A stretch of DNA of 39,712 bases from Desulforegula conservatrix Mb1Pa. GTDB lineage: Bacteria; Desulfobacterota; Desulfobacteria; Desulfobacterales; Desulforegulaceae. The notes under the pieces are model-generated. The model did no database searches and was not told the origin of the DNA. It worked only from the letters and a program-made list of their open reading frames with translations. The position numbers and the translations under genes are program-made. This document shows positions 1 through 39,712 of the stretch, one piece after another; positions within the stretch are counted from its first letter, which is position 1, and each line of letters starts with the position of its first letter. Where the stretch lies: contig NZ_AUEY01000034.1 in the NCBI RefSeq assembly GCF_000426225.1, positions 1 through 39,712 on the forward strand, given 5' to 3'.

Positions 1-255
1 CCAGACACCTTCTTTTTTATTGACCCGCCTTACTATAAGGCCCCATACTACAAACATAATATGGAGCTGGATAATTATAAGGAAATGGCAGGGATACTCG
101 GAAGCGTGAAAGGCAAGTTTCTTCTGACCATAAACGACCTGCCTGAAATACGTGAAGTGTTCAAGGATTTTAAACAGCTGGAAATAAAGCTGAGATATTC
201 TGTCTCTCAAAAAAGTGCCACAGAGGGAAAAGAACTGATCTTCACAAATTATTGA
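1..255 (+). CDS. D12-class N6-adenine DNA methyltransferase, C-terminal fragment (partial at window edge)
   Basis: Only the last 84 residues are visible; the frame is open from base 1 and ends with TGA at 253-255, so the gene starts outside the window. The fragment opens with FFIDPPYY, which holds the DPPY catalytic motif IV of adenine-N6 methyltransferases. It ends with the pattern LLTINDLPEI ... KELIFTNY, typical of the C-terminus of the Dam/D12 family, where the last beta strand reads E-L-x-I-x-N-Y. Such enzymes transfer a methyl group from S-adenosylmethionine to adenine in a short DNA site, either as a solitary methylase or as half of a restriction-modification pair. No restriction endonuclease lies downstream in this window, so the role cannot be decided. 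The recognition domain is not visible, so the target sequence is unknown. The internal ATG at 61 is not a true start. Confidence 0.85.
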   Translation, partial: PDTFFFIDPPYYKAPYYKHNMELDNYKEMAGILGSVKGKFLLTINDLPEIREVFKDFKQLEIKLRYSVSQKSATEGKELIFTNY

Positions 256-260
256 TAAAC

Positions 261-303
261 AAAGCCCCGGTCAGTGGAATTAATTTTTTCTGGCCAGGGC
301 TTT
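261..303 (+). terminator. Hairpin terminator after the methyltransferase
   Basis: The arm AAAGCCCCGGTCAG (261-274) pairs with CTGGCCAGGGCTTT (290-303) over 14 positions, two of them G-U in RNA, around a 15-nt AT-rich loop. It begins 5 bp after the methyltransferase stop. The tract after the 3' arm is only moderately T-rich (TTTATAATCGACATTTTTTT). Confidence 0.6.
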
Positions 304-390
304 ATAATCGACATTTTTTTGACGGGCTTGTTTTTGCGTAAATTCATTAGCGAGTGGTGCCAAAGCAGACGCAAAATGGTGCCAAAGCGC

Positions 391-424
391 CCGCCGCTTT
401 ACAAAAGCTCCGCAAAAACTTTCA
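391..424 (+). repeat. 50-bp palindromic repeat, degenerate copy 1
   Basis: Matches the right two thirds of the family: GCCGCTTTACAAAAGC followed by TCCGCAAAAACTTTCAGG. Better copies read GGGTCGCTTTTTGAAAAAAGC then TCCGCAAAAACTTTATGG, seen at 5227, 16971, 33891 and 39564. Confidence 0.7.
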
Positions 425-480
425 GGTAATTAGACAGTGCATACACAATTTTAGGGCATTTGCGTCTGATCATAATAAAA

Positions 481-618
481 ACATAAAGTTTTTGAGGGGA
501 CTTAAGGAACTTTTTACAAAAAGTTCCCCAAGATCCATAAGTCCAAAAAGGATTGTTATTTCGCTTTTCATCATCTAAGGGGAACATAGCCTTTTTCAAA
601 AAGGGTTTTCCAAGAATA
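481..618. repeat. Related A/T-rich palindromes (subfamily of the 50-bp repeat)
   Basis: GGAACTTTTTACAAAAAGTTCC (about 507-528) is a near-perfect palindrome flanked by AAAGTTTTTGAGGGG. A second unit at 590-616 reads CCTTTTTCAAAAAGGG then TTTTCCAAGA. The latter resembles 17151-17175 (TTTTGAAAAAGGG then TTTTCCAGA), so these look like a sister subfamily rather than chance A/T runs. Confidence 0.5.
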
Positions 619-656
619 AACATGCCAAGCTGAAGAGTTACCCATTTTCATTACAA

Positions 657-2651
657 TTACATTGAAGCTGAAAACAAGGCCTCCTTATCAGGCAAGCCGC
701 TTCTCTCGCCAAAAAGATAGACAGTATCACCTTCAAAAAGCCTTAATGAGCTATCTGGATTTGAGATAAATTCAACTCCCCTTTTTATGGCTATAACATT
801 CAAACCATGCTTTTTCCTTAAGTCTGATTCCTCAAGGGTTTTCCCGTCAAGAAAAGAGCCTTTTTCAATCCTGAAGGAAGCCAGATCCATATCAGTAAAA
901 TGAGTACTCAGGGCATGGGCAGCGTCATGTTTTGTCTCAAAGCTCCTGAGCATTTCATAGCCTTTGGATCTTATTTCTGAAGTGAATCTTTCTATTTCAA
1001 ATCTTGGTATGAGATATTTTGAAAGAACCCTGGTGAACATCTCAATGGATGTCTCGAATTCTTCAGGAATTACATCATTGGCTCCAAGCCTGACCAAAGG
1101 ATCAATATCCTTAAGGAATCTAGTTCTTACAATTATATGAAGTGAAGAATTCATTTTTCTGGCCAGAGCCACAACCCTGCGAGTTGCAAGGGGATCAGAT
1201 ATGACAACGGCAAAAACCCTGGCCCTGCTTATTCCGGCATTCTCAAGAACTGCCATATGGGTAACGTCTCCATAAGCAATGGGCTCACCCTGCTTCTTTG
1301 CCTTTTTCACATTGTCAGGATTCATTTCTATAATATTATAAAATATCCCGGCAGCCCTTGCAGCATGGGCTATATTTCTGCCACCAAGCCCGAATCCTGC
1401 AATTACGAGATGATCGCAGGTCTCAAGGGTGCAAACGTTTTCTTCAAGCTCCGGCTCCTCGCTTCTCTCATCAAGTTTTCTGAAAACAGAATATTTCAGG
1501 GAAAGGCCTGATGCCATTGGCCCTAACTTCATCAAAAAAGGAGTCAATGCCATTGTCACAATGCTAGAGGCAAGAAAAAGCTGATAATTATGTTCGGAAA
1601 GCAAACCAATTTTTTGCCCTGACTTTGCGAGAATAAATGAAAACTCACCGATCTGGCATAATGAAAATCCAACAAGCAGAGAAGGCCGTACCGGGAATCT
1701 TATGGCAAGGGATGAGACCGACGCAGTAACTATTTTAATTAGTATGATTGAAGCGGTAACAAGCAATACTGTCGATATATTTGATAAAAAGAAACGGATG
1801 TCCATGAGCATGCCAACAGAAACGAAAAACAGGCTCGTAAAAACATCCCTGAAAGGCAGAATCCCCTCTATGGCATTCATGCTGTATTCGGACTCTGACA
1901 TTATAAGACCTGCCAGAAAGGCTCCTAACGAAAGAGACAGACCTATTTTTGATGTGAAAAGGGCAATCGAAAAACACAGCGCAAGCGTAGTGAGCAGAAA
2001 AAGCTCTTTATCCCTGGTTTTAACAACAGAAGCAAGAATCTGGGGAACAAGGTATTTGTAAACAACGAAAAAAAACAGGAAGAAACCGCCTGCTTTTGCG
2101 GCAAGAACAACAGCTGAAAAACTCGCCGCATCTTTATGACCAGCAAGAAAAGGCAGGACAAGCATCATGGGAACAATCACAATGTCCTGAAAAATAAGCA
2201 TGGAAAATGAAATATTACCGTGCGGAGTATAAACCTCGCCCTTTTCCTGAAACAACTTCAAAACAATGGCAGTGGAAGAAAGGGATGCGAGGAATCCCAT
2301 GAAAATACCAGAGCCTGTATTGAATCCGCATAATCCTGCAAAAAGCCAGGCCGCGACGATTGTTAGAACAACCTGCAAAGCGCCGCCCACAAATACGGAT
2401 TTTTTAAGCCTCATCAGATGCCCTACAGACATTTCAAGGCCGATGGTGAAAAGAAGGAGGATAATGCCAATTTCAGACATAAGCTCGACCTCATGGACAG
2501 CGTCCACAAGTCCGAGTCCGTTAGGCCCGGCAATTACTCCGGTTATGAGAAAACCGACTATTGCCGGTATTTTGATCTTATGGCAGACAAAAATAACAGC
2601 TATGGAAAGCCCTGAAATAACAACAAGTTCAAAAAGAATGGAAGTTTCCAT
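657..2651 (-). CDS. CPA2-family monovalent cation:proton antiporter (Kef/YbaL-type) with RCK domains
   Basis: The protein has 664 residues. Residues 1-385 form a polytopic membrane domain of about 12 hydrophobic segments carrying the CPA2 signature FQDIVIVP (154-161) with the exchange aspartate near 156. Residues 412-550 form a TrkA-N/RCK nucleotide-binding domain with the Rossmann loop GFGLGG (419-424) and an acidic residue after the second strand (IIEMNPDN). The last 85 or so residues are TrkA-C-like (FLDGKTLEESDLRKKHGLNVIAIKRG). This order is that of KefB/KefC/YbaL proteins, which exchange K+ or Na+ for H+ across the inner membrane under control of a cytoplasmic ligand. I cannot tell which cation or ligand applies, and no KefF/KefG partner lies nearby. 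The ATG at 2651 is preceded by AAGG at about 10 bp. It lies downstream of cobO on the same strand with a 132-bp gap and is probably a separate unit. Confidence 0.9.
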   Translation of the reverse strand: METSILFELVVISGLSIAVIFVCHKIKIPAIVGFLITGVIAGPNGLGLVDAVHEVELMSEIGIILLLFTIGLEMSVGHLMRLKKSVFVGGALQVVLTIVAAWLFAGLCGFNTGSGIFMGFLASLSSTAIVLKLFQEKGEVYTPHGNISFSMLIFQDIVIVPMMLVLPFLAGHKDAASFSAVVLAAKAGGFFLFFFVVYKYLVPQILASVVKTRDKELFLLTTLALCFSIALFTSKIGLSLSLGAFLAGLIMSESEYSMNAIEGILPFRDVFTSLFFVSVGMLMDIRFFLSNISTVLLVTASIILIKIVTASVSSLAIRFPVRPSLLVGFSLCQIGEFSFILAKSGQKIGLLSEHNYQLFLASSIVTMALTPFLMKLGPMASGLSLKYSVFRKLDERSEEPELEENVCTLETCDHLVIAGFGLGGRNIAHAARAAGIFYNIIEMNPDNVKKAKKQGEPIAYGDVTHMAVLENAGISRARVFAVVISDPLATRRVVALARKMNSSLHIIVRTRFLKDIDPLVRLGANDVIPEEFETSIEMFTRVLSKYLIPRFEIERFTSEIRSKGYEMLRSFETKHDAAHALSTHFTDMDLASFRIEKGSFLDGKTLEESDLRKKHGLNVIAIKRGVEFISNPDSSLRLFEGDTVYLFGERSGLPDKEALFSASM

Positions 2652-2783
2652 GTATAAATACCTTCTGTTTATTTAGCAGGCTATTAATTCCCCAAAAAGC
2701 TGAAAGTCATGCCACGCAAACAAGACATACGCTTTTTCGCATATTAGAATGAGGAATACCTGAATAAGGGCGCAAAAGGGAAA

Positions 2784-3308
2784 TCAATACTCTACGCCAA
2801 GCTGAGCCTTTATGCCTGATTCGTAACCATGTTTAATACACTTCATTTCCGTTACAGTATCAGCAATTTCAATCAATCCGGGTGTTGCACCTCTGCCAGT
2901 AAGGGCGATTATCAAATTGTCAGGGGCGGCTTTTATCATTTCTGCAACTTTCTGCTCTTCAATCAAGCCAGCTGAAACAGCGAAACAGACCTCGTCAAGA
3001 ACAATGAAACCAGATTCGTTTTTAACTAATATTTCTGAAACAAATAAAAGTGCTTCGTTGCATTTTTGCTTGTGCTTTTCAAATTCGAGACTGCTTTTGT
3101 CTGAAGGAGGGAAACCAAGACCAAGCTGGACAATATCAATTCCATCAAGCTTTTTTATTGCCTTGAACTCTCCTGTATTCTGAAAATCTTTGACAAACTG
3201 GACAACAATGACTTTAAGCCCCTGGCCCCAAGCCCTTAAAGCCATGCCTATTGCGGCTGTAGTTTTGCCCTTGCCGTCGCCTGTAAACAAAAGAATCCTG
3301 CTGTTCAT
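2784..3308 (-). CDS. cobO: Cob(I)yrinic acid a,c-diamide / corrinoid adenosyltransferase (CobO/BtuR type)
   Basis: The protein has 174 residues, the normal size of the CobO/BtuR/CobA family. It starts with the P-loop GDGKGKTT (residues 10-17), and the segment FIVLDEVCFAVSAGLI matches the family's conserved D-E-hydrophobic region. LIALTGRGATPGLIEIADTVTEM is the C-terminal signature. The enzyme transfers the 5'-deoxyadenosyl group of ATP to the Co(I) ion of corrinoids, forming the adenosylated cofactor in the cytoplasm. It is the last cobalamin gene of the minus-strand block, 103 bp downstream of cobS; that gap holds a short palindromic repeat. The ATG at 3308 has GGTG about 6 bp upstream. The family assignment is firm; whether it works in de novo synthesis or salvage cannot be read from the sequence. 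Confidence 0.93.
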   Translation of the reverse strand: MNSRILLFTGDGKGKTTAAIGMALRAWGQGLKVIVVQFVKDFQNTGEFKAIKKLDGIDIVQLGLGFPPSDKSSLEFEKHKQKCNEALLFVSEILVKNESGFIVLDEVCFAVSAGLIEEQKVAEMIKAAPDNLIIALTGRGATPGLIEIADTVTEMKCIKHGYESGIKAQLGVEY

Positions 3309-3329
3309 ATTTTCACCATGCTTTGTACC

Positions 3330-3365
3330 TTAGGTGGTGCACAAGCCTTCCGGCTTAAGCACCTT
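3330..3365. repeat. GGTGC/GCACC palindrome, copy 1
   Basis: GGTGGTGCACAAGCC then TTCCGGCTTAAGCACC forms an imperfect inverted repeat between cobS and cobO. Sister copies lie at 10477-10506 and 17385-17415. There is no T-tract, so it looks like a dispersed palindrome rather than a terminator. Confidence 0.6.
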
Positions 3366-3411
3366 ACTTCCGGATGTTTTTAATTCAAACAATGCCATAC
3401 TTCTAAAAAAA

Positions 3412-4152
3412 CTAACCTATCATTGAGAAGCATACCAAAGCAAATGCTTCTGTCAGCTCGCAACCTGCGCCCAGAGTGTCGCCAGTGAATCCGCCGATCA
3501 TTCTTTTTGAGCAAAGCCCCCATAAATAGATGAATGCAATTGCTGCTGACGAAATAAAAAAACCGGATAATCCGTTAATTGAAAGACCCGCAATAGCAAA
3601 AAACAAGGCTGAAACGATGCCTGTTTTTATTGTGGCTTTTTCATAAAATACAGAAGCAAGGCCTCCGTCCTTTCTCGCGTATCTGAAAAAAGTCATGATT
3701 ATGGACATGGAACATCTGCCAGCTATTGGAGCCATAACAAGTGCCCTGGTTCTTAAGTCTCCGTTCAAAGAGAAAAGAGCAGAGGTTTTCAAAAGCATAA
3801 TACTGACGAGTGCAGCTGCCCCCATGGTTCCAATCCTGCTGTCACGCATTATCTCAAGAATTCTATCCCTGGGCCTTGAACTTAAGAAGCCGTCTGCAGT
3901 ATCTGCAAGGCCGTCAAGGTGAAGCCCTTTTGAAATGGACACCATAAAAAACATACATAACACTGACCTGACCAAGGGCGGGAAAAAGCAGAAAAGAAAG
4001 GAATCTGATATTGCTGTAGCAAGGCCTATAAAGAGTCCTACCACAGGGAAAAAGACTATGGATTCCCCAAGATCATCAGAGCTTCCGGACATTTTCCCAG
4101 GTACAGGAATTATAGTCAGAAATGACAGGGCAGAAAAAAAACCTTTGAACAT
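3412..4152 (-). CDS. cobS: Adenosylcobinamide-GDP ribazoletransferase (cobalamin synthase)
   Basis: The protein has 246 residues from the chosen start, the usual CobS length. It is a polytopic membrane protein beginning MFKGFFSALSFLTIIPVPG, the standard CobS N-terminus. The metal-binding hallmark DGLADTADG (D80, D84, D87) is followed by the conserved R-D-x-R-I-G-T-M-G-A segment. CobS joins adenosylcobinamide-GDP to alpha-ribazole(-phosphate) at the inner membrane, the last assembly step of the lower ligand. An in-frame start exists further upstream at 4263 but overlaps cobT by about 110 bp. The ATG at 4152 lies 1 nt after the cobT TAA (4156-4154) and is preceded by GGCGGTG, so cobT and cobS are almost certainly translationally coupled. 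Confidence 0.95.
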   Translation of the reverse strand: MFKGFFSALSFLTIIPVPGKMSGSSDDLGESIVFFPVVGLFIGLATAISDSFLFCFFPPLVRSVLCMFFMVSISKGLHLDGLADTADGFLSSRPRDRILEIMRDSRIGTMGAAALVSIMLLKTSALFSLNGDLRTRALVMAPIAGRCSMSIIMTFFRYARKDGGLASVFYEKATIKTGIVSALFFAIAGLSINGLSGFFISSAAIAFIYLWGLCSKRMIGGFTGDTLGAGCELTEAFALVCFSMIG

Positions 4153-4153
4153 T

Positions 4154-5215
4154 TTATTCACCGCCGTTGACTCCTGCCTCATCAAATGTGGCAACATCAG
4201 TAAGAAGCCTTGAGGCCGCTTCAACAAAAGGCATACAGAGAACTGCGCCAGTGGCTTCTCCAAGCCTTAACCCCAAATCTAAAAGAGGCTTTTTACCGAG
4301 TTTTTCGAGCGCCCTGATATGCCCTTGCTCCACACTCTTGTGAGAAGGTATCATATAAAGTCTGGACAAAGGACATATTGAATCCGCAATAAGTGCTGAA
4401 GCTGTTGATATAAAGCCGTCTATAATTACAGGCTTCCTGACCGAAGCTGCGCCAAGAATTATTCCGGCCATTCCACCAATTTCGAATCCTCCGATTTTGG
4501 ACAAGACATCAATCCCATTTGATGGGTCAGGATTATTGATTTCAATGGATTTTTCTATCATGGAAATTTTGAATGAAAGTTTCTCGTCATCGATGCCGGT
4601 TCCACGCCCGGTTGCTTCTGAAGGCGATATGCCTGTAAGCACCGATACAATAGCGCTGCTTGGAGTTGTATTACCTATACCCATTTCGCCTATGGCAAAA
4701 ATATCCGTATCAGCAGCAAGTTCCAAAGCTATTCTAATACCTTTTTCTATGGATTCCACAGCCTGGCCTACTGTCATAGCCGGGCCTTTGGCCATATTCA
4801 TTGTGCCTTTGGCAACCGGGCATGAAATAAAATCTCTATGTGTTTCAATTCCTTCAAGCGGACTTGCCACTCCCATATCGACAACCTTAACCTTTGCCCT
4901 GGCCATGTTTGCCATGGCATTGATTCCGGCTCCGCCACGCAGAAAGTTATAAACCATCTGGGCGGTCACTTCCTTGGGGAAGCTACTGACACCAGCGTCT
5001 GCTATCCCATGATCTGCGGCCATTATTACTGCCGTTCTTTTTTCAAATTGAGGAGAAACATTGCCTGTAATTCCAGCAAGTTCTTCAGCAAGATCCATCA
5101 GTCGTCCCATGGCCCAATAAGGCATTGTAAGTCTTTCAAGCCTTTGCTTCGCAGCATTCTTAGAGTTTTCATCTATTCCGGTTATTTTTTTGAGTGTTTC
5201 GTTCAGTAAATTCAT
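4154..5215 (-). CDS. cobT: Nicotinate-nucleotide-dimethylbenzimidazole phosphoribosyltransferase
   Basis: The protein has 353 residues (family about 350). It has the conserved MAADHGIADAGVS segment near residue 65, EMGIGNTT near 177 and RLGEATGA near 317-324, whose Glu (about E320) corresponds to the catalytic base of Salmonella CobT. The enzyme makes alpha-ribazole phosphate from a lower-ligand base and nicotinate mononucleotide, the substrate for the CobC and CobS steps. The frame stays open to 5263, but those 16 extra residues (MRSFFQKATRRRQSKQ) are the translation of a palindromic repeat. The ATG at 5215 begins the true MNLLNETLKKITG N-terminus. The only Shine-Dalgarno-like GGAGG lies about 12 bp upstream and is part of the repeat itself. 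The 172-bp gap to cobU is mostly this repeat. Confidence 0.95.
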   Translation of the reverse strand: MNLLNETLKKITGIDENSKNAAKQRLERLTMPYWAMGRLMDLAEELAGITGNVSPQFEKRTAVIMAADHGIADAGVSSFPKEVTAQMVYNFLRGGAGINAMANMARAKVKVVDMGVASPLEGIETHRDFISCPVAKGTMNMAKGPAMTVGQAVESIEKGIRIALELAADTDIFAIGEMGIGNTTPSSAIVSVLTGISPSEATGRGTGIDDEKLSFKISMIEKSIEINNPDPSNGIDVLSKIGGFEIGGMAGIILGAASVRKPVIIDGFISTASALIADSICPLSRLYMIPSHKSVEQGHIRALEKLGKKPLLDLGLRLGEATGAVLCMPFVEAASRLLTDVATFDEAGVNGGE

Positions 5216-5226
5216 TTGTTTAGATT

Positions 5227-5276
5227 GCCTCCGTCGGGTCGCTTTTTGAAAAAAGCTTCGCAAATACTTTATGGTT
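5227..5276 (+). repeat. 50-bp palindromic repeat, copy 2 (inside cob operon)
   Basis: GCCTCCGTCGGGTCGCTTTT continuing TGAAAAAAGCTTCGC and AAATACTTTATGG: a nearly complete copy between cobU and cobT. Read on the minus strand its end supplies GGAGGC just before the cobT start. Confidence 0.85.
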
Positions 5277-5387
5277 TAAATGGATTGTTACAGACACTGT
5301 TACTTTCAGAACCTAAAATTTTCAAACTAAGTCATATAAGGCAAAGCTGAGAATTGAAGACAGCCGCATATTCTTATGATTAAAAGT

Positions 5388-5924
5388 TCACTTCAGCTTC
5401 AAAGGAATCCCTGAAACCATCAAATAAGCGGAGTCAGCCCTGGAAGCCATCACCTGATTGCATCTTCCGAGAAGATCCCTGAAATCACGGGATGCTTTGT
5501 TATCAGGAACAATGCCCATGCCTGTCTCGTTTGTTACAAATATGACTGACGCAGAAACGCTTTGGCAGGCTTTAATTATATCCATACAATAATCAGAGAC
5601 TTCTTCCTCGGTAATCCCGATCTTATTATTAAAAGCCCGTTGCATGAGATTACTGACCCAGAGAGTTAGACAGTCGACAAGAATAACGTCTTTGCTCCCT
5701 TGCTCAAGTATGACTCCAGCAATGTCAACTGGCTCATCAACTGTTTTCCAGCCTTCGTCCCTTTCATTTATATGTTTTTCAATTCTTGAATCCATCTCAT
5801 CGTCCACTCCAGATGGACAGGTCGCCAGATAGATTCTCGTTTTTGATATTTCTTCGGCTATTTTCAGGGCATAAGCACTCTTGCCGCTTCTACAGCCACC
5901 TGTGATGAAAACAATCTTACCCAT
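5388..5924 (-). CDS. cobU: Adenosylcobinamide kinase / adenosylcobinamide-phosphate guanylyltransferase
   Basis: The protein has 178 residues (family about 180). It has the P-loop GGCRSGKS (residues 9-16), the LATCP segment expected around the guanylylated His region, VDCLTLWVSNLM, and the C-terminal FVTNETGMGIVPDN ... FRDLLGRCNQ signature. The enzyme phosphorylates adenosylcobinamide and then adds GMP to give adenosylcobinamide-GDP, the CobS substrate, in the cytoplasm. The ATG at 5924 is preceded by AGGGG at about 9 bp; an upstream GTG at 5945 is less likely. The start overlaps the end of cobC by 8 bp (ATGGGTAA contains the cobC stop), which indicates translational coupling. Confidence 0.95.
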   Translation of the reverse strand: MGKIVFITGGCRSGKSAYALKIAEEISKTRIYLATCPSGVDDEMDSRIEKHINERDEGWKTVDEPVDIAGVILEQGSKDVILVDCLTLWVSNLMQRAFNNKIGITEEEVSDYCMDIIKACQSVSASVIFVTNETGMGIVPDNKASRDFRDLLGRCNQVMASRADSAYLMVSGIPLKLK

Positions 5925-6570
5925 TCGTGTTTTCCCCTGTGCCACCTAAATAAACTGAATTCAAATGGGACGTGTCATTTAGAAATGAAAGATATCCGAA
6001 GCCGGCTGAGATGCTAAGGCAGGAAACGGACGCGATATCAGCCGCAAAATGAAAATGCTTTTCAGGAGGGATACCAAGCCACAGACAGATAAGACTTTTG
6101 ATGACTCCTCCGTGGGTACAAACAGCAATTTTATGTTTTTTATCAGAAAGTGCATATTCTTTAATTTTTCCCGCAACTATCTCTATTCTTTCAAAAAAAC
6201 CTTTAATGCACTCTCCGTCAGGAAAACAGAAATCACCTTCCTGCCTGAGCCATTTTTCAGCTTTTTCAGGGTATTTTTCCGAAATTTCCTGCCATGTTTT
6301 CATCTCCCAACCTCCAAAATCGATCTCGACAAGATCTTCATCAAAAACAACCCTGCCGCTGAATACTCTTTCAGCTGTTTCCGTGCATCTTGAAAGAGGG
6401 CTTGAAATACAGGTCCGTATTTCGGACAAATCAGACCGAAAAGACAGAGCATCAGCCTGACTTCTGCCAATTTCAGTTAATGGAAGATCTGATATGCCTG
6501 AAAAGAGTCCCCTTGTCTGGGCAGTTGTTTCTCCATGCCTGATCAAATAAACCGTAATCGTTTTGTCCAA
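5917..6570 (-). CDS. cobC: Alpha-ribazole-5'-phosphate phosphatase (histidine phosphatase family), TTG start
   Basis: The protein has 217 residues. The phosphoglycerate-mutase-like signature LIRHGETT lies at residues 9-16, with the catalytic His about position 12. SSPLSRCTETAE and the second-His segment VCTHGGVIKS complete the active site. In this context the enzyme most likely removes the phosphate of alpha-ribazole phosphate or adenosylcobalamin phosphate in lower-ligand assembly. It is the first gene after the riboswitch and terminator and overlaps cobU. No ATG fits. The TTG at 6570 has a clear GAGAGG five bases upstream and gives the natural start just before KTITVYLIRHGE. A frame start at 6609 would lie inside the terminator stem. 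The histidine phosphatase superfamily is broad, so the specific function rests on the neighbours. Confidence 0.88.
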   Translation of the reverse strand: MDKTITVYLIRHGETTAQTRGLFSGISDLPLTEIGRSQADALSFRSDLSEIRTCISSPLSRCTETAERVFSGRVVFDEDLVEIDFGGWEMKTWQEISEKYPEKAEKWLRQEGDFCFPDGECIKGFFERIEIVAGKIKEYALSDKKHKIAVCTHGGVIKSLICLWLGIPPEKHFHFAADIASVSCLSISAGFGYLSFLNDTSHLNSVYLGGTGENTNG

Positions 6571-6581
6571 AATGGCCTCTC
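6571..6581 (-). promoter_or_regulatory. Ribosome-binding site that fixes the cobC TTG start
   Basis: On the minus strand GAGAGG (6581-6576) is followed by CCATT and then TTG (6570-6568). It lies immediately 3' of the terminator U-tract, so the ribosome site becomes available only on transcripts that read past the hairpin. Confidence 0.65.
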
Positions 6582-6649
6582 GAAAATAAAAAAGCCCCGA
6601 AAAATCCAAAATATTTCAACCGAAATATTTCAATTGGATTCTCCGGGGC
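6582..6649 (-). terminator. Intrinsic terminator in the cob leader (probable riboswitch expression platform)
   Basis: On the minus strand GCCCCGGAGAATCCAATT (from 6649) plus GAAATATTTC pair with GAAATATTTT plus GGATTTTTCGGGGC (ending 6594), followed directly by TTTTTTATTTT. The stem is long, closed by six G-C pairs, and ends a few bases before the cobC ribosome-binding site. Upstream, CGGGGCA (6699-6693) can pair with TGCCCCG (6650-6644), the 5' foot of this stem. That gives a possible antiterminator. Confidence 0.8.
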
Positions 6650-6775
6650 ACCGTATTTTGCCCAGATAACAATAAACAGTCATTTACAAGGCTGCCCCGT
6701 TCCACGAGGGCGCAAGCTCATATATTGAGCATGCCTTTAAAATGGTTATTATATTCCATTTTTAAATCAAAGATG

Positions 6776-6882
6776 AAATCAAGGCGGCAAGGAGGAAGCG
6801 ACGCAAACGTACGTGGTTTGTACGCTCTTGGAGCTGACGACGATGCCAACCCTATCCATTTATTGGGATAGCGCTTTGATTT
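6776..6882. repeat. 107-bp element with inverted ends inside the cob leader
   Basis: It begins AAATCAAGGCGG and ends GCGCTTTGATTT, whose reverse complement is AAATCAAAGCGC, so the ends form an 11-12-bp imperfect terminal inverted repeat. It contains the small hairpins AACGTACGTGGTTTGTACG and CTATCC..GGGATAG. It has no coding capacity and only one copy in this window. It lies exactly between the cobalamin aptamer and the terminator, so it looks like an inserted non-autonomous element; that is inference. Confidence 0.5.
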
Positions 6883-6884
6883 AG

Positions 6885-7010
6885 AATTGGAATAACAGGT
6901 AATCTGGCTTGCGGAAATATGTTGTTCATCTCCGGTCACAGTGGCGGGCCCGCGCCGGATTTTCACCAGCTTCCCCTGTTTCAAAATCATCACAAGCTGT
7001 ACTATCCGAA
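6885..7010 (-). promoter_or_regulatory. Cobalamin riboswitch aptamer
   Basis: Read on the minus strand the region contains the conserved core in order. These are AGGGGAAGCTGGTGAAAATC, then CGGCGCGGGCCCGCCACTGT, then GACCGG, and finally the B12 box GCAAGCCAGATTACCTG (6912-6896). This is the RF00174-type arrangement GGGAA-xx-GGTG-AAATCC / GCCACTGT / AGCCAG-x-ACCTG. GCTTG (about 6998) can pair with CAAGC next to the B12 box. It precedes cobC, so adenosylcobalamin binding should lower expression of the cob operon. Outer boundaries are approximate because the outer stem is not well defined by eye. Confidence 0.88.
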
Positions 7011-7174
7011 AGCAGGCATGTCAATTCAAAGGTTTTTAAAGCCTCCAAGGAGTGTTGCCAAATAACAGAAAAATCATCAACATGGCCACAAACAAAGCCC
7101 GTGCACATATTAAAGACTTATGCTATGTTTTGTGCCTTCTAAACAAACAGCCATAACATATGGAGCTTATACGA

Positions 7175-10096
7175 ATGAAAAAATTGCTTTTATCCGCCAT
7201 ACTCCTTGTTTTTTTATTTACCCAGGGATGCGCCCCAAAAAACACACAAGGCCCCGAAGCAATAAACCAAAAATCAGGCAGTCAGGCATCAGATCCTACA
7301 GGTCGATATTCTTGGCCTAATTCTGTCAGCGACCTCGAACAGGATCCAGCAATGACAACAGGCAAATTTGAAAACGGCCTCAGATATGTGATCATGAAAA
7401 ACAAAAAACCTGAAGGCAGAGTAAGCATTCATCTTAATATTCAGGCAGGATCAGGATATGAAAATCAAGGAGAGGAAGGCATTGCCCATTTTCTTGAGCA
7501 CATGCTCTTCAATGGCACGAAAAGCTATCCGCCTGGTGAACTGGTAAAATATTTCCAGAGCATAGGCATGGATTACGGAAGCGACCTGAATGCAAGAACA
7601 AGCTATGATACAGCCATATACGATATTATGCTTCCTTCGGGCGATGAAAAAAATATGGACAAGGGACTTTCTGTTCTTTCTGAATTTGCTGAAGACGCCC
7701 TGCTTCTGCCTGATGAAGTTGAAAACGAAAAGGGAGTCATTCTTTCAGAAAAAAGAGTAAGAAACAGCGCCGAATACAGAATTGCAATAGCAACCCAGAA
7801 ATTCATTTTCAACGGCCTCAGAATTACGGAAAGAATTCCGATTGGTTCCGAAGAAGTCATAAAGACAGCAAATACAAGGCTTATAAAAGATTTCTATGAT
7901 GCATGGTACAGACCTGACAGAATGATGGTTGTAATTGTTGGCGAAACCGACGTCAAAAAAGCTGAAGATCTCGTAAAAAAGCATTTTTCAGGTATTAAAC
8001 CAAGGGCTGAAAAAAGACAGGAACCCGAACTTGGCACTGTAGATCATAAAGGAACCAAGGCCTTTTATCAGTATGAAAAAGAAGCAGGAGGCACAACTGT
8101 AAGCATAAACACTGTAAGAAGCGTGCCTGCCAAACCTGATACCATTGAAGCAGAAAAAGACGCCATGGTAAAAATGATGGCAATGGGCATTCTTCAGGAA
8201 CGCCTTGATTCCATAGCAAGAAAAAAGAATTCTCCCTTTACAAAGGTATATTCAGGGACAGGTATATCATTAAGGGAAATTGACCATACAGCTGTATACG
8301 CCAGTTGTGAGCAGAAAAACTGGGAAAGCGCCCTATCTTCCATATCCAAGGAAATTGAAACAGCCTTAAAATTCGGGTTTGACAAAGCCGAGTCCGAAAG
8401 GGTCAAAAAAAAGGTACTTTCAGGAATAGACAGAGAAATAGCTACTGCTCCAACCAGAGACAGCAAGGCTCTTGCCAATGAAATCATTGATAGCATGAAT
8501 GACGGCAGGGTTTTCATTTCTCCTGAATACCAGAAAAAAACATTCGCTCCTTTTATTGCCTCTCTGAAAGCCGAAGATTTTGAAAAAGCATTCAAGGAAA
8601 TCTGGAAGGACGATCACAGATTGGTTCTACTCACTGGAAATGCCGATGTATCAGATAAGGCATCCAAAGCTGAAGACCAGATTATAGCTGCATATGAAAA
8701 TGGCAAGTCTCTTGCCACAGAAAAACCATCCGGAAAAACAGACATCAAATTCCCTTATCTGAAAGTTCCTGCAAATCCAGGGAAAATCATAAAAAAAACA
8801 AAAGACAAGGATCTTGACATCACAACTCTGGAATTTGAAAACGGGGTAGTTCTTCATTATAAAAAAACCGCTTTTAAAGCCGATGAAATAATGATGTCCG
8901 TGGCATTCGGGGATGGAAAAATCTCTGAGCCAAAAACAAAACCCGGGCTTGGCTTCATTTCAGAAGCAGTAATGAATCAAAGCGGCACCGCAACATATCT
9001 TGCCGAGGATCTTCAAAAAGTTCTGGCAGGCAAAAATATCAGTTCCTCGTTTCAGACCAGTGGAGAAAGGTTTAATTATCAGTGCTCTTCTTCCAAGGAA
9101 GATCTTACGACACTTTTCGACCTTGTTTACTCCCAGATTTCTGACCCAGGATTCAGGGATGAAACCCTTGAAAGAAAAATCAAGCAACATGAACAGGATT
9201 ATGAAGGGTTTACCAAATCCGCAGATGGATTGATGAGAATCAAGGCTCCATATTTCCTTTCAGGAAATGACCAGAGATTCATGATGCCAGATCCGAACAC
9301 TCTGAAAAAATTTGTGGTCAACGACCTTAAATCGTGGATAGCGCCATCGATTGCAGAATCAGCTATGGAAATAAGCGTTGCCGGTGACTTTGACGAAGCT
9401 GAACTTACAAGACTGGTATCAGCATATTTCGGTTCCATGAAAAAAAAGAAGCCTTTTACTAAAATCCAGCAGGTAAAACTGAACTTCCCTGAAGGAAAAA
9501 AACTGGATCTTTCGGTCAAAAGCCAGGAAAAAAACGCTTCCATCCACATTGTTTGGCCGACTCCTGACATCAAAAGCATAAATGATCTTAAAACCATAAG
9601 AAGACTCAACATTCTTTCTTCTGTACTTGAAAACAGACTCATAAAAGTTGTCAGGGAAAAACTCGGAGAAACCTATTCTCCTGCCGCAATCTTTGACATA
9701 GAGATGAATTATGAAGGTTCTGCCGGAATTCATGTGCTTATAAATTCAAGCACTGAAAAGGCCGATGAAATAAAGAAGGTGGCAATGGATATAGCGGCAG
9801 GGCTAAGCAATTCAGAAATAACGGATGAGGAGTTCGAGCAGGCCATCAATCCAGTACTGACTGCGCTGAAAGAAAAACTCCAGAAAAACATCTACTGGGT
9901 CAGCGGAGTAATGACAGGGTCAGTTCAGAAACCTGAAAAATTCACATGGTCAAAAAACGCCATGCAGGATCATAAATCAATTAAGAAAACTGAAGTGGCT
10001 GCTTTAGCAAAAAAATACCTTGATAACAAAAAAGCGGCTGTCATTACTGTTAAAAGCATTGAAGAGACTGCTTCAGGCGTTAATCAGAAATCATGA
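7175..10096 (+). CDS. M16-family (pitrilysin/PqqL-like) zinc metallopeptidase, lipoprotein
   Basis: The protein has 973 residues with a lipoprotein signal (MKKLLLSAILLVFLFTQGC; lipid Cys about 19). The inverted zinc motif HFLEH (H105, E108, H109) is followed at the right distance by the ENEKGVI segment whose Glu (about 183-185) completes the zinc site. A second, inactive M16 repeat fills the C-terminal half, with RIKAPYFLSGND and the substrate-positioning KVVREKLGETYSPAA segment near the end. The architecture matches PqqL-type two-repeat M16 proteases, which degrade small or unfolded peptides in a clamshell chamber. The lipid anchor places it in the periplasm or outer membrane. The ATG at 7175 is preceded by GGAG at 9 bp; the ATG at 7160 overlaps this ribosome site and is rejected. 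It is divergent from the cob operon and upstream of the yej importer. A joint role in peptide breakdown and uptake is possible but unproved. Confidence 0.9.
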   Translation: MKKLLLSAILLVFLFTQGCAPKNTQGPEAINQKSGSQASDPTGRYSWPNSVSDLEQDPAMTTGKFENGLRYVIMKNKKPEGRVSIHLNIQAGSGYENQGEEGIAHFLEHMLFNGTKSYPPGELVKYFQSIGMDYGSDLNARTSYDTAIYDIMLPSGDEKNMDKGLSVLSEFAEDALLLPDEVENEKGVILSEKRVRNSAEYRIAIATQKFIFNGLRITERIPIGSEEVIKTANTRLIKDFYDAWYRPDRMMVVIVGETDVKKAEDLVKKHFSGIKPRAEKRQEPELGTVDHKGTKAFYQYEKEAGGTTVSINTVRSVPAKPDTIEAEKDAMVKMMAMGILQERLDSIARKKNSPFTKVYSGTGISLREIDHTAVYASCEQKNWESALSSISKEIETALKFGFDKAESERVKKKVLSGIDREIATAPTRDSKALANEIIDSMNDGRVFISPEYQKKTFAPFIASLKAEDFEKAFKEIWKDDHRLVLLTGNADVSDKASKAEDQIIAAYENGKSLATEKPSGKTDIKFPYLKVPANPGKIIKKTKDKDLDITTLEFENGVVLHYKKTAFKADEIMMSVAFGDGKISEPKTKPGLGFISEAVMNQSGTATYLAEDLQKVLAGKNISSSFQTSGERFNYQCSSSKEDLTTLFDLVYSQISDPGFRDETLERKIKQHEQDYEGFTKSADGLMRIKAPYFLSGNDQRFMMPDPNTLKKFVVNDLKSWIAPSIAESAMEISVAGDFDEAELTRLVSAYFGSMKKKKPFTKIQQVKLNFPEGKKLDLSVKSQEKNASIHIVWPTPDIKSINDLKTIRRLNILSSVLENRLIKVVREKLGETYSPAAIFDIEMNYEGSAGIHVLINSSTEKADEIKKVAMDIAAGLSNSEITDEEFEQAINPVLTALKEKLQKNIYWVSGVMTGSVQKPEKFTWSKNAMQDHKSIKKTEVAALAKKYLDNKKAAVITVKSIEETASGVNQKS

Positions 10097-10300
10097 TAGT
10101 TAAGCATTTTGATTTTTTTGCCTCAAAACAAATTTGGGGCTTAAAAATAAAATGTGGGGAATTTTTGAAAAAATCCCCCCACGTCCCCTTAAACTTTATA
10201 GTTTGTGAGGATACTATCACATGATGAATCAAAAAAACGCCCTGATTAAAATAATGCAATAAATGACTGTGGGAATTCTTTTGATCCCAATACGCCATTA

Positions 10301-10440
10301 TAAAGTTTTTGCGGAGTTTTTTTGCAAAAAGCGACCCGCCGGAGGCACTCACCATAATAGTGGTGTCATTAAATGTCCTTATGATTCCTATTTGTCTTTG
10401 GTTTATATGGGCTACATTGCCTCCCCGGAGGCATTCGGAT
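10301..10440 (-). repeat. Palindromic repeat, copy 3, with extended flank
   Basis: The core on the minus strand reads GAGTGCCTCCGGCGGGTCGC, TTTTTGCAAAAAAAC, TCCGCAAAAACTTTATAATGG. Beyond it lies a further module, also read on the minus strand: AGGAATCATAAGGACATTTA then ATGACACC. That module recurs at 33768-33795 (AGGAATCATAAGAACATTTA then TGACACC), as does a GCCTCCC..GGAGGC segment further out. So these two loci share a unit well over 100 bp. Confidence 0.75.
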
Positions 10441-10476
10441 CAATGCTCGATTTACGGAAAAATGACGAAAATTAAT

Positions 10477-10506
10477 GCTGCGCAAGCCTAAGAGCTTGGG
10501 CGCCTA
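10477..10506. repeat. GGTGC/GCACC palindrome, copy 2 (degenerate)
   Basis: TGCTGCGCAAGCCTAAGAGC then TTGGGCGCCTA: inverted arms GCGCAAGC / GCTTGGGCGC. It resembles 3330-3365 and 17385-17415 and ends about 20 bp before the yejA start. Confidence 0.45.
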
Positions 10507-10524
10507 CTTTGAGAATGATGGGCA

Positions 10525-12345
10525 ATGAAAAAATTTATTATTCTATGCATAAGTCTTTTATGGGCTGCTTCAGCATATTCCGCCGAAACGCACACAACCC
10601 ACGCCCTTTCACTTGGCAATCCGCCCAAATACCCTTCTGACTTCAAACATTTTGATTATGTAAATCCCGATGCGCCCAAGGCGGGACATTACAGGGCCGA
10701 GGCAAACGGGACATTTGACAGCTTCAACCCATTCATTATCAAAGGAGCCGCAGCAGCCGGAGTTGACCTTCTTTTTGATACGCTCACTGAATCTGCTGAT
10801 GACGAAGTATTCGCAAGATACGGTTTGATTGCGGAAAAAATGGAAATGCCTTCTGACAAATCCTGGATAATTTTCCATATAAATCCAAAGGCAAGATTCA
10901 GCGACGGAACACAAATAACAGCAGAAGATGTGGAATTCACATTCAAGCTCCTCGTTTCCAAAGGGGCTCCGATGTACAAGCAGTATTACAGGGATGTTGT
11001 AAAAGCCGAAACACTTGATGAAAAAAGGATTAAATTTTCTTTCAAGGATGGCAAAAACCCGGAACTGCCACTGATACTCGGTCAGCTGACAGTTCTTCCA
11101 AAACATTTCTGGGAAAGCAGGGATTTTTCAAAGGGAGGGCTTGAAATCCCCGTTGGAAGCGGCCCTTATCTAATAGACAAGTTTATTCCTGGAAAAAGCG
11201 TTACTTATAAGAGAAACCCGGAATATTGGGCCAAAGATCACCCTGCGTGCAAGGGAAGATATAATTTCGAAAAAATCTCGTATGAATATTTCAGGGATGA
11301 CACAGTATCACTCGAAGCCTTCAAGGCCGGAAAATACGATTTCATAACCGAATCTTCCGCAAAGAACTGGGCTACACAGTATACCGGAAAATTCTTTGAT
11401 AATGGCGTGATAAAAAAAGAGCTGATTCCCCATGAAATGCCCCAGGGCATGCAGGGTTTTGTTTTTAATACGAGGAGAGACTTTTTTTCCGATAGAAAGG
11501 TAAGGGAAGCACTTACCCAGGCCCTTGATTTTGAATGGAGCAACAAGGCGCTTTTTTACGGACAATATAAAAGAAGCAGCAGTTATTTTTCAAACTCTGA
11601 GCTTGCAAGCTCTGGCCTGCCATCTGAGGAAGAGCTGAAACTTCTTTCCCCTTTCAGGGATGAGCTTCCGGATGATCTTTTTTCAAAGCCGTTTAAGCTC
11701 CCAGTAAGCGGAGACAGGGACAAGCTGAGGGAAAATCTTAAAAAGGCTGATAAGCTCCTCAACGAAGCCGGTTTTATAGTTAAAGACATGAAAAGAATAA
11801 ATAAGGAAACAGATCAACCTTTCCGTTTCGAAATACTAATACACCAGAAAAACTTTGAGCGTGTCTGCCTTCCTTTTAAAAGAAATCTTGAGAGATTAGG
11901 CATAAAAGTATCCATAAGACTTGTTGATACTGCCCAATACATAAACAGAGTCAACAGCTTTGATTTTGATATGATTGTTGGAGGCATTGGCCAATCACTT
12001 TCGCCTGGCAATGAGCAGCTTGAATTCTGGCATTCTTCGGCGGCAGACTCTCCTGGAAGCAGAAATATGGCAGGAATAAAGAATCCTGCCGTGGATTCAA
12101 TTGTTGAAAAGCTGATTACGGCAAAAGACAGAAAAACACTCATAACCACCTGCCAGGCGCTGGACAGAGTTCTGCTCTGGAACTATTACATGATTCCGCA
12201 GTGGCATCTGCCGGCAATAAGGGTTGCATACGTGGACAAATTCGAGAGAAAAGAACCTCTCCCCAAATACAACAGCGTATCCATCATGAATTGGTGGATC
12301 AATGAAGAAAAAGAAAATAGAATCAACAGCTTGCTGAAAAGGTAA
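10525..12345 (+). CDS. yejA: Periplasmic solute-binding protein of a YejABEF peptide importer
   Basis: The protein has 606 residues. It has a Sec signal peptide (MKKFIILCISLLWAASAYSA, cleavage about residue 20) and the extracellular solute-binding family 5 fold. The N-terminus of the mature protein (ALSLGNPPKYPSDFKHFDYVNPDAPKAG ... GTFDSFNPFIIKG) is typical of the YejA subgroup rather than of OppA or DppA. YejA captures peptides, in E. coli including microcin C-type peptide-nucleotides, and delivers them to the YejBE permease. The stop at 12345 is 3 bp before yejB, so the first two genes are coupled. The start ATG at 10525 has only a weak GATGGG upstream. The physiological substrate here is unknown. 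Confidence 0.9.
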   Translation: MKKFIILCISLLWAASAYSAETHTTHALSLGNPPKYPSDFKHFDYVNPDAPKAGHYRAEANGTFDSFNPFIIKGAAAAGVDLLFDTLTESADDEVFARYGLIAEKMEMPSDKSWIIFHINPKARFSDGTQITAEDVEFTFKLLVSKGAPMYKQYYRDVVKAETLDEKRIKFSFKDGKNPELPLILGQLTVLPKHFWESRDFSKGGLEIPVGSGPYLIDKFIPGKSVTYKRNPEYWAKDHPACKGRYNFEKISYEYFRDDTVSLEAFKAGKYDFITESSAKNWATQYTGKFFDNGVIKKELIPHEMPQGMQGFVFNTRRDFFSDRKVREALTQALDFEWSNKALFYGQYKRSSSYFSNSELASSGLPSEEELKLLSPFRDELPDDLFSKPFKLPVSGDRDKLRENLKKADKLLNEAGFIVKDMKRINKETDQPFRFEILIHQKNFERVCLPFKRNLERLGIKVSIRLVDTAQYINRVNSFDFDMIVGGIGQSLSPGNEQLEFWHSSAADSPGSRNMAGIKNPAVDSIVEKLITAKDRKTLITTCQALDRVLLWNYYMIPQWHLPAIRVAYVDKFERKEPLPKYNSVSIMNWWINEEKENRINSLLKR

Positions 12346-12348
12346 AAT

Positions 12349-13440
12349 ATGGCTGCTTACATCATAAGGCGATTACTGCTGATAATCCCCACACTGCTCG
12401 GCATAATGACCATCAATTTTTTTGTCATTCAGCTCGCACCGGGCGGCCCGGTAGATCAGATGATCGCGAAACTCCAGGGTCAGGGCGGAGAGCATATGGA
12501 AAGGGTGACCCAGGGACAGGGCGAAATTGTCAAATCAGGACAGGGTGACAAACCCGGATACAGAGGCGCAAGGGGAATGGATCCTGCCCTTGTCAAGGAG
12601 ATTGAAAAGCTCTATGGGTTTGACCGGCCGATCTGGGAAAGATATGTAAAAATGCTCAGGAGCTATATTGTCTTTGATTTTGGAGAAAGCTTCTTCAAAG
12701 GCCAAAAAGTTCTGGATATAATAATTCAGAAACTTCCGGTCTCTATTTCTCTTGGAGTATGGAGCACTCTCATAATTTATTTTGCCAGCATTCCCCTTGG
12801 AATAAAAAAAGCCATTAAGCACGGCTCTCATTTCGATATCTGGACAAGCAGCGCAATCATCATAGGAAATGCGGTTCCAGGCTTTCTGTTTGCAGTTATC
12901 CTAATAGTCCTTTTTGCCGGGGGCAATTATCTTTCAATTTTTCCTCTTCGGGGACTTGTTTCTGAAAATTTTGACAGCCTCTCCATTTTCGGAAAAGCGA
13001 TTGATTATTTCTGGCACCTTGTTCTTCCTGTCGGAACACTTGTTCTGGGAGGAATGGCAACACTCACTATGCTTACAAAAAATTCGTTTCTTGATGAAAT
13101 CGGCAAACAGTATGTAACTACAGCAAAGGCAAAGGGACTTGAAGACAATAAAATCCTTTACGGCCATGTTTTCAGGAATGCAATGCTTCTTGTAATTTCC
13201 GGATTCCCGGCAGCATTTGTTTCCATGTTTCTTACCGGATCGCTTCTCATAGAAGTGGTTTTCTCACTTGACGGCTTAGGTCTTCTTGGCTTTGAATCAA
13301 CCCTGACAAGGGACTACCCTGTCATGTTCGGATCTCTCTACATATTCACACTTATAGGACTCGTCATGAACCTTGTGAGTGATATTACTTATGTTCTTGT
13401 CGATCCGAGGATAGATTTTGCGTCAAGGGAGCAGGGATAA
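12349..13440 (+). CDS. yejB: YejB-type ABC importer permease
   Basis: The protein has 363 residues, essentially the E. coli YejB length. It begins [37 protein letters not shown], the standard BPD-permease N-terminus. The long soluble insertion after the first membrane segment (residues about 40-105, Gly/Gln-rich) is characteristic of YejB compared with DppB. The cytoplasmic EAA loop that contacts the ATPase is visible as [25 protein letters not shown]. The protein forms half of the inner-membrane channel with YejE. AAAGG lies 6 bp before the ATG and overlaps the yejA end. The gene is separated from yejE by 218 bp containing a dispersed repeat, unusual inside this operon type. Confidence 0.93.
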
Positions 13441-13490
13441 AAAAGTCCCCATAACCCTCAAAAACTTTATAGTTTTTAAGTAAGCGTTCC

Positions 13491-13543
13491 AAAACCATAA
13501 AGTTTTTGCGAAGCTTTTTTCAAAAAGCGACCAGCCGGAGGCC
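13491..13543 (-). repeat. 50-bp palindromic repeat, copy 4 (inside yej operon)
   Basis: On the minus strand the order is GGCCTCCGGCTGGTCGC, TTTTTGAAAAAAGC, TTCGCAAAAACTTTATGG. A partial reverse unit (CAAAAACTTTATAGTTTTT) lies just before it at 13458-13477, so two units face each other. A small hairpin CCGATCTACGAATCGG follows near 13581-13596. Together they fill the yejB-yejE gap. Confidence 0.8.
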
Positions 13544-13658
13544 AAGACCGGCATCGGCTTACAAGGAAAGGGCGCTCTAATCCGATCTACGAATCGGCTA
13601 ATTGCCAAACGAGATCAAGCTTTAAGACCAAAACAATAATAGTGTAATGGGAATATAT

Positions 13659-14687
13659 ATGTCTCCAGTAACAAAAAGAAGAATCCAGGCATTCAAATCA
13701 AACAAAAGGGCCATCTGGTCTTTAAGAATATTCATGCTGCTTTTCATTGTCTCGCTTTTTGCTGAGGTGATAGCGAACGACAGACCTGTTGTGGTTAAAT
13801 ACAACGGAGTGCTCTACTATCCGTTTCTGAAATCTTACCCGGAAACGACTTTTGGCGGATATTTTGGCACGGAGCCTGATTATGCCGAAACCTACGTCAA
13901 AGAATTGATAAATAAAAAAGGATGGATAGCCTGGCCAGCTATAAAATACAGATATGATTCAACCAATTATGATCTGACCCAGCCTGCGCCCTGCCCTCCT
14001 AATCTCAAAAACTGGCTTGGTACAGATGACCAGGGCAGAGATGTTTTTGCAAGACTGATATATGGATTCAGAGTTTCAGTGCTGTTCGGCCTCTGCCTCA
14101 CAATTACGAGTTCCGCTCTTGGGATAGCAGCTGGAGCCATCCAGGGATATTTCGGAGGACTCGCTGATCTTGCAGGCCAAAGATTCATGGAAATATGGGG
14201 AGGAATGCCGGTTCTTTTTCTTCTTATAATTCTTTCAAGCTTTGTGGAGCCGAACTATGGATGGCTGCTTGCCATAACCCTCGCTTTCGGCTGGATGGCA
14301 CTTGTAGGTCCCATCAGGGCTGAATTCCTCAAAGGAAGAAACCTCGACTATGTCAAGGCCGCAAGAAGCCTTGGAATAACAAGCACATCCATTATTTTCA
14401 GACACATTCTTCCGAACGCTCTGGTCGCAACGCTAACATTCCTGCCGTTTCTTCTGACAGGAGCAATAACCACCCTCACCTCACTGGATTTCCTTGGATT
14501 CGGACTTCCTCCAGGATCAGCTTCACTCGGCGAACTTCTTGCCCAGGGCAAGGCGAACCTCCATGCGCCATGGCTTGGAATTTCTGCATTCGTTACGCTT
14601 GCGGCCATGCTCAGCATGTTAGTTTTCATTGGTGAAGGTCTTCGCGATGCAATGGACCCCAGACATTTTTCCCAGAGGGGGCAATAG
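13659..14687 (+). CDS. yejE: YejE-type ABC importer permease
   Basis: From the ATG at 13659 the protein has 342 residues, against 341 in E. coli YejE. It begins MSPVTKRRIQAFKSNKRAIWSL, like the family. A long periplasmic segment (residues about 40-125) follows the first membrane helix. The permease core contains LGTDDQGRDVFARLIYGFR and the EAA loop YVKAARSLGITSTSIIFRHI, then the closing GEGLRDAMDPR. An alternative ATG at 13647 adds four residues; GGGA 6 bp before 13659 favours the shorter form. It pairs with YejB to form the channel. The gene ends 8 bp before yejF. Confidence 0.92.
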   Translation: MSPVTKRRIQAFKSNKRAIWSLRIFMLLFIVSLFAEVIANDRPVVVKYNGVLYYPFLKSYPETTFGGYFGTEPDYAETYVKELINKKGWIAWPAIKYRYDSTNYDLTQPAPCPPNLKNWLGTDDQGRDVFARLIYGFRVSVLFGLCLTITSSALGIAAGAIQGYFGGLADLAGQRFMEIWGGMPVLFLLIILSSFVEPNYGWLLAITLAFGWMALVGPIRAEFLKGRNLDYVKAARSLGITSTSIIFRHILPNALVATLTFLPFLLTGAITTLTSLDFLGFGLPPGSASLGELLAQGKANLHAPWLGISAFVTLAAMLSMLVFIGEGLRDAMDPRHFSQRGQ

Positions 14688-14695
14688 AGATAAAA

Positions 14696-16294
14696 ATGAA
14701 CGAAAACCGTCTTCTGAAAATTGAAAATCTCGGAGTGTCCTTCATATCTGGCCAGAATAAAGTTGAAGCCGTCAAGGGCATTTCATTTGAAATAATGCAG
14801 GGCGAGACATTTGCCCTTGCAGGGGAAAGCGGATCTGGCAAATCAGCCACAGCTCACTCGATTCTAAGACTTCTGCCAACATACGCTTTTTTTTCCAAAG
14901 AAAGCAGGATAACATTCAGGGACAAGGATCTCTCAAAAGCTTCGGAAGCTGAAATGAGGAAAATCAGGGGAGACAGAATATCAATGATATTCCAGGAGCC
15001 TCTTTCTGCACTTAATCCTCTGCATAAAATAGGCAGACAGATAGAAGAAATGCTTCTGATCCACCAGGGAATAAAGGGCAAAAAAGCAAAAGACAGGGTC
15101 ATTGAACTGCTCGACCTGACAGGAATCCCTGATCCTGATAAAAAAATAACTAATTACCCTCATCAGCTTTCAGGCGGTCAGAGGCAAAGGGTAATGATAG
15201 CAATGGCGCTGGCAAATAATCCTGAACTTCTGATTGCAGATGAGCCAACCACAGCACTCGATGTCACTGTCCAGGCCCAGATACTTTGCCTCATCAAAGA
15301 CTTACAGAAAAAATTCGGAATGGCTGTACTTTTCATAAGCCATGACCTTGATATACTTAAAAATTTTTCTGACAGAATAGCTGTAATGAAAGATGGCCAG
15401 ATAGTAGAATCCGGAAAAACATCGGACATTTTCAGGGAACAGAGCCACGAATACACAAAAAGCCTCATAACCACAGAAATCAGCTTTCAGAAAAAAGAAA
15501 CTCAGGAAAATGCAAAAGAGGTTCTGAAAGTAAAGGATCTTGATGTCGATTTTGATACTGGAGGCAGCTTCTTCGGATTCAAAAAGGAAAAATTTCAGGC
15601 AGTCAGCAAGGCTTCTTTTTCTATAAAAAAAGGTTGCACACTTGGCATAGCCGGAGAAAGCGGATCTGGAAAATCTTCACTTGCGCTTGCGCTCCTAAGG
15701 CTAATCAAAAGCTCCGGGAGCATAGAGCTTGATGAAAAAAACATAGAAAAAATGGATCAGAAGACACTCAGACCTCTTCGAAAAAAAATGCAGGTTGTTT
15801 TCCAGGATCCTTTTGCCAGCCTCAGCCCAAGAATGACAGCAGGCGAAATAGTTGGAGAAGGTCTTGGTCTATTAACACCCAAGCCGTCAAAAGAAAAAAA
15901 GGAAGAGATGATAATTAAAGCTCTTTCAGAGGTTGGTCTTGATCCTGCAATGCGTCACAGATATCCGCATGAGTTTTCTGGTGGTCAGCGCCAGAGGATT
16001 GCCATAGCAAGGGCTATTATCCTGAGGCCGGAACTCATGATCTTCGATGAACCGACATCGTCCCTTGACAGGGCCGTTCAGTTCCAGGTGCTTGATCTTC
16101 TGGTAAAACTTCAGGAAGAATATAATCTTGCCTATATTTTCATTTCCCATGATCTAAAGGTTCTTAAGGCCATTTCCCATGACATACTCATCATGAAGTC
16201 CGGTCAGATTGTGGAATCAGGAAAGACTCAGGAAGTTTTTGCAAATCCTGCCACCGACTATTCGAAAAACCTTATAAAGGCCGCATTTTTCTGA
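14696..16294 (+). CDS. yejF: YejF-type double ABC ATPase
   Basis: The protein has 532 residues and two complete ABC cassettes (E. coli YejF about 529). Cassette 1 has Walker A GESGSGKS near residue 43, signature LSGGQRQR near 160 and Walker B LLIADEPT. Cassette 2 has GESGSGKS near 319, FSGGQRQR near 430 and LMIFDEPTSSLD. Each is followed by an H-loop (FISHDL). Both sites look catalytically intact. It powers the YejBE channel on the cytoplasmic face. It is the last gene of the yej run; the next coding start is 57 bp away, close enough for read-through, and no terminator is visible. Confidence 0.95.
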   Translation: MNENRLLKIENLGVSFISGQNKVEAVKGISFEIMQGETFALAGESGSGKSATAHSILRLLPTYAFFSKESRITFRDKDLSKASEAEMRKIRGDRISMIFQEPLSALNPLHKIGRQIEEMLLIHQGIKGKKAKDRVIELLDLTGIPDPDKKITNYPHQLSGGQRQRVMIAMALANNPELLIADEPTTALDVTVQAQILCLIKDLQKKFGMAVLFISHDLDILKNFSDRIAVMKDGQIVESGKTSDIFREQSHEYTKSLITTEISFQKKETQENAKEVLKVKDLDVDFDTGGSFFGFKKEKFQAVSKASFSIKKGCTLGIAGESGSGKSSLALALLRLIKSSGSIELDEKNIEKMDQKTLRPLRKKMQVVFQDPFASLSPRMTAGEIVGEGLGLLTPKPSKEKKEEMIIKALSEVGLDPAMRHRYPHEFSGGQRQRIAIARAIILRPELMIFDEPTSSLDRAVQFQVLDLLVKLQEEYNLAYIFISHDLKVLKAISHDILIMKSGQIVESGKTQEVFANPATDYSKNLIKAAFF

Positions 16295-16350
16295 TAAGTA
16301 AACATAGAAATGCAAAGGTAATCTTGGCAACCAAATATTCGGAGACGACA

Positions 16351-16947
16351 ATGAAAAATATACTTACAATGACTGTTTCGGCTATTCTTGTTTTCATGCT
16401 CTGCGCTTGCGGAAGCGTAAAAAGAATAGACCCTGAAGAGCAGGTGGATCTGAGCGGAAAATGGAACGATACTGACTCAAGAATGGTGTCAGAGGCAATG
16501 ATTGATGACGCCCTGAAACAAAGGTGGACAGGGGACTTCTCATCCAGGAAGTTCAGAAACCCTGTTGTGATTGTAGGCCAGATAAGAAACATGACCCATG
16601 AGCACATCAGCACAGAGACATTCACCAAGGACCTTGAAAGAGCCCTTCTCAATTCCGGCAAGGTGGACTTTGTCGCAGCAAAAAATGAAAGGGGTGAAAT
16701 AAGAGAAGAAAGGGATGATCAGGCAGCAAATGCCCTACCCTCAACTGTGAAGAAAAACAGAAAAGAAATAGGGGCTGACTTCATTCTAAGCGGAACAATC
16801 AATTCAATTGTTGATAAGGCTACCCAGGACACAGTGATCTATTATCAGGTCAATCTTGAAATAATCGACATGGAATCAAATAAAAAAATCTGGATTGGCG
16901 AGAAAAAACTTAAGAAGCGTGTAAAGTGGCAAAGTGTAAATTTCTGA
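16351..16947 (+). CDS. LpoB-like lipoprotein (penicillin-binding-protein activator family)
   Basis: The protein has 198 residues. It has a lipoprotein signal (MKNILTMTVSAILVFMLCAC; lipid Cys about 20) followed by SGKWNDTDSRMVSEAMIDDAL, then NPVVIVGQIRNMTHEHIST, DLERALLNSGKVDFV and GADFILSGTINSIVD. This is the order of the LpoB/COG3417 family, whose E. coli member activates the peptidoglycan synthase PBP1B from the outer membrane. ATG 16351 has GGAG six bases upstream; an upstream TTG at 16324 is not used. The next gene is of the COG3014 family, a known partner of LpoB-like genes in other Gram-negatives. That supports the call but does not prove a PBP target here. Confidence 0.82.
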   Translation: MKNILTMTVSAILVFMLCACGSVKRIDPEEQVDLSGKWNDTDSRMVSEAMIDDALKQRWTGDFSSRKFRNPVVIVGQIRNMTHEHISTETFTKDLERALLNSGKVDFVAAKNERGEIREERDDQAANALPSTVKKNRKEIGADFILSGTINSIVDKATQDTVIYYQVNLEIIDMESNKKIWIGEKKLKKRVKWQSVNF

Positions 16948-16970
16948 TTACTGATAGAATATAGTTAGTG

Positions 16971-17016
16971 CATCCTGCGGGTCGCTTTTTTGAAAAAAAG
17001 CTCCGCAAAAAACTTA
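16971..17016 (+). repeat. 50-bp palindromic repeat, copy 5
   Basis: CATCCTGCGGGTCGC then TTTTTTGAAAAAAAGC then TCCGCAAAAAACTTAACC; starts about 24 bp after the LpoB-like stop. Confidence 0.85.
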
Positions 17017-17143
17017 ACCAATTTTAAATTTTTGAAGTTGTATTTTTGATTATGGATGACAGATCTATACTCATCAATGTCACAGCTTGAACATTTGAAA
17101 TGAGTCAGGCCTCTTGAATGGCAAGCCTTTTGTTGCATCATTA

Positions 17144-17200
17144 CTGGAAAACCATTTTGAAAAAGGGTTTTCCAGACCTTTCCCAAAACTTTTATGGTTT
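17144..17200 (+). repeat. Sister-subfamily repeat unit
   Basis: CTGGAAAACCATTTTG then AAAAAGGGTTTTCCAG is a near-perfect palindrome (17144-17174), followed by ACCTTTCCCAAAACTTTTATGG. The right end (CAAAACTTTTATGG) matches the right end of the main family. A relative lies at 590-616. Confidence 0.65.
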
Positions 17201-17244
17201 TTTATGGCGAGTTGATAACATATGTTTTTCAAGCAAAAGAATCC

Positions 17245-17290
17245 ATAACCGAAAAGTTTTTGCCAAGCTTTTTTCAAAAAGCGGCCTTTG
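17245..17290 (-). repeat. 50-bp palindromic repeat, copy 6
   Basis: On the minus strand GGCCGCTTTTTGAAAAAAGC then TTGGCAAAAACTTTTCGG. It is inverted relative to copy 5, 230 bp away. Confidence 0.75.
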
Positions 17291-17384
17291 ACCTTTCATT
17301 TAACAGAAGAGTTTAAATAATGACGATGTGAAGTATATATTTCAAAAACCATCAAACAATAATCAGCTATTGTTTCTCAGCCGT

Positions 17385-17415
17385 AGGGTGCTCAAGCCTT
17401 AAGGCTTGCGCACCA
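17385..17415. repeat. GGTGC/GCACC palindrome, copy 3
   Basis: GGGTGCTCAAGCCTTAAGGC then TTGCGCACC: arms GGTGC-T-CAAGCCTT / AAGGCTTG-C-GCACC, the best-conserved of the three copies. Confidence 0.7.
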
Positions 17416-17470
17416 TCAGAATTTTGTCATTTATACTTTCATATTTTTTCAATATGCCGATGCAGCTTAT

Positions 17471-18808
17471 ATGCAAATAGAAAACAACAATAAATACAGT
17501 TTCATAAAATACGTCTTTATAAATACTCTTTTCATCTGCATTTTATTAATCTCAGGGTGCGCCCCGGTAATAGACTACAAATCAGCTTCAAGAATGCTCG
17601 CCACAAGGGACTGTGAGGGCGCAAAGCAAATCCTCAGCCAGGACAAATATGGTTCCAAGAATCAGCTGCTCTTCCTCATGGACTCGGGTATACTCAACAT
17701 GCAGTGCGGCGACTACAAAAAAGCCGTGGATTTTTTCAGCAAAGCTTCTGAGCTGGGAGATGATTTATGGACTGAAAGCGTATCTTCCAATATCTTGAGC
17801 TTTGTCACCAATGACCTTGTCCTGCCATATCAAGGAGAGGATTTTGAAAGGGTCATGCTCCCGCTCTTTTCCGGGCTTTGCTATATGAAACTTGACAGAT
17901 ATGACGAAGCACTGGTCGATTTTAAAAAGCTTGATATCATTCTTGGAGAAATGAACTCGAGGTATGATTCTAAAAACATCTACAAGGAAGATGCCCTTGC
18001 AAGATATCTTGGAGGTGCACTTTATGAAAGCTTCGGAAAGTATGATGACGCGTTCATAGATTATTATAAAGCCTTCAGAATATACAGGGATTACCAGCGA
18101 GATTACGGAATGAAGATCCCTGATTTTGCAGCCCAGGATCTTATATATGCTGGCAAGAAAAGCGGAAGGCTTAATGAAGCCATTGAACTAATGGGAGCTG
18201 ATTATTATAAAACCGTTCCGCCCATTGATACTGCTTCAAAAGGGAAAGTCGTATACATAACCTTTGCAGGTTCTTCTCCTGTGAAGCATGATGACAGGAT
18301 TGTGCTGCCGTCCCATGTGGGCCCTATTACAGTGGCATTCCCAATCATGCTGCCGTCTTCAATTCCTTGCAGGCCTTCAAGTATTCTTATCCAGGGAGCA
18401 GATCAGTCTTATAACGCGAGACTCGAAACAGCTGAAAACATCAACTCGATTGCAATGAAAAACCTGGAAGACAGGCGTGCGAGATATATAGCAAAGGCAC
18501 TTGCCAGGGCAACAGCAAAACAGGTTGTCATTCATCAAATCGGGACAAGGTCAACCGACCATGAAGACACAAGAAATCTAATAAAAATATTCCTGAACAT
18601 CATGAATCTGTTTCTTGAGCAGGCTGATACCAGATCGTGGAGAACTCTTCCTGGAGAAATAATAATATCCAGATTCTATCTTCCCAAAGGAACTTTTTCA
18701 ATAAAATCAAAGGGCTGCCCGGCATTATCCGACTATGACAGGAAGGTAGAAATCGTACCAGGATCAACAACATTCATAGTAAACGAAACTGCCGTGTCAG
18801 GATTCTGA
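17471..18808 (+). CDS. COG3014-family TPR-like lipoprotein
   Basis: The protein has 445 residues. The N-terminus has a short charged stretch, a hydrophobic core and the lipobox LISGC (Cys about 30). Residues 35-250 form degenerate TPR-like helices (GDYKKAVDFFSKASELGD; LDRYDEALVDFKKLD; FGKYDDAFIDYYKAFRIYRDY). The C-terminal half contains GKVVYITFAGSSPVKHDDRI and YIAKALARATAKQV, found in COG3014 proteins, followed by an envelope-type beta region ending in FIVNETA. The family has no established biochemical role. Its genes are often next to LpoB-like and YcfL-like genes in Vibrio and related bacteria, which suggests a peptidoglycan or outer-membrane function. No YcfL-like gene was found here. The ribosome site before the ATG is weak. 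Confidence 0.78.
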   Translation: MQIENNNKYSFIKYVFINTLFICILLISGCAPVIDYKSASRMLATRDCEGAKQILSQDKYGSKNQLLFLMDSGILNMQCGDYKKAVDFFSKASELGDDLWTESVSSNILSFVTNDLVLPYQGEDFERVMLPLFSGLCYMKLDRYDEALVDFKKLDIILGEMNSRYDSKNIYKEDALARYLGGALYESFGKYDDAFIDYYKAFRIYRDYQRDYGMKIPDFAAQDLIYAGKKSGRLNEAIELMGADYYKTVPPIDTASKGKVVYITFAGSSPVKHDDRIVLPSHVGPITVAFPIMLPSSIPCRPSSILIQGADQSYNARLETAENINSIAMKNLEDRRARYIAKALARATAKQVVIHQIGTRSTDHEDTRNLIKIFLNIMNLFLEQADTRSWRTLPGEIIISRFYLPKGTFSIKSKGCPALSDYDRKVEIVPGSTTFIVNETAVSGF

Positions 18809-18867
18809 TGCCGAAGCCATGCCCTTTAAATCGCCTCCAGTGAATTATTCCAGTTTGAAATAAAGAG

Positions 18868-18998
18868 TGATGGTCTCGCAAAAATGTCAGGAAAGGGCTT
18901 CAGCGTCATACCGGACTTGATCCGGCATCCCGTATTTTCAAGAGATTATGGATTTAGGCCTGCACCGGAATGACGGAAATAGGACTTTTTCAAGGGTG
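18868..18998 (+). repeat. MITE-like 131-bp element, copy A
   Basis: The left end is TGATGGTCTCGCAAAAATGTC. The interior has GGGCTTCAGCGTCATACC, then CCGGACTTGATCCGGCATCC, and CTGCACCGGAATGACGG. The right end GGACTTTTTC is degraded. It has the same order of modules as the copies at 23368, 30823 and 38694. Confidence 0.8.
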
Positions 18999-19015
18999 AA
19001 TTTATTCGGATGACC

Positions 19016-19058
19016 GGCTGCGGGTCGCTTTTTGAAAAAAGCTCCTGAAAAAAACTCG
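19016..19058 (+). repeat. 50-bp palindromic repeat, copy 7
   Basis: GGCTGCGGGTCGC then TTTTTGAAAAAAGC then TCCTGAAAAAAACTCGG. It ends about 5 bp from the stop of the minus-strand hybrid kinase and 18 bp after MITE-like copy A. Confidence 0.8.
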
Positions 19059-19063
19059 GTTAA

Positions 19064-22000
19064 TCAATTTATGCATCTGCGGATCTCGTCTATCAATTCC
19101 CTTATCTGGTAAGGCTTCTGAATGAATCCGTCCAGGCCTTCATCTGCAAAAAGACCTACGGCCTCGTTTTCACTGTATCCGCTCGAAAGAATAACCTTTA
19201 TATCGGGTCTTATCTTCCTTAGCTCCCTGAAAGCCGAGATACCGTCCATCTTTGGCATTTTAAGATCAAGCACCACGCACTCAATTTCCCAGAAATTGTT
19301 CCTGAAGACAGACACAGCCTCTTCACCATCACAGGCAGACAGCACTGAAAACCCTTTCTTTTCTAACGCGCTCTTGCAAACCGTAAGAATCATATCCTCG
19401 TCATCCACAATAAGAAGCTTTGCGCTATTAGCAGGAATTGCTCCCTGGATCTGGTTTCCGGCAAAATCCATGGGTATTGCCAGTGATTTTTCAGGAACAG
19501 GGAAAAATACCTTTATTGTTGTCCCTTCTCCTGACTTGCTGTCAACGACAACAGCCCCCAGGTGACCTTTTACTATTCCGAGAACGGCAGACATTCCAAG
19601 GCCGCGTCCCGTGAATTTCGTGGTGAAGAATGGGTCGAATATCCTGTTAAGCGTGTCAGCATCCATTCCGCACCCCGTATCAGCGACTTCCAGACATACA
19701 AAAATGCCAGGGCCGGAAATCACATCAATCCTGCTCTGCTTGATATATTCCGGATCAAGGTTCTCGACATATGTCCTTACTCTTATGGTGCCATTTCTTT
19801 CGCCTATGGCTTCCGAGGCGTTGGTTATAAGATTCATCACTATCTGCTGAATCTGGCCGGAATCGGCGCTGATAACAGGCAGAGGTTCCATCAGGTCAAG
19901 CTTCAGTTCTATTGTCTTAGGAATTACTGTCTTGAAAATTCCTGCGTTCTCCTTAACAAGATCACTTATGCTTACAGAGCTGATCAGAAAATGGCCTTTG
20001 CCTGAATAGGCAAGCATCTGACGAGTGAGATCCGCTGCCCGTCTTGAAGCTATCATGGCCTGGTCTATGCTTTTTTTGACGGGTGATTCTTCAGGAAGTT
20101 CCATCAGGGAAAACTCAAGATTTCCGATGATAGCCATGAGCAGATTATTAAAATCATGTGCAATTCCTCCGGCCATGACGCCAAGGCTCTCTAATTTCTG
20201 GGTGTGGAGAAGTCTTTTCTCAAGCTCAATCCGCTCCTCTTCGGCCCTCTTCCTAAGAACAATATCCCAGATCATGCCTGAAAGGTCTGATACAATGGCT
20301 ATGTCCCGTTCGTCATAATCAAAGGCCTTGTTGCCTACACCTATTAAGGCGACTATATGCTCTCCGTTGAAAAGGGGTACGACAAGCTCCCTGATGATTT
20401 TGGCATGTCCGGAAGGAAGTCCCTTTTTATGTGAAAGAGATTCGTAGTCATTATGAATCACGGGTTTTCTCTGAAGAATGCAGTCTGACCAGACTCCGGC
20501 CTTTCCAATATCAAAGTGGACTTGCCCCGGAGCTGCCGAACACATGGTTTTCAGGGTATTTGACGACCAGGCCTGAAGTGAGATATTTCTGTCTATCTCG
20601 CTCACAAAATGGCAGAACCCTATTTGGCTTTCTGTAAGCCTCTCAATCTCGTCAACTGCTTTCTGAAGTGTATCTGCAAGAGAATGCGTGTCAGCATATT
20701 CCGCAATCATAAGCCTTGATTTTATTAAATCCTCGGCTGTCTTTCGCTCCGAGATATCAATATTGATACCTGTTACACCTATTACAGAGTCTTTTTTCCT
20801 TACCGGGTTCAAGGCGTTTATGAAATGATGTTTTCTGCCTCCGAGACGGCATGAAACTTCTTCTGAAATCCTTTCGCCCTTAAATGCCCTCATGTTATTA
20901 GAGTACCATAGATCAAGGGTTTTCAGGTCTGCCAAATCAGAAAAATCGGATTGGGTTTTACCAATCATCTCCCCCCAGTTTTTCCTTGATGTCTCATTCT
21001 GGAGGATATATCTGGAATCCTTGTCAATTGCCCACATATCAAATGGGAGATTTTCAATTACAGCATTTAAAAAAGCCTCCCTTTCAACAAGAAGCTCCTC
21101 GGACATTTTTTTCTCTGTAATATCAGAAATAACTCCTAGGAGCCCTTCTAAATGCCCCTCACGGTCAAGCAGTCTGCAAGCGCTGATAACTCCCCAGAAA
21201 GAGCCGCCATCCATTTTTCTGTAATGTCTTTCAGTGTTTATTCTGTCAACGGTTCCATCCAGAAGATCTTCCAAACCCAGGCGACCTTTTACCAGACAGT
21301 CAGGATGAAGAAGGTCGGTATAACTAAGGCCGTAGAGATCATCAGGACAGCAGGCAAAAAGCTCGCACATTCTCATATTGAGTGTTTTAACCCTGCCTAA
21401 AGTATCCACCACAAGAATTCCAGCCGCTGTTGTCTCAAAAATGGCTCTGAGGTGACTTTCTCTGTCCTGCAAAGTCTTTTCAGCGGTTTTTCTTTCTGTA
21501 ACATCCCTATAAATAACCTGGCTGTAATAATCACCGCTTATACTAAAAATATTAGTTGATACCTCCACCCATCTGATTTCCCTTTTTTTTGTTATGATTC
21601 TGAATTCATAATTGGATGGCGGAGATTCTCCTTTGAATCTTGAATAAAGTCGCCGTTTTACAAGATCCCTGTCTTCTTCATAAACAAGACACCATATTTC
21701 TTCTGAAGCAAATCCAAGGACTTCATCCCTGGAGTAACCGAACAGTTCAACAAAGGCGTCATTGACCTGCTTGAACGTTGGAGGCGAACCGCCCAGAATT
21801 GCGAGTGCATCGATTGAATTTTCGAAAAGGAGTCTGTATTTTGCCTCGGCCTCTCTTATAAGTTCTTCAGCCTTTTTTCTTTCTGTTATGTCTCTGTATA
21901 TATTAAGGGCAAAATAGTCATTTTCAGTGTAGAGGATATTGGCGGAAACTTCAATCCACCTCGTTGTCCCATCTTTTCTTATTATTCTGTATTCATAACG

Positions 22001-23080
22001 GGATGGTACGTCCTCACCACTGAATCTCGCTATAAGGCGTGTCCTGACCAGAGGTATATCTTCAGGATAAATAATTTGCCACATATCGTCATAGGAAAAT
22101 GATAGTATTTCAGCAGAAGAATATCCCACAAGATCTTCAAACGCAGGATTCACAAGAATGAACTTTGGTGGTTTGCCTGAAAGAATAGCAACCGAATCCA
22201 TGGATTTCTCAAAAAGCAGCCTGTACCTTGATTCTGCATGTATCCTCGCGGACTCCGCTTTTTTCAGATCTGTGATATCAATTATAACAGTCAGGATATG
22301 AGGTTCATCCTCCAGGGTAATTATGTCAGATGAAAAAACGCAGTATCTGATATCGCCCTGTTTTGTTCGTACTCTGCCTTCGATGTTTCTGATGAAACCA
22401 TTTTTTTTAAGAAGTCTGATTCCGTCATTTCTTTCAGATTTATCAAGAAAAAGATCAAGTTCTTCGCAATTTCGACCTATTACCTCTTCTCTTGTGAAAC
22501 CGAGGGTTTTGATAAAAGCGTCATTAACTTCTACAAAAAGGCCGGTTCTTAAAGATGAAAGAGCAATGAGAGCGACATCAGAATAAAAGAGCTTTGAAAA
22601 TTTCGTTTCATAAGCCGCAATTTTGGAAGTAGCCCTGCTTATGGCCAAAAAAACCGTGTTACCATAATTATTAGTTTTAATTACCCTGTGTTCAGCAGGA
22701 ATTATTCTCCCGTCTTTAGAAATCAAAGGAATAGAGCAGCCGCCTCTTTTGCCTTGAATGATTTCCTTAATCATGGCTTCTGCATCTTTTTGTCTGTCAA
22801 CCGGATGGATGGATAATATGTTTCTGCCCAGTATTTCTTCTTCAGAATATCCAAGAGTATTTATGACGGCATTATTAACGTGGAGAATGTCGCCGTTTTC
22901 ATCCAGTACATAAAACAGCTCTTCGACAAATTCGAAAAGGAATCTGTATATGCTGAAATCAATGGGACAGAAAATTGACACGTCATTTGATGTGTTTGCT
23001 GTTTTATTATCCATCAAACCCTTTTCTGGCATAGTGGTACCATAAATGGTTTTGGCTATTTGTATTCGGCCTTCTTTCAT
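19064..23080 (-). CDS. Hybrid histidine kinase: six PAS, GAF, HisKA, HATPase, receiver
   Basis: From the chosen start the protein has 1338 residues and no membrane segment. PAS domains lie at about 45-155, 160-270, 283-400, 413-530, 540-655 and 665-780, most ending in D-I/V-T-E-R-K. A GAF domain covers 795-945. The kinase core has the phosphoacceptor GGIAHDFNN (H975), an N-box with N1083 and N1087, VADTGCGM (D1134) and GRGLGMSAV. The receiver at 1221-1336 has acidic DDED, acceptor D1272 (LDLKMPK) and K1322. It should autophosphorylate on His and pass phosphate to its own receiver in response to cytoplasmic signals; the ligand is unknown. The frame is open to 23407, but the first 30 residues are MITE sequence and the next stretch is T-rich. 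ATG 23080 with AGGGGG about 11 bp upstream is preferred. Confidence 0.85.
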   Translation of the reverse strand: MKEGRIQIAKTIYGTTMPEKGLMDNKTANTSNDVSIFCPIDFSIYRFLFEFVEELFYVLDENGDILHVNNAVINTLGYSEEEILGRNILSIHPVDRQKDAEAMIKEIIQGKRGGCSIPLISKDGRIIPAEHRVIKTNNYGNTVFLAISRATSKIAAYETKFSKLFYSDVALIALSSLRTGLFVEVNDAFIKTLGFTREEVIGRNCEELDLFLDKSERNDGIRLLKKNGFIRNIEGRVRTKQGDIRYCVFSSDIITLEDEPHILTVIIDITDLKKAESARIHAESRYRLLFEKSMDSVAILSGKPPKFILVNPAFEDLVGYSSAEILSFSYDDMWQIIYPEDIPLVRTRLIARFSGEDVPSRYEYRIIRKDGTTRWIEVSANILYTENDYFALNIYRDITERKKAEELIREAEAKYRLLFENSIDALAILGGSPPTFKQVNDAFVELFGYSRDEVLGFASEEIWCLVYEEDRDLVKRRLYSRFKGESPPSNYEFRIITKKREIRWVEVSTNIFSISGDYYSQVIYRDVTERKTAEKTLQDRESHLRAIFETTAAGILVVDTLGRVKTLNMRMCELFACCPDDLYGLSYTDLLHPDCLVKGRLGLEDLLDGTVDRINTERHYRKMDGGSFWGVISACRLLDREGHLEGLLGVISDITEKKMSEELLVEREAFLNAVIENLPFDMWAIDKDSRYILQNETSRKNWGEMIGKTQSDFSDLADLKTLDLWYSNNMRAFKGERISEEVSCRLGGRKHHFINALNPVRKKDSVIGVTGINIDISERKTAEDLIKSRLMIAEYADTHSLADTLQKAVDEIERLTESQIGFCHFVSEIDRNISLQAWSSNTLKTMCSAAPGQVHFDIGKAGVWSDCILQRKPVIHNDYESLSHKKGLPSGHAKIIRELVVPLFNGEHIVALIGVGNKAFDYDERDIAIVSDLSGMIWDIVLRKRAEEERIELEKRLLHTQKLESLGVMAGGIAHDFNNLLMAIIGNLEFSLMELPEESPVKKSIDQAMIASRRAADLTRQMLAYSGKGHFLISSVSISDLVKENAGIFKTVIPKTIELKLDLMEPLPVISADSGQIQQIVMNLITNASEAIGERNGTIRVRTYVENLDPEYIKQSRIDVISGPGIFVCLEVADTGCGMDADTLNRIFDPFFTTKFTGRGLGMSAVLGIVKGHLGAVVVDSKSGEGTTIKVFFPVPEKSLAIPMDFAGNQIQGAIPANSAKLLIVDDEDMILTVCKSALEKKGFSVLSACDGEEAVSVFRNNFWEIECVVLDLKMPKMDGISAFRELRKIRPDIKVILSSGYSENEAVGLFADEGLDGFIQKPYQIRELIDEIRRCIN

Positions 23081-23663
23081 ATTTGAAAAGACCCCCTGGG
23101 AATATTGATTATCTGGATTTTCCAAAAAAATGACGCCAAGAAAAAAATCTGCGGAGATTAAAACGCAGAAGAAAATTTGAGCTGGAAACTGAAAATAAGA
23201 TAAAAAAAGCCGGAAGAAAAAAATCAAAAAAAAGCAAGCCATCGATATGTTTACAGTATAATAAAGATAGCAAAAATTAATTTGCGGGTACATAAAAAAT
23301 TGAGTTCTGCGTTTATTCTGTGTATTATTTAAATACATTAATAAACTTCGCGCCGTCAGTCTGATATTGATGGACTCGCAAAAAGTCAAAAAAGGCTTAA
23401 GCGTCATGCCGCTTTTTATCCTGCATCTTTTTATTTTCAGACACTTCAGGATTCCACCTGCGCCGGAATGACGGGAATCTGACTTTTTGCTCTTTTGCCA
23501 AGATTAATTCCAGGAAGGACACCTGCGAAAAAACACTTATTATTTACGCCAAAGCGGATGCTACTACATCGCTTTGTCGCTTGATATTGAAACAATCAAT
23601 CTGACCATGTTCCGGCACGTATTACTCCCATACAGTGATTTAAATACAAAGGTACCTGAAATA
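23081..23663. other. Divergent promoter region between the two large kinases
   Basis: There are 583 bp between divergent starts. It holds MITE-like copy B (23368-23491) and a very A/T-rich, homopolymer-rich stretch at 23105-23330. On the minus strand this stretch could encode a hydrophobic peptide continuing the kinase frame (see findings). No confident promoter was read. Confidence 0.6.
23368..23491 (+). repeat. MITE-like 124-bp element, copy B
   Basis: The left end TGATGGACTCGCAAAAAGTC is intact. The interior has GGCTTAAGCGTCATGCC, then a diverged centre, then CTGCGCCGGAATGACGG; the right end is GACTTTTTGC. The left and right ends are inverted repeats (GCAAAAAGTC / GACTTTTTGC). Confidence 0.82.
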
Positions 23664-26600
23664 ATGAATACTCACAGATACAGAGTCATTCTTTTAATTA
23701 CCGAACACCCTGAAAACCCGGGATTATCTTATGACGCCCTTAAATCATCCGGCTATGAAATCATAATATCCAATAAAATAAAGGATATTCAGGAAATAGT
23801 ATCTGAAGTGAGTCCTGTTTTGATCATAGCAGACATCCCGGGTGAATTGGAAAACACGATCAGATTTTTCGAAACCACTGACATCAAACACTTTCTCATT
23901 AAGGTTCCATTTTTGGTTCTTGCAGAAGACTACGTTTCTTCGCGAAATATATCAGGATTAGAGGCGCTCATAATCAAAAGGCCTTCTTCTGCCCAGGTTT
24001 TCATGGACAGGATTATTCCATTCATAAGACTCGGACAACTGACGCTGAACTTAGAAGATGCGAAAAATGAATCGGAAAAAAGAACCGAGGAAAAAATCAA
24101 GGGATACAGGCTCAGAATAAATGAATTAGATGCCATGAACCAGCAGCTCAAGGCACTTAATCAAAAAATTTCAAGTGAATACTCGGCTGCTTCTGCAAGC
24201 AATGATATCCTGCCGCCATTTCTTAAACTAAGCCCGGAAGTTATTGCCATTACAAGAATTTCGGATGGCAGAATCATAGACGTAAATGACGCGTCTGAAA
24301 GGGTCACAGGCTATTCAAAGGAAGAAGCCCTTGAAACCACAACTCTAAGGGCAAGACTCTGGGTTAGGCCTGAAGACAGGGTTAAAATGGCTGATAGCCT
24401 TATTAAAGACGGGAGAATCCATAATTTTGAGACTGTTTTCAGAAAAAAATCAGGAGTGATTTTCCCTGTGCTGCTTTCCGCATCAGCAATAGTTTACGAA
24501 AATGACCCGTGCATAATAATTACATTCATGGACATTTCAGAAAGACGACGTACCGAAAACCTGCTAAAAGCGAGGATTCATCTCAGCGAAGCTGCGTCAA
24601 CCGGAATTATGGACGAAATATTGAAGACAACCCTGAATGAAGCGGAAAAACTGACTGACAGCCACATAGGATTCTTTCATCTATTTGACGAAGAAACCGC
24701 CACCATAGCTCTTCAGACATGGTCAGAAGCCACATTAAAAGTCTGCAACGACTCCGCAAGGGGGCAGCACTATCCATTAAGCCAAGCCGGAGTGTGGGCA
24801 GACTGTTTAAGATACAATCACCCGCTTATTCATAACAGCTATTCTTCTCTTCCAGAAAAAAAAGGGCTGCCACCAGGCCATGTCCCGATACTAAGGGAGC
24901 TTGTACTGCCCATATCAAACGGTGAAGAAACCATTGCAATAATGGGGGTCGGCAACAAGGCATGGGACTATGAAGAGAGTGATATAACAGCTCTTTCCGA
25001 ACTATCGAAAATGGCATTTGATTTTATTAACAGAATCCTTGCGGAAAAGGCTTTGAAAGAAAGCGAGGAGAGATTCAGGGTCATTTTTGAAAATGCTGCA
25101 ATAGGGATATGCCAGACTGATATTTTGGGCAATTTCATAAGCGTCAATTCAAAATTTGCCGAAATAACCGGTTATTTCAAATCTGACTTAATAGGAAAAT
25201 CAGTTGCGGACATTACACATCCTGAGGATAGGGACTCAAATCTGCATATTTTTAGGGATCTTACCTCCGGCGATGTCCGTACCCTGTCATACGAAAAAAG
25301 ATATATACACAGATCAGGGGCGACCGTCTGGGTTAATGTGTCTGTGGCTTCCATAAAAACGAATGGGTCTAAGCCTCAATATTTCATAGCTACGATTGAA
25401 GATATTACAGCCAGAAAAAAAGCGGAATATTCACTTAAAAAGGAAAGGGATTTTTCTTCGGCCATTCTGGATACATCCGGCGCTCTTATCGTAGTAATTG
25501 ACAAAGATGGACGAGTTGCAAGCTTCAACAGGAAATGCGAGGAGGTAACAGGCTTTACCTTCAATGAAATAAGAAATGAGGCATTATGGGATCATCTGCT
25601 TATTTCCGAAGAGTTGGAGCAGGTAAAAAAGATCTTCTGCGATCTGAAAAACGGAAACTTCCCTAATTCCTATGAAAACCACTGGAGAACAAAAAAAGGT
25701 GAACTGAGATACATTTCCTGGAATAATACCTGTATAGTAAATAATCATGGAGAAGTTTCATATATTATAGGAGCCGGAATTGACATAACCGAAAAAAAAG
25801 CCGCAGAACGTGCTCTCCTTGAGAGCGAGGCGAGGCTAAGGCAGCTTAATGAAGAACTCGAACAAAGAGTAAACGAAAGAACGGTCGAGCTTGAAAAAGC
25901 GAGGCAGGCGGCTGAAAGCGCCAACAAGGCTAAAAGCTCATTTCTTGCGAACATGAGCCATGAACTCAGAACCCCACTTAATGCCATTCTTGGTTTTTCC
26001 CAACTAATGACCCACGATCCCGAGCTTTCTGACAAACAAAGAAAGAATCTGAACACCATAAACAGAAGCGGTGAGCATCTTCTCCAGCTGATTAACAACG
26101 TACTCGACATGGCAAAAATAGAATCAGGGCACACATCGCTAAACACTACTTTTTTTGATCTTTACAGACTTGTCGATGATATTTCAAATATGTTCAGACT
26201 CCCTGCAATGAGCAAAAGTATCGCCTTCAGAATCCATTCTGACCCAAATGTTCCAAGGTATATTTCTTCGGATGAAGGTAAAATCAGGCAGGTTCTAATC
26301 AATCTTATTGGCAATGCCATTAAATTCACATCAAAAGGAGAGATCAGGTTATCTGTGTCCCAGTCATCTGTGTCGCTTAGTTCTAAAAGTGGAGGACAAA
26401 CAAGACAGGATAATAATTTCACATATATCACATTCAAAATAGAAGACACAGGCCCAGGCATGTCCGGGGACGAGCTTTCCATAATATTCAAGCCTTTCAG
26501 GCAAACCAGCAGCGGCCAGAACCATGTAGGTGGAACAGGCCTTGGCCTTTCGATAAGCCGCCAGTTCGCTCAGCTTATGGGAGGAGATCTATACCCGGAA

Positions 26601-27359
26601 AGCCAGGGGCACAATCTTGGTGCAACTTTCATATTTGAAATCCCTGTAATATTATCTGAATCTGAAACCATGGAAAACCGCACCATATTTTCAACGGATG
26701 TAATAGGGAAACTGCCTTCAAATTTCAAACACAGAATTCTGATTGCAGAGGACGTTGAAGCGAACAGAAATCTTCTGCGTGATCTTCTCATTCATTGGGA
26801 ACTGGACGTAAAAATGGCCGCAAATGGGAAAGAAGCTCTGGATTTATGGGAAAAATGGGAACCGCATCTTATATTCATGGATATGAGGATGCCTGTTATG
26901 GACGGCTATGAAGCTATGGGAATAATCCGGTCAGATAAATCACGCAAACAGCCCATTATAATCGCTCTTACTGCAAGCACTTTTGAAGAACAGAAACTGG
27001 TTATATTCAACAAAGGCGCTGATTCATTCCTGAGCAAGCCATACAGGGAAAGTGAAATTGCAGAGCAGCTTGAAAGGCATCTTGGTGTAAGATTCATATA
27101 TGATGCTGCATTTGAAAGCATTTACGACTCTCATAATGAAGCAGACCAGACAAATAGCCTCCTGGATTTAAGTCAAATGGATAAAAAATGGCTCTATAAA
27201 CTATACAAGGCAGCTTCGGATGCTGATGCAACTGAAATTTGCCGTCTCGCTGAAATCATTAAATCTGATTATCCTGATATTGCTGTAAGCCTGCAAAACT
27301 TTTCTGACAATTTCGATTATGAACCTGTTATTTCAGCTATTGATGCTGTAAATAAATAA
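23664..27359 (+). CDS. Hybrid histidine kinase: receiver-like, PAS, GAF, PAS, PAS, HisKA, HATPase, receiver
   Basis: From the ATG at 23664 the protein has 1231 residues. Residues 5-120 resemble a degenerate receiver (RYRVILLITE ... VLIIADIPG, possible acceptor D57). A coiled coil at 130-175 leads to PAS 1 (185-295). GAF lies at 305-460, PAS 2 at 468-585 and PAS 3 at 595-712, followed by a coiled coil to about 755. The kinase core has MSHELRTPLN (H766), N-box N880/N884, EDTGPGM and GGTGLGLSISRQ. The C-terminal receiver (1023-1140) has AED, acceptor D1073 (FMDMRMPVMDG) and K1125. The last 65 residues are helical and lack an HPt histidine. No membrane segment is present. The frame extends to a TTG at 23574, but the shorter start fits the receiver fold and has AAAGG upstream. 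It lies 9 bp before a receiver-GGDEF gene, its probable output partner. Confidence 0.88.
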   Translation: MNTHRYRVILLITEHPENPGLSYDALKSSGYEIIISNKIKDIQEIVSEVSPVLIIADIPGELENTIRFFETTDIKHFLIKVPFLVLAEDYVSSRNISGLEALIIKRPSSAQVFMDRIIPFIRLGQLTLNLEDAKNESEKRTEEKIKGYRLRINELDAMNQQLKALNQKISSEYSAASASNDILPPFLKLSPEVIAITRISDGRIIDVNDASERVTGYSKEEALETTTLRARLWVRPEDRVKMADSLIKDGRIHNFETVFRKKSGVIFPVLLSASAIVYENDPCIIITFMDISERRRTENLLKARIHLSEAASTGIMDEILKTTLNEAEKLTDSHIGFFHLFDEETATIALQTWSEATLKVCNDSARGQHYPLSQAGVWADCLRYNHPLIHNSYSSLPEKKGLPPGHVPILRELVLPISNGEETIAIMGVGNKAWDYEESDITALSELSKMAFDFINRILAEKALKESEERFRVIFENAAIGICQTDILGNFISVNSKFAEITGYFKSDLIGKSVADITHPEDRDSNLHIFRDLTSGDVRTLSYEKRYIHRSGATVWVNVSVASIKTNGSKPQYFIATIEDITARKKAEYSLKKERDFSSAILDTSGALIVVIDKDGRVASFNRKCEEVTGFTFNEIRNEALWDHLLISEELEQVKKIFCDLKNGNFPNSYENHWRTKKGELRYISWNNTCIVNNHGEVSYIIGAGIDITEKKAAERALLESEARLRQLNEELEQRVNERTVELEKARQAAESANKAKSSFLANMSHELRTPLNAILGFSQLMTHDPELSDKQRKNLNTINRSGEHLLQLINNVLDMAKIESGHTSLNTTFFDLYRLVDDISNMFRLPAMSKSIAFRIHSDPNVPRYISSDEGKIRQVLINLIGNAIKFTSKGEIRLSVSQSSVSLSSKSGGQTRQDNNFTYITFKIEDTGPGMSGDELSIIFKPFRQTSSGQNHVGGTGLGLSISRQFAQLMGGDLYPESQGHNLGATFIFEIPVILSESETMENRTIFSTDVIGKLPSNFKHRILIAEDVEANRNLLRDLLIHWELDVKMAANGKEALDLWEKWEPHLIFMDMRMPVMDGYEAMGIIRSDKSRKQPIIIALTASTFEEQKLVIFNKGADSFLSKPYRESEIAEQLERHLGVRFIYDAAFESIYDSHNEADQTNSLLDLSQMDKKWLYKLYKAASDADATEICRLAEIIKSDYPDIAVSLQNFSDNFDYEPVISAIDAVNK

Positions 27360-27368
27360 GGAAGCGAT

Positions 27369-28388
27369 ATGGAATCTCTGAACGAAAAAAAAACAGTGCT
27401 CATTGTTGATGATACACCTAACAACCTAAGGCTTTTGTCCCAGATTCTCGCGGAGGCTGGCTATCATGTCAGGGCAACAGCCAGCTCGAAACAGGCGCTT
27501 GGCACAGCAATATCCAATCCTCCTGATCTGATCCTTCTTGATGTAATGATGCCTGAAATGAATGGCTATGAATTATGCAGAAGACTCAGGGAAGAACCAG
27601 AGACAAGGGATGTCCCAATTCTTTTCCTGAGCGCCATGAGCGAAGCCGATGCCAAAATAAAAGGATTCGTATGCGGTGGTCAGGATTATATCGCAAAACC
27701 ATTTGATCCTTATGAGGTTGTGGCAAGGGTTGAAACCCATCTGAGCTTAAGACTTACTAAGCAGAAACTTGAAAAAGTCGTCTCTGAGCTTAAAAGTGTT
27801 CTGAAGGAAAAAGAAGAACTGGTAAAAGAACTGGAAATAATGGCCCACACTGATGGTCTGACCGGGGTAAACAACAGGTCACGCTTTTTTTCACTTGCGG
27901 AACATGAATTTAACGGATGCTCCAGATATAACCAGCCCCTGTCCGTCATAATGATTGATATAGACCATTTCAAGAGACTCAATGATTCTTATGGCCATGC
28001 TGCAGGTGATTTTGTTCTGAAAGAGACTTCTTCGGCAATCAAGAAAAATCTAAGAAAAGCTGACGTGCTTGCAAGATATGGCGGAGAAGAATTCATAATA
28101 CTTCTTCCCATGTCACCAATAGCTCAGGTTCAAATTGTTGCTGAACGCATAAGAGAGAGCGTTGAATCAATGTCGATAGCTTTCAACTGCCAGATGTTAA
28201 GCACAACAATAAGCCTCGGCGCTTCAGAAATGAATAAGAATGACACAAAAATCACGAATATCATTGAAAGAGCAGACAAGGCACTTTATGCTGCAAAAAA
28301 TATGGGCAGAAACAGGGTAGTATGCCTTGAACTAACAGATCATCTAATCGATAAAAACGCTGATGACTCTTTGGAAAAAGCGGTTTGA
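27369..28388 (+). CDS. Response regulator diguanylate cyclase (receiver-GGDEF, PleD/WspR-like)
   Basis: The protein has 339 residues. The receiver (residues 8-125) has VDD (14-15), acceptor D58 (LLDVMMPEMNG) and K110 (AKPFDP). A coiled coil at 130-157 joins it to the GGDEF domain beginning MAHTDGLTGVNNR. The active-site loop is GGEEF (238-242), and the product-inhibition I-site RxxD is present as RKAD (229-232), exactly five residues before it. So it should make cyclic di-GMP when phosphorylated and be feedback-inhibited. AAGGA stands 6 bp before the ATG, and the gene lies 9 bp after the hybrid kinase, so the two form an operon. Phosphorylation by that kinase is inferred from this arrangement. 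Confidence 0.93.
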   Translation: MESLNEKKTVLIVDDTPNNLRLLSQILAEAGYHVRATASSKQALGTAISNPPDLILLDVMMPEMNGYELCRRLREEPETRDVPILFLSAMSEADAKIKGFVCGGQDYIAKPFDPYEVVARVETHLSLRLTKQKLEKVVSELKSVLKEKEELVKELEIMAHTDGLTGVNNRSRFFSLAEHEFNGCSRYNQPLSVIMIDIDHFKRLNDSYGHAAGDFVLKETSSAIKKNLRKADVLARYGGEEFIILLPMSPIAQVQIVAERIRESVESMSIAFNCQMLSTTISLGASEMNKNDTKITNIIERADKALYAAKNMGRNRVVCLELTDHLIDKNADDSLEKAV

Positions 28389-28474
28389 CTTTCATTCTCT
28401 TAAAAATTACTCTAAAAGAGTGAATTAAATTCAATCGGGATTACTTAAAAAACAGAAAATAGAGGTGTAAAATA

Positions 28475-28879
28475 ATGTCAAGAGGAGCTGGAGGGTCAGC
28501 CGGGGGGACAGGAAATTTTTTCATTGGTCTTTTGATGATGATAGGAGGAGGCTATCTTTTCCTTAACTCAATAAGAGTAACAAACAGCTTTGGTCTCGGA
28601 TTCAGCATCTTCCAATACAGCAGATTCCATATGACCGGTGGCATGGTGCTTATTCCCCTGATATTTGGGGTTGGACTGATTTTTTATAATTCAAAGAGTA
28701 TTTTAGGGTGGGCTCTTTCAATGGCGTCCCTTGTCATGCTTGGCTTTGGGATAATTCAAAGTATAAATTTTTCCCTGAGGGGCATGTCAGCGTTTGAGCT
28801 TATAACCATTCTGGTTTTGATCGCAGGCGGAGCAGGACTTTTTCTCAGTTCGCTCAGAAATTATGACCCTAAAGAATAA
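28475..28879 (+). CDS. Small four-helix membrane protein of unknown function
   Basis: The protein has 134 residues. I do not recognise a named family. It begins with a Gly/Ser-rich soluble tail (MSRGAGGSAGGTGN), then four hydrophobic segments at about 14-32, 54-70, 77-96 and 105-125, and ends in a short charged tail (RNYDPKE). The pattern GNFFIGLLMMIGGGYLFLNSI suggests a small inner-membrane helix bundle. The ATG is preceded by AGGTG at 8 bp. It lies 86 bp after the diguanylate cyclase and could share its transcript, which then stops at the strong terminator at 28921. Confidence 0.75.
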   Translation: MSRGAGGSAGGTGNFFIGLLMMIGGGYLFLNSIRVTNSFGLGFSIFQYSRFHMTGGMVLIPLIFGVGLIFYNSKSILGWALSMASLVMLGFGIIQSINFSLRGMSAFELITILVLIAGGAGLFLSSLRNYDPKE

Positions 28880-28920
28880 TATAAAGAACTGACTGAGTAA
28901 AAATATGGGCTGGCTGAATA

Positions 28921-28960
28921 AAAAAAGAGCTGACAGAAACTCTTTCTGTCAGCTCTTTAT
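28921..28960. terminator. Bidirectional intrinsic terminator, 16-bp perfect stem
   Basis: AAAGAGCTGACAGAAA (28924-28939) and TTTCTGTCAGCTCTTT (28943-28958) are exact reverse complements around a 3-nt loop. The minus strand runs on into TTTTTT; the plus strand continues with the T-rich ATACTTTGTTCT. It serves the membrane-protein gene on the plus strand and the 29056-29628 gene on the minus strand. Confidence 0.85.
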
Positions 28961-29055
28961 ACTTTGTTCTACTTATTTAGTTTTTTAAACAGGCGGCCAA
29001 AACTTTACTACCAGTATACTATGACTTTCTTGCACTTTACTTGCATTACTGCTTT

Positions 29056-29628
29056 TTATACTGTCTGGTCAATTGTTGGTACTGGTTGAATTTGCATTGA
29101 TGCCTCTCTGTATCCGGAGAGGGCCGAAACTACCCCATAATTTCTCATAGAGGCTTCAGGAGTCGCGGTATTATCCCTTATACTGCTGCCGCCGGTATTC
29201 ACATTAGCCTGAACCTGCCCGGCTGCTTGCGCTACATCCCCTGATGATTGTGCATTAGAGCTTAATCTACCGCCAATTACCTCTTCGCTTTGCGACTCTG
29301 TTTGCGCCCTCTGGTTTGTTGGATTCACACCCGGTCTATCAGAAAAGACTTCATTTAAAGCGCCTATGTCTCTCCTTAAAGCATTACCCTGAGAAGCATA
29401 GAGAGAAAATCTTTCCTCCAGCCGGTTCGAGCCGTCCAACGAAGTAATATCACCAGCTCTTCTGGCTGGCTGCAAAGGGGTTTGTAGCGCTGATTCAATT
29501 TCTTGCTGGCCTGACTGTACATTACTGACCTGACCAGCCTGTTCCCTTTGCTCAATCTGGCGCGGTTCCTGAAGCCGGTTCGCGTATGCCTTACCTGCTA
29601 TGTTTGTGTTGGAAATAGATAGTTCCAT
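29056..29628 (-). CDS. Gln/Ser/Asn-rich, probably disordered protein of unknown function
   Basis: The protein has 190 residues and no family I recognise. It begins MELSISNTNIAGKAYANRLQ, has no Cys or Trp, no signal peptide and no membrane segment. It is rich in Gln, Ser, Asn and Ala (for example QEPRQIEQREQAGQVSNVQS and NAQSSGDVAQAAGQVQANV). A short conserved-looking C-terminus contains YGVVSALSGYREASMQIQ. The composition resembles flagellar or secretion-associated linkers, but there is no direct evidence. The ATG has AAGGGCGG just upstream, and the gene ends before the bidirectional terminator, which supports it being real and monocistronic. Confidence 0.68.
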   Translation of the reverse strand: MELSISNTNIAGKAYANRLQEPRQIEQREQAGQVSNVQSGQQEIESALQTPLQPARRAGDITSLDGSNRLEERFSLYASQGNALRRDIGALNEVFSDRPGVNPTNQRAQTESQSEEVIGGRLSSNAQSSGDVAQAAGQVQANVNTGGSSIRDNTATPEASMRNYGVVSALSGYREASMQIQPVPTIDQTV

Positions 29629-29797
29629 CTTGGCCGCCCTTTTCCTTTTATAGTAATATAAATACCATAAACATCTTTACAAGTCCAAGATTTTAATAAA
29701 TATGCTTTATTATTTTCCTTAAAAAACTGACACAATGTATTCCATTGAAATTAAAAGAACTTCAAGCTTAAGGAGCCAATCGTCCCGGATTCTCAAA

Positions 29798-30727
29798 TTA
29801 CGGATTTTTAAGAAAAAGATCCGTGGAAAGGTACCGTTCCCCTGTGGAAGGGAGAATAACAACGATTCGCTTGCCTCTGGATTCCCTTCTTCCTGCAATC
29901 TGCAAGGCAGCCCACATGGCAGCTCCTGAAGAAATTCCGCAAAGGATGCCCTCTACTCTTGCAAGGCGCCTCGCAGTTTCAAATGAGTCTTCGGACTTCA
30001 CCCTTATTATTTCATCAATAAGCGAAATATTGAGTACCTTTGGTATGAAACCGGCTCCAATCCCCTGAATAGGATGAGGCCCTGGCTGCCCTCCTGAAAG
30101 CACTGCTGAACAATCAGGTTCCACAGCAATGGCTTTGAAATCCTTGTTTCTGGATTTCAAAGCCATTGCCACTCCGGTAATTGTACCGCCGGTTCCAACG
30201 CCTGAAACAATCATATCTACCTTCCCATCAGTATCCATCCAGATTTCTTCTGCGGTTGTCTTTTCATGTATCAATGGATTAGCAGGATTTGAAAACTGGT
30301 CAGGCATATATGAGCCAGGATTGTTCTTTGTCAATTCAACGGCTTTTGAAACTGCTCCAGCCATACCTAAGGCGCCCGGAGTAAGAACAAGTTCTGCCCG
30401 AAGATGTGAAAGAAGCCGTCTTCTTTCTATGCTCATTGTCTCAGGCATTGTAAGAACAAGCCTGTATCCCTTAACTGCACATATAAAAGCAAGAGCAATC
30501 CCTGTGTTTCCGCTGGTTGGTTCAATAACGAGTCCGCCTGGTCTAAGCAGACCTTTTTTTTCACCATCTTCTATCATTGAAGCGCCTATTCTATCCTTAA
30601 CGCTTCCAAGAGGATTAAAAAATTCAAGTTTAGCAAGAATTTCTGCTTCAAGCCCCTGTGCAAGGCTCGAAATTCTGACCATCGGAGTTCTGCCTATTGT
30701 ACCTATAACATTATTGTGAATCGGCAT
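29798..30727 (-). CDS. cysK: Cysteine synthase A (O-acetylserine sulfhydrylase)
   Basis: The protein has 309 residues from ATG 30727. It begins [20 protein letters not shown]. The pyridoxal-phosphate lysine lies in [11 protein letters not shown] (K44), the substrate loop is [11 protein letters not shown] near 70, and the phosphate-binding loop is [10 protein letters not shown] near 175. The C-terminus has the [11 protein letters not shown] and [15 protein letters not shown] signatures. The enzyme makes cysteine from O-acetylserine and sulfide in the cytoplasm. GGAGG stands 6 bp before this ATG. The frame stays open to 30844, but the extra 39 residues run into MITE-like copy C and are not conserved. 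No cysE neighbour is present, so the gene appears to stand alone. Confidence 0.95.
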
Positions 30728-31255
30728 AATGCCTCCTATTCTTATTAATATCATCATCATTCCTGGATCTGGAAAAAAAAGCAAGCTCTTCATTCGATAC
30801 AATCTGCTCAAAACCTTATTAATGATGGCGTCGCAAAAACTCAAAAAAAGGCAATGGCGTCATGCCGGACTTGATCCGGCATCTGTGTATTTTCAGATAC
30901 TTCTGGATTCCGGCCTGCGCCGGAAAGACGAAAATCGGACTTTTTGCGACCGTGTCATTGTTGGTTTAGTCTAAATTGCCGCTCAAAAAACCATTTAAGG
31001 TGACGAAATGACCGCAAGAAGCCCAAATCATAAATAAGGATCTTGTGAAATACATAAAAACAAGCTGAATAAATTAAGGATTATTGTCAGTTAATCATTT
31101 TGCTTAAGGGTTTTGACGAGGAATACATCTTTTTGTTATTTCTTGACTTTATATCATAACCTGCTTTATTTATAAAATATCAATTTTTAATAGTCTTTAT
31201 TATCCCTTGCAAAACAACCCCGTCTAAAAAGCCGAAAACAAGGATTAGTAATGTA
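30728..31255. other. Divergent intergenic region upstream of cysK
   Basis: It contains MITE-like copy C (30823-30957) and otherwise AT-rich sequence without a supported gene. It must hold the cysK promoter and that of the 31256 gene. A TTGACT with TTATTT 17 bp downstream (31143-31171) is the best but weak candidate for the latter. Confidence 0.5.
30823..30957 (+). repeat. MITE-like 135-bp element, copy C
   Basis: The left end is TGATGGCGTCGCAAAAACTC. The interior has GGCGTCATGCCGGACTTGAT then CCGGCATC, and later TGGATTCCGGCCTGCGCCGG; the right end is GGACTTTTTGCGACCGTGTCA. The ends are inverted repeats (GTCGCAAAAA / TTTTTGCGAC, with TGA / TCA at the tips). Confidence 0.88.
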
Positions 31256-31678
31256 ATGATAAGAAAAGGATCAGCTCCCGAACAAATGAGAGATATGACT
31301 GTTGACGATATTTTCATTGTTCGTCTGAACCTTCTTGTGATTATGTCCCTTGCCTATCTAAAAGGATTCCCTCTCGGATCTGTCAGGGCCAAATCAATAA
31401 TTGAAAACTGCAAGATTATCTCCAAAGAGATCATTGATTGGACAGGCGGCGAATTTTCAAACTTCAGATCCGAACATGAAATACGCGGAGACAAATACCT
31501 GAACCACATCTTCTACCAGAGAGTACGCCTTTTATCGGTGATGGCGTCAGGATTTGCAACAGGCGCCCCCATGGGACAGTTCAGGTGCCAAGCCCTTCTT
31601 GAGAATATTGAATATATCAGCAATACCATCACTTTTTCAAACAACTTCGAAATGATGGAGTCACTACTTGTTGCATGA
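31256..31678 (+). CDS. Unrecognised 140-residue protein with an internal duplication
   Basis: No named family was recognised. Residues 22-59 (VRLNLLVIMSLAYLKGFPLG and following) and 88-125 (QRVRLLSVMASGFATGAPMG and following) align without gaps, with 13 identities in 38 positions. Shared features are R, L-L, M, G-x-P-x-G, R, E-N and I-S-x-x-I. So the protein is two copies of one helical unit, 66 residues apart. The hydrophobic stretches are amphipathic rather than membrane-spanning. The stop overlaps the start of the next gene in ATGA, so the two are translationally coupled. That partner is a pseudo-receiver, which suggests a signalling or scaffold role; this is inference from position only. 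Confidence 0.72.
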   Translation: MIRKGSAPEQMRDMTVDDIFIVRLNLLVIMSLAYLKGFPLGSVRAKSIIENCKIISKEIIDWTGGEFSNFRSEHEIRGDKYLNHIFYQRVRLLSVMASGFATGAPMGQFRCQALLENIEYISNTITFSNNFEMMESLLVA

Positions 31679-32064
31679 ACCCACCCAAGATTAATAATGT
31701 TAAAATAGCAGTTGTTGAAAAAGATGATGCCACCAGAGAATTGCTTGAGCATGTCCTGATGTATTGCGTCAACAGGGCCATACATACATTTTCAGAATGC
31801 GGGGAAGCCTGGAAAAAGATTGAGGCGGGAGAAGACTATGATATCGTAATCTCAAGTATTGAATCCGCACACATGAGCGGACTCGAACTCCTTACAAAAA
31901 TAAAGGAGGCAAGGCCCAAAATCATATGCATAATTACCTCGTCAATACCAAACCACGAAGCTTCAGCAAAAGCCCTCGGCGCCGACGCTTTTTTGGGCAA
32001 ACCATTCAGTATACATAACCTTTTTGATCTCATAAAAAATTTTGTTTCCGGCCCGGAGAACTGA
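31675..32064 (+). CDS. Stand-alone receiver-domain protein lacking the phosphoacceptor Asp
   Basis: The protein has 129 residues and is a single receiver fold. The N-terminal acidic pair is present (VVEKDD, 17-18). The switch Thr/Ser lies in IITSS and the conserved Lys in FLGKPF (K about 107). The strand that normally ends in the phosphorylated Asp reads DIVISSIESAHMSGLELL, so Ser61 stands where Asp is expected, and the following M-P is E-S. It is therefore probably a pseudo-receiver that signals by binding rather than by phosphorylation. It overlaps the 140-residue duplicated protein by 4 bp (ATGA). Its stop lies 13 bp from the end of the convergent DUF2804 gene. Confidence 0.82.
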   Translation: MNPPKINNVKIAVVEKDDATRELLEHVLMYCVNRAIHTFSECGEAWKKIEAGEDYDIVISSIESAHMSGLELLTKIKEARPKIICIITSSIPNHEASAKALGADAFLGKPFSIHNLFDLIKNFVSGPEN

Positions 32065-32077
32065 ACAGGCAGAAAAC

Positions 32078-33073
32078 CTACCATTTTGCAAAATGATCTT
32101 CAGTCCACCCAGGAACATCTTTAAGGATTATTTCCTCGCCATCAGAGGTCCGAAGCACGCCACTAAAAACACCTGAGAGCTGGGTGAATCTCGAAGCTGC
32201 CACCAAAGCCCATAATTTTTCGGATCTTGTTGCTTCAGGGACAAAATCCAGGTCTATTTTCCCGTCCTCGGAATATATTTTCCAAGGCTTCATAAGATCG
32301 TCCCTGTCGAATACAAATATTGAATTGCTGCATCTTGTCATTTTACCATTAAGCCAAAATGCATTTTCCGTCCAACCAGTCTCATTCACACCCCATGAAA
32401 GATTAAGGCCAATCTGTCTATCGTCGCCAAGCCGACAAGCCGTAGACGCCCAGTTCCAGCATGTATGCCTGCGCATATAGCCGCAGGTCCAATCCATGAG
32501 GGCAAGTGTTTCAGGGAATTCGAGAATAATCTCCTTCCCATCAATATCAAGGACTCCAGTAATACCAAGAGGAGTAGTTTTTTCCGTGTAAACCCATCCC
32601 CTGTAACCAGCTTTGGTACATATCCTTAGGGGTGACGTTCCTGATGAATCAAGAACAGCGTCAAGTTTGATTCTATCGCTTTTTGCCTTAATTCTATAGT
32701 TAGAAAGCTCCATTGTAAGAGAATCTGATCTGAAGTGGAACAAAGGATTTGCCGGATCAGAAGATATGAATACGGATGTTAGCAAAGGAATGCCAATTTT
32801 TTTGACTTCAACAAGCTTTCTGTTTTTTTTTGAATAAACATAAAAAAAGGCATTGGACGCGTATTTGAGATCAACAACGGCAAGACCTGCCATAATTTCC
32901 CTGCTTATTATCCCTATGAAACAGAATTGATTGGCCGCAAATTTTCTTATAAAGCGCGGAACTCTAAATCCAAGAGCTGTCTCCAAAAAATAATCCGCAT
33001 AGTTTACGTCGGTTATTTCTTCATTGAATATTCCAAGCTGCGGCAAACCTTTTTCATTTATAATCCTGGACAT
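32078..33073 (-). CDS. DUF2804 family protein
   Basis: The protein has 331 residues. It matches the DUF2804 pattern: an N-terminal beta-rich half (LPQLGIFNEEITDVNYADYF) and the signature region MDWTCGYMRRHTCWNWASTACRL near residues 192-214, with the D-W-T-x-G-x-x-x-R-x-T-x-W-x-W-A-S motif. NLSWGVNETGWTENAFWLNG follows, and the end is YSEDGKIDLDFVPEATRSEKL. No signal peptide or membrane segment is seen. The family has no established function. The fold may be lipocalin-like or carbohydrate-binding-like, but I cannot show this. ATG 33073 has GGTG with GGGAG upstream at good spacing. It is convergent with the pseudo-receiver gene and stands alone. Confidence 0.82.
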   Translation of the reverse strand: MSRIINEKGLPQLGIFNEEITDVNYADYFLETALGFRVPRFIRKFAANQFCFIGIISREIMAGLAVVDLKYASNAFFYVYSKKNRKLVEVKKIGIPLLTSVFISSDPANPLFHFRSDSLTMELSNYRIKAKSDRIKLDAVLDSSGTSPLRICTKAGYRGWVYTEKTTPLGITGVLDIDGKEIILEFPETLALMDWTCGYMRRHTCWNWASTACRLGDDRQIGLNLSWGVNETGWTENAFWLNGKMTRCSNSIFVFDRDDLMKPWKIYSEDGKIDLDFVPEATRSEKLWALVAASRFTQLSGVFSGVLRTSDGEEIILKDVPGWTEDHFAKW

Positions 33074-33256
33074 CTTTCACCACTCCCACATAATAGTTTA
33101 AGATTCGATCCGTATCGAAAGCAATCAACCATCACCGATATAAAATACTGAATTTAAAGACCAATAATTTATTTTTATAATTCCTGATTAATATGGTATA
33201 TTTTTTTTAATAATACAAGAAAAACTGGTATAACCTCTCGAGGTTTTCGATTATCT

Positions 33257-33676
33257 ATGGATAAAAGCCCTGAATACATATTAATGTGCAAAAAGGCGTC
33301 TGAAATTCAGACAAGCTGGGAGCCGAGCCTTGGCGATATATATACGGATGAGTCCACCCAGATACATTTCTACATGCCCAATAAGGACGGAAAAATCAAA
33401 AAAGGCTTCGGAGTCAGGCCAAATGGCAATCTTATTGAAATTGAAAAATTGGTCTGGCTCCCCAAGCTGAATCAGTTAATGGAAATGCTCGGAGCGTCCG
33501 AAAAAAAATTCAGGGATGCAGGCTTTGGCTTTTTTGAATGGACAAAACTTAATGGTTACAAGCCTGGTATGCCTGAAAATCCATTCAGATCCCTTGAACA
33601 GATATGGCTTGCATACGTGATGGAAAAAATATTCAAAAAAAGATGGTCTGGAGACAACTGGACCAGTCTCTGTTAA
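33257..33676 (+). CDS. Unrecognised 139-residue soluble protein
   Basis: No family is recognised with confidence. The protein is rich in aromatic residues (7 Trp) and begins MDKSPEYILMCKKASEIQTSWEPSLGDIYTD. It then shows a short beta section (QIHFYMPNKDGKIKKGFGVR), a helical section with WLPKLNQLMEMLG, and the end FRSLEQIWLAYVMEKIFKKRW. The EIQ-x-x-W-EPSLGD and WLP-x-x-x-QL-x-EMLG pattern recalls small proteins found in phages and in scattered bacterial genomes, which is only an impression. There is a 183-bp divergent spacer to the DUF2804 gene. Repeats follow directly downstream. Confidence 0.68.
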   Translation: MDKSPEYILMCKKASEIQTSWEPSLGDIYTDESTQIHFYMPNKDGKIKKGFGVRPNGNLIEIEKLVWLPKLNQLMEMLGASEKKFRDAGFGFFEWTKLNGYKPGMPENPFRSLEQIWLAYVMEKIFKKRWSGDNWTSLC

Positions 33677-33684
33677 GGGAGGTA

Positions 33685-33716
33685 TCCCTCTTATTCTTTT
33701 TTTGCATCAAGAGGGA
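33685..33716 (+). terminator. Possible terminator hairpin after the 139-residue gene
   Basis: TCCCTCTT (33685-33692) pairs with AAGAGGGA (33709-33716); a competing AGGGA / TCCCT hairpin (33677-33689) is followed by CTTATTCTTTTTTT. Either could end transcription, but neither has the ideal stem plus immediate T-run. Confidence 0.35.
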
Positions 33717-33718
33717 AT

Positions 33719-33941
33719 GATTTGCCTGGCTTCCAGGGAGGCTCAACCCTATCAACCTAAGACTGATAGGAATCATAAGAACATTTATGACACCTTTATG
33801 TTGTTGTGAATGCCTCCGGCGAGGTTTTATAACCCAATCGACCAAAGTAAGCCGAAGCGAATTCGTTCGGCTGTTTTGAAGTTGATATGGCGAGTGCCTC
33901 GAGCGGGTCGCTTTTTGAAAAAAGCTCCGCAAAGACTTTTC
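33719..33941 (+). repeat. Palindromic repeat, copy 8, with extended flank
   Basis: The core at 33891-33941 reads GAGTGCCTCGAGCGGGTCGC, TTTTTGAAAAAAGC, TCCGCAAAGACTTTTC. Upstream, 33719-33826 matches the reverse complement of about 10330-10435 (AGGAATCATAAGAACATTTA, TGACACC, GAATGCCTCCGGCGAG). About 65 bp, including the inverted repeat AGCCGAAGCGAATTCGTTCGGCT broken as AGCCGAAGCG / AATTCGTTCGGCT, separates flank from core here but not at 10301. Confidence 0.75.
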
Positions 33942-34126
33942 AGAGATATAAATATTGGAATTGGGGATCAAAATAAATATAATACACTGTTATTATAATA
34001 AAATTTAAAATAACTTTTTTACAAAAAATAGCCTCAGGAAACACATCTTAACCGCATACACAGAACCAAAAAAACAATTCATAGCCAAAATGCAGCTTCA
34101 TTTTTAGCAATTTAAAGGCTTACTAA

Positions 34127-36217
34127 ATGAATTCTTCCAAAATATTCAAAATAATCCTTGTCATAGCATTAGTGACCCTTTTCATATCTTCATGCAGGGA
34201 CTCTGGCAACAAGACAAATCAGGGGCCTCCTGGTGGAAATATAAACAAAATCAGGGTAGTCATGGATAATAATTACCCTCCCTTTATTTTCATGAATTCC
34301 GAAGGCAATCAGCAGGGTATTTTAGTTGATCAATGGAAACTCTGGGAGAAAAAGACAGGAGTCACGGTTGAACTAAAGGCCATGGATTGGCATGAGGCAC
34401 TTGCAGGTATGGAATCAGGCGAATATGACGTTATTGACACCATTTTCCTCAATGAAAAGCGCACCCAGACATTCGATTTCACTAACCCTTACGCAGAAAT
34501 CGAGGTTCCGATTTTTTTCAACAAAATGATTTCCGGGATCAAGGATGCAGATACAGCCAAAGGCTTCACCATCGCAGTAAAAAAAGGAGACAACGCAATA
34601 AATGTACTCAGACAGCATGGGCATGAAAGCCTTCTGGAATTTGACAGTTATGAAGAGATAATCAAACAGGCTAAAGCAAACAAGATTACGGTTTTTGTTG
34701 TAGATGAGCCTCCTGCCTTCTATTTTTTATATAAAATGGGAATTCAGGACGAATTCAAACACACAGAACCACTATATTCAGGAGCTTTCCACAGAGCCGT
34801 TGCCAAAGGCAACAAGGAAGTTCTTGATCTGGTTGTCTACGGATTTTCAAAAATATCAAACTCAGAATATAAAAAAATTGACGAAAAATGGTACGGAACA
34901 AGAAGCATCCTGAAATCAGATTTGATTATCAAGATTTTCCTGGCCATAGCTGCTTTCATTCTTGTCACCCTGATCCTGTTTATCTGGAACATTACGCTGA
35001 AAAAACAAGTGCAAATAAAAACCATGGCCCTTGAAAAAGAGATGGGAATAAACGTCAAAAAGACAGAGGAGCTATCAAAGAGTGAAGAATTGTTCAGATC
35101 AACCCTGGAATCCATGGATGATCTGGTTTTCATTCTTGACAGTGAAAATTGCTTTTTAACATTTCACCAGCCTTCAAAAAAAACAGAACTGCTAATACCA
35201 CCTGAATTTTTTCTCGGGAAATCAGTTTTTGAATTGAATCTGCCTGACGAAGCAGTCAGCGGCTATAAATCAGCAGTGGAAAAACTGAAAAAATCAGGAA
35301 AGCCCCAAAACTATGAATATTCTGCCAATATCCAGGGAGAGATCAGGTGGTTTTCTGCCAAACTATCCGACAGGAGAAGCTCTTCAGGCTATTTCGACGG
35401 AGCAACTGCTGTGATAAGGGACATAACAGCCAGAAGAAATCTCGAAATCGAGAGGGAAAGAATTCTCTCTGACCTTGAGATAAAAAATGTCGAACTAGAA
35501 AAAATTATCTATATAGCCTCCCACGACCTGAGGTCACCGCTTCTTAATATTCATGGATTCAGCAAGAGACTAGAAAAACACCTGGAAGAGATATCCGAAA
35601 TACTCGGCCATAAAGAAAATGGCTTCAAAAATGGCGATTCGGCAAAGGAAATAATAGATATCAAGGCAAAAAATGCGATAGGTTATATAACATCAAGCGT
35701 CTCAAAAATGGACGGGCTTATAAACGGGCTTATCAGGCTTTCTAGAAGCGGAAGCAAAGCTCCTGTAAAAATGAAACTGCACATAAATGAAATAATAGAT
35801 AAAACCGTTGCCTCCATGCATTATCAGATTGAGGATGCCCAAGCAATAATAAGCACTGAAAACCTTCCATTTTGTAAAGGCGACCATGGTCAGATATCCC
35901 AGGTCTTTTCAAATATTATTGACAACGCAATTAAATACAGGGATGCAAAACGCCAGCTGCAGATTACAATAAAAGGTTCGGAAATAAATGGATTTGTAAC
36001 CTACGCGATTACCGATACCGGCACTGGCATAGCTGAAGAAAACCAGAAAAAGATATGGGAAATATTCCAGAGGGAAGACAATGATTCACAAATCCAGGGT
36101 GACGGGCTTGGGCTTTCAATAGCAAAGAGAATCATTGAAAAGCACGGCGGAAAGGTAGATCTCAGATCAAAAAAAAATCAGGGAAGCACATTTTATATAA
36201 CCCTTGAAAAGGCATAG
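34127..36217 (+). CDS. Sensor histidine kinase with periplasmic solute-binding (SBP-3) domain and PAS
   Basis: The protein has 696 residues. The N-terminal signal ends in the lipobox-like ISSC (Cys23). Residues 41-258 form a family-3 solute-binding domain (IRVVMDNNYPPFIFMNSEG; GEYDVIDTIFLNEKRTQTFDFTNPY; FTIAVKKGDN), which in EvgS/BvgS-like sensors binds small ligands. A membrane helix lies at 266-288, a coiled coil at 289-320 and a PAS domain at 322-435. The kinase core has IASHDLRSPLLNI (H466), N-box N596/N600, ITDTGTGI and GDGLGLSIAKRI. No receiver is attached. ATG 34127 follows an A-rich leader with little Shine-Dalgarno match. It is convergent with the next kinase, only 12 bp apart. The ligand is unknown. 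Confidence 0.87.
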   Translation: MNSSKIFKIILVIALVTLFISSCRDSGNKTNQGPPGGNINKIRVVMDNNYPPFIFMNSEGNQQGILVDQWKLWEKKTGVTVELKAMDWHEALAGMESGEYDVIDTIFLNEKRTQTFDFTNPYAEIEVPIFFNKMISGIKDADTAKGFTIAVKKGDNAINVLRQHGHESLLEFDSYEEIIKQAKANKITVFVVDEPPAFYFLYKMGIQDEFKHTEPLYSGAFHRAVAKGNKEVLDLVVYGFSKISNSEYKKIDEKWYGTRSILKSDLIIKIFLAIAAFILVTLILFIWNITLKKQVQIKTMALEKEMGINVKKTEELSKSEELFRSTLESMDDLVFILDSENCFLTFHQPSKKTELLIPPEFFLGKSVFELNLPDEAVSGYKSAVEKLKKSGKPQNYEYSANIQGEIRWFSAKLSDRRSSSGYFDGATAVIRDITARRNLEIERERILSDLEIKNVELEKIIYIASHDLRSPLLNIHGFSKRLEKHLEEISEILGHKENGFKNGDSAKEIIDIKAKNAIGYITSSVSKMDGLINGLIRLSRSGSKAPVKMKLHINEIIDKTVASMHYQIEDAQAIISTENLPFCKGDHGQISQVFSNIIDNAIKYRDAKRQLQITIKGSEINGFVTYAITDTGTGIAEENQKKIWEIFQREDNDSQIQGDGLGLSIAKRIIEKHGGKVDLRSKKNQGSTFYITLEKA

Positions 36218-36229
36218 TATTCATTTGAA

Positions 36230-38500
36230 TCAAGACAGGACATCATTCAATACTTTTCCAAGCGCCGACTGCCTGTATGGTTTCTGAATAAAGGCTGCCG
36301 CGCCGAGATCCATAAGGTCTCCGACAATCCCCTCGCTGCTGAAACCCGATGAAAAAATGATCGGCACTTCGCCATCTATTTCCCTGATGTGCTGATAAAC
36401 TTCCCTACCACTCATTTTGGGCATTACTATATCAAGAAGAATTACGGAGATGCGCTCTTTTTCCATGAAAAAAATATCCAAAGCCTCGTCTCCGTCCGAA
36501 GCCAAAAGAACATCATAGCCAAGAGAGGAAAGCAAAGCTTGGGCAGTGCTTCTTATAATGGCTTCATCATCAACGACAAGTACGCATCCGGTTTTGCAGC
36601 AAGAGAGAGATTCCTCCCCCTGAACAAAACTCTCGGAACTCGAAGCATCAATCGGAAGATATATTTTAAATACTGTTCCAAGACCGGTTTCACTGTACAC
36701 GTTGATCGATCCCTGATGATCTTTGACAGTTCCGTAGACAGCGGCAAGTCCGAGACCTGTTCCCTGCCCTACCGGTTTGGTCGTAAAAAAAGGTTCGAAA
36801 ACCTTTGAAAGCACTTCTTTTGACATACCAACGCCAGTGTCGCTTATACCGATTTCAAGATACATTCCAGGTTCAATCTTGTATGGCTGGCTGGAACAGT
36901 ATTCGTGATCAAGCAAAATATTAGACGTCGCAAATGTAAGTGAACCGCCTTCAGGCATGGCGTCCCTGGCATTTATTGCAAGATTAAGAAAAGCATTCTG
37001 AAGGAGAGTCGGATCACTTGCGGCAATACTGCTTGTGGCGTCAAGCCTTAATATGATTTTAATTCTAGGATCTATACTTCTTTCGAGTAAAGCGATTGCG
37101 GACCTTATCTGCTCATGAATGTCAATAGGAGTCGTGACGACCTTGGCCTTTCTTGAAAAAGCAAGGAGTTTCTTAGTCAGATCGGCTGCCCTCTCAGACC
37201 CTTTGATTATTGTGTCAACGTACTTACGAAGGCTTGAATCTGCCGGAAGAGCAAATGATAAAAGCTCTGCATTACCAATTATTCCACCAAGCATATTATT
37301 AAAATCATGGGCCACCCCGCCTGCAAGCTGGCCTATTACATCCATTTTTCTGGACTGATGCAGCTGTTCCTCCATTCGCTTTGACTGGGTTATATCCCTG
37401 AACACGAGGACAGCTCCCACAACCCTGCCATCCCTGCTTCTTATGGGAGAACAGATGCCCGAGACATTCAGTTCATGTCCTTCGGGCGATATCATTATGG
37501 AGTCAGAAGGAAAAGGCACAACACCTGCAAGCTTCACAGCAGAGCGTACCGGGTTTTCAAGGGGCTTTTTCGTCTTTGGATCCATTATCTTGAGTACTTC
37601 AGCAATATCCTTGTCAACAGAACGCTCCATGGACCAGCCCGTCATTTTTTCAGCAACAATATTCAGCATTTGAACTCTGCCTGAAATATCTGTGGATATG
37701 ACTGCATCACCAATTGACTGAAGTGTTATTCTAAGACTGTCACGACTTTCTGAAATTTCGTTCTGCCTTTCAGTAATTGCAAGGCTCATGTTTTCAAAGC
37801 ATTCAGCCATTCTTCTTATTTCTTTGAATCCTTTTTTATGAGCATCTTCATGAAGCCTGACCGGAGTCTGAAAAAGCCCGGAATTTTCTTCGGAAGTATT
37901 TATTTCCATGGCCTTTTCCATGCCGGCCCTTATTTTCTCAAGCGGATTGACAAGGAATCTTTGTACAACCATTGCAAGAACAGCAATAAGAAAGGCTATT
38001 ACTGCGGCGAATTTGGCAATGGTTTCTGTGGTGTAGGACAAAACCGAATCTTTAAGCTTTTGCCTGTCCATGAAAAGTTCAACAACAGCTATGTCAAGTT
38101 TTTCATTCTTTTTACCGGCATAATCCTTAAAGGAAAGGGGCTTTTTTACCAAAAGATAGCGATCAGATTCTGCCTTTACGGATTTCTCTTTCGGAAGTCT
38201 GCCATATTCGAAATGGATGTCTGTGTTTGAAGGGTCCCAGACAATGATACCGCCTACATTCTGGTTTGAAAATTCCGATTTGACGACAGCCTCAATACCC
38301 TTGATGTTAAACTCGTAAACAAGCTGTGAAAGGTTGATGGACAACCTGTCAAGAATTGCTTCTGCCTCTCTCGAAAGCTGTTCTTCGGCACTTGCAACCT
38401 CAATACGATATTGCAAGACTCCTGCTATAATCAGCAAGAATAGTCCTGTGCTCAGGAGAATCAAAACAAGTTTTCCTGAAATACCAATTTTAAAACCCAT
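36230..38500 (-). CDS. Membrane hybrid histidine kinase: sensor loop, HAMP, PAS, HisKA, HATPase, receiver
   Basis: The protein has 756 residues. TM1 lies at 10-31, a periplasmic sensor domain at about 32-162 (LSQLVYEFNIKGIEAVVKSEFSN) and TM2 at 163-183. A HAMP-type linker covers 184-240 with an insertion (NTSEENSGLFQTPVRLHED). PAS lies at 255-370 with two-part insertion. The phosphoacceptor is GGVAHDFNN (H398), the N-box has N506/N510, and ISDTGVGM and GQGTGLGLAAV complete the ATP site. The receiver (637-755) has VDDEA, acceptor D690 (LLDIVMPKMSG) and K740 (QKPY). It should sense an extracytoplasmic cue. No response-regulator gene is adjacent, so phosphate presumably goes via its own receiver to a distant partner. 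ATG 38500 is the only sensible start, directly ahead of TM1. Confidence 0.9.
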   Translation of the reverse strand: MGFKIGISGKLVLILLSTGLFLLIIAGVLQYRIEVASAEEQLSREAEAILDRLSINLSQLVYEFNIKGIEAVVKSEFSNQNVGGIIVWDPSNTDIHFEYGRLPKEKSVKAESDRYLLVKKPLSFKDYAGKKNEKLDIAVVELFMDRQKLKDSVLSYTTETIAKFAAVIAFLIAVLAMVVQRFLVNPLEKIRAGMEKAMEINTSEENSGLFQTPVRLHEDAHKKGFKEIRRMAECFENMSLAITERQNEISESRDSLRITLQSIGDAVISTDISGRVQMLNIVAEKMTGWSMERSVDKDIAEVLKIMDPKTKKPLENPVRSAVKLAGVVPFPSDSIMISPEGHELNVSGICSPIRSRDGRVVGAVLVFRDITQSKRMEEQLHQSRKMDVIGQLAGGVAHDFNNMLGGIIGNAELLSFALPADSSLRKYVDTIIKGSERAADLTKKLLAFSRKAKVVTTPIDIHEQIRSAIALLERSIDPRIKIILRLDATSSIAASDPTLLQNAFLNLAINARDAMPEGGSLTFATSNILLDHEYCSSQPYKIEPGMYLEIGISDTGVGMSKEVLSKVFEPFFTTKPVGQGTGLGLAAVYGTVKDHQGSINVYSETGLGTVFKIYLPIDASSSESFVQGEESLSCCKTGCVLVVDDEAIIRSTAQALLSSLGYDVLLASDGDEALDIFFMEKERISVILLDIVMPKMSGREVYQHIREIDGEVPIIFSSGFSSEGIVGDLMDLGAAAFIQKPYRQSALGKVLNDVLS

Positions 38501-38830
38501 ATATATGTAACTTCCAGATTATTATCGTGTCGATGAATAGAAAATCACGAATAGGCAGCCAGAACAATCTGAATATCAGCCTTTTTTTGAACATCCATGA
38601 CAAAAGGAAATCCTGATGGATTATTAACATTGGGGCATGTTACTCTATTAGAAATATAAATTCAACTTGATCAGAAAATATTGGTCATTATTTTGATAAG
38701 GTCGCAAAAAGTCAGATTTCCATCATTCCGGCGCAGGCCGGAATCCAGAAGTGGCTGAAATACTGGATTCCGGATCAAGTCCGGCATAACGCTTAAGCCA
38801 TTTTTAAACTTTTTGCGAGTCCATCATATT
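38501..38830. other. Intergenic region carrying MITE-like copy D
   Basis: There are 330 bp between two minus-strand genes. 38694-38826 is the repeat; 38501-38693 is AT-rich and should contain the promoter of the acyltransferase-distal kinase. No confident site was read. Confidence 0.55.
38694..38826 (-). repeat. MITE-like 133-bp element, copy D (inverted)
   Basis: It reads TGATAAGGTCGCAAAAAGTC at one end and ACTTTTTGCGAGTCCATCA at the other, an inverted repeat of GCAAAAAGT with TGAT / ATCA tips. The interior has CATTCCGGCGCAGGCCGG, CTGGATTCCGGATCAAGTCC and GGCATAACGCTTAAGCC. It is in reverse orientation to copies A-C and ends 5 bp from the acyltransferase stop. Confidence 0.88.
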
Positions 38831-39484
38831 TCATTTAAGAACAAGATAAGGGAGCATGATATTCTCTATTTCCTGTCTCTGCTGCTCAAAAACAGCCGGA
38901 TCATTACTTGCTTTCAAATAATAAGGATCAAGGTATTTAAGAACAACCTTTGAAAATGGTTTTGGCAGCATAAATCTGTCCCAGCTTCCAAAGTACCACG
39001 CTGATTCGGCATGAATCACAAACGGAACAAGCACTGCACCGGATTTCTGCGCTATCCTTATGAGTCCTGGTTTTATAATCCCTATTGGGCCCTGAGGGCC
39101 ATCAACAACATGGGCGCCTAATTTATAGGTTTTAACATGCTCAATCATGGCTTCCATTGCGTCCCGCCCACCTCTGCTGGAAGATCCCCTGGCTGTTTTC
39201 CAGCCTGTTCTGTTGGCGACCCCTGCAATAAGTTCTCCGTCGCTGCTCTTACTTATCATAAGGGCGGGCCGCAAATGCGAGTACTCCTTGAAGTATCTGA
39301 TTGCAGAAAAAAACTGCTGGTGCCAGGTGCAGATCAAAACAGGTTTGGCTTTTTTGAGAATGTTCATCCACTTTTCCTCATTTTCAACCCTGAACCTGAA
39401 TGTTGAGCTATAGGCTCTTATGAAATAATATACAAAATCAATGAACCATTTTTTTGTGATCAAATTCTGATGTTTTTTGGCCAT
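38831..39484 (-). CDS. DUF374 / lysophospholipid acyltransferase-like protein
   Basis: The protein has 217 residues. The acyltransferase motif I variant is TWHQQF near residue 54, where DUF374 proteins have W-H-x-Q instead of the classical H-x4-D. It is followed by ALMISKSSDGELIAGVANRTGW, the conserved GSSSRGG and the HVVDGPQGPIGIIKPGLIRIAQKSGA segment, the family signature. The N-terminus carries a hydrophobic stretch (WFIDFVYYFIRAYSS) that may associate with the membrane. Members are thought to act on lipid A or phospholipid precursors, but no substrate is established. ATG 39484 has AAGGA 7 bp upstream; the GTG at 39490 overlaps that site and is rejected. Confidence 0.87.
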   Translation of the reverse strand: MAKKHQNLITKKWFIDFVYYFIRAYSSTFRFRVENEEKWMNILKKAKPVLICTWHQQFFSAIRYFKEYSHLRPALMISKSSDGELIAGVANRTGWKTARGSSSRGGRDAMEAMIEHVKTYKLGAHVVDGPQGPIGIIKPGLIRIAQKSGAVLVPFVIHAESAWYFGSWDRFMLPKPFSKVVLKYLDPYYLKASNDPAVFEQQRQEIENIMLPYLVLK

Positions 39485-39563
39485 AAACACTTCCTTATTG
39501 AAATTTCTGATTAAAAAAATTTAAAAATGCAAAGCTTAATGTGGCTCTGTCTTATTTTCAGCT

Positions 39564-39615
39564 TGAGCGCCTTCGGCGAGTCGCTTTTTGTAAAAAGCTC
39601 CGCAAAAACTTTATG
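39564..39615 (+). repeat. 50-bp palindromic repeat, copy 9
   Basis: TGAGCGCCTTCGGCGAGTCGC then TTTTTGTAAAAAGC then TCCGCAAAAACTTTATG. The left part forms its own GCGCCTTCGGCG hairpin. The surrounding 39485-39712 holds nothing else supportable; an open frame from 39527 is the translation of this repeat. Confidence 0.85.
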
Positions 39616-39712
39616 TTTATGTCAGATGCTTGGAAAACAATACTTTCGATATTTTTGTAAATCACTTTTTTCAGACCAGACAATCATACTGAAAATAGTA
39701 CATAGCCATTAA

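Follow-up and report, generated by a model that had tools for sequence, protein, structure and literature searches.

A MITE-like repeat lies between the receptor of a cobalamin riboswitch and its predicted kissing-loop arm upstream of cobC

Introduction

Ahead of cobC in Desulforegula conservatrix Mb1Pa, a cobalamin aptamer and a transcription terminator stand unusually far apart. This spacing raises the question of what lies between them, how it came to be there, and whether vitamin B12 control of the genes downstream could persist. The original prediction placed an inserted-looking element of 107 bp in the gap and left three options: the element has been tolerated, it supplies part of the switching path, or control has been partly uncoupled. 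Corrinoid riboswitches signal from receptor to expression platform via a tertiary kissing loop, and an arm of 139 nt, predicted to fold on itself, is inserted exactly there.

The window analysed here is the whole of contig C34 (39,712 nucleotides) of the 4.47 Mb host genome, a draft in 178 contigs. The leader heads a minus-strand gene run, cobC-cobU-cobT-cobS-cobO (Pfam matches, in this order: PF00300, PF02283, PF02277, PF02654 and PF02572), which is probably co-transcribed, judging from the gene layout. A divergent M16 peptidase gene lies upstream of the leader. The second cobalamin riboswitch of the host is on contig C53 (113.9 bits). Six of 12 genomes of the order that were searched carry 10-13 cobalamin riboswitches (13 in G079), versus two in the host. 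The features of the leader are listed in Table 1.

Table 1. Features of the cobC leader, in window coordinates
Feature	Position	Strand	Details
Cobalamin riboswitch aptamer, RF00174	6877..7021	-	52.8 bits, E 1.7e-10
L5 kissing-loop tetranucleotide CCCG	6945..6948	-	Inside GCGGGCCCGCC 6953-6943
B12 box GCCAG-ATTA-CCTG	6896..6908	-	J6/3 ATTA 6903-6900; P3 3' strand CCTG 6899-6896
TTA flank, candidate target-site duplication	6893..6895	-	Opposite flank TAT 6753-6751, inexact
MITE-like dispersed repeat, 139 bp	6754..6892	-	Terminal inverted repeats TTCCAATTCTAAATCAAAG / TTCCATTTTTAAATCAAAG
Candidate displaced P1 3' strand GGCAUGCUCAA	6725..6735	-	Pairable with UUGACAUGCC 7024-7015 across the element
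P13 hairpin GCCC-UCGUGGAAC-GGGGC	6694..6711	-	L13 CGUGG 6706-6702; whole hairpin GCCCUCGUGGAACGGGGC
Antiterminator 5' arm CGGGGCA (candidate)	6693..6699	-	Overlaps P13 3' side
Antiterminator 3' arm TGCCCCG (candidate)	6644..6650	-	Overlaps terminator foot
Intrinsic terminator	6588..6649	-	Stem 6649-6594, U-run 6593-6588; -32.2 kcal/mol by folding
cobC (histidine phosphatase superfamily)	5917..6567	-	PF00300; TTG start, picked by eye

Sequence sets and modelling

For the repeat family, the host genome was queried with positions 6760-6890, and copies were measured where both ends of a match could be placed. For comparison of the leader, 91 other cobalamin riboswitches were collected, 82 of which had a parsable B12 box. 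The first 31 were the 30 best-scoring loci listed for the order, together with the second riboswitch of the host; a further 60 were taken from 12 genomes selected for their many riboswitches (four scoring above 104 bits and 56 at or below it, one of these under the gathering score). These relatives are a non-random sample, several coming from one genome, and the J6/3 and L13 counts leave out the nine unparsed ones. Inspection of the first 31 leaders by eye supplied the L13 motif. The leader without the element was modelled by joining the flanks.

Results

The segment is a full-length copy of a dispersed repeat

The host-genome query returned 29 matches at different loci, whole and partial and with the window copy counted. 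The whole query was covered by 14 of them, seven of which (including the window copy) were at least 85% identical; the others were partial or more diverged. Both the aligned copies and the pattern of the ends place the borders: the element starts with TACCA or TTCCA and ends with the reverse complement, and its terminal inverted repeats are a 19-base pattern in facing pairs. The 15 measured copies are 125-142 bp long, and the window copy is a full-length member of the family. The insertion with inverted ends was thus correctly predicted but its size was not: the element spans 139 bp, and the 107 bp are its interior.

Identical 3-bp flanks of the form TNA surround 11 of the 15 measured copies (TAA in six, TTA in four and TCA in one), versus 4.7 matching pairs expected after permutation of the flanks (p 0.00015). 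The window copy is flanked, on the plus strand, by ATA and TAA, an inexact duplication. Of the 29 matches, 26 were free of overlap with frames of at least 90 codons in a crude scan (three overlapped), and the frames beside the copies had all orientations. The repeat is therefore short, dispersed, multi-copy and mostly non-coding, with terminal inverted repeats and, in the family, a target duplication, as is expected of a miniature inverted-repeat transposable element (MITE).

The opposite reading, in which the segment is an ordinary and immobile conserved part of the leader, draws on the inexact flanks of the window copy and on the fact that the compared genomes all belong to one order; in the 57 genomes of that order searched beside the host, cobC matches were at most 36% identical, and no empty site was seen. 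It is very improbable and was effectively refuted by the 29 matches at different loci and the duplications around 11 of 15 copies. In addition, the repeat was not seen by eye in the printed downstream sequence of any of the 31 compared leaders. As the original prediction had supposed, the segment is a repeat of the genome rather than a conserved leader part, and the insertion itself is certain.

The receptor core is present, with an unusual J6/3 and a weak adjacent P1

A search with RF00174 bore out the predicted cobalamin aptamer ahead of cobC. It is the sole cobalamin riboswitch found by the Rfam search in the window, and its score lies above the family gathering score of 31.5 bits at which membership is set. 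The final 16 nt of the match (6892-6877) belong to the element, which leaves CCTG, at position 6896, as the end of the untouched receptor. Of the 31 compared leaders, 22 also have the tetranucleotide CCCG in their L5 region and four lack it, with five unparsed (counted by eye).

The J6/3 joining segment lines the ligand site of cobalamin riboswitches. In the window it reads ATTA, unlike the AAGA kind that is usual in the order: the 82 parsed relatives have AAGA (63), AAAA (10), AATA (3), AAAG (2), GAGA (2), GATA (1) or AAGG (1), so that the second position is A in all 82. Two weak riboswitch matches among the nine unparsed relatives (L211 and L213) apparently have T at this position. The ATTA of the window may reflect decay or a shifted ligand; for one riboswitch, a few binding-site residues are enough to alter the choice of upper ligand (PMC9600662, an excerpt that does not name J6/3).

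The P1-like helix adjoining the receptor is weak, and only four of the 91 relatives have one equally weak or weaker. Because the element begins three bases past P3, most of what the Rfam alignment takes as the P1 3' strand is element sequence. A candidate replacement was found on the far side of the element: the duplex around UUGACAUGCC/GGCAUGCUCAA was calculated at -16.7 kcal/mol, and 20 of 500 shuffles were as good. Its core had a probability of 0.03-0.31 at four transcript lengths with the element and 0.00 without it. These values are no more than suggestive of a P1 that would close across the element, in the order P3, P1, P13, terminator.

The element separates P3 from the P13/L13 arm

For the position of the kissing-loop arm, hairpins with a CG(N)GG or GCGG(A/T) loop were sought within 110 nt of P3. 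Such a hairpin was present in 44 of the 82 parsed relatives, at a median of 25 nt: in 40 it lay 18-35 nt past P3 and in four further away, the other 38 being without the motif. Base-shuffled sequences gave a mean of 2.3 and a maximum of 6 in 20 rounds, versus the 40 observed at 18-35 nt. The motif stood at this distance in 18 of the 31 leaders on which it had been chosen, and also in 22 of the 51 parsed members of the fresh set of 60, where shuffling gave a mean of 1.8 and a maximum of 4 in 50 rounds. A stricter L13 count found 16 of 32 leaders, window included, versus 0.11 in shuffles.

In the window, the element begins 3 nt past P3 and the P13 hairpin lies 189 nt past P3, outside the usual range. 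Removal of the element and one flank brings this distance to 47 nt, which still exceeds 18-35 nt, and the remaining excess is unaccounted for by the element. A similar change was found for the terminator. In 29 of the 31 other leaders, the nearest terminator-like hairpin stands 37-171 nt past the Rfam end; one leader has it at 394 nt and one has none. The strong terminator of the window stands at 285 nt (with a weak call overlapping it at 272 nt), and at 143 nt without the element and one 3-nt flank. The element accordingly explains most of the excess in spacing. It does lie between aptamer and terminator, but the split is better described as one between the receptor, ending in P3, and the kissing-loop arm, P13/L13, and this placement is well supported. 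In the leader of L141, a repeated unit, GTACTGACAC(A/T)GACGACGCATCGG, was observed between the cobalamin aptamer and the terminator.

P13, a candidate antiterminator and the terminator lie beyond the element

L5 (CCCG) and L13 (CGUGG) are complementary, and the predicted pairing needs a bulged U. The terminator, originally described as textbook, was confirmed by folding; a simple terminator pattern scan did not list the 6649-6588 structure.

The candidate antiterminator, pairing CGGGGCA with TGCCCCG, had also been proposed. The complementarity exists, and when the segment past the element was folded with either structure forced, the two states were nearly equal: -34.6 kcal/mol for the antiterminator and -35.0 for P13 in a transcript ending at 6641, and -34.7 versus -36.3 in one ending at 6620. 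As the two structures are nearly isoenergetic, a kissing loop could decide between them. In unconstrained folds, however, the antiterminator took only a small share (probability 0.03-0.09 with the element, at three truncated lengths), and without the element it was close to zero. Complementarity between linker and terminator arm was not significant (p 0.124 in the window, and never below 0.05 in the 30 leaders tested, window included), and the antiterminator claim therefore rests on the overlap with P13 and on published architecture.

Unconstrained folds also gave a different pairing of the terminator foot. In truncated transcripts without the element, the foot paired with the aptamer bases CCGCCACUGU at a probability of 0.92-0.99 (two lengths). 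With the element, the value was 0.65-0.66 at one length, and these bases were not the leading partner at the other. The native P3 was not recovered in such folds (probability 0.01-0.04 in the presence of the element, 0.00 in its absence). Since ligand and kissing loop are ignored and native P3 is missed, unconstrained folds weigh little either way.

The element RNA is predicted to fold on itself

Folded alone (6749-6897), the element reached -43.2 kcal/mol (z -5.1), a value that none of 200 shuffles equalled. Within the whole leader (7025-6590), 15.5 pairs were expected between the first and last 25 nt of the element and only 0.93 between the element and the rest of the leader. When the element was replaced by 40 dinucleotide-shuffled inserts, the means were 0.18 pairs end to end and 34.5 with the leader (range of the latter 11.4-65.8). 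The insert is thus predicted, unlike a random one of the same size, to keep to itself with its ends together. P13 had a probability of 0.88, versus a mean of 0.82 with shuffled inserts, and so receives no special protection.

A TATAAT hexamer occurs on the minus strand at the junction of element and flank (6753-6748). A promoter arising there was considered and found unconvincing, as no acceptable -35 was seen by eye. A promoter scan of 6500-7300 gave a single promoter-like site, which is on the plus strand (shuffles predict 1.5), and nothing on the minus strand at the junction; it says little, because the leader's own promoter was missed as well.

Discussion

A tolerated insertion is the preferred reading

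We regard it as somewhat more probable than not that this is a tolerated, looped-out insertion with control probably kept. By transposition, a MITE-like element would have entered a terminator-type corrinoid riboswitch ahead of the cobC operon, at the 3' side of its P3/P1 junction, so that 139 nt now stand between the ligand receptor (P3-P6 and L5) and the P13/L13 arm. Once transcribed, the element would fold back with its ends held together and protrude as an extra helical arm. This self-pairing is the main argument for tolerance: with the ends held together, receptor and P13 would remain close, and the original path could still be followed. Along that path, a bound corrinoid would promote kissing of L5 and L13 and so hold P13; the antiterminator, which takes up the 3' side of P13 and the terminator foot, would then be prevented, the terminator would form and the operon would be off. 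The sign of this response is taken from the architecture of the Priestia megaterium metE riboswitch. That the RNA folds in this way in the cell, and that the switch still responds, we infer; control persists somewhat more probably than it has been lost.

Several findings count against tolerance: the ATTA at J6/3, the weak adjacent P1, the unrecovered P3, the lack of special protection of P13, the inexact duplication, the residual distance of 47 nt and the non-significant complementarity of linker and terminator arm. The drop in pairing between the terminator foot and the aptamer bases when the element is present would also mean a weakened path.

Some of these points bear on the main alternative, which is less probable: the insertion would have uncoupled the aptamer, now in decay, from the cobC operon, and expression would be set by basal readthrough of the strong terminator or by another promoter. 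The unusual J6/3 and the weak P1 fit such decay, as do the reduced pairing of the foot with the aptamer and the low score (52.8 bits versus 113.9 for the host's other cobalamin riboswitch), and the TATAAT at the junction could supply a promoter. On the other side, the rest of the receptor core is present together with L5, L13, P13, both antiterminator arms and the terminator; a short P6 accessory region and a displaced P1 would also give a low Rfam score; and the promoter scan found nothing on the minus strand at the junction, although this counts for little given that it overlooked the leader's own promoter. Exaptation, the second option of the original prediction, fared worst of the three and is improbable. 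In that case the tip of the element would complete P1 (GGAUAGU/GUUAUUC), or its stem would compete with P1 in a ligand-dependent manner. The Rfam alignment does build P1 partly from element bases, and UUAUUCC is needed both by P1 and by the basal stem of the element. The GGAUAGU/GUUAUUC helix, however, had a probability of 0.00 at all four lengths of element-bearing transcript that were folded, 88 of 500 shuffles equalled the best duplex formed by the 5' flank with a stretch of the element (-6.0), and the total pairing of element and leader was the 0.93 pairs given above. This option is the least supported because the element scarcely pairs with the leader, and P13, the antiterminator and the terminator lie outside it.

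Beyond simple tolerance, the element might have become a working structural arm of a composite B12 sensor, with P1 (UUGACAUGCC/GGCAUGCUCAA) closed across the transposon hairpin and kissing-loop signalling past it; we think this unlikely. RNase III could likewise cut the long double-stranded arm, as it is reported to do with Correia transcripts (PMC10969869, excerpt), which would part the sensor from its platform and leave the decision irreversible.

Should the switch still work, its linker tolerates large independent helices, a property of use to riboswitch engineers and a hint at how leaders come through transposition intact. Should it be dead, the locus is an example of riboswitch loss caused by a MITE.

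Comparison with known systems

The closest model is the P. megaterium metE riboswitch, in which mutational tests support complementarity of the P13 3' side to the 5' arm of the terminator (PMC10653944, excerpt). The window shares with it, as far as the excerpt goes, the receptor core, L5 CCCG, L13 CG(U)GG, the complementarity of the P13 3' side to the terminator, and a terminator placed before a B12 gene; it differs in the 139-bp repeat between P3 and P13, the displaced P1 candidate, the ATTA at J6/3 and the short P6 accessory region. The same excerpt calls the way in which ligand state yields alternative platform structures not known, and expects further mechanisms.

A small mobile repeat co-transcribed within a riboswitch leader, and apparently compatible with regulation, has a parallel in the pneumococcal trp leader, where a BOX element lies between two T-box riboswitches and regulation was inferred from RNA-seq to persist (PMC3049150, excerpt). 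The BOX element stands between two riboswitches, whereas the element described here stands inside one, between the receptor and the kissing-loop arm. Like Correia-type and other bacterial MITEs, as these are described in the available part of a review (PMC10969869), the family has a length of about 100-200 bp, terminal inverted repeats, a mostly intergenic location, a short duplication and a strong RNA hairpin. The likeness is one of features, and the family differs in its 3-bp TNA duplication and in that no autonomous partner was found. That part of the review also considers the formation of riboswitches or terminators by MITEs conceivable, and terminators of insertion sequences (IS) have been described as a source of mobile attenuators (PMC2965389, excerpt). 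In the open-access literature, among the matches listed and by title and abstract opening, no MITE within a single riboswitch was found.

The repeat family beyond the cobC leader

At least 14 of 291 genomes of the order, host included, contain the repeat family, and its named carriers are Desulfobacterales, Geobacteraceae, Syntrophaceae and deltaproteobacterial MAGs (eight stretches, from the genomes of five records). The element was unmatched in the plasmid collection. For an autonomous parent, ten regions of the draft genome (178 contigs) were inspected, and no second facing end was present at transposon distance.

Individual loci gave minor observations. At L093 (G110:C7:166957-167280), in a different genome of the order, two matches to the repeat, one nearly full and one partial, are separated by about 150 bp. 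After half a repeat copy near the right end of C54:24000-27735 (L150, also L029), a frame, MKKNNIYVGLDVHKNSIDVAL..., opens at the end of the contig. It may be an IS110-type transposase, which would fit the insertion of an IS into the repeat; a 67-residue piece of it was unmatched in Pfam. Where a TAA duplication is followed by T, the repeat end makes TGGTATAAT, which resembles an extended -10 (for example at C5:125332), while the TATAAT of the window is without the TGn; it is possible that the family carries outward promoters. Finally, a 100-bp element with the same terminal repeats and an interior that differs by eye was observed at C17:11050-11149 (L149), and is perhaps a second MITE type sharing these ends.
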